Below are positions 1-64,000 of a DNA stretch of 64,000 nucleotides, piece by piece; the stretch's first letter is position 1, and every line of letters starts with the position of its first letter. The notes beneath the pieces are model-generated. The model had not been told where the DNA came from and did no database searches. It worked only from the letters and a program-made list of their open reading frames with translations. Source of the DNA: Candidatus Electrothrix communis (GTDB taxonomy: Bacteria; Desulfobacterota; Desulfobulbia; Desulfobulbales; Desulfobulbaceae); the NCBI GenBank assembly GCA_030644725.1, contig CP130629.1:1171572-1235571 (forward strand), in the 5' to 3' direction. Made by a program: the position numbers and the translations under genes.

Positions 1-1142
1 CCGGTTCCGCCATCAATACCGTCGATCAGTAAAGCCCCGGCATACGGATTACGAACCAGGTTATTGAGCACAGACTTGGCTGAAGTCGACCCAGAAATTT
101 TCGGATACACCGGTACCCGGAAATTAAAAGCCATAGACATGGTCTGGATCATCTTCATAACACTCTCCTCAATGGAGTAGAGCGTCTGATGAACCGGCGG
201 TGAAGGTAAATCAACACCTTCCGGTACCCCGCGCAATCGGGCAATGAGCTTGGAAACCTTGAACCACATCAGCAGGCCGCCATCACCGGGCTTGGCACCC
301 TGGCCGTACTTGATCTCAATGGCTGCCGGATCGCATTGCATATCCGGAATAGCCCGGATAATCTCATCCCAGCCAAAATAACCGGACGCGATCTGAAGAA
401 TGATGTATTTCAGGAACGGGCTCTTGAGAACCCACGGCGGACAACCGCCTTCACCGGTGGCCATGACCACGGGAATTCCCAGCACCTCGTTACAATACGC
501 CACACCCTGGAGCAGGCCCAGCCACATATTGGGCGACAGCGCACCAAAGGACATGGAGCCGATCACAAAGGGAAAGATTTCCCGAGTCGGCGGAATCCAC
601 TCGCCCGAGGCCTTGCGGCGAAGAAATTCTTCCGGCGGCAGTACCCGTCCCAAGATGGTATTGGTGCTGAACTCATGCCGGCCCGCATCCAGAGCAGGAT
701 CGGTGAGCATGGAAATCCTACCAAAGGAAATACGGTCCAGGATAGTTTTCCCCGGAGCATTACGACGACCACCGCGCTTCCAGGAATCTCCTTTCTGGTC
801 CATATGAAAACGGGAACGATGCTCGTTCTGATTAGGCACCGGACCAATGGCCTCATTAGGACAGACCGAGGAACACATGCCGCAACCTATGCACATCTTG
901 TCTACTTCGGTATTCTGGCGAATGCCGACAAAATGACGGTAGTCATTGCCGCGCTTCTTCTTGAGGATATCCAGCTTGGGCACCCTCTGTCTGCGGTAGG
1001 TCAGGTAAATAGCCTGCTTAGGACAGACCGCTGTACACTGCCCGCACAGGGTGCAGCGATCCTCACGGTGCTCTATAATCCAGGGCAGATCGCTATAGGT
1101 CAGGCTGCTTGGCTGAGTGTAAACTGATCGAACTGAGACCAT
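1..1142 (-). CDS. gltB: Glutamate synthase, FMN/synthase domain with 4Fe-4S clusters (partial, 3' end off the window)
   Basis: Archaeal-type glutamate synthase large subunit, which makes glutamate from 2-oxoglutarate and ammonia released by its amidotransferase partner. I translated the minus strand from the ATG at 1142 (ribosome site AAAGGAA just upstream); the frame stays open to the window edge, about 380 residues. Two ferredoxin-type clusters come first, CTLCGQC near residues 30-36 (followed by a CP) and CIGCGMC near residue 75. The start of the synthase barrel follows, with the motifs GSMSFGALSP and GQGAKPGDGG. The start overlaps the end of the upstream amidotransferase gene by 43 bp in another frame, so the two are probably translationally coupled. 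The C-terminal part of the barrel and any GXGXG subunit lie outside the window. Family assignment is secure; whether the reductant is ferredoxin or NADPH cannot be seen. Confidence 0.9.
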   Translation of the reverse strand, partial: MVSVRSVYTQPSSLTYSDLPWIIEHREDRCTLCGQCTAVCPKQAIYLTYRRQRVPKLDILKKKRGNDYRHFVGIRQNTEVDKMCIGCGMCSSVCPNEAIGPVPNQNEHRSRFHMDQKGDSWKRGGRRNAPGKTILDRISFGRISMLTDPALDAGRHEFSTNTILGRVLPPEEFLRRKASGEWIPPTREIFPFVIGSMSFGALSPNMWLGLLQGVAYCNEVLGIPVVMATGEGGCPPWVLKSPFLKYIILQIASGYFGWDEIIRAIPDMQCDPAAIEIKYGQGAKPGDGGLLMWFKVSKLIARLRGVPEGVDLPSPPVHQTLYSIEESVMKMIQTMSMAFNFRVPVYPKISGSTSAKSVLNNLVRNPYAGALLIDGIDGGT

Positions 1143-2236
1143 ATCTGAAGTTCCTTTCTTTCGGGTGGAATAATTACTGTGTGTTCACGCATGGGCTGAA
1201 AATCAAGGGAGGGGTCACGATCCGGAACCAAGGCCTCCACGCCGCACATCTCTGAAGCAATGGCCCAGGCACCGGGACGACCGCCGACTGTGGCAGGACG
1301 CAGTTTTTTTGCATCCATAGCCAGCATGCAGGTTTCATCGGGCAGGGTGCCGATAATCGCATTAGGGCCGTCAATAATCAGACGACGGCAGGCAGTGCGC
1401 AAGCCCTTAAGAAAATCTCCCTGAGGATGAGCATTTAGCTCTTCTGTTTTCAGCGGGGTGATGACATGCTTATAGGCAGCCAAGGGTAACCCGAGTTTCT
1501 TGGTCACATAATGGAGAATATGGGCAAAGACCTCAGAGTCAGACTGATAGCCCATGTAACCGGGAATTTTTTTACCTTCCAGCCATTCTTTGATCGGCAC
1601 AAAGGCACTGTTCTCACCATTGGTCATGGTGGCAATGCCCTGAATAAAGAAAGGATGACAGGCATAGAGATTAATACCATAGTTGGTGTTCTGCCGTCCC
1701 TGGGCCATAACCACTCGGGCCTTGATGCGGTCATCGTTCAGACCAAGGGCATCACCCACTTGCAAGGGCCAACCCACTTCTTTGATGGTCACAACATCGG
1801 ACCAGAAAGAAAAGATGGTCAGATCATTGCCATGCTCTTCGCCGTTCTTGCGGAGAAAGAGACGGGTCTGCATTAATCGCTCTTCCAGCTCCTCGGTGGT
1901 CAGGCCGTCCGGCTTATTGTACACCCGAACAATATACTGATAGCGATCCTTGGCTTCGACAAGATCAGCATTCACCTTAAAGCGGTGATCATAATCCTGC
2001 TCAAAACCCCGCTCTTCCATGAGACGCTGGAGACGATTGAACGCCTGCTCGGTATGGGCAATACCTGACAGGATAATCTGCTCTTCTTTTTTATATTTAT
2101 AATCTTCAAAACTGACACCGCGCAGCAGTAGGCCGAGACCACTACCGTCATAACCCTCCTGCATGGCTTCCATGCCGGTCAACACCTCATAGGGTGAGAA
2201 GGGTATATCTGCGGTTTTCAGGGCTAATCGACACAT
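1100..2236 (-). CDS. Class II glutamine amidotransferase, glutamate synthase subunit
   Basis: Provides ammonia from glutamine to the synthase subunit encoded immediately downstream. The protein starts MCRLALKT, so Cys2 becomes the N-terminal nucleophile after Met removal, as in all Ntn-type class II amidotransferases. The 378 residues cover only the amidotransferase domain, typical of the split archaeal-type enzyme rather than the fused bacterial GltB. A GGGAG ribosome site lies about 9 bases before the ATG. The gene overlaps the synthase gene by 43 bp. It could be confused with a stand-alone GATase of another pathway, but the neighbour makes glutamate synthase the best reading. Confidence 0.9.
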   Translation of the reverse strand: MCRLALKTADIPFSPYEVLTGMEAMQEGYDGSGLGLLLRGVSFEDYKYKKEEQIILSGIAHTEQAFNRLQRLMEERGFEQDYDHRFKVNADLVEAKDRYQYIVRVYNKPDGLTTEELEERLMQTRLFLRKNGEEHGNDLTIFSFWSDVVTIKEVGWPLQVGDALGLNDDRIKARVVMAQGRQNTNYGINLYACHPFFIQGIATMTNGENSAFVPIKEWLEGKKIPGYMGYQSDSEVFAHILHYVTKKLGLPLAAYKHVITPLKTEELNAHPQGDFLKGLRTACRRLIIDGPNAIIGTLPDETCMLAMDAKKLRPATVGGRPGAWAIASEMCGVEALVPDRDPSLDFQPMREHTVIIPPERKELQIWSQFDQFTLSQAA

Positions 2237-2597
2237 AAAATGACTCCCGGAGATTTCTTAATGCGTTTTTCTTCCAATAAGATATTGCACCGATTCCAGA
2301 GACGGAGTTTCAGTTGACCCGAGCATCGGCGCAAAAAAACACTTGACAATACAAAAAAAGCTGTGCTCTGTCAAATAGAAAGCGCTGCCAGAAAAGCAGG
2401 AGAAAATGGTGCCGCTCCGAATCCAACCACATCTCAAACATCAGCAATATTCCTCGTTCAGTTCAAGAAGATCTGTAACGCCTTCATTAACTTGCTCTTT
2501 CCTTTGCTGAAGCGTACAATAACCCCATGTAATGGCGAACAACCGTTCTTTTATCCTGGATAAATCGACAAGAATAAGGAGGAGCACAGCATGGCAG
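2237..2597. other. Intergenic region upstream of the glutamate synthase genes
   Basis: About 360 bases without a convincing gene. It must carry the promoter of the minus-strand glutamate synthase genes, but I find no clear -35/-10 pair. Short open frames here lack ribosome sites and look like chance. The right part leads into a transposase remnant. Confidence 0.5.
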
Positions 2598-2777
2598 ATG
2601 AAAAAAACGCGGCCGGACCACTGGCCTTACTTTCTCGGTAACACCATTTTTTTCAGAGTCGAGGCGACGGATCGTCATATACGGTGCCCGGCCTGTGGCC
2701 ATCGGTACTCAGTTTTCAGAGGACAAAAAGTCCGGCAACTGCGGCGTCTTCCTTTTATGAAGGGAAGTCTGTTTTGA
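2598..2777 (+). pseudogene. Transposase N-terminal remnant (probably ISL3-like)
   Basis: A 59-residue open frame starting MKKTRPDHW with a strong AGGAGG upstream, ending soon after a zinc-ribbon half (CPACGHRYSVF followed by basic residues and LRRLP). This resembles the N-terminal zinc-binding head of ISL3-family transposases, which are normally about 400 residues; nothing of the catalytic domain remains. A second ATG at 2591 in another frame stops after 16 codons. The identification is from memory of the family pattern, so an unrelated small zinc-ribbon protein is possible. Confidence 0.4.
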
Positions 2778-2790
2778 AATCAAAATCGAC

Positions 2791-2821
2791 AACCCACCCG
2801 AAAAATTACTCCAGGCGGGTT
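2791..2821 (-). terminator. Weak hairpin after the DUF190 gene
   Basis: On the minus strand AACCCGCC pairs with GGTGGGTT (one G-U pair) around a 15-base loop, about 23 bases past the DUF190 stop codon. There is no clean U-tract, so it is only a possible terminator. Confidence 0.3.
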
Positions 2822-2843
2822 GCTCGGGGTTAATATGTTCCGC

Positions 2844-3197
2844 TTATCTCTCTCCTTGCTTTTCCTTATCATGCCGATACAGCCGCACATGAACCTTTTC
2901 CAGCGTCACCACCCCTTCTGGAACAACCGGATCAAGAATATCTAAAAAAGCCTCCAGCTTCTGCCGGGTATCAATCAACTCAAGCACCACGGGCAGATCC
3001 TCGGACAGGCAGAGAATGGAGCTGGTCTTGATCCGTGAACCTGCTCCAAAGCCCATCATTCCCCGCATAACCGTGGCTCCGGCAAGCCCCTGTTCACGGG
3101 CCTGGATGACAATCCACTCGTAGAGATGCTTGCTCTCGTGCCGTGCCGCCTCACCGATGATGATCCGCAGCAGGTAACCTTCTGAAGGTAATTCCAT
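2844..3197 (-). CDS. DUF190 family PII-like protein
   Basis: Small cytoplasmic protein of the DUF190 family, which has a PII-like ferredoxin fold and is often found beside fluoride channels (CrcB) or metal-related genes. The start is the ATG at 3197 (MELPSEGYLLRII), because GGAGG lies 8 bases upstream; a longer frame from 3245 has no such site. The 117 residues match the family's usual length, with the central segment GFGAGSRIKTSSILCLSEDL and the C-terminal VHVRLYRHDK. No crcB is adjacent. Ligand and partner are unknown. It is divergent from the plus-strand Fe-S ATPase operon, so the 310-base gap holds both promoters. Confidence 0.8.
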   Translation of the reverse strand: MELPSEGYLLRIIIGEAARHESKHLYEWIVIQAREQGLAGATVMRGMMGFGAGSRIKTSSILCLSEDLPVVLELIDTRQKLEAFLDILDPVVPEGVVTLEKVHVRLYRHDKEKQGER

Positions 3198-3363
3198 GCT
3201 TTTCCCCTCCTTCGACAAAAAAATATCAGGAATTCTTTCACTCAAAAAACCGAACTGAACCCTGACAAAGGGACATTGTCAAGAAAATTAGGGCGAACAA
3301 TACGCTGTAAAATTTTATCGCCCCTGGTTTCCTTTTATAAAACACAAAATATTTAACTAACTG

Positions 3364-3406
3364 TTGACAAAAGATTTTCGAATCCATATATTGTGCATAT
3401 GCACAA
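3364..3406 (+). promoter_or_regulatory. Sigma70-type promoter with overlapping palindromic operator
   Basis: TTGACA at 3364-3369 and TATATT at 3387-3392 are exactly 17 bases apart. A perfect 16-bp palindrome, TTGTGCATATGCACAA, covers 3391-3406 and so overlaps the end of the -10 box and the expected transcription start. That placement fits a repressor operator controlling the operon that begins at 3508. The regulator is not identifiable here. The rest of the gap 3198-3507 shows no other recognised element. Confidence 0.6.
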
Positions 3407-3507
3407 AACAGCAACATCAGTACCACAGGCAGATATTAACAGGCGGGCTTTATTTCAAAGGGTAAAAGCCAGCTACGGGAAAATCCAAAGATCACGGAGG
3501 TAAAAAG

Positions 3508-3999
3508 ATGAAACTCTGTATCACAGCAGCAGGAAACGATATATCCGCAGCAACAGACGCCGCGTTCGGCAGGGCCCCCTGGTTTGTTCTGGTGGACACA
3601 GAATCAGGCATAACCCAGGGCATTGAGAACGTCTCATCCCAGGCCGCGCAGGGAGCCGGTATCGCAGCGGCTCAAGCCATGACCGAGCACGGGGTCGATG
3701 CCGTGCTCACCGGCAGGCTGGGACCTAAGGCCAGGGCAGCGCTGGAAGCCTCGGGAGTCGGGATGTACGAGGGATTAGGTCGCTCCACGGTTGCGGAGGC
3801 CCTGGAGCAATTCCGCGCCGGACAATACGGTGCTTCCGGGCAGGCCCAAGAGCAAACAACAGCCGGTACTGCTTCTGCTTCCCCAGCTCAATGCAAAGGC
3901 CCCGGTGCCGTCCGAGTCCAAGGTGGCGGACAGGGAAAAGGAAACTGCGGTTGCGGTAACGGAACAGGAAAGGGTCAAGGACGCAGGAGGGGCCAGTGA
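3508..3999 (+). CDS. NifX/NifB-type dinitrogenase iron-molybdenum cofactor family protein (orange-protein-like)
   Basis: Cytoplasmic protein with the NifX/NafY-like metal-cluster-binding fold in residues 1-105 (MKLCITAAGNDI..., FGRAPWFVLVD, GVDAVLTGRLGPKA). The low-complexity tail is rich in Gln, Gly, Ala and Thr and ends with Cys-Gly and basic residues. In Desulfovibrio a related protein, ORP, carries a Mo-Cu sulfide cluster and works with two MinD-type ATPases; the same neighbours follow here. The ribosome site is GGAGG, 6 bases before the ATG. The end overlaps the next gene by 4 bp. Whether this copy binds Mo-Cu or Fe-S cannot be seen. Confidence 0.8.
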   Translation: MKLCITAAGNDISAATDAAFGRAPWFVLVDTESGITQGIENVSSQAAQGAGIAAAQAMTEHGVDAVLTGRLGPKARAALEASGVGMYEGLGRSTVAEALEQFRAGQYGASGQAQEQTTAGTASASPAQCKGPGAVRVQGGGQGKGNCGCGNGTGKGQGRRRGQ

Positions 4000-4958
4000 A
4001 CATGAAACTGCACCCGGAAATTATCAAACATTTCCACAGCACGACCTTTACGACCCCGATCATCGGAGTCACCGGTGGCAAGGGCGGGGTGGGGAAATCA
4101 ACAGTAGCTGTTAACCTGGCTGCGGCCTTTGTCGCCCAAGGCAGGAGGGTTGCCCTGATCGACGCGGATGTGGACGCACCCAACGACAGCCTCCTCCTTG
4201 GGATACCCTTGGAAAACCCAGAGCCTGTCACAATCATGCAGCCAATTTTTGACCTGGAAAAATGCACGGATTGCCGGAAATGCGTTAAGGCTTGCCAAAT
4301 GAACAGCCTGTTCCGACCGCAAGCAAAGCACATCACTCTGATGGGCGAATGCAACGGTTGCGAGGCCTGCTATCTGGTCTGCCCCGCAGAGGCAATTAAT
4401 CGCGGAAGTCATTCCGTAGGCACCCTCTACAAGAGCGAGCAAGGCAAACTGACCCTCTACACCGGGGCTCTTCAGCCGGGCTTGGCAGAAAGCGCCCTGG
4501 TGGTCAACGCGGTCAGAGACGCCGCCTTTGCCGAAGCGGATCAGTTTGATATTATTTTGGTGGACACAGCGCCAGGAACCCATTGCAATGTGATCAGCGC
4601 TTTAAAAGGAGCCGACCATGTACTGGCAGTGACAGAACCTACCCCACTGGGTTCCCATGATCTTGAGTTAATCCTTTCCTTACTGGAGATGTTTGCCATG
4701 CAACGAAGCGTTGTGATCAATCGTTCAGATCTGCCCGGTAAAAAAGAAAAGGTCCAACAGGCAGCCCAAGCCAGCTCCGCTCCTATTGCAGGAGAAATCA
4801 AGCTGGATAAGGATCTCTTGGCTGGTTACCTGCAAGGAACGCCGGTGGTCGACCTGCTGCCGAACTCATCAGCAGCAAAGATTTTTTTGAAAATGGCTGA
4901 TCATTTAACAGCAACCTATCCGAACCGAAGCAAACAGGCAAGCCAGGGGGTGTCATGA
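3996..4958 (+). CDS. MinD/Mrp-type P-loop ATPase with inserted 2[4Fe-4S] ferredoxin domain
   Basis: Deviant Walker A ATPase (GGKGGVGKST, residues 27-36) with a ferredoxin-like insert at about residues 90-135 (CTDCRKCVKAC, then CNGCEACYLVC) and the MinD motif DTAPGTHCNV. Such proteins occur beside NifX-like proteins in sulfate reducers, including the ORP complex. They are proposed to act in metal-cluster assembly or cell-cycle-linked functions. Start: GTG at 3996 lies 5 bases after AGGAGG; an ATG at 4002 is an equally reasonable alternative. It overlaps both neighbours by 4 bp, so the three genes form a coupled operon. Confidence 0.85.
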   Translation: MNMKLHPEIIKHFHSTTFTTPIIGVTGGKGGVGKSTVAVNLAAAFVAQGRRVALIDADVDAPNDSLLLGIPLENPEPVTIMQPIFDLEKCTDCRKCVKACQMNSLFRPQAKHITLMGECNGCEACYLVCPAEAINRGSHSVGTLYKSEQGKLTLYTGALQPGLAESALVVNAVRDAAFAEADQFDIILVDTAPGTHCNVISALKGADHVLAVTEPTPLGSHDLELILSLLEMFAMQRSVVINRSDLPGKKEKVQQAAQASSAPIAGEIKLDKDLLAGYLQGTPVVDLLPNSSAAKIFLKMADHLTATYPNRSKQASQGVS

Positions 4959-5836
4959 AAGAAATCGTTATTCTGAGTGGCAAGGGCGGGGTGGGAAAAT
5001 CCTCCCTGACTGCGGCTCTTGCTCATCTGCTGACCGAAAAGGGTACACGCCTAACGTTGGCAGATACAGACGTTGACGCGCCCAATCTCCATATCGTTCT
5101 GGAGGCTGAATTTGACCGCAGCACATCGGTCACAGCCTCGGATAAGGCGATGATTGATTATGAAAAATGCAGCCGCTGCATGCGTTGCGTGGATGCCTGC
5201 GCCTTTGAGTCGATCATCGGAGACAAAAAGCCAATTATTATCAGTTATTCTTGTGAAGGTTGTGGGGTCTGCGCCTTGGTCTGCCCGGAAGAGGCTGTTT
5301 CGATTCACCCAGTGGAAAACGGCAAGATAAATTTTGTCACCTCTGGGGCTGTACGGGTGGTGGCCGGGGAACTAGGAATCGGCGAATCCAGCTCAGGGCG
5401 ATTGGTGGATATCGTCAAGCGGGAGGCTCGACAGGAAGCATCGTTGAGCGGAAGCGATTTACTGCTCACGGACGGCCCTCCAGGCATTGGTTGCCCGGTG
5501 ATTGCAGCCCTAAAGGGATCAGATTACGCCATTTTGGTCACAGAGCCGACTCCCTCCGCCCTAAGTGATCTGCAACGGATTACCGAGGTGGTACGCGGGG
5601 TTGGCATTCCTGCCGGTGCGGTGCTCAATCGGAGCGATATGGACCAAAAATCTGCCAGCACCACCCTAGACTGGCTTGCCCGAAACGATGTGCCCCTACT
5701 GGGGACAATCCCCTATGATCCGTACCTTCCCAAAGCCCTAGCTCGCGGTGCTCTGGCCGTGAACATGTATCCTGATGCGCCCTCTTCCTTGGCGTTGAGA
5801 AACCTGCATAAAATGGTGGAAGGATTGTTCGACTGA
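4955..5836 (+). CDS. MinD/Mrp-type P-loop ATPase with ferredoxin insert (second paralogue)
   Basis: Paralogue of the preceding ATPase: SGKGGVGKSS Walker A at residues 8-17, ferredoxin insert at about 65-110 (CSRCMRCVDAC and CEGCGVCALVC), and DGPPGIGCPV as the Walker B/switch region. The ATG overlaps the previous stop codon (ATGA), which indicates translational coupling and probably a heterodimer, as for the two MinD proteins of the Desulfovibrio orange-protein complex. The pairing with a NifX-like protein suggests a role in handling a metal-sulfur cluster; the substrate is not known. A terminator follows. Confidence 0.85.
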   Translation: MKEIVILSGKGGVGKSSLTAALAHLLTEKGTRLTLADTDVDAPNLHIVLEAEFDRSTSVTASDKAMIDYEKCSRCMRCVDACAFESIIGDKKPIIISYSCEGCGVCALVCPEEAVSIHPVENGKINFVTSGAVRVVAGELGIGESSSGRLVDIVKREARQEASLSGSDLLLTDGPPGIGCPVIAALKGSDYAILVTEPTPSALSDLQRITEVVRGVGIPAGAVLNRSDMDQKSASTTLDWLARNDVPLLGTIPYDPYLPKALARGALAVNMYPDAPSSLALRNLHKMVEGLFD

Positions 5837-5910
5837 GAGCTGCCTGTACTCTCTTGCTCACTCCCTTCACCACATCATAAACCGGAGGATTTTTCCTACT
5901 GAGGCCCATC

Positions 5911-5946
5911 AAAAAAGGGGCGAATACTATATTCGTCCCCTTTTTG
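5911..5946. terminator. Bidirectional rho-independent terminator
   Basis: An A-rich tract, GGGGCGAAT, a 5-base loop, ATTCGTCCCC (one bulged T) and TTTTT form a hairpin with A-tract and T-tract flanks. It lies between the convergent ATPase operon and the FKBP gene and can serve both. Confidence 0.85.
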
Positions 5947-6028
5947 TCTTCATACCTTCTTCGTAATATCTAGCAGGGACGGTGATGAACAATCAGCATC
6001 GTCCCTGCATCGTACCGCCTATAGGGGG

Positions 6029-6457
6029 CTAGGCGATCTCAACCAACTCCAACGCAAAGGTGAGATCCTTACCCGCCAGAGGCGGATTAGCATCCAGCTG
6101 AATATGCTCATCTGTCACCTCGGTGACTTCCACCATAATGGGCTGGCCATTGGGCCCAGCAAGCTGCAAGCGTTGTCCAACCTCTGGGGTGATATCCGCA
6201 GGCACTTCATTACGAGGTGCGCTGATCACCATCTCTTCATTGCGCTGACCGTAGGCCTTCTCCGCAGGAATAGTGACACTTTTCTTTTCACCCGGCTCCA
6301 TACCAGTGACCGCTTCATCAAACCCAACAATCACCTGGCCACCGCCCAAGGTGAACTCCAGCGGATCAACGCCCACAGAGGAATCAAACTCGGTGCCGTC
6401 CTCCAGGGTGCCGGTGTAATGAACTTTGACGCTGTCTCCTGATTTTGCTACAGTCAT
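6029..6457 (-). CDS. FKBP-type peptidyl-prolyl cis-trans isomerase (SlyD-like)
   Basis: Folding helper that isomerises Xaa-Pro bonds. The 142 residues contain the FKBP signature VKVHYTGTLEDGTEFDSS, then the SlyD-type insert-in-flap chaperone domain (residues about 70-125, EKAYGQRNEEMVI... to EVTDEH), and the closing strand LTFALELVEIA. The His/Cys-rich metal-binding tail of E. coli SlyD is missing, as in many environmental homologues. AAGGAG lies 6 bases before the ATG. It is transcribed alone towards the shared terminator. Confidence 0.9.
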   Translation of the reverse strand: MTVAKSGDSVKVHYTGTLEDGTEFDSSVGVDPLEFTLGGGQVIVGFDEAVTGMEPGEKKSVTIPAEKAYGQRNEEMVISAPRNEVPADITPEVGQRLQLAGPNGQPIMVEVTEVTDEHIQLDANPPLAGKDLTFALELVEIA

Positions 6458-6569
6458 ACATGCTCCTTATCCTTAATAGGATTGACGGAAATGAATAAGC
6501 AGGATTGCGCAGCATGCAGCAATCCTGTCGAAAATATCGCTTCGATATTATTGTACCTTCAGACAGCTG

Positions 6570-6779
6570 TCAACCCTTGGGAGCCGGTTTTCCGGTTTTC
6601 TCTTCCGGGCTTCCCACGCGATCAGCACAGTCCTCTTCTGGCACATAGCCGAGCCCGCAACAGGCCGGGCATTCTTCAACCGAGAGAAGAAAGCGACTTT
6701 CCCCTTTAAAAAAATTAAGCTGGCCACTGCCGCCGCAGGTCGGACAGGGAGGATGCTCTTTAACCTGCTCAGTCGCCAT
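6570..6779 (-). CDS. Small zinc-ribbon protein
   Basis: A 69-residue protein starting MATEQVKEHPPCPTCGGSG with a second knuckle CPACCGLGY near residue 45, so two Cys-x2-Cys pairs of the DnaJ/rubredoxin-like kind that should bind one zinc ion. The ATG at 6779 overlaps the end of the upstream uup gene by 11 bp, which argues for a real coupled gene. A longer in-frame reading exists but only shadows uup. Function is unknown; the C-terminus is acidic then Lys/Pro-rich. Confidence 0.6.
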   Translation of the reverse strand: MATEQVKEHPPCPTCGGSGQLNFFKGESRFLLSVEECPACCGLGYVPEEDCADRVGSPEEKTGKPAPKG

Positions 6780-8610
6780 TCCGCAAGGCCTCCAGCTCTT
6801 CCCAACGGCTGTACAGGCTGGTGACCTCCTGCTGCGCCTTTTCCAGCTCTTGACAGCACAAAGCCAATTTTCCTGCATTACCAGCAATATCAGGATGATG
6901 AAGTTCAGCCTCCAGCTCTTCATGCCGCTCTTCTGCGACCAGGATTTTCTCCTCCATCTGGTCGTACTCGCGCTGATCCATGTAGGAGAGCTTTTTCACG
7001 GATTTCTTGGCAGCAGCCTTGGACGAAGCCTTTTTTTTGCGCTTTTTCTCCTCTTCCGCTTTGCCCTTCCCGTTAAGGGCAGCCAGCCATTGCCCATAAT
7101 CAGCAAACAGGGAGGCATTATCCTGACCGTCAAAACCCAGGACCTGTCCACAGATCCGATCCAGCATAAAACGGTCATGGGTGACCAAAACCAAGGCCCC
7201 GGCAAACTCGTTCAAACTCTGCTCCAGGACGTTCAGAGAGGGGATATCCAGATCATTGGTGGGCTCATCCAGAAGCAGAATATCCGCAGGCTGACGCATG
7301 AGCGACGCGATCAATATTCGGGCCTGCTCCCCGCCGGAGAGCCGGGACACCGGGGTCTCCAGCTGATCCGTGCGAAAGAGAAAACGCTGGGCCCAAGAAG
7401 CCACATGGATGGAGCGGTCCTGATAAACCACGGAATCGCCGTCCGGGGCCAAGGCCCGGCGCAAGGTCTGCTCCTGATCTAGCTGCTCCCGGCGCTGATC
7501 AAAGCTGATAATACGGAGATTATCCGCTGCGACAACCGTGCCCGTGTCCGGCTGGGGCCCTTCATCAGTGCCAGCAGCCGCCAGAATTTGCATCAGGGTG
7601 GACTTGCCGCAGCCGTTCCGCCCCAGCAGGCCCAGCCGGGTGCCCGGTGCAAGGGTCAGATCAAGGTCGCTGAACAGACTACGTCCCTCAAAGCCCTTAC
7701 TGATTCCAGTGGCAACCAGCAGCTTTTTGGTCTTGCGGTCTGTGCCGTCAAAGGAGATATCCACAGCTGTGCCTACCCGATTGCGCTGCTTAACCACCGA
7801 CAACTCATCCTGAAGCCGATAGGCGGCATCTTTGCGCGACTTGGCCTTGGTGGCCCTAGCCTTGGGACCGCGACTGAGCCACTCATTTTCCCGCCGCACC
7901 TTATTGGCCAAGCGCTCCTCCTGCTCCTGCTGCTGCTCCAGAAAGATCTCCCGTTTTTCCAGAAAAGCAGAGTAATTGCCATTGACCTGAAGGGTTCCCT
8001 CAGGATAAGCCGCAGAGAGCTCAACGATCCGACTGACCGTGTTTTCGAGAAAACGACGGTCATGACTGACCATGAGATAGGCATCCGGGCTTTCCGGCAA
8101 TGAGGCCTTGAGCAGTTTTTCCAGCCAGAGAATACCCTCGATATCCAAATGGTTGGTGGGCTCATCCATGACCAGCACGTCTGGGTGGGTTACCAGTGCC
8201 CGGCAGATAGCCAGCCGTTTACGCCAGCCGCCAGAAAGCAGACCAACCAGGCTGTCTGGATCCGGAAACTCAGCCCGACTGAGGAGGCTATGCACCCGGT
8301 TGTATTGTTCCACCTCCTCAATATGGAGTGCAGCCACAGCAGCATAGAGATTATCAGCGCAGCTTTTCTCCTCATCAAAGACATCAGACTGAGCCAGGTA
8401 ACTGACCCGGACATGCCGTTGGCGAAAAATCTCGCCGTTATCCGCTTCAATCAACCCGGCAAGGATCTTGAGCAGGGTGGATTTTCCAGACCCGTTGGGA
8501 CCGATCAGGCCGACCCGATCCCCCTTGGCCAGAACCAAATCTACCGAGGAAAACAAGGTCTGGGCACCAAAGGCCTTGGTCAGGTCGCGACAGGAAAGCA
8601 AGTTAGACAT
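6769..8610 (-). CDS. uup: ABC-F ATPase, Uup type
   Basis: Soluble twin-ATPase protein with no membrane domain; ABC-F proteins act on the ribosome, and Uup also affects transposon excision and branched DNA in E. coli. The first nucleotide domain has Walker A GPNGSGKST at residues 37-45 and DEPTNHLD; the second has LGRNGCGKST and DEPTNDLD. The inter-domain linker is basic, and residues about 540-613 form the C-terminal coiled coil typical of Uup. The chosen ATG at 8610 overlaps the end of pheA by 8 bp; a longer frame from 8721 only reads pheA out of frame. Confidence 0.9.
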   Translation of the reverse strand: MSNLLSCRDLTKAFGAQTLFSSVDLVLAKGDRVGLIGPNGSGKSTLLKILAGLIEADNGEIFRQRHVRVSYLAQSDVFDEEKSCADNLYAAVAALHIEEVEQYNRVHSLLSRAEFPDPDSLVGLLSGGWRKRLAICRALVTHPDVLVMDEPTNHLDIEGILWLEKLLKASLPESPDAYLMVSHDRRFLENTVSRIVELSAAYPEGTLQVNGNYSAFLEKREIFLEQQQEQEERLANKVRRENEWLSRGPKARATKAKSRKDAAYRLQDELSVVKQRNRVGTAVDISFDGTDRKTKKLLVATGISKGFEGRSLFSDLDLTLAPGTRLGLLGRNGCGKSTLMQILAAAGTDEGPQPDTGTVVAADNLRIISFDQRREQLDQEQTLRRALAPDGDSVVYQDRSIHVASWAQRFLFRTDQLETPVSRLSGGEQARILIASLMRQPADILLLDEPTNDLDIPSLNVLEQSLNEFAGALVLVTHDRFMLDRICGQVLGFDGQDNASLFADYGQWLAALNGKGKAEEEKKRKKKASSKAAAKKSVKKLSYMDQREYDQMEEKILVAEERHEELEAELHHPDIAGNAGKLALCCQELEKAQQEVTSLYSRWEELEALRNGD

Positions 8611-9706
8611 GTTCACCCACCGCCTCGCTGCTCTCAGCCTTGGGGTAAGAACCCAGCCACTCATAATGAGCACAGATCTGCTGGAGAATAGAACAACCCT
8701 CCTTAATGGCAGGCTCCTCAATATGACCGACCAGGTCCATGAAGAACAGGTATTTCCACTGCTTGCCCTTAATGGGCCGAGATTCGATCTTAGCCAGGTT
8801 GATCCCCTTGGCTGACAGCACGGTCAAAGCCTCGTTGAGGGCACCGGGCCGATCCGCCATACCGAGCAGCAGGGAGGTTTTATCTGAGCCGCTTAGGGTC
8901 GGGGATTGTCGCCCTATCACCAGGAAGCGGGTGGTATTACCTTGATAATCCTCAATCCCACTCACCGCCACATGAACATTATAGGTCTTAACAGCCAAAT
9001 CACTGGCAATGGCACCGATATTGGGATTATTGGCCGCCATTTGGGCTGCCCCGGCTGTGGAAAAAACTTCCAGGGTGGGCACATCCGCCATATGTTTACG
9101 CAACCATTCCCGGCATTGGGCCAGGGGCTGATAATGGGAGGCCACGGTCTGGATATCCTTAATATCACCGGATTGACAGACCAGATTATGACGGATAGGC
9201 AGGCGTAGTTCGCCGCAAATCTTGACCCGATACTTCATGAACGAGTCCAGAGTGGAAAAAACCGCCCCTTCAATGGAGTTTTCTACCGGCACAATGCCAT
9301 ATGGCACCCTGCCCTTTTCCACCTCGTGAAAAACCTCGTCAATAGACTCCAAGGCTTTGTACTCAGCAGTCTGCCCGAAAAACTTCACCCCGGCCAAATG
9401 GGTAAAGGTGGCTTCTGGGCCGAGAAAGGCCACTTCTATGCTCTTCTGGGCCAGTCGACAGGCGGTGATGATCTCGTGAAAGATGCTTTTCACGGCCTTT
9501 TCAGGAAACTTTTCTCCGTTATCAGCCAGTAGTCGCTCATAAATTTCACGCTCACGGCGGGGATCCCAGGTTGAGCGTGATGATTCTTTTTTCAACGCAC
9601 CGATCCTGTGGGCACAGTCAAGGCGTTCCTTGAGCAGGCTCAGTACGGTATCGTCTATCTCGTCAATCCGCTGTCGAACCTGGGATATGGTCTTCTGTTC
9701 ATCCAT
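8603..9706 (-). CDS. pheA: Chorismate mutase / prephenate dehydratase (P-protein)
   Basis: Bifunctional enzyme converting chorismate to prephenate and on to phenylpyruvate, the committed route to phenylalanine. Residues 5-90 are an AroQ-type chorismate mutase (RQRIDEIDD, ERLDCAHRIGALKK). Residues 92-268 are prephenate dehydratase, with FLGPEATFTH and the catalytic TTRF at 258-261. Residues about 280-355 are the regulatory ACT domain, with GMADRPGAL and ESRP for phenylalanine binding. The ribosome site is weak. It is first in an overlapping run with uup and the zinc-ribbon gene. Hairpins just upstream are described separately. Confidence 0.95.
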   Translation of the reverse strand: MDEQKTISQVRQRIDEIDDTVLSLLKERLDCAHRIGALKKESSRSTWDPRREREIYERLLADNGEKFPEKAVKSIFHEIITACRLAQKSIEVAFLGPEATFTHLAGVKFFGQTAEYKALESIDEVFHEVEKGRVPYGIVPVENSIEGAVFSTLDSFMKYRVKICGELRLPIRHNLVCQSGDIKDIQTVASHYQPLAQCREWLRKHMADVPTLEVFSTAGAAQMAANNPNIGAIASDLAVKTYNVHVAVSGIEDYQGNTTRFLVIGRQSPTLSGSDKTSLLLGMADRPGALNEALTVLSAKGINLAKIESRPIKGKQWKYLFFMDLVGHIEEPAIKEGCSILQQICAHYEWLGSYPKAESSEAVGEHV

Positions 9707-9748
9707 TGTATAATTGTAAACTCTGACACGTCATTATGTTATGTCTGT

Positions 9749-9832
9749 CCGGGCGCGGCCCGGCAAACGAGAATATTTACATGAAAGTAGCGGATGACTC
9801 CTTGGAGTCATCCAACCCCACTTTCATTTTTT
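9749..9832 (+). terminator. Two strong hairpins with plus-strand U-tract, upstream of pheA
   Basis: CCGGGC-gcg-GCCCGG at 9749-9763 is followed by a larger structure. In that structure ATGAAAGT (9781-9788) pairs with ACTTTCAT (9820-9827) around a perfect inner stem, GGATGACTCC/GGAGTCATCC (9792-9801 with 9804-9813). A T6 run ends at 9832. The T-run serves plus-strand transcripts, yet both neighbouring genes run on the minus strand. It could be the end of an unannotated plus-strand small RNA, a REP-like element, or a folded pheA leader on the minus strand. Confidence 0.5.
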
Positions 9833-9880
9833 GTTATCCCTTCCCAGAAGGGAGTGATGGGTGTTATATAATCTGTTTTT

Positions 9881-10339
9881 TCAGGACAGATAGCTGGACA
9901 ACTGCTCCTCTTCCATCTCATTGATCATTCTTTGCAGCTGCTCCAGCTGATCTACGACCTCGGTGGAATGATCTTTCAGAATCAGTGATTTCACCTTTGC
10001 TGCTTCCCGCTTTTCCGCAGCAGCCTTCTGCGCACTTCCGATGAGCCTGCTGAACAATGACGGCTTCTTGCTCTCCTCGCCATAGAGGAGGGTAAATATT
10101 TCCGCATAGGTTTGATGAAGATTGTCATGCGGTTTTTCAATTTCTTGAAAGCCTGGTAGAGTTCTTAGTCGCTGCCCGTCGCCATAAAACCATTTCCCAA
10201 ATTCACACTCGGTTGCGCTGACCGGCACCTTATCCTTATCCAGAGGAACACCTTCTATTAATGCCTGGGCATTGCTGAGCCATGCCCGATGGGAAACCGC
10301 AGCGAGTTTCAAAGTCGTCATCACTTCTGTCTTATCCAT
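9881..10339 (-). CDS. CZB domain (chemoreceptor zinc-binding) protein
   Basis: A stand-alone CZB domain: His17, Cys45 in CEFGKW, and His71/His75 in PHDNLHQTY match the 3-His/1-Cys zinc site of this family. In chemoreceptors and diguanylate cyclases the domain senses zinc or hypochlorite. Here no receptor or cyclase domain is attached. Residues about 90-152 are charged and helical, probably a coiled coil. The gene stands alone. Its partner is unknown; a signalling protein elsewhere in the genome is likely. Confidence 0.75.
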   Translation of the reverse strand: MDKTEVMTTLKLAAVSHRAWLSNAQALIEGVPLDKDKVPVSATECEFGKWFYGDGQRLRTLPGFQEIEKPHDNLHQTYAEIFTLLYGEESKKPSLFSRLIGSAQKAAAEKREAAKVKSLILKDHSTEVVDQLEQLQRMINEMEEEQLSSYLS

Positions 10340-10481
10340 TTCCTTCCCCCTTTTTTTGTTCTCAAGCCCCTGACTTGACTGACACTACAACATATCTGTA
10401 AAAAATATCATCCTATAGCTTTTGGCACCCAAAATACCTCTTTAAAATTATTGCACTTTTTCACTATTTCCCAGCAGCCGC

Positions 10482-11360
10482 TTACCAATGCGGCTGATTC
10501 CCGATCCTGTAATTAATGACCTCCTGGGTATCGCTAATCACCACAAAGGCATCAGGATCAATCCCGTGAACGAGCCGCTTGAGCGTGCCGATTTCCGTCA
10601 GCTGGACAACTGTGTAGAGAATCTTTTCTTCCTTCCGGCTGTATCCGCCCTCCCCTTTGATGATGGTCACGCCGCGTCGGATATCCTTGAGGATTTCCCG
10701 AGAAATATCATCCCAATGGCGCGAAATAATAAAAACCGCCTTGCGCTGACTGAGACCGACCACCACCAGATTAATCACCTTGGAGCTGACAACAACAACT
10801 ATCATGGTGTACAGAACCGCCTCAATGGAATAATAAACAGAAATCAGGAGAAGAACAAGACCGTTAAGCACCATCAAGGTATTACCGATCTTGATGGAAA
10901 ATCGTTTCAGCAGGACAACGGAAAGCATATCCGTGCCCCCCTGCGAGCCCGAGGTTTTCAGACAGAGTCCCGCGCCAACCCCGAGAATCACTCCGGCCAG
11001 CAAGGCATTCAGCATCCGGTCTTCGATATGGAGATCAAAATGAAAAAACAGCAGGGACACACTGAGCGCAACAGTGCCTAAAATACTGTAGACAAAAAAA
11101 CGTCGTCCCACCACCATCCAGGCCAGAGCGAAAAGCGGCAGATTAAGAAGAAGATAAATCATCCCCGGATCAAGGGAAGGGAATATTTTATAGACAATCA
11201 GGGCGACGCCGGTGATCCCTCCGGTGACAAAATTATGAGGAATCAGAATACTGTTGACCCCGACGGCACAAAGAATACCGCCAAGGCAGAGTAACCCGAT
11301 ATCTCGAATAACCTGCCAAGGAGAAAGAAACAGGGCCTGTGGATTACCGTCTGTACGCAT
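10482..11360 (-). CDS. YitT family membrane protein (DUF161/DUF2179)
   Basis: Predicted inner-membrane protein with five to six hydrophobic segments in residues 15-200. One conserved loop reads SGSQGGTDMLS. A soluble C-terminal DUF2179 domain (about 215-290) has the features KGEGGYSRKEEKILYTVV and DAFVVISD. Family members are widespread; no transport substrate is established. The ATG at 11360 gives 292 residues; a GTG at 11405 would add 15 residues of unlikely sequence. Neither has a good ribosome site. Confidence 0.8.
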   Translation of the reverse strand: MRTDGNPQALFLSPWQVIRDIGLLCLGGILCAVGVNSILIPHNFVTGGITGVALIVYKIFPSLDPGMIYLLLNLPLFALAWMVVGRRFFVYSILGTVALSVSLLFFHFDLHIEDRMLNALLAGVILGVGAGLCLKTSGSQGGTDMLSVVLLKRFSIKIGNTLMVLNGLVLLLISVYYSIEAVLYTMIVVVVSSKVINLVVVGLSQRKAVFIISRHWDDISREILKDIRRGVTIIKGEGGYSRKEEKILYTVVQLTEIGTLKRLVHGIDPDAFVVISDTQEVINYRIGNQPHW

Positions 11361-11638
11361 ATGGAAAATACCAAGAACAAACCCCCGCCGCACCCTTCCG
11401 GGCACACGGGATTTGTCAACTGAATTTCAAAGAGTTACCCCTGTCGACTGCAACAAAATCAGCAAAAAACGGAAAACGGTTGGCGTGCAATGTAGGGTTC
11501 AGGTATACTAGATTTTTTCAACATGCTAAAACCATCGGGCATGGGTTGCAAACAAAAAATGAAGAATTAAAGAGCTGAACGATTTTCGTACGAAAAAATT
11601 CAGAGAACCGATCGAGAACGCACACTGAGGGTAAAGGG

Positions 11639-12850
11639 ATGAGCGATCCGAAGCAAGAGAGCAAATTTGAGGTAAATAAAACCTACGCGGAAATCAACGC
11701 CCGAATCAAGGCGGGTGAAGCCGTGGTGGTCACAGCAGACGAGATGGTTGATATTGTCCGGCAAGAAGGTCCTGTAGAGGCAGCCCGACGAGTCGACGTG
11801 GTCACGACAGGTACCTTTTCTACGATGTGTTCCTCAGGTGCATTTCTTAACTTCGGTCAGACCAATCCTACCATCAAGGCGCAAAAGGTCTGGATCAACA
11901 AGGTATCCACCTATGCTGGGCTCGCAGCCATTGATATTTATCTGGGCGCAACTGAACCGGCAAAAGACGACCCACTCAATCAAGTCTATCCGGGTGAATT
12001 CCGTTACGGCGGCGGCCATATCATCGAAGATCTGGTGGCTGGCAAAGCAGTGCAGCTGGAGGCAGAGGCCTATCCCACGGACTGTTACGCCAACACCAAG
12101 TGTAAAAAAGAGATCACCCTGGCCGAGATGCCCCATGCCCTGCTCTGCAACCCCCGCAACGGGTACCAAAACTATAACTGCGCGGTTAATCTCTCGGAAA
12201 AAATTGTCTATACCTATATGGGCACCCTGAAACCCAATTGCCGCAATGCCAATTATTGCAGCGCGGGCCAGCTCAGCCCCTTGCTCAATGACCCCCTCTA
12301 CCGGACCATCGGTATCGGCACCCGTATTTTTCTCGGCGGCGGTGTGGGCTATGTAACCTTCCAGGGGTCCCAGCATAATCCCGGCGCACCGCGTGGCGAA
12401 AACGGGGTTCCAACCAGACCGGCAGGCACTATAATGGTCCAGGGCGACCTGAAACAGATGTCAGCAGAGTGGCTCCGTGGGGTCAGCCTCCGGGGTTACG
12501 GCAGCTCCCTTGCTGTAGGCCTTGGAATACCGATCCCCATCCTCAACGAGGAAATGGCCCGTTTCACCGGGGTCTCGGACGAAGAGATCTTCACCCATGT
12601 GGTGGACTACGGTCATGATTACACCAACGGTATTGCCCGCCATTACGGCAAAGTCAGCTATGCCCAACTTAAGAGCGGTGAGATAGAAGTGGCAGGCAAA
12701 AAGGTGCCGACCGCCCCGCTCTCCTCTCTGCCGGGAGCCCGCAAAATTGCCGAGACCCTGAAGCAATGGATTCAGGAAGGAAAATTTCATCTTGGCGAAC
12801 CGGTTGATTATTTCCCAAGCGCTGACTTTTCTTTTAACCCGGAGGAGTAA
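11639..12850 (+). CDS. Homocysteine biosynthesis protein (DUF39/HcyBio)
   Basis: DUF39 proteins in methanogens and sulfate reducers are needed for direct sulfide incorporation into aspartate semialdehyde to make homocysteine, usually with a NIL/ferredoxin partner. The 403-residue length fits. A cysteine in the conserved FSTMCSSGAF segment (Cys64) and Cys149/Cys155 in the next block are candidates for the essential thiols. The closing part with GVSLRGYGSSLAVGLGIPIP is typical. No NIL-ferredoxin gene is adjacent. LarE follows after 5 bases, so the two are probably one operon with a shared link to sulfur chemistry. Confidence 0.85.
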   Translation: MSDPKQESKFEVNKTYAEINARIKAGEAVVVTADEMVDIVRQEGPVEAARRVDVVTTGTFSTMCSSGAFLNFGQTNPTIKAQKVWINKVSTYAGLAAIDIYLGATEPAKDDPLNQVYPGEFRYGGGHIIEDLVAGKAVQLEAEAYPTDCYANTKCKKEITLAEMPHALLCNPRNGYQNYNCAVNLSEKIVYTYMGTLKPNCRNANYCSAGQLSPLLNDPLYRTIGIGTRIFLGGGVGYVTFQGSQHNPGAPRGENGVPTRPAGTIMVQGDLKQMSAEWLRGVSLRGYGSSLAVGLGIPIPILNEEMARFTGVSDEEIFTHVVDYGHDYTNGIARHYGKVSYAQLKSGEIEVAGKKVPTAPLSSLPGARKIAETLKQWIQEGKFHLGEPVDYFPSADFSFNPEE

Positions 12851-12855
12851 CCCGG

Positions 12856-13662
12856 TTGAAAAACAAGGTCGAACAGCTCCGTCGTCTCCTCTCCGGTTTT
12901 GACCGGGTGGGAATAGCCTTTTCCGGCGGAGTCGACTCCTCGTTTCTCCTTCGCTCCGCCCTTGATGCCCTGGGGCAGGACAGAGTATTGGTGCTCCATG
13001 CCCGCTCCTGTCTTCAGAAAAAACAGGAGCAGAAAAGTGTCGATACTTGGGCGGAACGACAAGGATACCCGGCAGCTGCAATCCAACAGCGGATCATCAA
13101 TATAGAACCGCTTAATTGGGCTGACTTTATTGCCAACCCGAAAAATCGTTGCTATTTCTGCAAGAAGCGCTTGTACACCCTTTTCCTGAAACACCTGCAT
13201 CAGGAAGGTATAACTACCCTTATCGACGGGACCAATGCTGATGATCTGCACCAAGGGGAAACTGGCCGTCCCGGCCTACAGGCTCTTGTCGAACTCGGCA
13301 TCCGCACCCCCTTGGCGGACTGCAGGCTGGACAAGAAGACAATTCGGGCATTGAGCCGAAACCTAGGACTGGACACCGCAGACCTTCCTTCATCGTCATG
13401 CCTTGCCACCAGACTTCCTCATGGAATGCCCATTACGGCAGAGCGACTTATAAAGGTTGCGGCTCTGGAGCAGGTGCTGGAGGAGAACAGTTTTGCCGGA
13501 TGCCGAGTTCGCCTGAACACAAACGCTGAAGAAACTGTTTTTGTACAGTTACAGAAAAGTCATCTTCAGCAATTCCACTCTGATTCCATGAGAAAGCATA
13601 TTGTCAATCAGCTCAAAAAGAAGGGTGTTCTCAAGATTTTTCTTGACTTAGAAGGACGTTGA
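12856..13662 (+). CDS. larE: LarE-type ATP-dependent sulfur transferase, three-cysteine form
   Basis: PP-loop ATPase (SGGVDSS at residues 23-29) of the LarE family. LarE adenylates the nicotinate-derived cofactor of lactate racemase and transfers sulfur to it. Classical LarE sacrifices a single cysteine. This protein has three: Cys99 and Cys102 in CYFC, and Cys182 in SSCLATR, the arrangement seen in [4Fe-4S]-dependent LarE enzymes such as that of Thermotoga. The start codon is TTG at 12856, 8 bases after GGAGGAG. No larA, larB or larC is in the window. The tight linkage to the DUF39 gene raises the possibility of a different sulfur acceptor. Confidence 0.8.
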   Translation: MKNKVEQLRRLLSGFDRVGIAFSGGVDSSFLLRSALDALGQDRVLVLHARSCLQKKQEQKSVDTWAERQGYPAAAIQQRIINIEPLNWADFIANPKNRCYFCKKRLYTLFLKHLHQEGITTLIDGTNADDLHQGETGRPGLQALVELGIRTPLADCRLDKKTIRALSRNLGLDTADLPSSSCLATRLPHGMPITAERLIKVAALEQVLEENSFAGCRVRLNTNAEETVFVQLQKSHLQQFHSDSMRKHIVNQLKKKGVLKIFLDLEGR

Positions 13663-13854
13663 CAGATGCGTCGCTATCCAGTTAAATATGGGCTGCTGAA
13701 AATATCCCCTGCCTACTACAGAGGAACAGAGAGAATTTTTTCTTTGACAAGATTATATCACGTTATGTAATCTGACAATCGAACACCTTTGATACAAAGG
13801 TTGTTTACAGAACCAATTACTGAAATTCGCACTATACAAGAGAGGAAAGGGAGC

Positions 13855-14127
13855 ATGAACAAAAAAGAATTGGTTGAGGCTATGGCCGGAGCAGCTGACA
13901 TCAGCAAATCAGCAGCAGAAAAAGCGCTCAATGGTATGCTGATGAGTATTACAGAGGCTCTTTCCGACGGTGATAAAGTCACACTGGTCGGATTCGGCAC
14001 ATTTTCCACTGCCAACCGTGCAGCACGACAGGCGAAAAATCCTCAGACAGGCGCTGTCATGGAAATTCCTGCCAAAACAGTGGCTAAGTTCAAGCCGGGC
14101 AGCAAGCTCTCCGAGGCTGTCAAATAA
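13855..14127 (+). CDS. HU family DNA-binding protein
   Basis: Nucleoid protein of 90 residues, the standard HU length: MNKKELVEAMAGAA, then TLVGFGTFS and the arm ending in FKPGSKLSEAVK. The ATG at 13855 has AGGAAAGGGAG directly upstream, which favours it over an earlier in-frame start at 13789. Upstream, TTGACA at 13744 is followed by an imperfect palindrome (GATTATAT...ATGTAATC, 13751-13773) that could be the promoter and operator region. Confidence 0.95.
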   Translation: MNKKELVEAMAGAADISKSAAEKALNGMLMSITEALSDGDKVTLVGFGTFSTANRAARQAKNPQTGAVMEIPAKTVAKFKPGSKLSEAVK

Positions 14128-14210
14128 AGCATTACCTAAAAAAGCACCTCATTATTTTCAGTTTCAGTAAACTTTAAACTTGCCAGCATCGTCAAATCAT
14201 ATTATAAAAA

Positions 14211-14230
14211 TCCTGTTTTAAATAACAGGA
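14211..14230 (+). terminator. Possible hairpin after the HU gene
   Basis: TCCTGTT and AACAGGA pair around a 6-base loop about 85 bases after the HU stop. There is no U-tract, so termination is uncertain. Confidence 0.3.
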
Positions 14231-14264
14231 AGACGGATAATTTTGGCAATACATAATTTCATGT

Positions 14265-14341
14265 CGGGAAGTGGCTCAGCCTGGTAGAGCACAGCGTTCG
14301 GGACGCTGGGGTCGGAGGTTCGAATCCTCTCTTCCCGACCA
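14265..14341 (+). tRNA. tRNA-Pro (anticodon CGG)
   Basis: Complete cloverleaf read by eye. The acceptor stem is CGGGAAG/CTTCCCG with C1 as usual for tRNA-Pro. The D stem is GCTC/GAGC, the anticodon stem CAGCG/CGCTG with loop TTCGGGA (anticodon CGG), and the T arm has TTCGAAT. Discriminator A and an encoded CCA follow. Reads CCG codons. Confidence 0.95.
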
Positions 14342-14367
14342 TTGATTTTTCAGTCTGAGAACTGACA

Positions 14368-14414
14368 GGTTTCGTTCTGTATAATAAAAATATACGAACG
14401 AAACCTTTTTTTTT
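14368..14414 (+). terminator. Rho-independent terminator after tRNA-Pro
   Basis: GGTTTCGTTC pairs perfectly with GAACGAAACC and is followed by nine T residues. It closes the tRNA transcript. Confidence 0.9.
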
Positions 14415-14535
14415 GTCAGCGCATTAAGCACAGCCGGACAACACGTGTCCAATATTTTCAATTCTTGCCAGTTATTGCCTCCGCACCATACATCCCTCTT
14501 CCTTCCTGGACAGAATCCAAATCAAAGAGCAAATA

Positions 14536-15618
14536 ATGAAAAAAAAGAACATGGCTAAAACAGTACTAGTTACAGGGGGCTGTGGCTTTATCGGCGCAAA
14601 CTTTGTTCGCCTCATCCTTGAGACACGCCAGGACTGGCGAGTTATTAATCTCGACAAATTGACCTATGCCGGAAATCTGCATAACCTTGAGGACGTAAGC
14701 GGACACCCCAACTATCGTTTTGTCCGAGGTGACATCTGCGACCAAACCCTTTTGGACAACCTCTTTTCGGAAGAGCAGATTGATACGGTGGTTCATTTTG
14801 CTGCCGAGTCCCATGTTGATCGCTCCATAACCGGGCCAGCCGAATTCATCCGAACGAATATCACCGGTACTTTTACCCTGCTTGAGGCGGCCAAAAAGCA
14901 ATGGTTGGATAACGGGCAAAAAAATGATCAATGCCGCTTTCTCCACGTGAGCACGGATGAGGTCTATGGCTCCCTGGGAGCAACCGGTTTTTTCACAGAA
15001 CAAACCTCGTATGATCCCCGCTCACCCTATTCCGCTTCCAAAGCATCCTCGGATCATCTGGTGCGGGCCTATTTCCACACCTATGGCCTACCTATTCTGA
15101 TTACCAACTGTTCTAATAATTATGGTCCTTATCAATTCCCTGAGAAATTGATTCCCTTGGTGCTCAATAACGGCATGCAGGGAAAAGAACTCCCGGTCTA
15201 CGGGGACGGGGGCAATGTGCGCGACTGGCTCTATGTGCAGGACCATTGTGAAGCCATTGTCCAAGTCGTGGAGCAAGGAAGACGAGGAGAGGCCTATAAT
15301 ATCGGCGGGCATAACGAAAAAAATAATCTCCAGGTTGTAGAGCTCCTCTGCGATATGCTCGATAAAAAGCTCGGCCTGCTTCCTTCTGGCAAAGCAAGGC
15401 GTTCTTTAATCACCTTTGTAAAAGACCGCCTTGGTCATGATCGTCGCTATGCCATCGATGCGGATAAAATTGATCAGGAGCTCGGATGGACACCAAAATA
15501 CACCTTTGAACAGGGAATTGAAAAAACCGTCACTTGGTATCTCGATAATCAGGAATGGATGGAATCAGTTATGGATGGTTCCTACCAGGAATACTATGCA
15601 AAGATGTACGGTAAATAA
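14536..15618 (+). CDS. rfbB: dTDP-glucose 4,6-dehydratase
   Basis: Makes dTDP-4-keto-6-deoxyglucose, the branch point for rhamnose and for amino-dideoxy sugars. Extended SDR enzyme of 360 residues: NAD-binding [11 protein letters not shown] near residue 12, active-site STDEVYG, YSASK with the catalytic Tyr/Lys, and the substrate loop [14 protein letters not shown]. The start ATG at 14536 has a weak purine stretch; ATG 14551 is an alternative. rfbC follows after 37 bases, and wecE, which uses the same intermediate, lies 5.7 kb downstream beyond the pilin genes. Confidence 0.95.
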
Positions 15619-15655
15619 TTCTTCTTCTATAAATATTTGACCAAAAACAGCATTC

Positions 15656-16198
15656 ATGAAGGTACGAGCAACATCAATCCCGGACGTCCTTATTATTGAA
15701 CCCAAGGTCTTTGGCGACGACCGGGGCTTTTTCTTCGAGAGTTTCAATCAGCATCGCTGGCAGGAAGCAACCGGCCTGAAGACTACTTTTGTTCAGCACA
15801 ATCATTCTTCATCTGGCAAAAATGTTCTGCGAGGCCTCCATTATCAACTTCGGCAGCCACAGGGAAAACTGGTGCGGGTTATTGCAGGTGAGGTTTTTGA
15901 CGTGGCCGTGGATCTGCGTAAAGACTCTCCTACTTTCGGGCAATGGGCAGGTGAGTACCTTTCCGCTGAAAATAAAAAACAATTCTGGGTGCCGGAAGGT
16001 TTTGCCCACGGCTTCCTTGTCCTTTCTGAAAAAGCTGAGTTTTTCTATTTGGCGACAGATTATTATGCACCGGAGTCTGAGCGAGCTATTATCTGGAACG
16101 ATCCTGATCTCAGCATCGACTGGCCTCTTCAGGGTGAGCCTTGCCTGTCTGCAAAAGACAGCACTGCCAGCTCATTTCAAGATGCGGATTTGTATTAA
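15656..16198 (+). CDS. rfbC: dTDP-4-dehydrorhamnose 3,5-epimerase
   Basis: RmlC cupin enzyme acting on the RfbB product in the dTDP-L-rhamnose pathway. The 180 residues show the family blocks DDRGFFFESF, VLRGLHYQ (catalytic His), QGKLVRVIAGEVFDVAVDLR, and WVPEGFAHGFLVLSE. No rfbA or rfbD is in the window, so rhamnose synthesis would need genes elsewhere. It lies in the same direction as rfbB. Confidence 0.95.
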   Translation: MKVRATSIPDVLIIEPKVFGDDRGFFFESFNQHRWQEATGLKTTFVQHNHSSSGKNVLRGLHYQLRQPQGKLVRVIAGEVFDVAVDLRKDSPTFGQWAGEYLSAENKKQFWVPEGFAHGFLVLSEKAEFFYLATDYYAPESERAIIWNDPDLSIDWPLQGEPCLSAKDSTASSFQDADLY

Positions 16199-16328
16199 CC
16201 TACCCCTCGCTGTCACACTGACACTTTTCGTCAGCTCATGTGGCAGAATTTGTCTCATAGAGCAACAGAGAACAAGAGCACCGCGAGGTGCAAAAAGAAA
16301 AATCTCCACAAGGACCTGTTTTGAATGA
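16182..16328 (+). CDS. Possible small lipoprotein
   Basis: A 48-codon frame overlapping the end of rfbC by 17 bp. It starts MRICINLPLAVTLTLF and has a lipobox-like VSSCG, so the mature protein would be about 30 residues, polar and basic. The ribosome site is poor and there is no family I know. It may be a chance frame; the signal-like start and lipobox are the only reasons to list it. Confidence 0.25.
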   Translation: MRICINLPLAVTLTLFVSSCGRICLIEQQRTRAPRGAKRKISTRTCFE

Positions 16329-16449
16329 TAAAAAAATAAGAATGAATTATAAAAAGCATCCTGGCACAGATAATGTATCATAAGAAGCAAATGAGAAATG
16401 TCGGCACGGGTCGACGTATAAAAAACTTTTCCTGAAAACGGAGGACATC

Positions 16450-17040
16450 ATGAAACTGAATAACTTAAGAACCCAAGCAAACGAAAAAGGTTTTACCTTG
16501 ATTGAGCTGATGATCGTTATCGCTATCATCGGTATTTTGGCAGCAGTTGCGATCCCAAACTTTATTGAGTACAAGAACAAGTCTTATTGTACTGCAACCG
16601 TCAATGATGTAGGTGCAATCAGTGGTGCCTTGGCTGACTATTTTGCTATCTCCACCAACACGACAGCCTCAACCAGCCTTATCCCACCGGTAGCTGTAGG
16701 TAGCCGTCCACAACTCCTTGTCGGTGATGCGAATAGTGATGGTACCGGTTATAGGGCTAATACCCTGCTTTTGTCCGCTTCCACAACCTTTTCTACTTCC
16801 GCTGCTCCTCCGGCAGCAGTTAGCCCTGGTGCAGCTGCAGCTGGTGCATATCGAGTTGGATCCAATTATGTCATCTGGGCTGAAGAAGGTGCAGGTAACT
16901 GTCCCGTTAAAGTAACCAGTTCTGATACTCACTGGATTGACCCTGCTACGTTAGGTACCGCCGCTACTCCTGTTGGCGGAACTGCAGGTGGCCCACGTCT
17001 GCCATTGCCTTCCTCAATCGCTTTCTTCAAGACCCTGTAA
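16450..17040 (+). CDS. pilA: Type IV pilin (PilA-like major pilin)
   Basis: Class III signal: short basic leader ending KG, then [20 protein letters not shown], so prepilin peptidase should cut before Phe15 and methylate it. The mature chain has Tyr/Lys-rich residues at the end of the N-terminal helix, a long globular part rich in Ala, Thr, Ser and Pro, and cysteines (YCTAT and GNCPV) that could form a disulfide. The many Ser/Thr residues are suitable O-glycosylation sites. GGAGG lies 5 bases upstream. A strong terminator follows, and the next two genes look like pilin-modifying membrane enzymes. Confidence 0.9.
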
Positions 17041-17064
17041 TTAATCGCTATCAGGGACACCAAG

Positions 17065-17098
17065 GCCTGCTGTTAAACCAGCAGGCTTTGTTTTTTTT
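17065..17098 (+). terminator. Rho-independent terminator after pilA
   Basis: GCCTGCTG and CAGCAGGC pair around TTAAAC, followed by a T-rich run interrupted by one G. The T-run reaches directly to the ATG of the next gene, so translation of that gene would depend on read-through. Confidence 0.9.
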
Positions 17099-17099
17099 C

Positions 17100-19149
17100 A
17101 TGCTGCTACCGCCTAGACGAGGTCTTTTTCTTCACCTGACGCTGCTTTTTTCTCTCGCTCTGCTCATCTACTGCGGAATCATCCATAATGGCTGGCATCT
17201 TGATGATTCTGGCAATATCCTGCACAACACAGCACTCCATATAACCAATCTCTATCTCGATACGCTTTCCAACACCTTTTACGCCCACCCTGAATTCACG
17301 GGGAGACTCTATCGACCGGTTGCCAACTTTACCTTTGCCCTGAATTGGTTTTTCGGGAAAGACAACCCTGTCGGTTATCACTATGTTGATATTTTTATCC
17401 ATCTTCTTACAGCAATCATACTCTACCTGAGCTGCATCCAACTTCTCAATACCCCTGCACTCCAAAAACAAACCTATTCGCAATCAAAAAAAAAATATTG
17501 CCCTGCTTGCAGCAGCACTCTGGCTTGTTGCTCCCATTCACACCTCGGCAGTGACCTATATTGTCCAACGCATGGCTCAGCTTGCCGCCTTATTTTCCGT
17601 CAGTGCTCTTTATTTCTATCTCCGGGTACGATTAAGCAATAACAGATTGTACCAGACCATCTTTTTTACGTGCTGCCTTTGTTGCGCCCTGCTTGCCTTG
17701 GGCAGCAAGGAAAATACCATCCTCCTTTTTCCTTCTCTAGCTCTCATAGAAGGCATTTTCTTTCTTCAATTCGCCAAAATTCAAAACTTTGCGCACAAAA
17801 AAACAAAACTTTTTTTTCTGCTTTTTATCTTACTTTCTGGAGGAATACTTTTCTTCAGCTGGGATTTCATTATTACCCAGGCCAATAGTTATGGGCATAG
17901 GAATTTCACTTTTCAAGAACGCATTCTGACAGAAACACGCATACTGCTCTTTTATCTCTCCCAAATTTTTTACCCAACTATGTCAAGGCTTTCCATTGTT
18001 CATGATATAACTTTATCGACCTCAATATTTACTCCTTGGCAAACCGTACCAGCTATCATCTGCTGTATCGGATTAATTTCCCTCGCTATCGTACAAGTTC
18101 ATAGAAGACCTTTGCTTTCCTTTGCAATTTTATACTATTTTCTCAATCACCTTGTCGAATCAACGATTATTCCTTTGGAGCTCATTTTCGAACACAGAAA
18201 CCTCCTCCCCTCCCTCTTTCTCTTTCTGCCCCTTGCGGCTTTCGCTGTTGAGATAATCAATACCAAAAAATGGGCAGCAATTATAACAACGCTAACCTGT
18301 ACTTTTTTTTTAGTCCAATCAGGTCATGCTACAATAGAACGCAATAGGGCATGGAAAAACGCAGGTACATTAAACAAAGATGCTCTTATAAAAGCCCCTG
18401 GGAGCGCACGAGTGAAACTCAACCTAGCTGGCTGGCATGCTGGCCAGAAAAGACTTCAAGAAGCATTTAACCTTTGCGAAGAAGCTGAACAACTCGCAAC
18501 AAGTGGAGCATCTCGCAATACAATCATTCCCATCGCACGTATGCAAAAAGGCAGCATAGCCTATGCTCTCGGTCAACCCGAAAGGGCTCTTGAATACTTT
18601 CAGCAGGCATACTCTCTCCGTAAAGATTACACAGCAGCAGCCGAAAAACTCATAGCTGTGCTTGTTGAACTGAAACACTATGACGAGGCTCTGAGGATTA
18701 TTACTGAACGATTTGCCCAGAAAGAAGATCCCAATCTCATGCTGATTGAGGCATCTGTCTTTTTACGACAGAGAAAACCTGCCAAGGCTCTAGCTTCTTA
18801 CCACAAGGCGGAACTTTTTTACCGGAATATTCCTCTCGTTCTTACAGGAAAAGGAAAGGCACTGGCCATGCAGGGAGACTTTAGCGGCGCAGAAGCTCTG
18901 TTGAGCAAAGCTGTTCAGCAAAACGATCAGATCGCTATGTTGCTTCAGGCCGAAAACAGTCTTCTTGCCGGGAAGGAGCAAGAAGCATTTCTACAGCTCA
19001 CAAAGCTTATTCAAACAATCCCTCTCACGCACTTACTCAACAATCTGCATGCAGCAGAAAAAGACCCGTTCCAGATACCTCTTAACGAAGCATTACTCCG
19101 CCAGTCTGTAGTAAAGACCGCTTCGCGAATGTCATTCAATCCTAAATAA
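17100..19149 (+). pseudogene. Multi-pass membrane TPR protein, GT-C/TMTC-like (frameshifted)
   Basis: Predicted inner-membrane glycosyltransferase-like protein with many transmembrane segments and a C-terminal TPR region (about residues 440-680). Proteins of this kind often sit beside pilA in Desulfobacterota and resemble TMTC/oligosaccharyltransferase families. The first periplasmic loop has the acidic pair HLDD expected of GT-C enzymes. The reading frame breaks at an A10 run (17486-17495): residues up to there are in one frame, and the continuation (NIALLAAALW..., VTYIVQRM) is in the +1 frame. Removing one A gives an uninterrupted 682-residue protein. Phase variation, a fresh mutation or sequencing error are all possible. 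No ribosome site is visible at the ATG. Confidence 0.75.
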
Positions 19150-19158
19150 CAAAAAATA

Positions 19159-21183
19159 ATGAAGAACCGGCAAGGCACAAGACTGTATGCGCTTTATCTG
19201 TTTTTTTTTCTCCTCCTGATCATTGCCTATAGCCCATCCTTTCAGGCAGATTGGCATTTTGATGATCTACCCAACATCTTAGAAAATACACCACTGCACC
19301 TGACAGAGCTTACACAACAATCTCTTCAAGGAACTTTTTTTGCCTATCCCGAAAAGGAGGGCACATTTCTTCGCCCTGTCAGTAACTTAAGCTTTGCCTT
19401 GAACTGGTTTTTCCATCAGGACAAGGTGTTCGGCTATCATCTTGTGAACTTCCTCATTCACTTCCTGTCAACAATATTTCTCTTCAAATCCTGCCTGTTG
19501 CTGCTTTCAACCCCGAAGATGAAAGGGAGAGCTCACGGCAATCGTTTCCTCATAGCAGCACTTGCTGCTCTCTTCTGGGCATTTAATCCTGTCCAAACGC
19601 AGGCCGTCACCTATATTGTTCAACGAATGGCCTCTTTGGCCGCGATGTTCACTATCATTGGAATTTGGTGCTACCTGAAAGCGAGGCGACAGCAAGGTAA
19701 CAGCATAAAAAAGAAATTATTTTATTATATTGGCCTGCTCTTAGCATTTCTTCTTGCGTTAGGAGCAAAAGAAAATGCAATCCTTCTTCCCGCGTCTCTT
19801 GTGCTGATTGAGCTGTTCTTTTTAGAGAAACCATTAAACTCTCCAAACAAAATATTATCATTCTCGCGCTTGGCTTTCTTTTTGTCTTGGGTTTTACCAT
19901 CCTTTTGAAAGGGCCTGATGTTTTCCACGGGATATTTGCTTCATACTCTACCCGCAGCTTTACTCCTGGTCAGCGGATACTCACAGAATCTCGAATTATT
20001 CTTTTTTACCTCAGCCTCCTTTTTTCCCAGCCCCCTTTCGTCTCTCACTCATTCATGAAATCCAGGTATCCACCTCGCTTTTTACCCAATTACCACACTG
20101 TTCGCCGTCTTGTCTATTGGATTGCTCATTATTCTTCCCTTCTTCCTTCACAAGCGTTATCCTCTTCTTTCTTTCGCCATTCTTTTCTTTCTTCTCAACC
20201 ATACCGTTGAATCGACCTTTCTGAATCTTGAACTCATCTTTGAGCATCGCAACTATCTGCCTTCATTCTTCTTATTTCTCCCCGTCGCATCCTTAATCAG
20301 TACCTTGATACACCGACACCGCCAACAGAAGAAGTCGATTTATTTTACACTAATAGGTTTGACAGCTTTACTCGTTCTATTATTACTCTTAGGCACTCTG
20401 GTAAGAAATAAAGTCTGGCTGACCGAACAATCACTCTGGGCAGATTCTCTGAAAAAAGCACCGAATAGTACTGGTCCTTATATCAACCTTGGACTCTATT
20501 ACTTAGTACAAGAAAATAACCTGCAAAAGGCGTTTAGACTTAATCAGCTTTCACTGGAAAAACACAGTGCCACCCCTTGGAAAAGCAGATTTTGGGCTTA
20601 TCAGAATATGGGTTATATCATGAAACTGATAGGGAATTATGATAAGGCTTTACAGCTCTATAACCATGCTCTTTCCGAATCAAAAGACACTCCCTACGGT
20701 AAATATAATGCACCACTCCTGTCTATTAAAGCACAGGTATTGTGGCTGACTGGAGAGAAGCACGAGGCCATGGGGATCATGAGCGGCCTTACAGTGGCAA
20801 GGCCTGGGCAGATGAAATATCTTCAGCAGTACGGAGAAATGCTTATCGGCATGAACAGTGTTAATGAAGGAATGGCTATGTTGCAGCAGGTTCTTGACGG
20901 CTCAAATATAAGGAGTAAGGAATACAGAAATTCGCTGCTTGATTTTGCCCTAGTATATGCCAGATTAGGCTTTGCAGAAAAATCTTTTTTTTATATAAAC
21001 TTTGCCCATGTTCTCGATGTGCCTACCGTGCCGAGCTTATTGTGCTTTGTAGAAGCTAGCATACTAGCAAAAGAAGAGGATAAAGCAGATAACGCCATAA
21101 CTCAACTACTTTTAGAGATAACTTGGGCGGAGTTTATAGCTATTTTAGAAAAAAATCAACAAACACTCCAGTTCTCCCCTTGA
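19159..21183 (+). pseudogene. Second membrane TPR protein, tandem paralogue (multiple frameshifts)
   Basis: Paralogue of the preceding gene, sharing the HFDD loop, RPVSNLSFALNWFF, AVTYIVQRM, ELIFEHRNYLPSFF and C-terminal TPRs. The frame shifts three times by one base each: near 19,835-19,850, near 20,012-20,035 (T and C runs), and near 20,075-20,095. I followed the paralogy across all three breaks. Restoring one base at each gives about 675 residues, close to the 682 of its neighbour. Only the segments 19159-19908 and 20110-21183 read as long open frames. Likely role, if intact, is transfer of a glycan to pilin or another secreted protein. Confidence 0.75.
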
Positions 21184-21306
21184 ATTATCCCCTCATTCGG
21201 GAGTATTCTAAAAATTGGCTTACTCGATTACAAATACAATGATATTGTTTAGCGAGGCTATAATATCATCAAGTGTAACTTAATGCGTACCCATATAAAT
21301 TAACAA

Positions 21307-22440
21307 ATGCCAATACCATTCAACAAACCATTCATTGTTGGTAAAGAGCTCTACTATATTGCGCAAGCAGTCCTAGAAGGGCATATTGCAGGGGATGGTT
21401 TATTTACTCAGAAATGCCATGCCCTTCTGGAAAAAAAATTCAACGCGTCAAAAGTTCTTCTCACCCATTCTTGCACAGCGGCATTAGAAATAGCGGCCCT
21501 CCTCTGTGATATTCAGCCAGGGGATGAAGTTATAATCCCCTCATTTACCTTTGTTTCTACAGCAAATGCCTTCTGTCTGAGAGGAGCCAAGCCCGTTTTC
21601 GTTGATATTAGACGTGACACACTCAATATTAACGAGGAGCTCATAGAACAGGCCATCACTGAGCGCACCAAAGTTATCATTCCAGTCCATTATGCGGGTG
21701 TGGGTTGCGAGATGGACAGGATTATGGACATTGCACGACGTCATAATCTGTTTGTGGTTGAAGACGCGGCTCAGGGAGTGAGTTCTCAATATAATGGAAA
21801 GTACTTAGGGACAATAGGAGATTTAGGGACATACAGTTTTCACGAAACAAAAAATTTTATCTCTGGTGAAGGTGGAGCCCTCGTAATTAACAACGAACGT
21901 TTTATTGAACGTGCAGAGATAATTAGAGAAAAAGGAACAAATCGGAGTAAATTTTTTCGCGGTGAGGTGGATAAATATACCTGGGTAGATCTCGGATCTT
22001 CTTTTCTTCCTTCTGAAATTGTTGCTGCATTCTTATATGCCCAATTAGAGCATATGGAGGCAATTAACCGAAGACGACAAAAAATTTTTGATTACTATCA
22101 ACAAGCTCTTCAGCCTCTTGCGAATCAAGGGATCCTGCAGCTGCCTCATATCCCTTCTACATGCACTTGTAACAACCATCTTTTCTATCTTATTCTACCT
22201 GACGAGCAAACTCGAAATGAGCTTATGGACTATCTAAAAGCAGTGGGAATTCATGCTGTTTTTCATTATCTTCCACTACATTTATCCTCAACAGGTCGAC
22301 TCTTTTCAGAAAAAAATGCTCAATTACCGGTAACAGAATACATAAGTGCCTGCCTCCTCAGGCTTCCATTTTATTACGGACTTGCACGCCAAGACCAAAA
22401 AAAAATTATTGAAAAAATAAAAAACTTTTTTAATAGCTAA
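21307..22440 (+). CDS. wecE: dTDP-4-amino-4,6-dideoxygalactose transaminase
   Basis: PLP-dependent DegT/DnrJ/EryC1-family aminotransferase converting the RfbB product to dTDP-Fuc4N. The match to WecE/RffA is close over the full length: PFNKPFIVGKEL at the start, SCTAALE, PSFTFVSTANAF, the Schiff-base Lys in HETKNFISGEGG, EKGTNRSKFFRGEVDKYTW, and AVFHYLPLHLS. 377 residues, the normal size. With rfbB upstream it completes a route to an amino sugar that could decorate the pilin or the cell surface. No GT for Fuc4N is adjacent. Confidence 0.9.
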   Translation: MPIPFNKPFIVGKELYYIAQAVLEGHIAGDGLFTQKCHALLEKKFNASKVLLTHSCTAALEIAALLCDIQPGDEVIIPSFTFVSTANAFCLRGAKPVFVDIRRDTLNINEELIEQAITERTKVIIPVHYAGVGCEMDRIMDIARRHNLFVVEDAAQGVSSQYNGKYLGTIGDLGTYSFHETKNFISGEGGALVINNERFIERAEIIREKGTNRSKFFRGEVDKYTWVDLGSSFLPSEIVAAFLYAQLEHMEAINRRRQKIFDYYQQALQPLANQGILQLPHIPSTCTCNNHLFYLILPDEQTRNELMDYLKAVGIHAVFHYLPLHLSSTGRLFSEKNAQLPVTEYISACLLRLPFYYGLARQDQKKIIEKIKNFFNS

Positions 22441-22660
22441 AAAGTGCTTCAGGGTTCTTCAATGCGGCTGTTGATGAACTACGCAGACAAGATTTCACAA
22501 ACTTGTTCTGCCGGTACATGTATGCAGAATTTTTCTGTTTGATCGACGAATAGAACACAGAAAATATACTTCACAAAAAGCCGCACTGCATTTACGAACA
22601 GTATCTTTCAAGACCGGGGATCGAAAATCGCAGTTTAATCCAGTGGGCAGTATATTTTCA

Positions 22661-23266
22661 TTATGGATAGCGATAATGCCCTGTTATCAGGTAGCGAAAC
22701 AACATGTCTTCAAGTTTGGTACCTCGCCCGATATTATGGACAATCATAGGACGTTGGCCATCAGCAGATATTCTGTTCGTCACAATGCCGATATGGGGCA
22801 AATTGCCCGGTAACATCCAGGTTACCAGCTCGCCAGCCTTATACCCCTGCGGGTCCTTTGTCACGGGCAATTCCTTGCCATGACGCTTGAAAAAGACTTG
22901 GAGATTAGGAACACGTCGGTGATCGATATTTGTATCCGGTCGCTTCAACCCCCAACTTTTCGGATAGGCGGAAAAATTGGTCCGCATATCCTCATGCACC
23001 TCTTTTTGCAGATCAATACCGATCTTGCGGTACGAACGGATAACCACATCGGTACAGACACCTATATTGTCCGGCACATCACCGCCTGGATAGGCGATCT
23101 TGCGGTAGCTGCCGTTATAGGTAACCTGATGAGCAGTGCGTTCAAGCGCTGCTTGGACAAGCCCCGTGCTGATATCTCCGGCGGCCTTTTTTTGCGCATT
23201 CTGAGCAATGACCGGAGAAGAGCAGATGAGGAGAAAAAGAGCAAGAGAAAATGAGATAGTCTTCAT
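22661..23266 (-). CDS. DUF1287 family secreted protein
   Basis: Signal peptide at residues 1-21 (MKTISFSLALFLLIC..., cut near VIAQ), then the DUF1287 domain: YPGGDVPDNIGVCTDVVIRSYR, VHEDMRTNF, DTNIDHRRVPNL, GELVTWMLPGNLPHIGIV and IVHNIGRGTKLED. The conserved Cys, His and Asp pattern resembles NlpC/P60-like papain-fold hydrolases, so a cell-wall peptidase role is plausible but not shown. It is monocistronic and faces the wecE gene. Confidence 0.85.
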   Translation of the reverse strand: MKTISFSLALFLLICSSPVIAQNAQKKAAGDISTGLVQAALERTAHQVTYNGSYRKIAYPGGDVPDNIGVCTDVVIRSYRKIGIDLQKEVHEDMRTNFSAYPKSWGLKRPDTNIDHRRVPNLQVFFKRHGKELPVTKDPQGYKAGELVTWMLPGNLPHIGIVTNRISADGQRPMIVHNIGRGTKLEDMLFRYLITGHYRYP

Positions 23267-23535
23267 CGGAAGATGATATCATGCTGTATGGTTTAGCCGA
23301 AAGCTCCAATGCCGGACGCTCACCTGCTCCATTGTTTTTCCAGAGAGAATAGAGTAAAAAACATCTATCCGTTTGTTTGAATGGCAATACTACCTTTCCC
23401 GCTCGGATTTAGCAACCGATCCGAGACAATCCGCCGAAAATACAGCAGGCATATATCAACCAAGATAAATCAAGCTTTCCTGTTCATTGACGATGAATCC
23501 ACCGCACTGCTTGCTGAATCCAAGGACGTTTGCTC

Positions 23536-25329
23536 ATGAATTCCACTGATCCCGTTACTGCCTTCTACCTCCGCCAGATCCCAGGGGCAAAACTGCACAA
23601 TAATGTTCTGACCGCAGACTGCCCTTTCTGCCACCGGAACAGCGGCCAGCCCGGCAAAAAACACCCGAAGGGAGAAAAGGCACTTGTTGTCTTTCTTAAC
23701 CCGGAAAGCTATTTCCACGGCTACTATCGTTGCCTGAACCGTTGCTCACCGGGCGGGTTTCCGCTCCATTTTGCCAGACAGTCTCATCTTGACCTGAGTC
23801 TCGCCCCCGGTTTTGACCCGGACCGCGATTACGCAGCCAGTCAGGTCAATTACCCGGTCAAGAATATTAACCATGAAGTGCTCGACTTTATGGACAGGAT
23901 GACCGATGACCTGATTGACCGCTTTGCCCAGTTTGGGATATCTCGGGCTGTTCTTCAGGAGATGCAAATCGGTTACAACGGGCGCTATCTGGTCTATCCT
24001 TATATTCAGGCAGACGGCAACTGCTATGCGGCCCACTGCGTCCATCCGGACAAGCCTGAAGATAACTTTTGGTACGGTGATGAAGATTTTGCCCAGGCTG
24101 GATTGCGCGTTTTCAACTTGGAGGATATCCAGCGCTGTGAAAACGGCAGCTTAGTGATCATTGAGGGCGAGGATAATCTGCTTGCTGTTCGGCAATTAGG
24201 TCTGCCCGGCATTGCCTTGCCTGATATCAATGAATTTGCTCATCTGGATACAAAACGGCTGGCCTGGCTCAATACCGTTTTTCTCTGCGTCAACCATACC
24301 CCGGAATCCATTGCTGCAGCCCGTGAACTTGCTACACGAATCGGTTTCAAGATCAGGATGATCCGTTGGCCCGAGACTGCATCGAGACAGTTTAATCTCA
24401 TTCAACTGGCCAGAGAACAGGGCAAAGGATTTCACCAGGCATTTTTCAAACTGATCCGGGAAGCAAAATCATTTTCTCCCTTTAGCTCGCCAGAACGAGA
24501 ATTTCTTCATTTAGAGGAACAACTCAACCTGCAAGGCGGGAAAAACTACCAAACCATGCTCTCCGGGTTTACCAAGATGGATAAGGCCCTGGGGGGTCTG
24601 CACGGGGTCAATATCATGGGTGGCCTGCCCAAGGCGGGCAAGTCCTGTTTTTTCATCCAGGTGGCTACGGAGATGGCTCGGCGCAAAGTTCCGGTTATTT
24701 ATTATGATTTTGAAAACGGTCGCCAGAAGATTTACCAGCGTACCTTGTGCCGTTTGAGCAGGCTGAGCACTGATCAGCTCCAGAGTGATACGCTCTCAGA
24801 GCAGGAACAAAAGCAACTTGCAGCCGCCAAAATTGAGTTGCAAAAACTGCTGCCCTGGTTCCGAGTGGTCACGGATCGTAAGCTGAACCCGAAGCTGATG
24901 CGCAGTCATATTGATTTTCTCCGCCATGAGAGCAAATCCGAGTACACGATGGTGGTGATTGACAGTCTGCATAAACTGCCGTTCAAGGATTTTTCGGAAC
25001 GACGGACCGGTATTGATGCCTGGCTCCGTCATCTTGAGGCCCTGCGCGATGAACTGAATGTCTCTTTTCTGGTGATTTCCGAGCTGACACGGGGTGATGA
25101 TGGGCAGTACGACAAGCAGCCGCAGTTGGGGGCATTTAAGGGATCTGGCGATATCGAGTACTCGGCAGACAACGCTATGGTCCTGCTGCCGCAATGGGAT
25201 CCCTTTAGCGATGCCCCGCCTGAACAACGCGAAAATGCGCTCTGGCTGGTGGCCAGCAGGGAACACACACCGGGGCTGATCGGCTCGTATCAGCTTGATT
25301 ACCCTTTTTGGGGATTCACGGAGAAATAA
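23536..25329 (+). CDS. Primase-helicase, T7 gp4/Twinkle-like (zinc finger, TOPRIM, DnaB-type ATPase)
   Basis: Single 597-residue protein with three parts. An N-terminal zinc site holds CPFCHRNSGQP and YYRCLNRCSPGG (residues about 28-75). A TOPRIM segment (LVIIEGEDNLLAVRQLGLPG, about 210-235) comes next. A RecA/DnaB-type ATPase follows, with Walker A GGLPKAGKS near 368 and Walker B MVVIDSL near 475, then the DnaB-like ISELTRGDDG and KGSGDIEYSADNAMVL. This layout matches phage and mitochondrial primase-helicases that unwind DNA and may prime synthesis. The ATG at 23536 has AAGGA upstream. No phage structural or integrase gene is next to it, so it may be a domesticated phage gene. Confidence 0.75.
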   Translation: MNSTDPVTAFYLRQIPGAKLHNNVLTADCPFCHRNSGQPGKKHPKGEKALVVFLNPESYFHGYYRCLNRCSPGGFPLHFARQSHLDLSLAPGFDPDRDYAASQVNYPVKNINHEVLDFMDRMTDDLIDRFAQFGISRAVLQEMQIGYNGRYLVYPYIQADGNCYAAHCVHPDKPEDNFWYGDEDFAQAGLRVFNLEDIQRCENGSLVIIEGEDNLLAVRQLGLPGIALPDINEFAHLDTKRLAWLNTVFLCVNHTPESIAAARELATRIGFKIRMIRWPETASRQFNLIQLAREQGKGFHQAFFKLIREAKSFSPFSSPEREFLHLEEQLNLQGGKNYQTMLSGFTKMDKALGGLHGVNIMGGLPKAGKSCFFIQVATEMARRKVPVIYYDFENGRQKIYQRTLCRLSRLSTDQLQSDTLSEQEQKQLAAAKIELQKLLPWFRVVTDRKLNPKLMRSHIDFLRHESKSEYTMVVIDSLHKLPFKDFSERRTGIDAWLRHLEALRDELNVSFLVISELTRGDDGQYDKQPQLGAFKGSGDIEYSADNAMVLLPQWDPFSDAPPEQRENALWLVASREHTPGLIGSYQLDYPFWGFTEK

Positions 25330-25453
25330 TTGCGCGGCAAAATCAGTTGACTTTCTCTTCCTGGAATGATTTCATAGCGTCCAGCAATTTCCCTCCGGCA
25401 TCAACCGCACGATATACAGATCCGGATTACTTTTCTTTTATAGATCATTATTT

Positions 25454-26020
25454 ATGGCTACTCCTGAACATACTCCAGAAATGAGTTCCTTGGACAACAT
25501 GACTGTTGCCCTATATAGAACCGGTTTGACTATCGTGGCCTCAGCTGCCCTGCTATACAGCATTGAACGGATTCTCGGTGTACGAATATTAGGTGCTTTT
25601 TATCTTCCAGTCTTTGCCCTGGGCATTGCCTTGGCAAGCGCAAACGTACATCTTTATGACCCTAGATTCAGGTGGTTTATGCCCTTCATGAGCTGGATCG
25701 GCTTCACGATTCTGGCTTTTGCCTATACCCTGAAAAACTCCGGCTCCACAGGTGATATCCTGGCAAACCTCAGTTTGGGTTTTTTCTATGTCGGTGCCTC
25801 TATGTTCGCCGTCAAAGAGTCTCTCTGCTTTCAGATCACCGGACTGCCTACGGTTCCCCTGTTCCTTTGCGGCTCGGCCCTGAGCCGTCTCTTCGGTTTT
25901 ACTACGGCAGAACCCTATTTCCTGCTCCCGGCAGCCCTGCTCCTTACTTGGCTGGTTATCGCCAAATGGCGCATGCCCCTCAATTTTGACGTCGGTGATA
26001 AGAGTCTTTACGGGCTCTAA
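25454..26020 (+). CDS. Integral membrane protein (possibly DUF2301)
   Basis: Protein of 188 residues with about six hydrophobic segments and few charges. The segment AVKESLCFQ after the fourth helix resembles the KExFCF motif I associate with the DUF2301 family, which has no known function. It has no ribosome site worth noting, stands alone in the plus direction after the primase-helicase, and is followed by a 466-base gap. Confidence 0.6.
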   Translation: MATPEHTPEMSSLDNMTVALYRTGLTIVASAALLYSIERILGVRILGAFYLPVFALGIALASANVHLYDPRFRWFMPFMSWIGFTILAFAYTLKNSGSTGDILANLSLGFFYVGASMFAVKESLCFQITGLPTVPLFLCGSALSRLFGFTTAEPYFLLPAALLLTWLVIAKWRMPLNFDVGDKSLYGL

Positions 26021-26486
26021 AAAATATTCATTCTAATTCAACATGTAACACAATGCGTTGGAAGCTGAATCATTCGAATTCGGCTCCCCGCATTGTGCTT
26101 TCTCCTGCTGTCCTGACAACATCCAGACGTATTCCCCTCTTGCAAGCCCTACCTACATATCAATCAGGTTTCCTGAGCGTCAAAATCGAGAAAAAAACAG
26201 GGTCAAAAAACAACACTCCGCACACTGCGTGGTAGTTTTTTCTTTCTTACAGAAGGGAAAACCAAGGAACCCTCCTCCTGCCAGCCAACGTATCATTCTA
26301 TTTTAAAAAGAAAAAACATCACACCTCCACGTTTCGCCTCTTGCTTTTTCAACATAACTATTGTAGACCTAAAATAAATAAGCGAGGTGTCTACGTTCTT
26401 TCATTCTTCACGCCCGCTTTCGTGATTTGATGCTTCCCCGAACTCTTTGTATTGAAAATTAGGACTGTACCTCATATAGAAATCGA
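26021..26486. other. Long intergenic region with one hairpin
   Basis: No convincing gene; short frames here lack ribosome sites. The main structure is the inverted repeat at 26049-26097, listed separately. The right half is AT-rich and presumably holds the promoter of the uptake and biosynthesis genes that follow. Confidence 0.5.
26049..26097. repeat. 49-bp inverted repeat / hairpin
   Basis: CACAATGCG (26049-26057) pairs with CGCATTGTG (26089-26097), with an inner stem GCTGAAT/ATTCGGC. It lies 28 bases after the membrane-protein gene and has no T-run, so it may be a degenerate terminator, an operator or a transposable-element scrap. Confidence 0.5.
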
Positions 26487-27320
26487 GTGAAAAATATCTT
26501 TTTCAAGGCAGAAATTATCAGCATGACCACAGCACTGCTTTTTATGCTGTGCGAAATATTTATTATTTTTTATGCCGGTTATGCTTCCGGAGCCAACATT
26601 GAAAAATTTTACTATTTTAATCCCGACTCCTCACAAAGCAACCTCGCCCGCCTGAAAAAGGAGATGGAACTTTTTCTGAACAAAAAAAATCTTATCGTCA
26701 TCTTTCAGCCCTTTGCCAAATACCATGATTTTCATCGTGAAATGCAGGATGGGCTTCCCGCATTTGTTTTTCTTCCTGATTGGTATTATCAACAAAACAA
26801 AACAAATTCCAAACTGAAACCTCTTCTGCAACCAATTCGCAAGGGCCAGGCAACATATCGTAAAGTTCTGTTAACGAAGCAGGACTCAACGCTCACCTTA
26901 CAGGGGCTAAGCAACAAACTTCTTGCCATGACAAACATGGGGAAAGATGCCCCTGATCTGTTGAATCGTCTTCTGTTTAATCAGTTTAAAATCAAATCAA
27001 ATGCATTAAACATTATCACCACTCCAAAGGATTCAGATGCCCTGTTCGCACTGGCTGTTGGGCAGGTGAATGCGGCCTTGGTTTCGAAAAATAATTTACA
27101 GATAATCGGAAAAATCAATCCTCGTATTTTACAAATTGTGCGCCCTTTGGCTGAATCACAGCCTATTCCGCTTCCTATACTTTGCACAGGCAATGGTAAG
27201 GTTCCTGATATAAATGTTATGAAGCTGAAAAAAATATTCTTGGAAGCTAAGGACTCCGATGATGCTGCTGATCTCATGGAGATGTTACAAATTGATGCAT
27301 GGCATAACTATGCGCGCTAA
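26487..27320 (+). CDS. PhnD/SsuA-like periplasmic solute-binding protein
   Basis: Exported protein: a hydrophobic segment at residues 12-35, then a periplasmic-binding fold of the PhnD/transferrin-like type. Recognisable pieces are QPFAKYHDF, a middle block LQGLSNKLLAMTNMGKD, and ALFALAVGQVNAALVS. Homologues bind phosphonates, thiamine derivatives or other small anions, or serve as sensor inputs. The start is GTG at 26487 with a poor ribosome site; ATG 26523 is an alternative. It overlaps the next gene by 11 bp. No permease or ATPase gene follows. Confidence 0.65.
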   Translation: MKNIFFKAEIISMTTALLFMLCEIFIIFYAGYASGANIEKFYYFNPDSSQSNLARLKKEMELFLNKKNLIVIFQPFAKYHDFHREMQDGLPAFVFLPDWYYQQNKTNSKLKPLLQPIRKGQATYRKVLLTKQDSTLTLQGLSNKLLAMTNMGKDAPDLLNRLLFNQFKIKSNALNIITTPKDSDALFALAVGQVNAALVSKNNLQIIGKINPRILQIVRPLAESQPIPLPILCTGNGKVPDINVMKLKKIFLEAKDSDDAADLMEMLQIDAWHNYAR

Positions 27321-28245
27321 TTTCTTTTTACTGCTCCTGGCGGTTTTATGCGGACAGTTGCCAGCATCACTGTACGCTGCCGACACTGATCGTCCGATAG
27401 CTCTTTTGCTCTCCGATAACGAATCTGTCTATCAAGGACCGATGAAGGCTTTTCTTGCTGAAATTGACCATTCTGTCCATGTTTTTAACCTGCAAGGTGA
27501 TATTAAAAAAGATCCTAACCTGAAACGTAAGCTGTTATCTATCCATCCTCAATTAATATTCGCCTTGGGTGCCAAAGCAGCCTTTGCAGCTAAGCTCTGG
27601 ACTCACGAGCATCAGGACATCCCTGTGATCTTCGCCTTGGTGTTAAATTGGAAACGATACAATCTCATGAATCAAAAAAACATGACGGGCATAGCGGGCG
27701 AGATAGCCCCAGGGACAAAATTCGGCAATATTTCAATTTTTTCACCAAATATTAAACGAATAGGGGTGATATATAGCTCCCATAGCCGTGAGGTGCTACA
27801 AAAGGCCAGAAAGGCAGCTGAAATTTTTAATATTAAGTTATATAGCAAGGAAATCACTCGCTCAAAAGATTTCCAACGCTCTTTCAAGAAGCTCGGAGAA
27901 AAAGTAGATGCCTTTCTCGTTCTGAATGATCCGGTGATTTATACTCTCGAAAATATGGATTGGCTCAAAATACGCTGTATCAAGGAAAAATTGCCCTGTA
28001 TCGGTCAATCAAAAAATATAGCTGAGCACGGCCTTGTGCTTTCTATTAACCCCGACGTAGCCGATATTGGCTCACAGGCTGCCTCTATGACGAAGAATAT
28101 TATCAACCGCCATCAACGTCCCGATTATATCGGGGTGATGGCTCCTCTAGGGACGCAGATTATCATTAACCGGACTACCGCTAAGCGCATAGGATTGACA
28201 CTGCACCAAGCCTCCTTGGACATGGCGACACAAGTATTTGATTGA
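27310..28245 (+). CDS. ABC-type substrate-binding protein (TrpX/DUF534-like)
   Basis: Periplasmic protein with signal peptide (MRANFFLLLLAVLC, cut near LYAAD) and the bilobed fold of the DUF534/TrpX family: IALLLSDNESVY, PQLIFALGAKAAFAA, IPVIFALVLN, NIKRIGVIYSS and VLSINPDVADIG. Family members bind aromatic or other hydrophobic compounds. The ATG at 27310 overlaps the previous gene; a longer frame from 27259 begins with sequence that reads the neighbour. Together with the PhnD-like protein it probably feeds, or senses, the compound brought in by the TonB receptor downstream. Confidence 0.75.
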   Translation: MRANFFLLLLAVLCGQLPASLYAADTDRPIALLLSDNESVYQGPMKAFLAEIDHSVHVFNLQGDIKKDPNLKRKLLSIHPQLIFALGAKAAFAAKLWTHEHQDIPVIFALVLNWKRYNLMNQKNMTGIAGEIAPGTKFGNISIFSPNIKRIGVIYSSHSREVLQKARKAAEIFNIKLYSKEITRSKDFQRSFKKLGEKVDAFLVLNDPVIYTLENMDWLKIRCIKEKLPCIGQSKNIAEHGLVLSINPDVADIGSQAASMTKNIINRHQRPDYIGVMAPLGTQIIINRTTAKRIGLTLHQASLDMATQVFD

Positions 28246-28272
28246 ATTTATATATTACGAGAAGGACGAAAC

Positions 28273-30462
28273 ATGTACAAAACAACTGCCGCAGTCGCTC
28301 TTTTGCTCCTTTTAAATTGTACGCAAGGAAGAGCCGAAGCAGAGAACGAGAATTTCACGACAAGTGAAGAGGATATTCAGAAATTTGAAGAGATGTTCGG
28401 GCAGGGCCCCCAGGAAGAGGATGTCTACCGCACTGATCGGTTACTGCTCACTGCTACCGGCAGTCTGAAGCCCGTTCACCTAGCACCCTCGGTGGCATCG
28501 GTCATCACGGCGGAGGATATCGAGAAACTCGGTGCCACCACCCTTGATGAGGTGCTGGAAACTGTGCCCGGCCTCCATGTGACACCGTCTTATGTCCACC
28601 TTGATCCTATCTATTCCATACGCGGCATCCATACTAGCCTTAATCCGCAAGTCTTACTCCTAATGAACGGTATCCCTTTTACCAAGCCGTACAACGGTAC
28701 CCGTCCATCGGGCTTTCGCCTGCCGGTATCCATGATATCGCGTATCGAAGTGGTGCGGGGACCGGGTTCTGCCCTCTACGGAGCCGATGCCTTTGCCGGG
28801 ACTATTAACATTATTACTAAGGATCGTTTTGAAGTGGAGGGTATGCATACCGGTATGCGTCTTGCCTCTGTTGATGGTATGGATGTCTGGGGACAGCACG
28901 GCGGGGAGTACAAGGGCTGGGATGTCGCTATAGGAATAGAATACTGGCGAGGCGGCAGTGACAATAAACGGATTATTAACGCTGACCTTCAGACAAAATT
29001 GGATCAAATCTTCGGCACCGATGCCTCCTTGGCTCCGGGTCCATTGCATACGGATTTTGAAAATTACAATCTTATGGCGAATTTCAGCCGTAAAAACTGG
29101 ACTGTCCGTCTTTGGGGCTGGTTCCTGAACGACTATCAGGGCGGAACGGGCAGTGCCGGGGCCTTGGGCCCGGAAACCAAGGTGAACGCCGATCAAATTC
29201 TCAGCGACATAATCTGGCATGATGATGAGTTGATCAACGACGTTGACCTCACCGTACAATTGAGCTATCTGTACCGTAAGGATGACGTCCTGTACCAGCT
29301 TCTGCCGTCCGGCTCAGCTGTTGCCCTTGGTATGGACGGGAATATCTTCACCTCGCCGACAATAGGGGTGACCACGTTCACCGACGGTGTTTTCGGCGAA
29401 CCGATTCTTACCGACCAACAGCTGACATTTGACCTTATCACTAAATATGAAGGATGGAATCAGCACAGCTGGCGTATCGGCATAGGGGGGAAAGTACAGG
29501 ATGAGAATACCGAAGAATACAAAAATTTCGGGCCAGGCGTTCTTGGCGACAGCGGGATAGCCAACAGCACTGACGGCACCTTGGTAGAAGTCACAGATAC
29601 GGAAGGTATTTTTATGTCCGACCAAAATCGTACGGTTCTCTATACCTCTCTACAGGACGAGTGGAACTTTGCCAAGAGCTGGGAACTCACAGCCGGAGTG
29701 CGTTACGATCATTACAGTGATTTCGGAGAAACCGTTAATCCGCGCATCGCTCTGGTGTGGGAAACACGCTACGACCTGACAAGCAAGCTCATGTACGGTC
29801 ATGCCTTCCGACCGCCGTCTTTCGCTGAAAGTTACATTAAAAATAATCCAATTTTTTTGGGTAATTCGGATCTTGAACCTGAAACCATCGACACCTATGA
29901 ACTTGCCTTTGACTACAGACCCGCGCATTCTTTGCGAGCTGTTTTAGGCGTCTTTGCCTATGAGATAGAAGGGCTCATTGATTACGTTGCCGATCCTTCC
30001 CCGGCCACCACCAACACAGCTCAAAACCGCCTCAACCAAAAGGGACACGGTTTCGAAATCGAGCTGGAGTGGGAGGCGACACCTTCCTTAAAATTGAGCA
30101 GTAATTTTGCCTTTCAATGTTCAAAGAACAAAGATACGGATGCCGTTGTTGCCGATGCACCGGGAATACAGTTTTATTTAAACGGGAGTTGGAACTTTAT
30201 GCCGGATTGGTATCTCAATGCCCAGTATTTTTGGATCGGTGATCGCCAAAGAGCAGAAGATGACCTTCGGAAGGAAATTAAAGACAACAGTATTACGAAT
30301 ATGACATTGCGAAGAAAAAATATCACGCAACATGTTGACCTGACTTTTTCTGTCCGCAATATTTTCAATGAAGATATTCGTGAACCGACTACATCCGACA
30401 TTCCCAATGACATCCCGATGGTGAGCAGGGCAATATATACAGAGTTGATATATCATTTCTAA
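28273..30462 (+). CDS. TonB-dependent outer-membrane receptor
   Basis: 729 residues with a signal peptide (to about residue 21), an acidic N-terminal stretch, and the plug domain (LAPSVASVITAEDIEKLGA, LDEVLETVPGLHV, IEVVRGPGSALYGADAFAG, NIITKD). A barrel follows with the C-terminal box motifs (YGHAFRPPSF, NLEPETIDTYEL-type) and a terminal Phe. It takes up a scarce ligand such as a metallophore, cobalamin or sugar using TonB energy. AGAAGGA lies before the ATG. It sits between two binding proteins and a set of unusual enzymes, which suggests a dedicated ligand. Confidence 0.9.
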   Translation: MYKTTAAVALLLLLNCTQGRAEAENENFTTSEEDIQKFEEMFGQGPQEEDVYRTDRLLLTATGSLKPVHLAPSVASVITAEDIEKLGATTLDEVLETVPGLHVTPSYVHLDPIYSIRGIHTSLNPQVLLLMNGIPFTKPYNGTRPSGFRLPVSMISRIEVVRGPGSALYGADAFAGTINIITKDRFEVEGMHTGMRLASVDGMDVWGQHGGEYKGWDVAIGIEYWRGGSDNKRIINADLQTKLDQIFGTDASLAPGPLHTDFENYNLMANFSRKNWTVRLWGWFLNDYQGGTGSAGALGPETKVNADQILSDIIWHDDELINDVDLTVQLSYLYRKDDVLYQLLPSGSAVALGMDGNIFTSPTIGVTTFTDGVFGEPILTDQQLTFDLITKYEGWNQHSWRIGIGGKVQDENTEEYKNFGPGVLGDSGIANSTDGTLVEVTDTEGIFMSDQNRTVLYTSLQDEWNFAKSWELTAGVRYDHYSDFGETVNPRIALVWETRYDLTSKLMYGHAFRPPSFAESYIKNNPIFLGNSDLEPETIDTYELAFDYRPAHSLRAVLGVFAYEIEGLIDYVADPSPATTNTAQNRLNQKGHGFEIELEWEATPSLKLSSNFAFQCSKNKDTDAVVADAPGIQFYLNGSWNFMPDWYLNAQYFWIGDRQRAEDDLRKEIKDNSITNMTLRRKNITQHVDLTFSVRNIFNEDIREPTTSDIPNDIPMVSRAIYTELIYHF

Positions 30463-30542
30463 CCGTCTTGTTACCGCTCAGCCTAAAATGATACATTTCC
30501 AGGACAAGATACGTCACATTAAGTGGAAAAAGAGCGAGATAT

Positions 30543-31370
30543 ATGAGCGAACAGAAACTTTACGTACGAAAAAGAAATGAGCGGTTCACCAACCGAACCG
30601 TCACCCGGATTTGGCAGGAAGAACCACTGCCGGAGAATCCCTATCTGGCCAGAAAATGCCGTTGTCATGGCTATGATATTTTGGAACTGGCAAAGAAACG
30701 TTCTTTTGTTGATGTGCTGTTTCTCCTTTTTCAAGGAGAGCTGCCGGACCAAAACCAATCCGAATTGTTTGAAACGTTGATGATCGCTCTGATCAATCCC
30801 GGCCCACGACATCCGGCAACTAGGGCATCCATGAATGCCGCAGTGGGCAAAACCAATCCGGCCCATATTCTTCCTGTCGGGTTGGCTGTGTTAAGCGGAG
30901 CATACCTCGGCGGAGAAGAGGTCTCGGCGGCCATGCGATTTTTACGAAAAAATTGCAAAAAAGATGCAGCAGATTTTGCCGATGAGTTACTATCGCTTTC
31001 TCGACCTGATAAAGGTGATTGGCATATTGCACCGGGTTTCGGCAGCCGGTTCGGCGGTATTGATCCCATACCGCAACAGCTTGCTGAACTTTTGGATGGA
31101 TTTCCCGCAGCCGGTGAGGCTGTCAAATGGGGACAAGAGTTTGTTGTAGCAATTAGCCTGCAAGGGATGAGTTGGCTTGATACCGGTCTTGCCGCTGCTG
31201 TGTTTTGTGATCTTGGGTTTCATCCCCGGTCCGGGGCTGGACTTTTTCAAATTCTCCGTGCACCCGGCATTCTGGCACATGGTCTTGAGTTAGCAAATAA
31301 ACCTGTAACAGCCATGCCGTTTTTAGACGAGGAACATTATGTCATTGCAAAACAAGCCCGTAAAAAATGA
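30543..31370 (+). CDS. Citrate-synthase-like protein 1, catalytic His residues apparently lost
   Basis: 275 residues with the citrate synthase fold but only about two thirds of the usual length. GYDILELAKKRSFVDVLFLL and FQGELP match the first helices, and the helical PGILAHGLEL near the end also fits. At the places of the catalytic triad I read YLGG (121-124) instead of HGGA, GFGSRFGG (165-172) instead of GFGHRVY, while the Asp position is kept in LDTG (212-215). It may thus be non-catalytic on its own. It overlaps the next citrate-synthase-like gene by 32 bp, so a heterodimer is likely. CoA chemistry related to citrate, methylcitrate or citryl-CoA is the family baseline. Confidence 0.7.
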   Translation: MSEQKLYVRKRNERFTNRTVTRIWQEEPLPENPYLARKCRCHGYDILELAKKRSFVDVLFLLFQGELPDQNQSELFETLMIALINPGPRHPATRASMNAAVGKTNPAHILPVGLAVLSGAYLGGEEVSAAMRFLRKNCKKDAADFADELLSLSRPDKGDWHIAPGFGSRFGGIDPIPQQLAELLDGFPAAGEAVKWGQEFVVAISLQGMSWLDTGLAAAVFCDLGFHPRSGAGLFQILRAPGILAHGLELANKPVTAMPFLDEEHYVIAKQARKK

Positions 31371-32178
31371 TACTGCTTTCTGGGACAGTCGTCGTGGTTT
31401 TATCCACACCCGAAAGGGCGGTTGGGTAATCAACGAGGCCATCCATAATCATGGTTATTCTATGATGGACGACTTGGTGGGAAAGGCGTCGTTTTTCCAG
31501 GTATTGTTTCTCAATGTGATCGGTCACCTGCCGGAACGACGCCTGACTGACTGGCTGGAAGCCTATTATATATGCCTGAGTTGGCCCGATCCCCGCATCT
31601 GGTGTAACCAAGTCGGCAGCTTAGCAGGTAGCATGCAGGCATCTCCTCTTGCCACAGTCGGAGCCGGAATACTGGCTTCGGATTCCACTATGTATGGGCC
31701 CGGTACGACTAAGGCCGCAACGGAATTTATTACAACAGCACTTATAAAAAAAAAGAATGGCATGTCGGCTGAAGATATTGTCACAGACAAACAGAGAAAT
31801 CCGTCTTCTCCTCCCAAAATCGCAGGGTATATGCGGCCCATAGCCAGCGGAGACGAGAGAATTCCGGCGATGGAGCGGGTTACAAAAAATCTCGGCTTCG
31901 AGATCGGAGAACATCTTGCTTTGGCGTATGAGATTGAGGAAGTGCTGATTAAAAAATTTAATGAGCGGATGAATATAGGCGGCTATCGTTGCGCTTTTCT
32001 GCTCGACCAAGGGCTTACCCCGATAGAAATCTATCGTTTATTGAGTCCTGTAGTGCATGCAGGGGTTCTTGCCTGTTATACGGAAACGAGTGACTCACCG
32101 CCTGAATCCTTTTTCCCTCTCCACTGTGGAGATATTGATTACCAAGGAAAAGCACCAAGATCGATTCCTATAAAATAG
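31339..32178 (+). CDS. Citrate-synthase-like protein 2, degenerate active site
   Basis: 279 residues, partner of the preceding gene. Family features are NHGYSMMDDLVGKASFFQVLFL, IGHLPERRL, and the C-terminal AGVLACYTE helix. The catalytic positions read MYGPG (118-122, in place of HGGA), GYMRPIASGDER (163-174, in place of GFGHR...DPR), and NIGG (212-215, in place of NVDF), so all three triad residues seem changed. Small polar and Cys residues remain that could serve a different reaction. The overlap of 32 bp with gene 1 indicates coupled translation. The product is unknown. Confidence 0.7.
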   Translation: MSLQNKPVKNDTAFWDSRRGFIHTRKGGWVINEAIHNHGYSMMDDLVGKASFFQVLFLNVIGHLPERRLTDWLEAYYICLSWPDPRIWCNQVGSLAGSMQASPLATVGAGILASDSTMYGPGTTKAATEFITTALIKKKNGMSAEDIVTDKQRNPSSPPKIAGYMRPIASGDERIPAMERVTKNLGFEIGEHLALAYEIEEVLIKKFNERMNIGGYRCAFLLDQGLTPIEIYRLLSPVVHAGVLACYTETSDSPPESFFPLHCGDIDYQGKAPRSIPIK

Positions 32179-32196
32179 GACAAAACGATTAAGACG

Positions 32197-32919
32197 ATGT
32201 CAAAAACAGCTCTGATAACAGGCGGAAACTCCGGAATCGGTTACGCAACAGCCAGTTTGTTAAAGAGAAAGGGATACTCTGTTGTCATATCCGGTCGTCA
32301 CAAAGGCAAGGTAAAAAGGGCAGCCACTGAGATGGGGGTTGAATATATAATTGCCGATATGGCTGAGCTTGATGATATTAAGCACTTGGCCGCTCCGTTT
32401 CAAAATGAAGGCTTGAATATCTTGGTAAACAATGCCGCCATAGCGCTGTTCATTCCCCTTAGCGAAATATCGTCATCAGATTATTTGTTATTTTTTAATA
32501 CCAATATTCGAGGCCCATTGGAACTGATACGCGAGCTGTTGCCTGCTTTAGAAAAAAGACAGGGGAGCATCACCAATATTTCTTCGATAGCTGTTAATAA
32601 CGGTCTGATCAACGGTTCACTTTACGCCGCAACGAAAGGAGCACTGGAAGCCACCACCCGAAGCCTTGCCTTGGAACTCGCCCCAAAAAAAATTCGAGTC
32701 AATGCTGTTTCACCCGGTGCCATTGATACGCCATTGGCAGGGAAATCCGGGCGCAGTAAGGAGGAACTTGATGCACGCAAAGCAATCCTGGAACAGATCA
32801 TTCCCCTGCAACGTTATGGCAAAGCCGAAGAAGTTGCTCAAGTGGTGTGGGCACAGCTTGAAGCAACCTATGTGACGGGCAGTATCTGGGTTGTTGACGG
32901 AGGAGCCGATATCTTATGA
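32197..32919 (+). CDS. Short-chain dehydrogenase/reductase, FabG-like
   Basis: Classical SDR of 240 residues: NAD(P)-binding GGNSGIG at 9-15, NNAA, catalytic Ser in ISSIAV, YAATK with Tyr and Lys, and the terminal VTGSIWVVDGGADI. Most likely reduces a ketone or oxidises a secondary alcohol of the pathway intermediate. It follows the citrate-synthase-like gene by 18 bases and precedes the condensation-fold gene by 89 bases, in the same direction. Confidence 0.9.
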   Translation: MSKTALITGGNSGIGYATASLLKRKGYSVVISGRHKGKVKRAATEMGVEYIIADMAELDDIKHLAAPFQNEGLNILVNNAAIALFIPLSEISSSDYLLFFNTNIRGPLELIRELLPALEKRQGSITNISSIAVNNGLINGSLYAATKGALEATTRSLALELAPKKIRVNAVSPGAIDTPLAGKSGRSKEELDARKAILEQIIPLQRYGKAEEVAQVVWAQLEATYVTGSIWVVDGGADIL

Positions 32920-33008
32920 CGGATGCTGACGTTAAAAATAATTTATATTTGTAATTATTTAATTTAATTCGTTTTCTATGTGAAAAATTTATCCGTACAT
33001 GGGCAGTC

Positions 33009-34478
33009 ATGAAGAAAAGGGCTGAAAGAGTTATGTCCCGCTCAGCTGATCAAGATTGTTTACAGGCACTTCCTCAGCAATATAAAACTGTTAAAGGAGA
33101 CAAGGCTCTCTCCGCCAACCGTCATATTTGTGACCTGCAACTCCATTGCGTTATAACTTTCAGCGGCCGACTTGATCAGAGGCGGTTGTCAAAAGCGGTT
33201 CGTCTGTCCTTGGATGCCGAGCCGGTGCTGGGCTGCCGGTTTTTTGAAAACAGATGGCGTCAGTTTTGGCGGCGGCGGGAGGATCTTGACGATCTTGAGC
33301 TCTGCCGGTTGACTGAAACTGATTGTCCGGAAAAGGCTCTCGTCAACTATATGGTTTCTCCCTATGATCCATACAACGACCCTATGGTTCAAACCCATAT
33401 TTTCCGATCCGAATCAGATACCCTCTGTATAAAAGCAAATCATATAGTTTCCGATGCCGGTGGGTTAAAGGAATATGTCCGACTTCTTGCCTTTATTTAC
33501 CGAAATCTTGAGAGAGATCCCGAATTCAAACCGCAAATAAATCTTTCAGGAAGGCGCTCGTATGAACAGGTTACGGAGTTTCTCTGCCTGCCTGACAAAC
33601 TGAAAATTCTGCGTTTGAGCCTAATGAACTGGTTCGACAACCTTTACCCAAGGAAAAATTGGGCATTCCCTAGCCTTCCGTCGCGCTCTACGAGTGATCG
33701 AACTTTTCTCATCCGCCGAATTTCTTCTGATCGGTTCAGACAGATCAAGAAATATGCCGCTCGTCATGGTTTTACCATAAACGATATTCTCACGGCGTGT
33801 CTCTTTCGCGGACTTTATAAAATAATTCAGCCGGATTTTAATACGCCGCTCCGGCTTGGTATGACAGTCAGTTTGCGTCGTTATCTCCCTGATCGACAGG
33901 GAGAGGCGATTACCAATCTTGCTAACCTATTCTTGCTTAACATAGGTTGTCATGTCGGCGATACTCTGAAAGAGACAATATCTTTAGTTCATAATGAAAT
34001 GGCGATTCATAAACGAAATTTTTTAGGCTTTAATATTACCAGAAAATCAATATTCAACCTAAAATGGTTGCCAATTTCGTTGGCCCGAGGATTTCACAAT
34101 TACGTTTTAAAGTTGAATTTTTTTTTCGGCCCGAAAGATATCCCCCCATGGTTCACCAATATGGGGCTTCTCAAACGAAAAAATATAGAATTCGGTAAGA
34201 TTGAAACAACGGATGCATTTATGACAGCACCGATAATATACGCACCTTTACTTCTCATCGGTGCAACGGGGTTTGCCGATACCGTTACAATAACTGTTGG
34301 TTTCTGTAGAACCTCCCATGATGAAAAAAAGTTAATTGATCTTTTAGATGCCGTTGAAAAAGAAATAGGTGCGGTTTCTAACTTACTTTCAAAAAAAAGT
34401 GAGTCATACAATTGCGTTTCACCGGATGCGAGTGCAGCGTGTACTCCGGTCTCATTGTCCTCTGTCAGGTCAAATTGA
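33009..34478 (+). CDS. Condensation-domain/acyltransferase-fold protein
   Basis: 489-residue stand-alone member of the CoA-dependent acyltransferase superfamily (NRPS condensation, PapA5 and WS/DGAT relatives). The active-site motif is HIVSDAGG at residues 145-152, fitting HxxxD with a following Gly. The second half has TINDILTACLFRGLYKI and the structural segment GFADTVTITVGFC. Such enzymes join an acyl-CoA or carrier-bound acyl group to an alcohol or amine. No carrier protein or adenylation domain is in the window, so a CoA thioester donor is more likely. The start ATG at 33009 is uncertain; 33033 is an alternative. Confidence 0.75.
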   Translation: MKKRAERVMSRSADQDCLQALPQQYKTVKGDKALSANRHICDLQLHCVITFSGRLDQRRLSKAVRLSLDAEPVLGCRFFENRWRQFWRRREDLDDLELCRLTETDCPEKALVNYMVSPYDPYNDPMVQTHIFRSESDTLCIKANHIVSDAGGLKEYVRLLAFIYRNLERDPEFKPQINLSGRRSYEQVTEFLCLPDKLKILRLSLMNWFDNLYPRKNWAFPSLPSRSTSDRTFLIRRISSDRFRQIKKYAARHGFTINDILTACLFRGLYKIIQPDFNTPLRLGMTVSLRRYLPDRQGEAITNLANLFLLNIGCHVGDTLKETISLVHNEMAIHKRNFLGFNITRKSIFNLKWLPISLARGFHNYVLKLNFFFGPKDIPPWFTNMGLLKRKNIEFGKIETTDAFMTAPIIYAPLLLIGATGFADTVTITVGFCRTSHDEKKLIDLLDAVEKEIGAVSNLLSKKSESYNCVSPDASAACTPVSLSSVRSN

Positions 34479-34622
34479 GATTAGTGTAATTCGGGCTTGG
34501 TTCTAAGTTCGGCCAATATTGTACTGCCAACGCACAACTCAATCCTCTTGGAGCTTTTGATTTTTGGAGAAAGTGACCTGTGGGAGAAAAAAATATATTT
34601 TTAGAAAAATAAGATAGATGAA

Positions 34623-34685
34623 AGCTGCTTGATTTTGTATTAGGCTTTTTCCAACCAAAGAACAAGCCAACAAAAACAAGCAGCT
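34623..34685. repeat. Nested hairpin before a transposase stub
   Basis: AGCTGCTTG (34623-34631) pairs with CAAGCAGCT (34677-34685), enclosing a second stem formed by GGCTT and AAGCC. It abuts the ATG of the transposase fragment and is probably the left end of that insertion sequence. Confidence 0.5.
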
Positions 34686-34890
34686 ATGGCCACACAATAT
34701 CAAGTTTCTCCAGATAAAGTAAGAGGAAATAATCACAACCGGCTTCATTCCTCGTTAAAGATATATGAATTTGAAGAGGCAAGAGGTCGGCAAAGTCAAC
34801 GGCAGTTTGCCCAAAAGGAAAAGATTCCAAGAACTACGCTTCAATATTGGCTCAAACGTAAAGACAATATTGATGCCTCTCCGGCTCTCA
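34686..34890 (+). pseudogene. Transposase N-terminal fragment
   Basis: About 68 codons resembling the DNA-binding start of a transposase: MATQYQVSPDK, then the helix-turn-helix-like SQRQFAQKEKIPRTTLQYWL and RKDNIDASP. The family pattern (IPRTTLQ.WL followed by DASP) is familiar from transposases of Desulfobacterota and cyanobacteria, though I cannot name the IS family. Coding sequence is cut at 34890, where a 132-bp MITE begins; codons after that are MITE sequence. Confidence 0.5.
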
Positions 34891-35022
34891 GGCACTGGGC
34901 TCTCACCGTTACTACTTTTAAAACATGCTTTAATATCAAGATGTTACAAAGTGCACTTTGACGGCTAAGTGCTTGACATTAAAGGGTCTATTTTTCTAGC
35001 GGAATACTAGGAGCCCAGTGCC
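34891..35022. repeat. 132-bp MITE-like element, copy A
   Basis: Bounded by perfect 12-bp inverted repeats, GGCACTGGGCTC and GAGCCCAGTGCC. A same-length, gap-free, inverted relative lies at 63252-63383, with about four fifths of the bases identical by eye and most differences transitions. No coding capacity. It ends 31 bases before the start codon of the ThDP enzyme gene and may therefore affect its expression. Flanking target duplications are not evident. Confidence 0.7.
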
Positions 35023-35053
35023 GAACCAAGCCCAAATACCGATTGGAGAACGC

Positions 35054-36760
35054 ATGAATACCGCTGAGATGATCATCGAAGTATTAGGCCGAACCGGAGT
35101 AAAATACATGTTCGGTGTACCAGGATCGGCCATTGAAGACCTCAATACCGCACTCTGCAATAATACATACGGCATCCTTCCCATTGTTGCCAAACATGAG
35201 GAGGGTGCTGCTTTCATGGCTGACGGCTATGCCCGTGTCTCCGGCAGGCTCGGTGTCTGTTACGCCACTGCTGGCCCCGGAGCTTCCAATCTCATCACCG
35301 GCCTGATATCATCATATGCCGACCAGATCCCGGTGCTGTCCCTGACCGGTCAAGTGGCCACATCACTCTTCGGCAAAGGGGCCTTTCAGGAATCAGGATC
35401 TGAACAGATTGATCTCACAAGAATATTCAGCAGCTTTACAAAATACAGCAGAATACTGATCTCTGAGATCCGCGCGCAATATATGCTGCAGAAGGCCGTT
35501 CGTCTCGCCTTGAGCAATCCCGGCGGCCCGGTCCATATAAACATGCCTACCGACATTATGAAAAGAGCTGTGGAACTCCATGAACCCTTCATGCCGACAG
35601 GCACCGAAGAAACACACCTTTTCGACGTGGAACGAGTGGACAAGGTAGCAGAACTCCTTGCCGGTGCCCGACGCCCAGCTATTATCGCCGGTTGGGGAGT
35701 ATACCTTTCGCGGGCCATGCCGGAACTTCTGCAATTGGCCGAACAGCTGCAGATTCCTGTTGCGACCTCGCCGAAGGCCAAAGGAGTATTCCCGGAATCT
35801 CACGAATTGTCATTAGGTGTCCTGGGGTTTGCTGGCTCTCCGTTGGCTCAGAAATATCTGATAGATAATAACGTTGATATCCTTCTTGCAGTGGGCACCA
35901 GTTTCTGCGAGATGACGACCAACGGCTGGGATGAGCATCTCCAACCCACCGAACATTTAATTCATCTGGATGTTGACAACGAAAAGATAGGGAAAATTTA
36001 TCCCGCATCACACTCCATGTCGGGTGACCCGAAAATAAATCTTAGAATGATTGCTCAGGCAATAGAAGGAACTTCGTCAAAAAAAAACCGCAGAGCACAC
36101 AGCAACAATCACCTGCAACAGCTACGTCAACGCCAAACGAAAAATGAAACGTTCACATCACGGAACGATCTTTATCATCCTGCACAGTTAACGCTCGATA
36201 TTCAGAGATTTTTTCCTAAAAACAGCATGTTTTTTTTAGATATCGGCACCTCCATGGCTTGGGCTATCCGGTACATGACCGTTGACCACCCCGGTTCTTT
36301 CTTTGTTTCTCTGGGTTACGGCTCCATGGGGTATGCAGTTGCCGCGCCTGTAGGGGCTCATTTGGCAGCACCTGATCGTCCGGTGGTGGCTATGGTCGGG
36401 GACGGCTCCTTTCTGATGAACGGTTTCGAGGTGGCCACAGCGGTCAACTACAAAATTCCGGTAATCTGGGTGGTATTGAACAATGCCATGCTCGGCATGA
36501 TACATCACGGTCGACGCCTCGTGAAAGAAACCGTTCCAGATGTGATGAGTACTTGTTTTCAACGGGTCGATTATGTCAAAATTGCCGAAGGACTGGGGGC
36601 GCGGGGTATTCATATAGACGGAAAGGAACCTCTGACCTCCTCATTGGTTGAGGATATTCTGACAGCACAGGTGCCCACAGTCCTTGATGTGTGGATCGAC
36701 GACCAAGTTGTGCCGCCTATCCACAGTCGCATTAAAACAATGGATACCCATTTTTCGTAA
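35054..36760 (+). CDS. Thiamine diphosphate-dependent enzyme (acetolactate synthase/decarboxylase superfamily)
   Basis: 568 residues with the three-domain ThDP layout. An N-terminal PYR domain has the catalytic Glu in KHEEGAAFMADGYARV and the QESGSEQID loop. A middle domain (about 185-330) follows. The C-terminal PP domain has the ThDP/Mg motif GDGSFLMNG...NN near residue 450. Relatives make acetolactate, decarboxylate benzoylformate or join two-carbon units; the substrate is not predictable. The ATG at 35054 (GGAG upstream) is preferred, because an earlier GTG lies inside the MITE end. It probably belonged with the citrate-synthase-like/SDR/condensation genes before insertions separated it. 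Confidence 0.85.
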   Translation: MNTAEMIIEVLGRTGVKYMFGVPGSAIEDLNTALCNNTYGILPIVAKHEEGAAFMADGYARVSGRLGVCYATAGPGASNLITGLISSYADQIPVLSLTGQVATSLFGKGAFQESGSEQIDLTRIFSSFTKYSRILISEIRAQYMLQKAVRLALSNPGGPVHINMPTDIMKRAVELHEPFMPTGTEETHLFDVERVDKVAELLAGARRPAIIAGWGVYLSRAMPELLQLAEQLQIPVATSPKAKGVFPESHELSLGVLGFAGSPLAQKYLIDNNVDILLAVGTSFCEMTTNGWDEHLQPTEHLIHLDVDNEKIGKIYPASHSMSGDPKINLRMIAQAIEGTSSKKNRRAHSNNHLQQLRQRQTKNETFTSRNDLYHPAQLTLDIQRFFPKNSMFFLDIGTSMAWAIRYMTVDHPGSFFVSLGYGSMGYAVAAPVGAHLAAPDRPVVAMVGDGSFLMNGFEVATAVNYKIPVIWVVLNNAMLGMIHHGRRLVKETVPDVMSTCFQRVDYVKIAEGLGARGIHIDGKEPLTSSLVEDILTAQVPTVLDVWIDDQVVPPIHSRIKTMDTHFS

Positions 36761-36797
36761 TCAATAAAGCTGGCTTACCTCAGACTCATCATCGGCT

Positions 36798-36829
36798 CAT
36801 CAGGGAGCAGGAAATCCCGCTCCCTGATG
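36798..36829. terminator. Hairpin between convergent genes
   Basis: CATCAGGGAGC pairs perfectly with GCTCCCTGATG around a 10-base loop, between the ThDP enzyme gene and trpA, which converge. It lacks a long T-run but its stability and place suggest a bidirectional terminator. Confidence 0.6.
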
Positions 36830-36863
36830 TGAGCTCTCTTTCGTTGCACTTAAGCGGACCTAC

Positions 36864-37643
36864 CTACCTCGACTCTCCAGCAAGCGAACGAATAAACGGT
36901 CCCACAGCCTCCGGCCCTTCCTGATCAACCAATTTAATGGTTGCCGTACCGATAACCGCCATATCCGCCTTGCCCTCAAGCAGAGCCACATCCTCACGAC
37001 TGCTGATCCCGAAGCCCACAGCCAGCGGAAGATCCGTGGCCCGGCGGCAACGCCGGAGATATTCAGCAAGGCCGTCGTCCATAGCTGTCTGTTGTCCGGT
37101 CACTCCTTTCCGGGCCACGCAGTAGACAAATCCGCTCCCCTGCCCTGCCACCTCAACCATCCGCTCATCCGTAGAAGTCGGAGTAAAAAACATAATGGCA
37201 GCTAAGTCCTTTTCCTTGGCTAAATGGAGATATGCCTTGCCCTCTTCCGGCGGTAAATCAGGAAGAATAAAGCCTTTCATCCCAATATCTGCTGCCCGCT
37301 CAATAAAGGCGTTCAAGCCGTAGCGGAAAACGATATTATAATAGGTCATAAAGAGAAAATTGACCTGGGGGAACTCCCGTACCATTTCTTTGGCAAAGGC
37401 AAAACTGTCTTCAACCCGAATTCCGGAAGCCAGGGCATCCTGATTGGCCTTGAGAATCACCGGTCCATCAGCCATAGGCTCGGAAAAGGGGATCTGGAGT
37501 TCAATGCAATCCACCCCGTTGTCCGCCATTTGCCGGATGACCTCGCGGTTGACCTCTAAAGAAGGATACCCGAGAACAAGATGAGTCATCAAAAGGATGG
37601 GCTTTTTCTCAAGTCGTTGTTGCAAGTCCTGTTGTATATTCAT
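36864..37643 (-). CDS. trpA: Tryptophan synthase alpha subunit
   Basis: TIM-barrel enzyme that cleaves indole-3-glycerol phosphate to indole. 259 residues with the active-site Glu in VDCIELQIPFSEPMADGPVI, the catalytic Asp in LPDLPPEE, and the phosphate-binding VGFGISSREDV plus ADMAVIGTA. The ATG at 37643 follows GGACAGGAC; a longer frame from 37673 is less likely. trpB and other trp genes are absent here, so the gene is either detached from its operon or this is a divergent alpha-like copy. Key residues look intact. Confidence 0.9.
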   Translation of the reverse strand: MNIQQDLQQRLEKKPILLMTHLVLGYPSLEVNREVIRQMADNGVDCIELQIPFSEPMADGPVILKANQDALASGIRVEDSFAFAKEMVREFPQVNFLFMTYYNIVFRYGLNAFIERAADIGMKGFILPDLPPEEGKAYLHLAKEKDLAAIMFFTPTSTDERMVEVAGQGSGFVYCVARKGVTGQQTAMDDGLAEYLRRCRRATDLPLAVGFGISSREDVALLEGKADMAVIGTATIKLVDQEGPEAVGPFIRSLAGESR

Positions 37644-37701
37644 TGTCCTGTCCGTTTTATATTTTTCAAACAAAATTAAAGTATTCGGAGTGTATTTGTA
37701 G

Positions 37702-37723
37702 GGGCAGACCCCCGTGCCTGCCC
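37702..37723. repeat. Short palindromic repeat of the TAGGGGCAGACCCC type
   Basis: GGGCAG...CTGCCC hairpin in the trpA upstream gap. Its wording (GTAGGGGC, ACCCCCGTG, CTGCCC) is typical of short interspersed palindromes common in Desulfobacterota and cyanobacterial genomes. Only this copy was noticed in the window. Confidence 0.4.
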
Positions 37724-37742
37724 GATATATCCGATGAATCCC

Positions 37743-40208
37743 TCATCGCGCAGCATAAATAAAAGGCCTTCGAAACATACCGGCAAAATGATGCCGACTG
37801 TCGACCCGTAGGGCAAGGATATTTTTACCCTGTTTGAGCTTTCCGGTCAAATCAACATCCCATTCAAAACGATAATCGTTATTCCACCAAAGCTTATCCT
37901 GTGTACGATGGGCGACTTCTTCGCCATTAAGATAGAGCCAACATTCGTTAAATAGACCAGGAAACCGGAGATGCAAATTCTTGTCTGCTTGTTCTACCGG
38001 AATATCTACCTCGGTGCGATACCAGGCGTATCCAATATAACTTTGCCGATCCGGATTGCGGATGCCCTGGGCCTGCATGTAGAGGTCTGTTCGCAGCAGC
38101 TCCCATTCGCTGACCGGATAATCTTTGAGCAAGTCCAAGGTATAGGTACCACGATTTGCCTCCCAGAAGGTCAGAGCCACTGGCCCGGCAGCAAAATTTT
38201 CTTTCACCCCGATATTCCTTGGATCACGGCGAAAGGCCCATTCCAGGGGCAGTTTGACCACCAACTCGCCCTTATCACCGTTGATCCATTGCTCCAGCTC
38301 CCGGTATTGCCGAACTTCGCCCGGCCACCAAGCATAGCCCTTATCCTCCACCTTCATCCCCTTATAGGTGGTAAAGGTCCCGTTCATAGCAGTCAATTTC
38401 TCCCGGATGACTAAAGCCTTTTCACCGAGCTTCACTGCCTTTTTATAATCAAGATCTGTTCCGGCCGCCTTCACCGTCTCCAGATACAGCGTTGTTATGT
38501 CGCAGCTCATGCGGGTAAAGGCGATCCTGTCTACATAGAGCTGCTCATTCCGGGAAAGAGATTTCTTTTTCTGTAACGGAGCAAGGAGTTCTTCCGCCTC
38601 CTTCATCTTCGCCTTCATGACCTTGAGCACGCCGGGCGTATAGATGGCCGGAGCAAGAAAATATTCATGCTCTGTGACGATGGTATTCTCCCATGCCTGA
38701 AAGATGGCCTCCCAGTACGCCTGCATAGGCTTTGCCGCAGGCCCATAAAATTTTTCGTAAAATTCTGCCAGCTCAGCCTGGATATCCGTGTCCGGATTCC
38801 ACATCAGCTGACCGCGCAGATAAAGATTGAAAAAGGTGGTGGCAATGGCATTGCGGCTTTCCGTATTAACACCCAGAATTCCGGCCTTGCGATAATGCTG
38901 AACATCCTGGATAAAGGCTTGATGGGAGGGATTAGGGAGATCACGCCAGACCAACATCCCCTGATCGTAATCATAAATAGCGAGACGCCCATCCATAACC
39001 TCGGCCCATTTATAGATAAAATCCTTATATTCCTGCCGGGGCGGTGATTGGAGGGAATCCATGCCGTGGATAGGATCAATATCAATAGGGGCCAGCTCAC
39101 AGAAAAGGGATTTTTCCGCCTTCATTTCCCGCACAGGCGGGATGGTCATATTGGTGTAGGCCAGAAAACCTATTTTTGCCGAGCTGTCCGGATATTTTTT
39201 CTGGAGAATGCCCGCCACCTTATTATAGAGTTCCAAGAAGGGGTCGGTCACGCTCCAACGGAGATAATATTTATCCCATTGCAGCTGCATCAGCTTTTTA
39301 TCTCCCGGATAGGTAGACTCGTAAACTCCATCCTCCATACTCAGAGAAAAGCTCTCACCGCTAGCATATTTTTCCTCCACCTTCTTCACAATATGCTCTG
39401 CTGTTTCCGGTGCTGTCAGAGGAATGCGAAAAACGTTTTCGTTCAACTCTCGGACATATTGCCCCAGAGCATGTCCTGTCGGAGGAAAATCGCCCTTACC
39501 AAGGGTCATAAAATTACGTCGTTGAAACTCCTCCTTCCCTGCATGGTCACCAAGCCAAGAAATCCAATAGGTCCGTATCTCAAAGGGAGGAGCATAGACA
39601 TAATCCAGTTCACCGAGAGTCAGCCGGGGCTGGGCAGGAATGCTCTCGCCGAATTCGGTGGGCAGGTACCATCGGCACCCCCAGCGGCGCAAAAGCTCAA
39701 TGACGGCATAATAATGGCTGAGATCATTACTGCCGGCAAGGTACACCCGATTATCTTTACGCCGGAGGACAATGGCGTCGCTGCGCAAAAGGCCCTTTAC
39801 CGTGACCGGTTTCTTCAAAGCAGCGACAAGGGATTTATCCGCCTTGAGGGCCTCTTGACCAATAATAATGAGCGGTTGCTTTCCCTTGAGGGCTGCGGCA
39901 ATCGCCTCCGGGGTATTGGCAATTGTCGGAGCAGCACCGGACATCATTGCAATGTACTTTGCCAAATCCTCAGCAGCCAGCTGTTCATTGGGGCCTGCCT
40001 TCTCAGCAATCACGATCACAGCAGAGGTTTTACCTTTATCGGCAATGACCAGCTCCTGTATATCTTGTATAGCTTGAGCTTCCTGCACGTTGCTCTTAAC
40101 AGTCTTTTGTTCTGCCCAACCTCTGACTGATACAGCAGCCATGCTCAGGAGGATGGTGGCAAAAAACAGCACCATCCTTTTTGTTCCTGTTATCTTTCCT
40201 GGATTCAT
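37743..40208 (-). CDS. DUF4838 / GH20-like secreted protein with C-terminal beta-sandwich
   Basis: Large exported protein (821 residues) with a signal peptide (MVLFFATILLSMAAVSVRGWA). An N-terminal alpha-glucuronidase/GH20b-like domain spans about 50-190. A DUF4838 TIM-barrel-like region follows (about 190-570; WGCRWYLPTEFGE, GHALGQYV, GVNTESRNAIA). The C-terminal jelly roll resembles GH2 sugar-binding domains (WYRTEVDIP, LHLRFPGLFNECWLYLNGEEV). It probably degrades or remodels a polysaccharide in the periplasm or outside. The ATG at 40208 lies 5 bases after the upstream stop. It ends the run of surface-glycan genes. Confidence 0.75.
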   Translation of the reverse strand: MNPGKITGTKRMVLFFATILLSMAAVSVRGWAEQKTVKSNVQEAQAIQDIQELVIADKGKTSAVIVIAEKAGPNEQLAAEDLAKYIAMMSGAAPTIANTPEAIAAALKGKQPLIIIGQEALKADKSLVAALKKPVTVKGLLRSDAIVLRRKDNRVYLAGSNDLSHYYAVIELLRRWGCRWYLPTEFGESIPAQPRLTLGELDYVYAPPFEIRTYWISWLGDHAGKEEFQRRNFMTLGKGDFPPTGHALGQYVRELNENVFRIPLTAPETAEHIVKKVEEKYASGESFSLSMEDGVYESTYPGDKKLMQLQWDKYYLRWSVTDPFLELYNKVAGILQKKYPDSSAKIGFLAYTNMTIPPVREMKAEKSLFCELAPIDIDPIHGMDSLQSPPRQEYKDFIYKWAEVMDGRLAIYDYDQGMLVWRDLPNPSHQAFIQDVQHYRKAGILGVNTESRNAIATTFFNLYLRGQLMWNPDTDIQAELAEFYEKFYGPAAKPMQAYWEAIFQAWENTIVTEHEYFLAPAIYTPGVLKVMKAKMKEAEELLAPLQKKKSLSRNEQLYVDRIAFTRMSCDITTLYLETVKAAGTDLDYKKAVKLGEKALVIREKLTAMNGTFTTYKGMKVEDKGYAWWPGEVRQYRELEQWINGDKGELVVKLPLEWAFRRDPRNIGVKENFAAGPVALTFWEANRGTYTLDLLKDYPVSEWELLRTDLYMQAQGIRNPDRQSYIGYAWYRTEVDIPVEQADKNLHLRFPGLFNECWLYLNGEEVAHRTQDKLWWNNDYRFEWDVDLTGKLKQGKNILALRVDSRHHFAGMFRRPFIYAAR

Positions 40209-40213
40209 ACTGA

Positions 40214-40984
40214 TCACCGGTCCAAAGCCCTTGTAATAAGATACACCCAATACCCGAGATACTCTTTGATCCCCTTGGTTGTCATTTCCAGGACTCCGGC
40301 CTGGGGCAGCCAGTCAAGAAAAGATGGGACACGCTCAACCAATTGATAATCCGTCGCTGCCGGAAGAACCGATACCCCAATTCTTGAAAAAAGAGCCTCA
40401 GCTCGGCGCATATGGGTAGCAGAGGTCACCAGCAGAATCTTTTTGACTCCCTGTTGATGTAAAATTTGTTGGCTGTACATCGCGTTTTGCTGCGTATTTC
40501 TGCTCTTGGTCTCCAGTAATATGCTGTCAGCCGGTATATCCATGAGTTGCAAAATATCTGCCATATCCTCAGCTTCAGATCGGTATCCCGGCTCATTACC
40601 ACCGGATAAAATCAGAAGAGGAGCCTTCCCGGCCTTGAAAAGTCGGGCAGCATGAATAATTCGATCTGCACCGCCCCCGAGATCGGTCAGGCCAGTTCCG
40701 GGAACTCTCCCCCGTGTAACGCCGCCCAAAAGAACAATCGCATCCGCAGTCGGTATTTCTTCGAGAGAAAGCGGTGGATAACGACGTTCCAGGGAGTGCA
40801 GAACAAATTCGGCAGCTACCTGGGTCGAGCTGGCCCAAAGCAAAGCGACCGATATGAGCATCAGCAATCCGGCACCCCGTTTCCTGCGCATCCAAAGCAG
40901 AAGGAATGCAACAAGGAAAAAGATGATAGCCATGCCCAAAGGATAAACAAATAAGGGCAACAGCTTAGTGAGTGCAAAGCTCAT
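40214..40984 (-). CDS. YdcF/ElyC family membrane protein (DUF218), longer paralogue
   Basis: Two N-terminal transmembrane helices, then a DUF218 domain: DAIVLLGGVTRGR, HAARLFKAGKAPLLILSGG, RNTQQNAMYSQQIL, ILLVTSATHMRRAEALFSR. Relatives SanA and ElyC affect envelope integrity and lipid-carrier-linked glycan synthesis in enterobacteria. 256 residues, usual for ElyC. The gene overlaps the shorter paralogue upstream by 20 bp. The context in a polysaccharide operon fits a role in undecaprenyl-phosphate handling, which is inference. Confidence 0.85.
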   Translation of the reverse strand: MSFALTKLLPLFVYPLGMAIIFFLVAFLLLWMRRKRGAGLLMLISVALLWASSTQVAAEFVLHSLERRYPPLSLEEIPTADAIVLLGGVTRGRVPGTGLTDLGGGADRIIHAARLFKAGKAPLLILSGGNEPGYRSEAEDMADILQLMDIPADSILLETKSRNTQQNAMYSQQILHQQGVKKILLVTSATHMRRAEALFSRIGVSVLPAATDYQLVERVPSFLDWLPQAGVLEMTTKGIKEYLGYWVYLITRALDR

Positions 40985-41573
40985 ATTTTCTTAAGAGAAT
41001 AATAAATATTTTATTCAGCTCAGCCCAAACAGTTTGCAGGGTATTCTCATCTCGCCACCATTGTTCTTCCGGTGTTAACCGACTGCCGAACTCTCCTGAA
41101 CTGACCACTGCAAGCCGAACCTCGCTCTCTGCAAATTGTGCTTTAAAAATCAAGGATGCCCGACGGGTATGGTAGGGATCAGTCACCACCAGCACATTTT
41201 GTATATTGTTTATACGACAATACTTCTCCACCAATTCAGCATCGGTAAAGGTATTCTTTGAGCCTTCGATGATGGTTATCCTGCCTGTCGCTGCGCAATC
41301 CGGGCAGAAACGTTCCAGCATCCAATCCCAGGCGTTTTTCTTGTTGTCCACCAGGACCAAATGGCTGACCAAACCGGCCTCATGCAAGGAAAAACCCTTG
41401 CGAAGACGACTCCCTCCCCCGCCGCCCAGCACCACAGCAATATCCGCCTGTTTAACTGGCTCGTCAACAATAAGCAGAAAAGGAGCATAGCGCATAAAAA
41501 GGATTCCAGCAGCAAGGACGAGCAAAATACCGAACACGGTGCCGCCCAGAAAGGAGAGTAAGCGCGTTTTCAA
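40965..41573 (-). CDS. YdcF/DUF218 family protein, shorter paralogue
   Basis: 202 residues: one N-terminal membrane helix, then DIAVVLGGGGGSRLRKGFSLH, the acidic segment EGSKNTFTDAELV, and VLVVTDPYHTRRASLIF. It shares the fold of the next gene but is diverged, and together they make an overlapping pair. The Gly-rich loop is long (five Gly in a row). Partner and substrate unknown. Confidence 0.8.
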   Translation of the reverse strand: MKTRLLSFLGGTVFGILLVLAAGILFMRYAPFLLIVDEPVKQADIAVVLGGGGGSRLRKGFSLHEAGLVSHLVLVDNKKNAWDWMLERFCPDCAATGRITIIEGSKNTFTDAELVEKYCRINNIQNVLVVTDPYHTRRASLIFKAQFAESEVRLAVVSSGEFGSRLTPEEQWWRDENTLQTVWAELNKIFIILLRKYELCTH

Positions 41574-41591
41574 CTTGGGCCTCTTGTCGCT

Positions 41592-42740
41592 CTATTTCCG
41601 TAAAAAAATAATCAGCCCTTCTGCAAACCGCCGGACATACAACCAAGGCAAGACGATTTTTCCCTCTTTCTGATAACGCCAAAGCATAAACGCCGGCGGA
41701 GGAAAAAGATTTTGCACAATATAAGCACAACGCTCCTGCCAAGTAGATAAACCTTTCAGTTCAAGTAAGGTCTGCTTTCTGATACCGTCACGCCTGCCGC
41801 TTCCAAGAAGCTGAGCAGCCGCTTCATTTTCGATTCTTTGGTGTAAAAAGAGCTTTAATTCTTCAGGACACACTGTGCCGAACCAAGATTGTGCTGTGGT
41901 TATGGCGTCAGCACAGAGCGAGATGATCTGAAGCTCCTTTACTCGTCGACAAAAGGCCTCTATCTCTTGCCCTGTCAAGGCTTGACAGAGTAAATGAATA
42001 TCGTACAGCCAAATCAGCCGGTCACCGCTATGGGAAAAATGCCCTGCCCGGTGAAAGCAGGAAAAGATCAGCGCATCGACCTTGCTCAAGGTGCGGGCAT
42101 TTTCTCCCAAGACAGGAATAGCCTCAGCGTTTTCAACGAGCTTTCCGTCAGCAAAGTCCCGGCTGAACTGACGGTTACAATTACTCACCTGCCAATGCAA
42201 ATCATAGCAGCAGGAGAATCCTTGCGCTGTTTTCTTTGCATAGCTCATCTGGGTGTTGATATAATCCACCTGCGCTTCATGGAGAGGCGCGTAACCCAGT
42301 TTTTTCATCAAGCCTGCTGCCTTCTCTCGGTCTTCCTCTGAGAGGAGCAGATCAGTATCACATCTCGGACGCAGGCCCGGCTCCGGGTATAGGGTATAGG
42401 ATAACGGCGTTCCTTTGAGGAGAAGTGGAGTAATCCCGATTTGAGCAAAGGCGTTGAGCAGGTGACGAAGATCCAGCTCAGCTACCAGTTCAAAGGCGAC
42501 CTGATGCAAAGCTGTTTTCCGCAGGCGAAGCAAAAGGGGCTCAGGCCAAGCACGAGCACTGCTGACTTCTGAGGCGATCCTCCGAAACAGGAGCGGAGCC
42601 ATTCCTTGGGAAACAACATCCTGAAAAAAAACTTCTTCTGAGAACTCTCTGCTTTCCTGCCACCTAGCTTCCTGCCCAAGAAAAACTTGACGAAGCAGCT
42701 CACCAGTCTCTGGGTGCAGTCCTCGAACCGTCACCGTCAT
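41592..42740 (-). CDS. NTP_transf_5 nucleotidyltransferase-like protein
   Basis: Nucleotidyltransferase-superfamily protein of 382 residues. The core is LLLKGTPLSYTLYPEPGLRPRCDTDLLL with a DxD-like CDTD, typical of PF14907 proteins found in exopolysaccharide and exosortase loci. The ATG at 42740 overlaps the upstream glycosyltransferase stop (ATGA). The nucleotide and acceptor are unknown, and many relatives act on proteins or small molecules of cell-surface systems. Confidence 0.7.
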   Translation of the reverse strand: MTVTVRGLHPETGELLRQVFLGQEARWQESREFSEEVFFQDVVSQGMAPLLFRRIASEVSSARAWPEPLLLRLRKTALHQVAFELVAELDLRHLLNAFAQIGITPLLLKGTPLSYTLYPEPGLRPRCDTDLLLSEEDREKAAGLMKKLGYAPLHEAQVDYINTQMSYAKKTAQGFSCCYDLHWQVSNCNRQFSRDFADGKLVENAEAIPVLGENARTLSKVDALIFSCFHRAGHFSHSGDRLIWLYDIHLLCQALTGQEIEAFCRRVKELQIISLCADAITTAQSWFGTVCPEELKLFLHQRIENEAAAQLLGSGRRDGIRKQTLLELKGLSTWQERCAYIVQNLFPPPAFMLWRYQKEGKIVLPWLYVRRFAEGLIIFLRK

Positions 42741-43882
42741 CCACCTCTTATCGACTTGTTCAGGATGCCGAGGGAGCGATAGACTTCCCATGTTTGACGA
42801 AAAACAATCTCTTGGTCAAACTCCTTGCAGACCTTTTCACGGCCTGCTGTACCGAAATGAAGGCAAGTCTCCGGGTGATCCAGGAGATATTCAATCTTTT
42901 CAGCCAAGGCGACAGCATCTCCCACCGGCACGAGGAAGCCGTTTTTCTCATTCTCCACTATTTCCCGACAACCGGGTGCATCAGTGGTGATAATGGGTAG
43001 GGCCATAGATGCCGCTTCCAGAAGGCCTCGCGGGATTCCCTCCCGCCAACTTGGCAGAACCATGAGATCTACCTCTGTCATCAGCTGTTGCATATTTTCC
43101 ACATGTCCGAGTACCGTTAACATACCGGATTTCTGCCATCTCCTTATATTCTGTTCTGGTACGGCACTAGGATTACCCAGATCCGCAACCCCGGCAAGCA
43201 GGAATTCAAGCTCATCGCTCCGATGGATCAATAACTCGGCAGCTTCCACATACTCCCTAATCCCCTTTTCCCAGAGCAACCGAGCAGCCAGCAAAACCCG
43301 AAATTTCCCTTGACGTACCTTTTGCACCGGAGCAAAACGCTCGGTATCCACGCCGGAGCCTCGAATCAGATGAATATGTTCCGGGCCGATCAGGTTATGC
43401 TTGAGAAACAAGGCTCTATCATCAGGATTCTGGAGAATCAAGTGACTCCCTTTTCCTCGTAAAGCCTGTCTGAGTAACCCCTTAACCAGAGGACGAAGGA
43501 TACGGGCTCGCATAGATTGACTGATAAAGACATGCCCCAAGCCTGTAACAGCATGAATCCTGTTTTGTATTCCTACGGCCTGCGCAGCTAACGCACCGTA
43601 GATAACACTCTTAATGGTGAAATTATGCACTACATCAGGTTGCTCTTTTTTATATATTGAGCAGATATATTGGAGTAGTCGGACTTCACGAAAAGGATTA
43701 AGACTGCGCCGATTCATGGGCAGGGGGATCCAACGAAAACCCTCGTTCTCAATACGCGGCCCGTACTCGCCGGGCGGTGACATCATGACCACTTCAGCGC
43801 CTTGCTTGTGAAGAGAGCGGGCAAGATCAAGCCGGAAATTATAGAGATACCAATCTGTATTGGCGAAAAAAATGATTTTCAA
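42737..43882 (-). CDS. Glycosyltransferase family 4
   Basis: GT-B enzyme similar to PglA/WbpH-type N-acetylhexosaminyltransferases: N-terminal IIFFANTDWYLYNFRLDLA, the middle VTGLGHVF, and the GT4 C-terminal block SWREGIPRGLLEAASMALPIITTDAPGCREIV with the catalytic ExxxxxxxE spacing. Cytoplasmic side of the membrane, adding a sugar to a lipid-linked intermediate. The start is not certain: TTG at 43882 fits the homologous N-terminus and sits 10 bases after the upstream stop; an ATG at 43945 would overlap the upstream gene. Confidence 0.85.
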   Translation of the reverse strand: MKIIFFANTDWYLYNFRLDLARSLHKQGAEVVMMSPPGEYGPRIENEGFRWIPLPMNRRSLNPFREVRLLQYICSIYKKEQPDVVHNFTIKSVIYGALAAQAVGIQNRIHAVTGLGHVFISQSMRARILRPLVKGLLRQALRGKGSHLILQNPDDRALFLKHNLIGPEHIHLIRGSGVDTERFAPVQKVRQGKFRVLLAARLLWEKGIREYVEAAELLIHRSDELEFLLAGVADLGNPSAVPEQNIRRWQKSGMLTVLGHVENMQQLMTEVDLMVLPSWREGIPRGLLEAASMALPIITTDAPGCREIVENEKNGFLVPVGDAVALAEKIEYLLDHPETCLHFGTAGREKVCKEFDQEIVFRQTWEVYRSLGILNKSIRGG

Positions 43883-43892
43883 CTTTTCTGTT

Positions 43893-44723
43893 TCAGTTGA
43901 TATTGACCGGCGAAAATAAATAGTCACACCAGTCCAACCTATCATGAACCCCTATTGATTCAATCTCCTTAAAACAGCGGAAATTACCCTCTTGATCCTT
44001 ATTAATTCTATAAATGATATACCCTATTTCTTTGAAAAGAGATTCTAATTCTTCCTGTCGTTTCATTCTAGAAGAATTAGGCGTATATACCGGCAGAATT
44101 TCAACGAGCAACTTAGGGCGATTCTTTATTATAATTTTTTCAAACGCTTTCACAACTTCCAACTCAGCACCTTCCACATCAATTTTTATTGCTGAAATCT
44201 GTTTATCTGCAAATAAACCTTCTAATTGAGAGGAGTCGCAGCAAACACAACATTGTTTCCTGACAACAGGGGAATTTCTAAATCCAGAAACAATAGAAGC
44301 GGATGAATCGATAGGATTATCAGCATAGGACTCCAAGTCAACGAATCCCCCTTGTGCCGAAATCCCTGCGGGTATAATTGTTACATTCATCCAGTTGTTA
44401 ACATTTGCTAATAATTGAGAATAACAGGAACAAGCTGTATTCGGCTCAAATCCTATATAATCAACATCACTCTGTACGGACTTCAACTGAATCAATGTTT
44501 GACCAATATTTACACCAATATCTACAAATATCTCGTTAGATGGAAGAGATATTTTTTCTATCACTTCAGACATCCACTTCTCAGATATAAAAAAATTTCC
44601 AATACCGATTTCACCCATTACCGGGACAGTAATTTTCTTGTTGTTCAGTGCTAATTTAGCATTTATATTGACTAATCTAAGTAATCCTATTTTCCTGAGC
44701 AATCGCAAAAAAAAAATATTCAT
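43893..44723 (-). CDS. FkbM family methyltransferase
   Basis: 276 residues with SAM-binding VDIGVNIGQTLIQL, GFEPNTACSC and IKIDVEGAELEVVKAFE, the FkbM pattern. Such enzymes O-methylate sugars in surface polysaccharides. It is distinctly AT-rich compared with the genes on both sides, which suggests separate acquisition. It is directly followed by the GT4 gene. Confidence 0.85.
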   Translation of the reverse strand: MNIFFLRLLRKIGLLRLVNINAKLALNNKKITVPVMGEIGIGNFFISEKWMSEVIEKISLPSNEIFVDIGVNIGQTLIQLKSVQSDVDYIGFEPNTACSCYSQLLANVNNWMNVTIIPAGISAQGGFVDLESYADNPIDSSASIVSGFRNSPVVRKQCCVCCDSSQLEGLFADKQISAIKIDVEGAELEVVKAFEKIIIKNRPKLLVEILPVYTPNSSRMKRQEELESLFKEIGYIIYRINKDQEGNFRCFKEIESIGVHDRLDWCDYLFSPVNIN

Positions 44724-44835
44724 TTGATTTTCCTGTAATTTTTTAAATACAACTCAACTTTCTGACTTGATGTCTCGGGCCGGATTTACGAAGGTATATG
44801 CTGCCATTAGCCGCTTTGATTGTTGATTTTACATC

Positions 44836-45867
44836 CTACTCGAAAAGAATATTCCGATATGGGAGCCAATATCCGGCATGGGTGGCAAAATTCAGCCAGA
44901 CAAAGAGGACAGCTCCATAGCCGAATAAAATCCATACTGTCATTGTATCAGGATGATATTCTTTTCTGGCAAGAAAGGGGAGACGAGAAAAGACAACCAC
45001 CTGCAACGGGGTGATATAGAGAGCTAATCTATCCACAGCTGTAGTAGCAAATCCAACCACAAAAACGCAGGCTATTGCTCCATAGGCCATCCATAACCAG
45101 AGTAATGCATTGGGATACACCTGCTTCCACTGCTTCCAATACTTGAGCAGAAAAAGTGCTGCCACAGAATTCATCGCCACTCGAATAAAAGCACCTTGGG
45201 AATACATCTGCTGCTCAACATAGGCGCTCCAGAGATGATCCACCTCCTTGGCCACCAGAGCATCCCATAATCCGGCAGAAATCAGAACGACTGCCATGAT
45301 TCGATATAACCATCCGTGCCGGTAAAGAAAAATCCCTAACGGGATCATAATAATTGCCGTCTTATGAAACAGGGCGGCAACAATAATGAACAGCACATAG
45401 GAGATGAATTTGCCCTTTTCAAGATAGGCCAGTGCCCAAAAGATCAGAGCAAGCGCCACGCCCTGCCGAGAGTACCCCATTGCCACCACAACAACCAAAT
45501 ACGGCACCGCCACCGCAAAACCCAGCCAGGAACGATATAAGCCCCGACAAAAGACTATCAACCCACTAATGAAGAACAATCCGCAGACAAAATTAACCCC
45601 ATATACTTTCCAATCCCAATGGGCCATCAGGCGATTTAACAGGATATAACCGGGATCACCTTTTATGGGGTCAGTAAATGCCCTGCCAATTTCTTGATCA
45701 TAGTACCGCAGATAAGCGCCCCAATCACCACCGACCTGAAGCCTGAAGCCGATACAAATCGTAAAGAAAAGCCCCAAGAGTATCCAAGGTGGCCAAGAGC
45801 GTTCCCTAGAATTTCCAGACAAGGCCACAAAAGCAGGAATAGTGTACATAAGCCAATACGGCCACAT
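44836..45867 (-). CDS. EpsG-like polysaccharide polymerase (Wzy type)
   Basis: Membrane protein of 343 residues with about ten helices and the EpsG pattern: VGGDWGAYLRYYDQ, a repeated PGYILLNRLMAHW, and FHKTAIIMIPL. EpsG/Wzy proteins polymerise or extend repeat units in the periplasm. The ATG at 45867 has AGGAGG 9 bases upstream and follows the asnB stop by one base, so the two are coupled. A longer frame from 45894 is not needed. Confidence 0.8.
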   Translation of the reverse strand: MWPYWLMYTIPAFVALSGNSRERSWPPWILLGLFFTICIGFRLQVGGDWGAYLRYYDQEIGRAFTDPIKGDPGYILLNRLMAHWDWKVYGVNFVCGLFFISGLIVFCRGLYRSWLGFAVAVPYLVVVVAMGYSRQGVALALIFWALAYLEKGKFISYVLFIIVAALFHKTAIIMIPLGIFLYRHGWLYRIMAVVLISAGLWDALVAKEVDHLWSAYVEQQMYSQGAFIRVAMNSVAALFLLKYWKQWKQVYPNALLWLWMAYGAIACVFVVGFATTAVDRLALYITPLQVVVFSRLPFLARKEYHPDTMTVWILFGYGAVLFVWLNFATHAGYWLPYRNILFE

Positions 45868-45868
45868 C

Positions 45869-47860
45869 TCAACTTTCCTCCTGCTGTGTTTCAAGCCAAG
45901 CCTGAAACATTAAGATAGACCAGAGGGAATGTTCCTGATTGTATTTTCCACTCAAATGTTCCTGCCATTTTTTTCGAATCGGTTCAGGTCGAAAATACCC
46001 CTGTTCAGATAAACGGACAGGATCCAGCAGGTGCTCGGCCCAATCACGCAAAGGTCCACGCAACCATTCGCCCAAAGGTATGGCAAACCCCTGCTTAGGT
46101 CGTTCAATCAATTCACACGGTACGTATTTATACAGAAGCTGCCGCAAAGGCCATTTCCCCTGACCGTCACGAATCTTCATATGCAAGGGTAATCGCCACG
46201 CCAGCTCCACCACCCGATGGTCCATAAAAGGCACCCGCGTCTCAAGACTTACCCCCATAGCGGCCCGATCCACCTTGCATAAAATATCATCCGGCAAATA
46301 GGTCATGGCATCAAGATACATCATACGTTCTTCAGCCCGCTCCAGTTGCGGCCAGTTTCTTCTGTCTGTAAGTAAAGTTTCAACTCCCTGCCCGGCCAAA
46401 ACGATTTCCTCTGGTGCTCTCCACTCCGAAACCAGACTCTGGTAAAAATCATCAATATCGCGAACTCCCTGTAATCGTTGCCCGAGTTTTTGCAGTTTCT
46501 CTCCTGCTAAGGCTATCGAGAATTTATGAGCAATACCCTGTTGGTGCATCAATAAATCGTTTTGAGAGGCCCGAATAAGGAGGTGAGAAAGTTGCTGACG
46601 AACGGTATAGGGAAGCCAAGCAATTTTTTGCCAGATCTTCGGTGCCCAAAGATACCGATTATACCCACCGAATAACTCATCCCCACCGTCACCGGATAGG
46701 GCCACTGTAACATACTGGCGGGCCATTTGCGCCACCAAAAAGGTGGGGATTTGCGATGAATCGGCAAAGGGCTCATCATACAAGGTCGGCAGGAGAGGGA
46801 TCACATCCATTGCCTGAGCAGCAGTAAGATATAATTCCGTATGCTCAGTGTGCAGATGTTCTGCAACCGATTTTGCAAAAACTGCCTCGCTGTACCCGTC
46901 TTCTTCAAACCCAATGGTGAACGTTTTTACAGGGCTAGTCGATTGAGCTTGCATCAAAGCCGCAATCAGTGAAGAATCAATGCCGCCGGAAAGAAAGGCA
47001 CCCAACGGAACATCTGCTCTTGATTGTATACGGACCGACTCTGCCAAGGCTGTTTCGAGAGAGGATAATGCATTCAGCTCGTCAAGTATTATACCTGACT
47101 CTCTCTTCTTGATCTGATCATGCAGTGACCAATACCGTTGCAAGGTCCATCCTGTATCTCTACAGGGAGCATGGGGGGCAGAGGCTGGGGCCATATATGA
47201 ACCGGTGGCATCAACCGTCAGCATACAGCCCGGTTCCAGCTTATATATGTCTTGGTAAATAGAATAGGGTGCAGGAATATACAAGTGACGAAGATAAAGA
47301 GGGAGTACATCCCTTGCAATAGCGTTGGTAAAGCCGGGATATTGACGCAAGGCTTTCAGTTCGGAGCCGAAAATAAAGCTGCCGTTGCACCAACCGTAAT
47401 AAAGGGGCTTCTCGCCCATTCTGTCACGGGCGAGCGAGAGCTGCCTCTCTTTCCGATCCCAGACAGCAAGGGCAAACATACCCACGACGTTTTGCAGACT
47501 TTTCTGAATTCCCCATGCTTCGAAACAGGCAAGCAGGGTCTCGGTATCTGAATGGCCTTGCCACTCTCTCTGTTGTACCCCTCCAGTTTCCAGCTGCTTT
47601 CGCAAAAAAAGATGATTATACACCTCACCGTTGAAAATGATGATATAACGCCCCGAAGCAGAATGCATGGGCTGATGCCCTGCCGGAGAGAGGTCGATTA
47701 TTGCCAAGCGCCTGTGTCCTAAACCGACTCCACACTCTTGATCTAGCCAGCTGCCGCTGTCGTCAGGGCCACGGTGCTGGAGAGCATCAGTCATTTGTCT
47801 GAGAGAACGAGTATATTTGTCACCAAGATGACTCGTAAGAAATCCTGTAATTCCGCACAT
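45869..47860 (-). CDS. asnB: Asparagine synthase (glutamine-hydrolysing), exopolysaccharide type
   Basis: 663 residues. N-terminal class II glutaminase with Cys2 (MCGITGFL), RGPDDSG and GHRRLAIIDL; C-terminal ATP-pyrophosphatase with SGGIDSSLIAALM and the Asp/Glu-rich SGDGGDELFGGYNRY. Converts aspartate or amidates a carboxyl group on an intermediate. AsnB-like proteins in polysaccharide loci often amidate uronic acids rather than make asparagine, which is possible here. First gene of the minus-strand run that continues to trpA. Confidence 0.9.
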   Translation of the reverse strand: MCGITGFLTSHLGDKYTRSLRQMTDALQHRGPDDSGSWLDQECGVGLGHRRLAIIDLSPAGHQPMHSASGRYIIIFNGEVYNHLFLRKQLETGGVQQREWQGHSDTETLLACFEAWGIQKSLQNVVGMFALAVWDRKERQLSLARDRMGEKPLYYGWCNGSFIFGSELKALRQYPGFTNAIARDVLPLYLRHLYIPAPYSIYQDIYKLEPGCMLTVDATGSYMAPASAPHAPCRDTGWTLQRYWSLHDQIKKRESGIILDELNALSSLETALAESVRIQSRADVPLGAFLSGGIDSSLIAALMQAQSTSPVKTFTIGFEEDGYSEAVFAKSVAEHLHTEHTELYLTAAQAMDVIPLLPTLYDEPFADSSQIPTFLVAQMARQYVTVALSGDGGDELFGGYNRYLWAPKIWQKIAWLPYTVRQQLSHLLIRASQNDLLMHQQGIAHKFSIALAGEKLQKLGQRLQGVRDIDDFYQSLVSEWRAPEEIVLAGQGVETLLTDRRNWPQLERAEERMMYLDAMTYLPDDILCKVDRAAMGVSLETRVPFMDHRVVELAWRLPLHMKIRDGQGKWPLRQLLYKYVPCELIERPKQGFAIPLGEWLRGPLRDWAEHLLDPVRLSEQGYFRPEPIRKKWQEHLSGKYNQEHSLWSILMFQAWLETQQEES

Positions 47861-48067
47861 AGGGTCAGTAAGCGATCAGTGAATTATTTTTATAATATAC
47901 CCGTATTGTTCTTGGCAGAACGAACATATCTCGTTGAAAACATACCAGACGAGGAGTAAAAAAACAGCTTTCTTTCCGCAGATCAGACATTTTCCGCATA
48001 AAAGACCCTTGTGTTTTATCCAAAAGAGGATATTATAGCCCCATATAATTACCAACAGGAGAAAAAC

Positions 48068-49456
48068 ATGTATCGCAAGGCATTATTGAATATAGATGAA
48101 TGGAAAAACAGAACTGATCGGAAGCCGCTGATTATTCGCGGGGCCAGACAGGTCGGCAAGACATGGTTGGTACGAGAGGCTGCCCGGAAACATTTCGAGA
48201 ATTTAATTGAGATTAATTTTGACAAGACACCGGAAAAGGTACAACTGTTCAAAACCGCAGATATAGAAAAAAGCCTACAGCTCCTTGAGATTGATGCAAA
48301 TACAGAGATCGTTCCCGGTAAGACGCTCATCTTTTTTGATGAGATCCAGGCGGTACCGAGTCTTCTTCCTTTGTTGCGGTATTTTTTTGAAGAACGACCA
48401 GATATACACATTCTTGCTGCTGGTTCTCTGCTGGAGTTTTTACTGGCGGAACATGATTTTTCCATGCCTGTGGGCAGAATTGAGTATCTGCATCTGGGGC
48501 CTATGGATTTCGAGGAATTTCTTCTAGGCTTGGGGCAGGACAGATTGTCCCGCTTTCTGAACGCTTTTTCCTTGGAAGACCGTATTCCCGAGTCAATCCA
48601 TAATAATCTGATGTATTATGTCCGCTTGTTCTGGATCATAGGCGGGATGCCAGCAGCAGTTAAAAGGTATGGCTCAGAGCAGAATTTTACTGCTGTCGAA
48701 CGAGAACATGAAAGCATTCTCCAAACCTATGAAGATGATTTCAGTAAATACCGCCAACGTATTCACTCAGAACGGTTGCGCAGAGTTTTCAGACGGTTAC
48801 CGTCACTTATCGGCGGCAAGTTGAAGTATGTCAACCTTGATCCAAACGAAAAGTCAAGAGACCTTGCAAATACACTGCATCTGCTTGAGCTGGCACGTAT
48901 CTCTTATCCTGTCAGACACAGTGCGGGTAACGGTGTCCCTTTGGGTGCGGAGGTGAAAGAACGGGATTTCAAACCGCTGTTTCTTGATATTGGTCTGGTG
49001 GCAACCGGTCTCGGCTTAAATCTCGCTGATCTCCATGCTGAAAAGGAACTGCTTATGATCAACAACGGTGCAATGGCTGAGCAGTTTGTCGGGCAGCATC
49101 TTTTATACAGACAGCAAAGCTATAAACGACCGGAACTCTATTACTGGAACAGAGAAAAGAAAAATTCCCAAGCTGAGGTGGATTATCTTATCTCTGTCAA
49201 CGGACAAGTGGTACCTGTTGAAGTCAAGGCAGGTAAGACCGGGTCCTTGAAATCGCTTCAGGTTTTCATGAGTGAAAAAAAGCTACCTGCCGCTGTCAGG
49301 TTTAACAGCATGGAGCCCTCATGCCTTGAGACCCGATCCGCCATTGCCGGAAAGGATTCGGTCAACTTCTCTTTTATCTCTTTGCCGCTGTACTTGGTAT
49401 GTCAGGTTGAACGATTAGTGCAAAACCACCTTGCCTCTCTTCCCCCATCCAGCTGA
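48068..49456 (+). CDS. AAA ATPase with DUF4143
   Basis: Cytoplasmic P-loop protein of 462 residues: Walker A GARQVGKTW near residue 25, Walker B IFFDEIQA, and a C-terminal DUF4143 region with a PD-(D/E)xK-like core (AEVDYLISVNGQVVPVEVKAG). This family is abundant, patchily distributed and of unknown function, with nuclease-like ends. The ATG at 48068 has CAGGAG upstream; a longer frame is unneeded. It is the only plus-strand gene within the glycan locus, so it is probably an unrelated mobile cargo gene. Confidence 0.85.
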   Translation: MYRKALLNIDEWKNRTDRKPLIIRGARQVGKTWLVREAARKHFENLIEINFDKTPEKVQLFKTADIEKSLQLLEIDANTEIVPGKTLIFFDEIQAVPSLLPLLRYFFEERPDIHILAAGSLLEFLLAEHDFSMPVGRIEYLHLGPMDFEEFLLGLGQDRLSRFLNAFSLEDRIPESIHNNLMYYVRLFWIIGGMPAAVKRYGSEQNFTAVEREHESILQTYEDDFSKYRQRIHSERLRRVFRRLPSLIGGKLKYVNLDPNEKSRDLANTLHLLELARISYPVRHSAGNGVPLGAEVKERDFKPLFLDIGLVATGLGLNLADLHAEKELLMINNGAMAEQFVGQHLLYRQQSYKRPELYYWNREKKNSQAEVDYLISVNGQVVPVEVKAGKTGSLKSLQVFMSEKKLPAAVRFNSMEPSCLETRSAIAGKDSVNFSFISLPLYLVCQVERLVQNHLASLPPSS

Positions 49457-49463
49457 TGCGAAC

Positions 49464-50291
49464 TCATCCCTTTCGCCTTCCGACCGCACACCAAAATGGA
49501 GCTTTATCAGAAAACTGGATATCTATTAACCCGGCTTCCTGCATCATTTCGTCAATCTGCTGCCGGGTAAAACGCTGTTCCAACGGGGTACCAAACCGGT
49601 CACGGGCATCTGTACGCATGGTATAGAAACTATGGTGTCGATAATAAGAGAGTGGAAGGCTGCTTACCTCACTCCCGATTCGCTCGACCAAAAGGCTTAT
49701 TTTTGCCAGCGGCCAATAGATCAAGAATGCTATCACATCTGTCACGAAATTTTTCAAGCCGGCAGGAAGACGAATGATAATTTTCCTCAAATAATCTGAC
49801 ATGTTCCATATCAAACGGAACCACCACGGACGATTATCAAAGGCATAGTAAAGATAGAGCAACAAGGGGGCACCGGGCTTCAACAGCTCCACGCAGGACC
49901 GGATTGCTGATGCAGTATCAGGGACATGATGTAATACACCGAGTGAATAGCCGAAATCCTGACTGTTCTGCGCGATGCCCGGTTTATCGACGGTCCCTTT
50001 GTGAAATCGAATCTTTTTCTGCTCAGCCAGATTTTTCCGGGCCACCTCAATCGCCTCGGATGGATCTATGCAGTGCAACAGAGCGACACGGGACGCAGTC
50101 AAACGTGCCCAGCGTCCGCTACCACAACCCATATCAAATCCTTGAGGATTAGAAGGCAACTCGTTCCAAGGGAAAATCGAAAAGTATTCATTGAAAATTT
50201 TGGAGGACTCCTCATCGGAAAGCACTGACTGGTCAAAGCGTGCCCATTCATCACCGAAGCCAGCTACAGTTTTTTGATCAAGATTTTTCAT
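49464..50291 (-). CDS. Class I SAM-dependent methyltransferase
   Basis: 275 residues. Motif I is GFDMGCGSGRWA, followed by HCIDPSEAIEVARKNL and FGYSLGVLHHVPDTASAI, a typical Rossmann methyltransferase. The helical segment from about 150 to 210 is hydrophobic, which suggests membrane contact or an isoprenoid/lipid substrate. The ATG at 50291 is preferred; an earlier start at 50330 would overlap the next gene. Substrate not predictable beyond the glycan context. Confidence 0.8.
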   Translation of the reverse strand: MKNLDQKTVAGFGDEWARFDQSVLSDEESSKIFNEYFSIFPWNELPSNPQGFDMGCGSGRWARLTASRVALLHCIDPSEAIEVARKNLAEQKKIRFHKGTVDKPGIAQNSQDFGYSLGVLHHVPDTASAIRSCVELLKPGAPLLLYLYYAFDNRPWWFRLIWNMSDYLRKIIIRLPAGLKNFVTDVIAFLIYWPLAKISLLVERIGSEVSSLPLSYYRHHSFYTMRTDARDRFGTPLEQRFTRQQIDEMMQEAGLIDIQFSDKAPFWCAVGRRKG

Positions 50292-50319
50292 TCTACATCC
50301 GTCCGACAATGAGTTTTTC

Positions 50320-51405
50320 TCACAAAACACTCAGCAATAAATTAACATAATTATCTTTTTGACTTTCTACCGAGTAATTATCAACTACCGTTTTTCTTCC
50401 TTTTTTTCCTAGGGTCTCCCGTAACTCCCTCGACTCAATAAGTCTTGATAATTTCTGAAACCATTCATTTTCATCATCGGCCAAAAAGCCGTTCACACCA
50501 TCGTTAATTATTTCGGAATTAACGCCAACAGGGGACATAATTGTCGGTATCTCAAGTGCCATATATTGCAAGCCTTTCAGACCGCATTTCCCCTTTGACC
50601 ATTCATCATTAGGTAAGGGCATTATGCCAATATCAAATTTTGACAAGTCTGTAACTTCGGTCTCTTTCCTCCATTTTATGCCTTTTAAATCAAGATATAA
50701 ATTTGTATAATTTTCATCACCGATCAATGAAAACTTGACTCTTTCTCCATACTTGTCTTTCAATCTCAATAAAACCGGCTCGGCAAGCTTAAAATATTTT
50801 ACTGTCGAAAAACTACCGCTCCACCCAATAGTTATGCTATCACAAGCTAATGCGTCCTTTTTTTGATATTCATCAGTATCTATCGTTGTCGGTACAATAA
50901 CAACATTTTTATTAAATTGTTCGGCATATCGAGCCAAATAACTGTTACCAGCAAAGATCAAATCGCAAAATTCAATTATTTTCGATGTCTTCTTTGGCTT
51001 TTTCAACCAGCTCAAACTATTGTTAATAGGTGAACTGTCAGAGACCCAAATAGTATCGTCAAAATCAAAAACAAGTTTTGCTCCTGATTTTTTGAACAAT
51101 TTCTCAAAGAAAACTGTTCCTGTCATAAAGGCTTCTCTTTGAATAAAGACTATATTATATTGTTTCGCCTTTAAAACATCTTTCAGCCTATGGATAAAAC
51201 TATTCAAAAAAACAAGAAATTTACTTAAATACTTACCATGGGCATATATTATTCGATCATAATCTTCTGAAAAAATATACGAAAAGTCACATTCAAATCC
51301 ATTAGCCTCCAAGTATCCAAAATATTGTTCAAATCTAAACCGCTGCCCAGGAGACCTATTCGGTCTGTGAGACGCAATAAAAAGAATTTTATTTTTTTTC
51401 AACAT
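50320..51405 (-). CDS. Glycosyltransferase, GT-B fold
   Basis: 361 residues with the N-terminal FIASHRPNRSPGQRFRFEQY and the C-terminal donor-binding part MPLPNDEWSKGKCGLKGLQYMALEIPTIMSPVGVNSEII, typical of GT4-like enzymes. AT-rich compared with left-hand genes. The CDS overlaps the 5' part of the methyltransferase region only slightly. Acceptor and sugar unknown. Confidence 0.8.
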   Translation of the reverse strand: MLKKNKILFIASHRPNRSPGQRFRFEQYFGYLEANGFECDFSYIFSEDYDRIIYAHGKYLSKFLVFLNSFIHRLKDVLKAKQYNIVFIQREAFMTGTVFFEKLFKKSGAKLVFDFDDTIWVSDSSPINNSLSWLKKPKKTSKIIEFCDLIFAGNSYLARYAEQFNKNVVIVPTTIDTDEYQKKDALACDSITIGWSGSFSTVKYFKLAEPVLLRLKDKYGERVKFSLIGDENYTNLYLDLKGIKWRKETEVTDLSKFDIGIMPLPNDEWSKGKCGLKGLQYMALEIPTIMSPVGVNSEIINDGVNGFLADDENEWFQKLSRLIESRELRETLGKKGRKTVVDNYSVESQKDNYVNLLLSVL

Positions 51406-51519
51406 ACTGAAATGTATTACTATAAACTCGAATAAAGGGTAAGCCCGTAACCGGATTTTCTTATCTTACATCTAGTTCTTGCACGAGCTACAACAACAAA
51501 ACTGTTACCTGTGGGCCTG

Positions 51520-52518
51520 TTATTCATCCTCAAGCCATACCGGAGGTAATTTCTCTGTTATTTCAATCTCCTTAAACTTACTACTTTTTTTAATTCCTGC
51601 CTGCTGTGCCCAACTTGCCATCTTTGCCAAGCCTTCTTCTAAAGGAATATATGACTTGATGCCGAGTATTTTTTCAGCCTTCTCATGACTCGCGTAGGCA
51701 TGAACAACTTCATTTCTTTGTTCCACATATCTGAGTTCTTGCTCAGCATTCATGGACTTCATAACGGCAGTTGCCAATTCTTTCACTGTATATTCCTGGT
51801 TTGCACCAATATTAAACACTTTATTAAGAGCTTCTCTGACATTAACAGAATTTGCAATGTGCTGTGATATATCACCAATATATGTAAAGGCTCTGGTTTG
51901 CCTACCGTCACCAAATATGGTAAGGGGCTTTTTCTGCATAATTTGATTCATGAAAATACCAATTACATTTCTGTATTTATCGCCAAGATTTTGGTATTCA
52001 CCATACACATTATGCGGTCTGAATATAATATAATCCAACCCGAACATCTCTTTTGTTACCCGCAACTCATGCTCAACAGCCAATTTTGCGATAGCATATG
52101 AATCTTCCGGCTCAGGAATCATTTCTTCAGTCATAGGCGGAGTCAATCCCCCGTACACTGCAATAGAAGATGTAAAGACAAAACACTTTACCTTATGCTT
52201 CACTGATTCATTGATCAAATTTACACTACCAATAAGATTGTTTGTGTAATTAAACCGTTTTATAAAATGGCTTAATCCTTCAGCAGCGTATGCCGCCAAA
52301 TGATAAACATAATCAAATTGATATTCCTGAAAAATATCTGTCAAAAGTTCATGATCAGTGATAGATCCTTCGATGAAGGTAATATTATTCGGAAGATTTT
52401 CTCGAAAACCACCACTCAAATCATCCAGTACAACTACTTTATGTCCCTGTTTTATTAATTCTGCACTGATATGGGCACCCATAAACCCTGCACCACCGGT
52501 TACCAATGAAATAGCCAT
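51520..52518 (-). CDS. NAD-dependent epimerase/dehydratase (extended SDR)
   Basis: 332 residues: TGGAGFMGAHI, HLAAYAAEGLSHF, FTSSIAVYGG, YAIAKLAVEHEL (Tyr/Lys pair), RPHNVYGEYQNLGDKYRNVIGIF, GDGRQTRAFTYIGDI. Closest to UDP-sugar 4-epimerases of the GalE/WbpP type, but the exact reaction cannot be fixed. Part of the AT-rich portion of the locus. A 59-base gap separates it from the GT2 gene upstream. Confidence 0.85.
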   Translation of the reverse strand: MAISLVTGGAGFMGAHISAELIKQGHKVVVLDDLSGGFRENLPNNITFIEGSITDHELLTDIFQEYQFDYVYHLAAYAAEGLSHFIKRFNYTNNLIGSVNLINESVKHKVKCFVFTSSIAVYGGLTPPMTEEMIPEPEDSYAIAKLAVEHELRVTKEMFGLDYIIFRPHNVYGEYQNLGDKYRNVIGIFMNQIMQKKPLTIFGDGRQTRAFTYIGDISQHIANSVNVREALNKVFNIGANQEYTVKELATAVMKSMNAEQELRYVEQRNEVVHAYASHEKAEKILGIKSYIPLEEGLAKMASWAQQAGIKKSSKFKEIEITEKLPPVWLEDE

Positions 52519-52576
52519 CTTATTATACCCTCCGTAATAACCTGATAAAGATCTAGTAGTTCAAAAATTTTAACCT

Positions 52577-53425
52577 TTATTTAAAGGTTAAGGTGAAAAT
52601 GTTACATAATGAACTAATTGATCTTTTCCTTTTGCCTACGCTCAACCAACTCAAAAAAAGAATCTTGGCAATTTTCAACTGCAAGACATTTTGAGCCATC
52701 CAGGATACATTTCTTGATAACTTGGTAAATTGCAGAAGTTGCAAATACCCTTTCTCTAATCCGTCTATATTGCTCATTGCTGTCCCTTCACTTCTTCTAT
52801 AAATATAAACGAGTTCAGGGACAAAATCATATCTCAATCGAGATTCGCCAGCAATTACCATGTGAAACACTAAATCCTCAGCATGGCTCATATCTTCCCG
52901 GAACCGGACAGACCCTATGCAGCTTTTTCGTAACATATAAAACGGTCCAAAAAAAACTCGATCATCAAGCTTAAGCAAACGCGGCAACAACAGCCCTTGA
53001 TAGTACGGCTGATAGCTACGCAATTCGTCATTAAGAGTGGTATCACGAGCACTAATAATGCCATCTACGATATCAACATCCGTGCGTTCCTGCAGATATG
53101 TTACGCGTACCTCAAGACTTTTTGACGGTAGAATATCATCAGCATCAAAAAATGTTACAAATTTCCCCTGAGCTATATCCAAGGCAGCATTGCGAGCTGC
53201 GCTGACCCCCTTATTTTCCTGCTTGATCACTTTAATTCTTGGATCAATAAGTGCATCTAAATATGCTTGTGTTCCATCCGTACTCCCGTCATTAACGATA
53301 ATCAATTCCCAGTTTTGCCAAGTTTGCTGAATTACCGACAGCACAGCCTCCTCAATATAACGCTCAGCATTGTAAGCAGGCATGATAACGGTGACTAATG
53401 ACTCAGACAATTTCTTCTTCAACAT
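52577..53425 (-). CDS. Glycosyltransferase family 2
   Basis: 282 residues, GT-A fold: VTVIMPAYNAERYIEEAVLSV, IIVNDGSTDGT, KGVSAARNAALDIAQGKFVTFFDADDI with the metal-binding DAD, and SHAEDLVFHMVIAG as the acceptor region. Adds a sugar to the growing lipid-linked chain. The ATG at 53425 lies 9 bases after the PseB-like gene stop. Confidence 0.9.
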   Translation of the reverse strand: MLKKKLSESLVTVIMPAYNAERYIEEAVLSVIQQTWQNWELIIVNDGSTDGTQAYLDALIDPRIKVIKQENKGVSAARNAALDIAQGKFVTFFDADDILPSKSLEVRVTYLQERTDVDIVDGIISARDTTLNDELRSYQPYYQGLLLPRLLKLDDRVFFGPFYMLRKSCIGSVRFREDMSHAEDLVFHMVIAGESRLRYDFVPELVYIYRRSEGTAMSNIDGLEKGYLQLLQFTKLSRNVSWMAQNVLQLKIAKILFLSWLSVGKRKRSISSLCNIFTLTFK

Positions 53426-53434
53426 CCCTATTCC

Positions 53435-54412
53435 CTAGAAACCGTCCGAGATCAATTTTCGAATCTGCTCCACCGTCAACCACTCGTTGTTGTTGCTTGA
53501 TTCGTAGTCAAATCCCCCCTCTATTCGTACCGCCCCTGTCGCAGAGCAGTATTGCTCTACATCCCACCCTGCCGCATTTGAACATAAAATATATCTATTT
53601 TCCAAACGAACCGTCTGTGCAGATTCATAAAGCCCTATCATGGTTTCATGCAGCTTTTCTCCTGGTCGAATTCCAACAATGCGCTGCTCTATCCCAGGTG
53701 CAACTGCCTCAGCTACATCAAGAATACGATAAGACGAAGAAATAGGCACGATAATCTCACCGCCCCACCCATGCTCGACAGCAAATAAGACCAGTTCCAG
53801 ACTTTCTTGCATGGTGATGCTAAATCGAGTCATCCTAGGATGAGTAATGGGGAGAAAACCTTGCTTTTTTTGGGCGAGAAAAAACGGGATTACGGAGCCT
53901 TTGCTTCCAAACACATTTGCATAGCGGACAATAGAAAATTTTGTTGCATATTTCCGATTTGCGTCAAGTATTAGCCGTTCAAGGTAGAGCTTAGAGGCCC
54001 CATAGGCATTGATTGGAGAAACAGCCTTGTCTGAGGACAGAGCAACAACTCGCTCAATATCATTCAACACGGCTGCATCAATAACATTTTGGGTTCCTAG
54101 AATATTCGTTTTGGCGCACTCAATAGGGTTATGCTCAGAAACCGGAACATGTTTCATTGCCGCTGCATGGATAATGACATCTATACCCCTACATGCCATC
54201 ATAATGCGCTCTCTGTCTCGTACATCCCCCAATACGAACTGCACAGAATATTTCTCCGGCGGAAATAGAGCAGCCATTGAAAAATGCTTCTGCTCATCGC
54301 GAGAATAAATTACGATTTTCCCTATGTCAGGATAACGATTCAGCAGATGGGCCACAAGTGCCTTTCCTACAGTGCCGGTGCCTCCGGTGATCAATACTTT
54401 TTTATTGCGCAC
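53435..54412 (-). CDS. pseB: UDP-GlcNAc 4,6-dehydratase, PseB/FlaA1-like
   Basis: 325-residue SDR: LITGGTGTVGKAL, IIYSRDEQKHFSMAALFP, GDVRDRERI, IIHAAAMKHVPVSEHNPIE, SSDKAVSPINAYGASKL, and GIRPGEKLHETMI at the end. This matches soluble PseB, which makes the 4-keto-6-deoxy intermediate of pseudaminic and related sugars, more than the membrane-bound CapD type. No pseC-pseI genes are nearby, so the final sugar is unknown. Overlap-like spacing with the GTs on both sides shows an operon. Confidence 0.8.
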   Translation of the reverse strand: MRNKKVLITGGTGTVGKALVAHLLNRYPDIGKIVIYSRDEQKHFSMAALFPPEKYSVQFVLGDVRDRERIMMACRGIDVIIHAAAMKHVPVSEHNPIECAKTNILGTQNVIDAAVLNDIERVVALSSDKAVSPINAYGASKLYLERLILDANRKYATKFSIVRYANVFGSKGSVIPFFLAQKKQGFLPITHPRMTRFSITMQESLELVLFAVEHGWGGEIIVPISSSYRILDVAEAVAPGIEQRIVGIRPGEKLHETMIGLYESAQTVRLENRYILCSNAAGWDVEQYCSATGAVRIEGGFDYESSNNNEWLTVEQIRKLISDGF

Positions 54413-54422
54413 ACTTTATCCG

Positions 54423-55655
54423 TTACGAGTTGATTAAAGAGGAAACACCTGCCTTAAAGACAGGATTTAAACTTTCAAAACCTCGATAGGCCAGCCCAAC
54501 CTCACGACAATGAACACGCCGTTCATCAGGATTCATTTCCAGATATCCTCTTATCTGCGGCCATGCTGCTTTGATATCCTGCTCATGGAAATCATTCACC
54601 ACCACACCGACATTTTTTTCCTCTGCGTAAATGTAATCTTCTGAAACACCGCGAGTTATAAGGAACGGTAGACCAGCGCAAAGATATTCACCAACTTTAA
54701 TATTGGATATGAATTTTTTTGACGGACCAGAAGGCACTGCAATCACAGCAAAATCGGCGGCAAAATAATACGAGTGAATATCGGCGTAATCACTATGACA
54801 GATGGAATAGGTTCCGCGCTCAACCCCTGCTTTATCAAATATTGCAAAGATCTCTGCATTTTCATGGGGGGTAACAATTAAAAAATGAAGGCGCGGCTCT
54901 AATTCACGTAACCAACGATACATCCACGCTGTTTCTTCATAGTAATACAGGCTGCCAAATTTACCCGGATAAAATAGCACCCACTGATCAGGGCGTATTC
55001 CTAATTTTTTCCGAGTGCTATCTCGCATTTCTTGATTAAACGTAAACTTCTTGTCATTGGCAACTGTTGCGATCTTAAAAAAATTTGCATCAACCCTCCA
55101 CTCCTTTTCAAGACGCTCCTCCATAAATCGGGTACCTGATGCAATCACTGTGGCAAATTCTGCGGCACGGCGTTCGAGAAAATGGGCGATTTTATACTGA
55201 AGGCTGTTTTTTGCCCACATGCCGTTGTCAATGGCATATTCGCTGTGCGGTTCAAACTGATACATAAACAACTTCATGCCAAGCAGGCGGCAAAATAGAT
55301 AAGCATAGCTGCCAGCCACTGAGGCGAGAGAAGCCACATGACGATATCCTTTTCGTCTCAAAGAGGTAAAAGCCAACAGCCCAGACCAGACATCAACAAA
55401 CTTACTGACTAAGCTGGTGCCGGGATGCCATTGTAACCGAGTCCATTCAAGTCCCTGCTGCTGCCATTGCTCAACTTTTACTGATTGCTCCGGGGTGAGA
55501 GGAAACCGATCATCCTCATAGGTTACCAAATGAAAACGGATCGAATTATCGGGGTCCTTAAGATAATCATCAATATATAGCCAGAAATTACCCTGAATCA
55601 GGGGATCGAAAAAGCGGTTATACAGGTAAATGATCACCTTTTTATCATATGTCAT
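54423..55655 (-). CDS. Glycosyltransferase (GT4-like)
   Basis: 410 residues with a GT-B layout: LYNRFFDPLIQGNFW at the start, FYPGKFGSLYYYEE and VAVPSGPSKKFISNIKVGEYLCAGLPFLIT in the donor half. The second half resembles GT4 enzymes although the catalytic Glu pair is not obvious. It overlaps the upstream GT by 11 bp. Substrate not known. Confidence 0.75.
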   Translation of the reverse strand: MTYDKKVIIYLYNRFFDPLIQGNFWLYIDDYLKDPDNSIRFHLVTYEDDRFPLTPEQSVKVEQWQQQGLEWTRLQWHPGTSLVSKFVDVWSGLLAFTSLRRKGYRHVASLASVAGSYAYLFCRLLGMKLFMYQFEPHSEYAIDNGMWAKNSLQYKIAHFLERRAAEFATVIASGTRFMEERLEKEWRVDANFFKIATVANDKKFTFNQEMRDSTRKKLGIRPDQWVLFYPGKFGSLYYYEETAWMYRWLRELEPRLHFLIVTPHENAEIFAIFDKAGVERGTYSICHSDYADIHSYYFAADFAVIAVPSGPSKKFISNIKVGEYLCAGLPFLITRGVSEDYIYAEEKNVGVVVNDFHEQDIKAAWPQIRGYLEMNPDERRVHCREVGLAYRGFESLNPVFKAGVSSLINS

Positions 55656-56772
55656 ACTGCCTGTTTCCTTTCTCTATTTTTTGATACAAATCGTGTTTTT
55701 TTAAGAGGTCAAAAATCTTGTCCAGCTGCTTATCGTAGGTATGTTGGCGGGAAAATTCAATGCGGTCCTTCTGCCGTTCGTGACTATTATAATGCGAAAG
55801 GCCATTCAGTACCCGTTCAAAAGCCGCTACATATTCACTTGAATTGTCCACCATTTCCAAAAGATGACGTTTATCTTGATACTCGCCTGTGTAGGTTGCG
55901 ACTATTATTTTTCCACTGGCTAAGTACTCCATAATTTTGTGGGAATTGTCTACTTGTTCTGGGTACAGTTCGGCTCTATATGCAAGTAATAAAACATCTG
56001 CTCTCTCAAAAATTGAGGAGAGTAAAGAGCTTTCAACCCTACCCCACCATATGACATTTTTCAGATGGCCTGCCAAGCTTCGTAGTACACCTTTCTCAGA
56101 ATAACCACCGACAAAATGAAACCGAACATCAATATTCCTTTGAGCAACCTCGGTTAATAACTCCGCATTAAGATATTGCATATCAAGATTGCCAACATAA
56201 ACCGCATGCAAAGTATTCCCTTCAAATCTGCGTAACTGCTTCTCACTCAAGAAATATTTTTTTGGAAACTTCGATAACCCATGAGAAATCTTGTAACACT
56301 TCGGAGTTAATTGTATAATTCGATTTTTAATCGAATCTGTAACGCAAAAACAAATATCCGCTGTCGATACCGCAAGTTTCAAATGAAAGTCTTGATTCAA
56401 ATCAACTTGATGATAAATTTTTAAACGATCTCCCGCAAATCGCATATCAAAAAAGCGAGAATTTTCAAAAAGCCAGATAATATCAATTTTAGTATCAATC
56501 ACCTTTTCAAAACGCGCCAGCCATCGTTCTTCCAGCCAGCGACGTAGTATGGCAGGATAAAAACGCAGCCCAGATGCAACTTTTGGTGCCGAGACAATAT
56601 ACAAACTGGGAATGACTCCTTCCTTTTCAATTTTAAATCCGCTTTGGAAATCATCGGGCGGATTCAAGAAAAAGACTCGTACTCCTCGTTCAGCAAGGGT
56701 TCTTGCGTAATGGTGTTTGCTAACAGAATGGTCCTTCCAATGCTCTGGCGATATAATCAAGATAACTGACAT
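55645..56772 (-). CDS. Glycosyltransferase (GT4-like)
   Basis: GT-B protein of 375 residues: SVILIISPEHWKDHSVSKHH, AVYVGNLDMQYLN, and ADVLLLAYRAELYPEQVDNSHKIMEYLASGKIIVATYTG. The frame stays open upstream to 56832, but the extra codons read through the end of an IS element, so ATG 56772 is the real start. The IS begins 19 bases upstream, so it will have removed or replaced the natural promoter or ribosome site; none is visible now. Confidence 0.8.
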   Translation of the reverse strand: MSVILIISPEHWKDHSVSKHHYARTLAERGVRVFFLNPPDDFQSGFKIEKEGVIPSLYIVSAPKVASGLRFYPAILRRWLEERWLARFEKVIDTKIDIIWLFENSRFFDMRFAGDRLKIYHQVDLNQDFHLKLAVSTADICFCVTDSIKNRIIQLTPKCYKISHGLSKFPKKYFLSEKQLRRFEGNTLHAVYVGNLDMQYLNAELLTEVAQRNIDVRFHFVGGYSEKGVLRSLAGHLKNVIWWGRVESSLLSSIFERADVLLLAYRAELYPEQVDNSHKIMEYLASGKIIVATYTGEYQDKRHLLEMVDNSSEYVAAFERVLNGLSHYNSHERQKDRIEFSRQHTYDKQLDKIFDLLKKHDLYQKIEKGNRQYDI

Positions 56773-56940
56773 GAAAAGCCAATAAATGAGTTGTTGGACG
56801 AAGCCGCTACGCGGCAGACAAACCCCGTACATCCACCTCTGCGGTGAATATCTTGTAGCAGCCTATATCTTTTGCAATAATAGTATAACGGCAATGCAAG
56901 TGCACTGCCATTATCCTATTATTACACAGAGGAGGTTACA

Positions 56941-57850
56941 ATGAACTGCACGATGCCAAGCGATCCACACTTCAATCTGCTTTATCAAAAACATATCAAA
57001 CATCTGAAACTTAACGGCTTACAACCAAAGACCATTGATGCCTATTCACGGTCGATCAGGCGAATCGGCAATTATTTCGAGTGTCAAATCGACAATCTCA
57101 CATCCGACCAGCTCCTTGATTACTTTAACGAACTTTTGGATTGTCGCTCATGGAGCGCAGTCAAGCTCGACCTGTATGGGCTGAAGTTCTTTTATTCCAG
57201 GGTGCTGAACAGAACCTGGGAGGATATCCCCCTGATCAAACCGCCCAAGGTTTCAAGGATTCCAGATATTCTCACGGTCGAGCAGCTCCATCAACTGGTT
57301 GCCGCCACCGGCAAACTGAGCTACAAGGTCTTTTTTCACTAGCCTACTCACTGGGGCTGCGCCTCGGCGAGGGCATTGCCCTGAAAACAAGCGACATTGA
57401 CGCCAGCAATATGCGGGTCCACATTCGCGACGCCAAAGGCAACAAGGACAGGCTGGTTCCTTTGCCTGAAAAAACCCTTCAGATTCTAAGAAATTTCTGG
57501 TCCGTTCACCAGCACCCCAAATTCCTCTTTCCAAACAGGAAACGGGGACTGAAAAACGTCCACTTGGTTGAAACGCCTTTAAATCGAGGAGGTATTCAAG
57601 CTGCCATGAAGGCTGTGGTTGGACAGCTCAACATAAAAAAATCTCATGCCATTCCCTGCGCCACAGTTATGCCACCCATATGTTGGAAGCCGGGGTTGAC
57701 CTTGTTGAACTCCAACAGATACTCGGTCATGTCAGCATCCTGACCACATCCCGATATACCCATCTTACCGCTGTCACCAACAGCAACGCCCGTCAGGCCG
57801 TCAACTCCCTGACCGATACCTTTGATATCACTTGGGAGGGCGTCAAATGA
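56941..57850 (+). pseudogene. Tyrosine recombinase of the IS91-like element (two frameshifts)
   Basis: Reconstructed 303-residue phage-integrase-type recombinase: N-terminal SAM-like domain (QPKTIDAYSRSIRRIGNYF), catalytic Arg in [18 protein letters not shown] with His-x2-Arg, LGHVSI and the nucleophile region SRYTHL. One base is missing at a T-run near 57,327-57,340 and another at an A7 run (57635-57641), moving the frame by -1 each time. Adding two bases gives 303 codons plus stop. The stop overlaps the ATG of the transposase gene. Similar recombinase-transposase pairs occur in some IS91 relatives. Confidence 0.75.
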
Positions 57851-58933
57851 TTTTGCTCTCCACGATTATTAATCGATTCAAGGAACAGTTTTTAGCGCAA
57901 TATCAGGCTTTCGTTCTGCCCAGCCACAAAAAAGCGCTGTGGGCCATGGCCAAGTGCAGGACGGAACACAGCCTGCAGATGCTTGCGCGGTGTGCGAACC
58001 ATGAATGCGGAACAGAAATCTATATTCCTCATTCCTGCGGCCATAGAAACTGTCCGCACTGTCAGAACCATGAAAGCAGCAACTGGATCGAAAAGCAACT
58101 GAACAAGCGGCTGCCGGCTCCCTATTTTCTGGTTACCTTTACCCTGCCTGCTCAACTCAGGGATCTTGCCTGGAGAAATCAGAAAATCGTTTATTCACAG
58201 ATGTTCGCTTCGGTCAAAGAGACTCTGAAAACCTTTACTGCAAATGACAAAAACTCGGCGGAGAAGCGGGATTTACCGCTATCCTCCATACCCATGCAAG
58301 AAATCTTGATCATCACCCCCACATCCATGTGGTCATGCCCGGAGCAAGCATCAACAAAAAACAGGGTTGTGGCATAAAAAGGGGGCTGAATACCTCTTTA
58401 ACCACAAGGCCTTGGCAAAGGTTTTTCGGGCAAAGATGCTTACGGCCATAGTTGAGCAAGGCCTGAAACTGCCAAAGGATTGCCCGGAAAAGTGGGTTGT
58501 CGACTGCAAGAGCGTCGGCAACGGAGACAAGGCGATCATCTATCTCGGCAAATATCTCTACCGGGGCGTAATTCAGGAAAAGGATATCCTGAAGTGCGAA
58601 AACGGCATGGTTACCTTCAGGTATCTTCACGCCAAAACCGGCAAATACAGGTCCAGGGAGGTGACCGGAGAAGAATTCCTCTCTCTGCTCATGCTGCACG
58701 TCTTGCCCAAAGGGTTTCGCAGGGCACGCTGTTACGGTTTTCTGCATCCGTGCAGCAAAAAGCTCATCCGATTTCTCCAACTGGTGCTTAGGGTCAACCC
58801 GTTTACATTATTCAGTGCTGAGCAACCCAAAAAAGCTGCTATCATCTGCCCGAACTGCGGGGCGGAAATGAAAATCATTCGGACTAGGGTGAGGAAGCCG
58901 CCTCCTCTCCGGCCAGCTGTTTGCATCGCATAA
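57847..58933 (+). pseudogene. HUH (Y2) transposase of the IS91 family (two frameshifts)
   Basis: Rolling-circle transposase. N-terminal zinc head CANHECGTEIYIPHSCGHRNC and CPHC (near residues 40-75), then YFLVTFTLPAQL. The HUH motif in HHPHIHVV lies in a middle segment readable only in another frame (58254 to about 58360). The Tyr motif is YLGKYLYRG, followed by CPNCGAEM. Breaks near 58,243-58,254 and 58,355-58,366 each need one added base, giving 362 residues. Family identity is firm; activity is doubtful unless the breaks are sequencing errors. Confidence 0.75.
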
Positions 58934-59190
58934 AAATGGAGGTGTGCATGGTTATGTAACCCTGAAGCGACATCGCCAGCTTTCGAAAAAACCGGTTCAA
59001 CCGGCGCTGGATACCTGTACTTAAAAAATACTATTTTTCACCGACTACAGCTTTATGCATAGGGAAAATCAATTTCAAAGATCAAATTCTCGGTTCCAAA
59101 ACAGCCTTCCGGTCCATCTGTCTGACTAGGCAGCCTTCAGCCAAAAAAGATGTTTTCTATATAATGCCGGGCTTGTCCAACAAACGGTTC

Positions 59191-59220
59191 AGATTGTGGC
59201 TCGCTGCGCTCGCACAATCT
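59191..59220. repeat. Hairpin just outside the IS right end
   Basis: AGATTGTG and CACAATCT pair perfectly around a GC-rich 14-base loop. IS91-type elements have terminal hairpins that mark the replication end, so this may be part of the element or the terminator for the GT9 gene ending at 59232. Confidence 0.45.
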
Positions 59221-59231
59221 AACCTTATTCG

Positions 59232-60263
59232 TTATGATAATTTTCTAAGAATTTCATTAACACTTATACTTTCGAGACATTTTATACTATAAGGGCATGA
59301 TATAAAATACTCCCCTAAATATATCTTCCTTACTTGAAAATGACATGGCTGACAGCTATACCTCCTAGAAAGCACTTCAATTTCATGGTTATAAGGTTTA
59401 CTTTTTGCTTCAGAAGTTGGGCCAAAGATAGCTAGCCCTTTTGCTCCAGAAGCCGCTGCAAGGTGCATCAGCCCACCATCATTACCAATAATTTTTTTGC
59501 AGTTTCTGAAAATTGCAACAAGCTCACCCCAATTAAAAATATCAAAATAACTACATGGAAGATGAGCAAACTTTGCATTGTGCGCATATGGCTCTAAGAG
59601 AAAGAAAATTTTACAAAAATTCCAGAAAATTTTTCTGTTAGTCAATCTGTATGGGGATAATTTAGCAACTAACTTCTTATACCGAAAGGCGTAAGCATCG
59701 TTTAACTCATCAAGTCCTCCGATAATAACAACATTTTCTTCACCTAAAGTACTTACAAGTTGATCATAAAAAGGCCATCTTCTAACTGGGGCAAATGACG
59801 AGCATCCTGGATAGATAACGGTCTTCATAGAAACACATAGTTTTTTTACTCTGTCAGATTCATCAGCCTGCAATCTCTTTAATATATTTGATGTATAATT
59901 TGTCGGATATAATGCTCTTACCAAAGAAAGACACTGCTCTGTTTCCGATTGATATTTAGTACTAATACTGTCTGGATTAATGTAAAAAAAATTTTTAAAA
60001 TTAATATCAGCTTTTTCTTCAACAGTAAAGGTATGAACAAGATTCGTAACACTCACATTGCTAATCGAAGATAGCACAACGTTGCAACTATAACAAAATT
60101 GTAAATACTTTTTAAAGGAGGGATTAATATCTTGAATGTATATTGCAGCTCTAATAGAGTTCTCAAGACAATATTCTATTGCATACATCACCTCCAAAGT
60201 ATTACCAATACCCATACGGGTAAGAAATAATATATCGTATGAATTTAACAAAGTAATCACCAT
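59232..60263 (-). CDS. Glycosyltransferase family 9 (heptosyltransferase-like)
   Basis: 343 residues, AT-rich. The GT9 donor site is readable as KIIGNDGGLMHLAAASGAKGLAIFGPT, with YPGCSSFAPVRRWP in the middle. GT9 enzymes add heptoses or related sugars in LPS and surface glycans. The Cys-rich tail (CQPCHF... CPYSIKC) is unusual. It is the first gene right of the IS element and on the same strand as the GT block to the left. Confidence 0.85.
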   Translation of the reverse strand: MVITLLNSYDILFLTRMGIGNTLEVMYAIEYCLENSIRAAIYIQDINPSFKKYLQFCYSCNVVLSSISNVSVTNLVHTFTVEEKADINFKNFFYINPDSISTKYQSETEQCLSLVRALYPTNYTSNILKRLQADESDRVKKLCVSMKTVIYPGCSSFAPVRRWPFYDQLVSTLGEENVVIIGGLDELNDAYAFRYKKLVAKLSPYRLTNRKIFWNFCKIFFLLEPYAHNAKFAHLPCSYFDIFNWGELVAIFRNCKKIIGNDGGLMHLAAASGAKGLAIFGPTSEAKSKPYNHEIEVLSRRYSCQPCHFQVRKIYLGEYFISCPYSIKCLESISVNEILRKLS

Positions 60264-60351
60264 TCATTATTGTATACACATAAATAACCATATCGCTGTG
60301 AGTGGGTAAAAAAACTCTTTCAAATAAGGTTATTGGGTTTTAGTGCTCACT

Positions 60352-61020
60352 TTAGACAGACCTTTTTCTGATGACGCATTGAATTTGGGCTAAAGCATGA
60401 CCGACAGTTTGATCAACTACCTGATATCGACACGCCGCTTCTTCAAACAAAAAGATAGCCATCATACCGCGACGGCGTAAAGCTCGATACAATTTCAGTG
60501 TCAATCTACCAAAAGCATTTAATTTTGGTAAGGAGCCAAGTTTATATAAATTATAATCATAACCAATATCCTGCTGCTTTAAACTTACTATTTCTCCCTC
60601 TTGTAGAGTACGAACTAGGTTAAGAATATTAATGGAAACAGGAGACCAACTCTTTTCTTTCGAAATAGTAAATGTCCACTTGTGATCGGAATTAAACCTG
60701 CTAGGAAAAACCCCTTGTTCATAAAGATCTTCATCGGGAACTAAAAAAAACAAAAAACCTCCAGGCTTAACTAAATTCCACCATTCATGTATCGCCTCCC
60801 AGGGGTTACTTAAATGCTCAAGACAGTGAGATGAATAAACAAAATCAAATTCTCCCTGCACATGCAACCCAATATTATTAGCATCTCCATCATCAATATC
60901 AAAACGAAAAACATGTTCATTGAGAGGGTCGGAACCACAACCTATGTCTATACCTTTCCCTGTAAGATATGATTTCTCTGTCTCACTCCAGACCAATTTT
61001 GTTTTGGAAGTTTCATTCAT
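60352..61020 (-). CDS. SAM-dependent methyltransferase (type 11)
   Basis: 222-residue methyltransferase with GKGIDIGCGSDPL, FDFVYSSHCLEHL and GGFLFFLVPDEDLYEQG. The FVYSSHCLEHLSNPWEAI segment is the methyltransferase 11 signature. Probably modifies a glycan intermediate. Located between the GT9 gene and a 329-base region with a coding remnant. Confidence 0.8.
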   Translation of the reverse strand: MNETSKTKLVWSETEKSYLTGKGIDIGCGSDPLNEHVFRFDIDDGDANNIGLHVQGEFDFVYSSHCLEHLSNPWEAIHEWWNLVKPGGFLFFLVPDEDLYEQGVFPSRFNSDHKWTFTISKEKSWSPVSINILNLVRTLQEGEIVSLKQQDIGYDYNLYKLGSLPKLNAFGRLTLKLYRALRRRGMMAIFLFEEAACRYQVVDQTVGHALAQIQCVIRKRSV

Positions 61021-61349
61021 AAATCACACAAGCTCTCAGTCAAAATTCAATTTTAAGGAGGGGGTAAGTCGGCGGATTAATTTACGCGGAGTCTCTCGGC
61101 TTAGCTTCAACTACTCATACTCATGAAGGTATAAATTTTGCGCATCCAACTGTTATCGCATCGATAATTAATGCTTATAAAGAGGCTGCTCGCGTACATA
61201 CTCGTAGATTACGAAAAAATAATCGAGTCCGATTTACACTATTTGAATAGGACTCATTGAGGGGTGCTAGGTTTTTGAATATATCAATTTGATGGTCGAT
61301 ATCCCACAATCAGAACGATATGATGTATGTTAAAGTATCGCCTTTCGCT
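61021..61349. other. Intergenic region with an orphan coding remnant
   Basis: No complete gene. On the plus strand a frame without a start codon reads AESLGLASTTHTHEGINF and continues to RFTLFE with a stop at about 61250; it looks like the C-terminal piece of a gene whose front is gone, but I do not recognise it. A 6-bp inverted repeat GAGTCC/GGACTC (61225-61255) follows. Confidence 0.4.
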
Positions 61350-62270
61350 TCACCTTAGTATCACAGGGATTTTACTCATTAATGTAGCACGTAATTTACG
61401 AAAACGAAAAAAAAATGAACTAGTCGCTTGCTTCCAAAAACATCCATTCATCATGGCGTGGTGTATACGCGTACCAAAAGACTCTGTGGCATTATTAGTA
61501 TCATAATATTGCTTTCTAAGTTTATAGTTGCCTATAGTACTGGGTATCTCTTGGTCCTGCTTAAACAGCTTAGGGTTACAGTAAAAAATTGCGTCAAGTA
61601 TTCCTTTTTTTCGGTATTCACCCCAATCGTCTGCGAGCATTGACAATTTTGGCCCTAACTCTTGTGCTTGAATAGCAGCTCCTTTTGATATTAAATACGC
61701 ATGCGCTCTCCAGAGGGTCTTGTCAGGATCAATATGCATAAAAATATTTGACCTAGCCAGAAGACGCTGATCAGTAACCCGCCAGACTCTCCGTGTTAAA
61801 GCATGGGTAGTTTGCCCCTCTGATGCACCAAGATGCACAATAAAAGCCAATCCTTTTCTTGCAATAGCCTGAAAGGAAAGTGCTATTTTTATAAGTTGAT
61901 CCTCGAAATCCGATTGCTCGGGAATAATATCATCTTCTAAAACAAGCAGTAAATCAAATTTTGAAGCAGCTAGCCAGTCGCTAGCTTTCCGATGTGATAA
62001 TGCACACCCAATTTCACTAGGTAATATTTTTCGTTCTACCAATTTTTCTAACGTTTTTATGTCTGCAAACGAGCTAAGTTGAAACTGAGTTGCAAGACGA
62101 CAATCTGAGGCTTTAAAATAGTTATCGACCCATACCGACGGTATTTTGTTTTTTTTCAGCAAGTTGCGCCTTTCATCTTGGTCTTCTAACGAAATTAAAG
62201 CGACTGGCAGGGTATCTGTTTCCCCAGTTTTTTTGTGATGTTCTAATAGAGAAAAAGAAGAAATATTCAA
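61350..62270 (-). CDS. Glycosyltransferase family 25
   Basis: 306 residues with the GT25 pattern: VALISLEDQDERRNLL, LPSEIGCALSHRKA, LLLVLEDDIIPE and AYLISKGAAIQAQ. GT25 enzymes add galactose or glucose to LPS core or surface glycans. The FkbM gene upstream ends only 5 bases away, so they are co-transcribed. AT-rich. Confidence 0.85.
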   Translation of the reverse strand: MNISSFSLLEHHKKTGETDTLPVALISLEDQDERRNLLKKNKIPSVWVDNYFKASDCRLATQFQLSSFADIKTLEKLVERKILPSEIGCALSHRKASDWLAASKFDLLLVLEDDIIPEQSDFEDQLIKIALSFQAIARKGLAFIVHLGASEGQTTHALTRRVWRVTDQRLLARSNIFMHIDPDKTLWRAHAYLISKGAAIQAQELGPKLSMLADDWGEYRKKGILDAIFYCNPKLFKQDQEIPSTIGNYKLRKQYYDTNNATESFGTRIHHAMMNGCFWKQATSSFFFRFRKLRATLMSKIPVILR

Positions 62271-62275
62271 TTTGG

Positions 62276-63211
62276 TTAACTCTCTTTAAAGGCATAAATC
62301 ATTCCAACATCCTGCCGATCACCGTATATAGTAATAGCTCTAAAATTATTCCGTTTCAAGATGCTCAATAATTCGTTCGGTGCTTTTCTGTGCCACTCCA
62401 TCATGATAATTTTAATGGGATCAGGTATACCGCACTTCGAAAATGATTCAAAAAAATCATATTCACCCCCTTCGCAATCAATTTTACAAACCAAATCCAT
62501 CCCTAGATGGTGCTCAATTATTTTATGAATTTCTGATAAAATAGGAAACAACTCTATCTTCTCCTTAGTTATCAATTTCATCGACGATCTGATGAGCCCA
62601 GTACCATGTATACCCACCTGTCCCTTGTTATCAAAATTGTAATCAACTTCAAGAGCTTTTCTGTTGTGAGACAAGCCAAAATTATTTGCTGTTATTTTGT
62701 TAGCAAGGTTTTTATTCTTGTTCATATTTCGTATACATTGTTTATATGTTGGCTTAAACGGTTCAAAGCCATAAACATGTTCAACATCTTCGCGTGATGC
62801 AAAATAAAGACTCGCTAATCCAACATTCATTCCGATATCTACTACAACGACTCTATCCAACGCCTGAAAATTATAATCTTTGTTGAGCAAAATTTCTTTT
62901 AAAATAAAGAGTTCTTCTGCTGTTTGAATTTCCGCATCAAAATCATTGCCTCTCGCATTAACAATTCCATTGGAAATTATAAATGAAAAACCTCCCCATT
63001 TATTAAGCTGTCTCAGATAGTCAAAACCATCCAGTAAAAACTCATATTCCCCTGCCTTAATTTCTAAATTCAAAAAATTAAAGGTAAGGAGTCTATTTCC
63101 ATAAGATATATATTCTGGATAATCTGCTGCTAACCAAATGGCTTTTTTCTCCCATGTGGTTTTTGAAATTATTGATAGCAAGTTTTTTTTAATCAATTTG
63201 TATAGCGACAT
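62276..63211 (-). CDS. FkbM family methyltransferase
   Basis: 311 residues: VVVDIGMNVGLASLYFA, HVYGFEPFKPTYKQCIRNM, DLVCKIDCEGGEYDFFE. Longer N-terminal part than the FkbM at 43.9 kb, with about 60 extra residues of unknown role. It probably O-methylates a sugar of the local polysaccharide. The upstream gap holds MITE copy B and other repeats. Confidence 0.85.
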   Translation of the reverse strand: MSLYKLIKKNLLSIISKTTWEKKAIWLAADYPEYISYGNRLLTFNFLNLEIKAGEYEFLLDGFDYLRQLNKWGGFSFIISNGIVNARGNDFDAEIQTAEELFILKEILLNKDYNFQALDRVVVVDIGMNVGLASLYFASREDVEHVYGFEPFKPTYKQCIRNMNKNKNLANKITANNFGLSHNRKALEVDYNFDNKGQVGIHGTGLIRSSMKLITKEKIELFPILSEIHKIIEHHLGMDLVCKIDCEGGEYDFFESFSKCGIPDPIKIIMMEWHRKAPNELLSILKRNNFRAITIYGDRQDVGMIYAFKES

Positions 63212-63251
63212 AACAATTTAACGTTGAAATATTTTCAAATTCCTCTTGATG

Positions 63252-63383
63252 GGTACTGGGCTTCCAGTATTCCATCAGGAAAATAGTTCCTTTGATATCA
63301 AGCATTTAGCTATCAAGGCGCGATTTGTAACATCTTGACATTAAAGCATGTTCTAAAAGCAATAACGGTGGGGGCCCAATGCC
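63252..63383. repeat. 132-bp MITE-like element, copy B (inverted relative to copy A)
   Basis: Same length as the element at 34891-35022 and about four fifths identical when reverse-complemented, with end repeats GGTACTGGGCTT and GGGCCCAATGCC. Shared core includes GAACATGCTTTAAT and TCAAGATGTTAC in the orientation of copy A. A further isolated end, GAGCCCAGTACC, lies at 63608-63619, so another relative or a nested insertion may be present. Confidence 0.7.
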
Positions 63384-63454
63384 CTATTTTTTGAACGGCT
63401 CTATTTTTAATGACTGACATTCGGGACAATGGAGTTTGGTAAGTAGCTGACCAG

Positions 63455-63530
63455 ATATAATCGACACTTTTGAATCTGAAAAACGATGAGAAATCAATGT
63501 GTAATCCAGAAAAGAAAGTGTCGATTATAT
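63455..63530. repeat. 16-bp perfect inverted repeat with 44-base spacer
   Basis: ATATAATCGACACTTT (63455-63470) and AAAGTGTCGATTATAT (63515-63530). There is no T-run and no coding capacity between. It may be two ends of a collapsed insertion sequence or a large operator. The whole stretch 63384-63650 contains no gene I can support. Confidence 0.6.
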
Positions 63531-63650
63531 TTAGCTGAGTACTTAAGTGTATTCATACCCTGAGATTAACACAGCACCGTCCTGAAAAAAACCATTTGCA
63601 GCAGTTGGAGCCCAGTACCACGTAGTCATCGCGCACTGTAAACGGAGAGG

Positions 63651-64000
63651 TCATGCAGATCGATTTCTCATCCTGCGCTCAATCATATCCACATACCCCC
63701 TGTTCTAGCAATCTCACCCTGCGCCAATTCGATAATTTGATCACACCCAGCCAAAGTAGAAAGCCGATGGGCAATAATCAAGACCGTCAGACTCTCATCC
63801 AAACTATCAATAGCCGCCATCACCGCCTTTTCCGTTGTATCATCAAGGGCACTGGTCGCTTCGTCCAGCACAAGGATTTTCGCCTCTTTATACAAGGCAC
63901 GGGCAATCCCAATACGCTGCCGTTGACCGCCGGAGATCCGCACTCCCCGTTCGCCAACAAGGGTTTGATATCCGTCTGGCAAGGTCTCTATAAAATCATG
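63651..64000 (-). pseudogene. ABC exporter ATP-binding domain, C-terminal part (partial, frameshifted near the end)
   Basis: The 5' end lies beyond the window. Visible: [23 protein letters not shown] (signature) and [13 protein letters not shown] (Walker B), then the H-loop Ser/His in [23 protein letters not shown]. This is the C-terminus of an MsbA/PglK-type lipid-linked glycan or peptide exporter. The current frame stops at 63683 after TGGMWI. Adding one base at the C5 run (63696-63700) instead gives [16 protein letters not shown] and a stop at 63651, a more normal ending. A glycan flippase role fits the neighbours but is inferred. Confidence 0.75.

What the first reader, a model, noticed from the sequence alone, without database searches (positions are those of the whole stretch)
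26487..36760. Possible undescribed small-molecule pathway with its own uptake genes
Two solute-binding proteins, a TonB receptor, two half-size citrate-synthase-like proteins, an SDR, a condensation-fold acyltransferase and a ThDP enzyme lie on one strand. Gaps are short (overlaps to about 90 bp) until an insertion scar before the ThDP gene. I know no named pathway with this set. Citrate-synthase-like, acyltransferase and ThDP carboligase chemistry plus outer-membrane uptake would fit a metallophore or signal made from small acids, but this is inference.
Basis: partly seen in the sequence, partly recalled or inferred. Interest (0 to 1): 0.75.

Follow-up and report, generated by a model that had tools for sequence, protein, structure and literature searches.

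The report
Putative small-molecule making and sensing locus
A cable bacterium and many sediment relatives share a compact gene set that appears to build an unknown small molecule, bring it back through its own outer-membrane receptor and sense it; the idea is inferred from gene neighbourhoods and enzyme families and has not been tested at the bench.

Summary
The window (genus Candidatus Electrothrix by inference) carries on one strand PhnD-type and PF04392 binding proteins, a TonB receptor, two diverged citryl-CoA-lyase-fold proteins (CitA, CitB), an SDR, a condensation-fold acyltransferase, an IS scar and a ThDP enzyme. CitA is in 25 of 257 class genomes searched, and CitA+CitB loci also occur in Desulfuromonadales and Gammaproteobacteria. 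In 14 of 14 loci with full flanks CitA, CitB, TonB, ThDP and a PF04392-type protein lie together; 13 of 14 also hold a sensor-type protein. [quoted passage not shown] CitA and CitB keep the lyase fold but not its GxGHR His or NVDG Asp; most CitA keep the other His. Tailoring genes (sulfotransferase, APS kinase, O-methyltransferase, SDR, acyltransferase) vary; in three sister genomes CitA/CitB are absent, and one relative has a KAS III beside ThDP. Best reading: a variable small-molecule pathway whose product returns through TonB and is sensed through a binding protein. Signal seems likelier than metallophore; neither is proven. New variant of a known kind.

The parts
26487..27320 (+). PhnD-type periplasmic binding protein (PF12974)
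   Evidence: Pfam 70.1 bits, cut-off 27; found beside the PF04392 SBP in many Desulfobulbia loci
27259..28245 (+). PF04392 (TrpX-like) periplasmic binding protein
   Evidence: Pfam 96.5 bits; protein of this similarity cluster in 14 of 14 full-flank loci
28273..30462 (+). TonB-dependent outer-membrane receptor (Plug + barrel; Pfam shows no N-terminal signalling domain)
   Evidence: Pfam; near CitA in 37 of 38 loci, the 38th cut at a contig start
30543..31370 (+). CitA: citryl-CoA-lyase-fold protein without the GxGHR His and NVDG Asp
   Evidence: PF00285 39.1 bits, cut-off 27; profile match to 6hxp E 3.4e-28; model Z 20.7 to 6hxp; residues
31339..32178 (+). CitB: diverged partner of CitA, same fold, also without that His and Asp
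   Evidence: no Pfam hit; profile match to 6hxp E 3.2e-14; model Z 20.9 to 6hxo, mean pLDDT only 73; residues; 35 invariant columns in 14 diverse sequences
32197..32919 (+). SDR-family oxidoreductase (tailoring, variable)
   Evidence: Pfam; 77% identical relative in sister genome G080
33009..34478 (+). Condensation-fold acyltransferase (tailoring, variable); HxxxD motif (HIVSD) seen in the sequence
   Evidence: PF00668 35.1 bits, cut-off 30.6; only a weak PDB match, TlmII E 0.0003
34490..34890 (.). insertion scar: repeat with two further ~400-bp copies in the genome
   Evidence: weak IS66 TnpA match of the ORF inside
35018..36760 (+). [quoted passage not shown]
   Evidence: phmmer E 2.1e-132 to 8x3x, 1.2e-91 to 8x3z; function of the relatives from passages of PMC13307353 and PMC12395478

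Best explanation
The locus makes, retrieves and senses one self-made small molecule. [quoted passage not shown] Step 2 (inferred): CitA and CitB act together as a CoA-thioester enzyme that couples this intermediate to an acyl-CoA, the role that KAS III-type enzymes (CybF, CqsB1) play in furanolide and carbazole biosynthesis. Step 3 (inferred): SDR and acyltransferase here, or sulfotransferase, APS kinase and O-methyltransferase in relatives, decorate it in a species-specific way. Step 4 (inferred): the secreted product returns through the dedicated TonB receptor and is bound by the PF04392/PhnD proteins, which in most relatives are encoded near histidine kinases or GGDEF-EAL proteins, so that the product acts as a signal. 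Shown here: the conserved neighbourhood, the families, the missing catalytic residues, the swapping of the enzyme cassette. Not shown: product, substrate, a CitA-CitB complex, export, sensing.
For: CitA in 25 of 257 class genomes and 39 CitA+CitB loci across Desulfobulbia, Desulfuromonadales-like and gammaproteobacterial records; 14 of 14 full-flank loci hold CitB, TonB, ThDP and the SBP, 13 of 14 a sensor-type protein. A distant locus found through ThDP alone (G404) again holds CitA, CitB, ThDP, TonB, a PF04392 SBP and two kinases. ThDP is nearest to BbmA/CsmA, CybE-type synthases. G015 has ThDP beside a KAS III in a locus with TonB, SBP and kinases, matching CybE plus CybF, which is annotated as a 3-oxoacyl-ACP synthase. 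CitA without CitB sits in fatty-acid beta-oxidation operons of gammaproteobacterial records, consistent with acyl-CoA ligands. Sulfotransferase, APS kinase and O-methyltransferase are anabolic. Kinase and GGDEF-EAL architectures of sampled sensors.
Against: No product, expression or binding data. No exporter was recognised, though not every neighbouring ORF was annotated. In the five Electrothrix loci no relative of the HK pair lies in the stretches fetched; in the window's genome relatives (45% and 34% identity) lie elsewhere, with no SBP match beside them. CitA/CitB lack two of the lyase's key residues, so any catalysis is hypothetical; they could be scaffolds. In G077, G080 and G081 CitA/CitB are absent although ThDP, TonB and SBPs remain. 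The ThDP of the gammaproteobacterial and Desulfuromonadales-like loci is only 32-35% identical to the window's, so one chemistry for all is uncertain. G294 has a CitA-CitB pair with no TonB or ThDP on the stretch, and its ThDP relative stands alone on another contig. Only one KAS III example was found, with a TonB only 31% identical.
Confidence: 0.58

Rival explanations
1. Metallophore: the ThDP product, an alpha-hydroxy acid or its acylated derivative, chelates a metal; the TonB receptor takes up the complex and the binding proteins and kinases report metal or ligand status.
For: TonB receptor beside biosynthesis genes; alpha-hydroxy acids chelate metals and several host names (Gallionella, Sideroxyarcus, Geoalkalibacter) belong to metal-cycling lineages (both general knowledge); cable bacteria have several TBDTs unrelated to known nickel receptors (PMC11247825, passages).
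Against: A crude Walker-plus-signature motif screen found an ABC ATPase in 2 of 39 loci, each about 9 kb from CitA (many loci are cut by contig ends); no known siderophore-synthetase family among the window block's proteins; sampled sensors are kinases and GGDEF-EAL proteins.
Confidence: 0.22
2. Catabolism: TonB imports an external compound, the binding protein and kinases sense it, and CitA/CitB plus ThDP cleave it (lyase directions).
For: CitA/CitB derive from a lyase fold and most CitA keep one of its His (41 of 49); CitA alone sits in beta-oxidation operons; receptor + SBP + kinase modules also suit nutrient sensing.
Against: Sulfotransferase, APS kinase, O-methyltransferase and acyltransferase genes in the same slot are costly anabolic steps; nearest ThDP relatives are synthases; the GxGHR His and NVDG Asp are missing.
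Confidence: 0.12
3. Two adjacent but separate units: an uptake/sensing module and an unrelated enzyme cluster.
For: Cassette composition varies and CitA/CitB can be absent while the receptor stays; G294 has CitA-CitB without TonB on the stretch.
Against: TonB, CitA, CitB and ThDP stay together across classes and through rearrangement (ThDP inverted or placed before TonB); their distances correlate (r 0.48-0.87 over ten pairs, 0 of 2000 permutations reaching any of them), though shared ancestry alone can give this.
Confidence: 0.06

Closest known systems
Cyanobacterin/furanolide (cyb, mac) pathways: CybE + CybF (PMC12395478, PMC13288894, PMC8777810; passages seen)
   Same: CybE-type ThDP synthase followed by an acyl-thioester enzyme; one relative (G015) has ThDP + KAS III
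   Different: Here a pair of citryl-CoA-lyase-fold proteins instead of CybF; TonB receptor, binding proteins and, in relatives, sensors in the locus; no ammonia lyase among the window block's families
Carbazole pathways: CqsB3/NzsH + CqsB1/NzsJ (PMC7466098, passages seen)
   Different: No CqsB2-type cyclase, ACP or prenyltransferase among the window block's families; CitA/CitB instead
Citryl-CoA lyase (6hxp) and ATP-citrate lyase CCL module
   Same: Fold and size
   Different: GxGHR His and NVDG Asp absent in the CitA and CitB examined; two diverged genes side by side; specialised-metabolite context
LuxP/LuxQ-type sensing by a binding protein and kinase (recalled)
   Same: Periplasmic binding protein encoded near a membrane sensor
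   Different: Other binding-protein families; TonB receptor present; sensing untested
Siderophore loci with a cognate TonB receptor (recalled)
   Same: Biosynthesis and receptor genes together
   Different: No NRPS/NIS synthetase in the window block; almost no ABC ATPase by motif screen nearby

Membership tests
Citryl-CoA lyase / citrate synthase enzymes | Citrate-synthase/CCL fold | tested here: met
   CitA to 6hxp Z 20.7, rmsd 3.3, 230 aligned; CitB to 6hxo Z 20.9, rmsd 4.0, 249 aligned, from a model of mean pLDDT 73
Citryl-CoA lyase / citrate synthase enzymes | His of GxGHR and Asp of NVDG | tested here: not met
   His 0 of 49 and Asp 0 of 49 distinct CitA (one gap at each site); His 0 of 45 and Asp 0 of 45 distinct CitB (two gaps at the Asp site). 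That these residues are catalytic is recalled; PDB titles name D1026A and D541A mutants of related enzymes
Citryl-CoA lyase / citrate synthase enzymes | His of AHGGA | tested here: inconclusive
   Kept in 41 of 49 CitA, though the following residues differ, and in 1 of 45 CitB
[quoted passage not shown]
   BbmA 2.1e-132, CsmA 1.2e-91, next kind acetolactate synthase 2.1e-72
[quoted passage not shown]
   ThDP-activating Glu and GDG motif (recalled) present in 32 of 32 sequences; activity needs an assay
Furanolide pathway | CybF-type KAS III present in the locus | tested here: not met
   None among the window's locus genes; one relative, G015, has a KAS III
Siderophore biosynthesis and uptake | Known siderophore synthetase and inner-membrane uptake beside the receptor | tested here: not met
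   Families of the window block; ABC motif screen of relatives' loci
Quorum-sensing system | Product sensed by its producer, density-dependent response | not testable with these tools
   Only gene content: SBP near kinase/GGDEF-EAL proteins

The most novel reading that the evidence does not exclude
CitA and CitB are a new kind of two-protein acyl-CoA condensing enzyme, made from a citryl-CoA lyase that lost key catalytic residues, which takes the place of KAS III after a CybE-type synthase. The products form an undescribed family of self-made signals in cable bacteria, iron oxidisers and other sediment bacteria, imported by TonB, read by a binding protein and wired to phosphorelays and c-di-GMP, with decoration swapped between sister genomes as private dialects.
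Probability: 0.3. Interest if true: 0.87.

Novelty: new variant of a known kind. Interest (0 to 1): 0.73.

Why it matters
If right, the locus gives a concrete, testable candidate for a chemical signal (or metallophore) of cable bacteria, shared with the cultured Malonomonas rubra. It shows a citryl-CoA-lyase fold recruited for specialised metabolism without its usual catalytic residues, and it points to a TonB + binding protein + kinase/c-di-GMP way of sensing a self-made compound. The variable cassette would let private versus shared signals be tested directly.

Tried and rejected
Ordinary citrate synthase: the genome has a full-length one elsewhere. NCBIfam names for the ThDP enzyme: the 25 shown of 56 matches all fall below cut-off. 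Trp link: the neighbouring trpA (36864-37673, opposite strand) is the only PF00290 match in the genome and is not beside the locus in G077; treated as a neighbour. Nickel link: the cable-bacteria nickel paper does not mention the locus in the passages seen. BbmA numbering: residue 484, mutated in PDB title 8xod, fell on Leu in my count with Gly one before, so I drew nothing from it. Novelty search: in ten library searches (lists capped) no listed title or abstract start describes this locus; the library lacks most subscription papers and the probable BbmA/CsmA structure paper, known here only from a reference list, is not held. That 'BpmA' of PMC12395478 is the BbmA of the PDB is my reading.

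Counts to read with care. The 77 of 257 tally includes short matches to ordinary citrate synthases; I count 25 at E 3e-98 or better, own genome included. Of the 39 CitA+CitB loci, 19 sit on contigs of the same length as contigs already found, so they are repeats; 20 are new. One search scored 38: 5 beta-oxidation loci were set aside and L100 was dropped because the ORF caller merged its CitA (tblastn shows it with TonB, CitB, ThDP, both SBPs and kinases). There CitB is near in 38 of 38, TonB in 37, ThDP in 31, SBP in 28, sensor-type in 28; the 7 without ThDP have a contig end within about 4 kb on one side. SBP and sensor labels in that count are similarity clusters, of which only some members were checked by Pfam. 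Among the 257 class genomes ThDP at E 1e-160 is in 26: with CitA in 20, without in 6 (G013, G015, G077, G080, G081, and G239, which has a CitB piece at a contig end). Five genomes have CitA without a listed ThDP: G244 and G245 show ThDP by tblastn, G235 in pieces, G088 and G252 end at a contig end.

Full report
What is there. The eight genes are confirmed at the stated coordinates, with the stated short gaps and the scar. The window lies in a 4.85-Mb single-contig genome of the same genus as G076, whose 56,120-base contig has the length of a Candidatus Electrothrix aarhusensis record returned with the same gene order; so the host is, by inference, a cable bacterium.

It is a conserved unit. 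A CitA search of 257 genomes of the class gave 25 clear orthologues (57-100% identity, own genome included) in 10 of the families numbered there, a patchy spread; CitB is in the same 25 plus one genome with a contig-end piece. In the 24 fetched neighbourhoods TonB lies within two genes of CitA in 23 (in the other the contig starts about 550 bp before CitA) and ThDP follows in 20, once only in pieces; the other four contigs end within about 1 kb of CitB. A scan of named genome records gave 44 loci: 39 with CitA and CitB, of which 19 repeat contigs by length and 20 are new, from Desulfuromonadales-like and gammaproteobacterial records (including Gallionellaceae, Candidatus Tenderia, Thiogranum, Malonomonas rubra, Geoalkalibacter). 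Of 14 loci with at least 9.9 kb on both sides, all 14 have CitB, TonB, ThDP and a binding protein of the PF04392 cluster and 13 have a sensor-type protein; the exception is the Electrothrix locus.

Distant cases. A ThDP search of 395 genomes of the phylum found 5, among them G404, where CitA and CitB are only 34% and 29% identical yet lie with ThDP, TonB, a PF04392 protein and two kinases. A CitB-profile search of 390 genomes found 7. Complete genome G569 repeats the Malonomonas order. G294 is against strict coupling: its CitA-CitB pair lies near a kinase-like protein without TonB or ThDP on the stretch, and its 44%-identical ThDP stands on another contig, cut by the contig end, with no other member of the set.

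Sensors. Of the neighbours sampled by Pfam, some are histidine kinases with cache domains, some hybrid kinases, and some response-regulator or membrane-type GGDEF-EAL proteins. By a crude motif screen 2 of 39 loci hold an ABC ATPase, each about 9 kb from CitA. The binding proteins therefore look like partners of sensors rather than parts of a transporter; this is inference.

The enzymes. The ThDP protein is closest among solved structures to BbmA and CsmA, and so is the diverged ThDP of Malonomonas. [quoted passage not shown] In cyanobacterin and carbazole biosynthesis such an enzyme joins two alpha-keto acids, and a KAS III-type enzyme then couples the product to an acyl thioester (PMC12395478, PMC8777810, PMC7466098, passages). 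CitA and CitB are both of citryl-CoA-lyase fold. The position of the GxGHR His holds Ser in 44 of 49 CitA and Arg in 45 of 45 CitB, and no Asp is found at the NVDG site in either; but the AHGGA His is aligned in 41 of 49 CitA and 1 of 45 CitB, so CitA may keep part of the old site. CitB is not decaying: 35 columns are invariant over 14 diverse sequences. In four gammaproteobacterial loci CitA without CitB lies with acyl-CoA dehydrogenase, thiolase, a FadJ-like protein, acyl-CoA ligase and thioesterase (Pfam run on L073, the others by similarity), a fifth locus being a fragment with CitA in two frames. The four form one clade that falls among the Desulfobulbia-type CitA, with weak support for that placement. 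This fits an acyl-CoA ligand.

The cassette changes. Around CitA/CitB and ThDP relatives carry a sulfotransferase, APS kinase, O-methyltransferase, one of two SDR types or the condensation-fold protein, or nothing recognised. Within the genus, G077 has a B12-radical-SAM protein and another sulfotransferase (G081's matching content is inferred from its sulfotransferase match and spacing), and G080 an ABM-domain protein, sulfotransferase, SDR and condensation-fold protein; CitA and CitB were not found in any of the three, which keep PhnD, TrpX, TonB and ThDP. G015 has KAS III beside ThDP, with a diverged TonB (31%), an SBP and kinases; a class-wide search found no second case at E 1e-60 (1 of 257). 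Among these genomes PhnD differs most: 61% to G077/G081 against 79% and 76% to G080 and G076, a hint only.

Reading. Anabolic tailoring makes catabolism unlikely. Receptor, binding protein and sensors beside a variable biosynthetic cassette fit a self-made signal best; a metallophore with ligand sensing is the main rival. What is shown is genomic: conservation, families, residue loss and swapping. Product, catalysis by CitA/CitB, export and sensing are inferred.

Noticed in passing
L073:9983-10819, also L072, L074, L077, L102: CitA without CitB beside beta-oxidation genes in gammaproteobacterial records; in L102 CitA is split into two frames.
   Followed up: partly
window 22661-23266 (-); L073:3-659; L074 from 60: A 201-aa protein a few kb upstream of the locus has relatives just upstream of the CitA-bearing beta-oxidation genes in two gammaproteobacterial loci; unexplained.
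   Followed up: no
window 34490-34890: ~400-bp repeat with two near-identical copies elsewhere in the genome; its first ~30 bp recur at many places, some as close inverted pairs, suggesting a mobile element family.
   Followed up: partly
L033:5396-6699 (L059:13648-14951): Condensation-fold gene of Ca. E. aarhusensis is split over two reading frames, a frameshift or sequencing error.
   Followed up: no
L115:9288-13199: Histidine kinase and hybrid kinase pair elsewhere in the window's genome, 45% and 34% identical to the kinases of related loci; possible partner of the locus.
   Followed up: partly
window 37743-40250 (-): Large DUF4838/GH2-like protein which, with its neighbours including the genome's only trpA match, also adjoins the locus in G080.
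   Followed up: no
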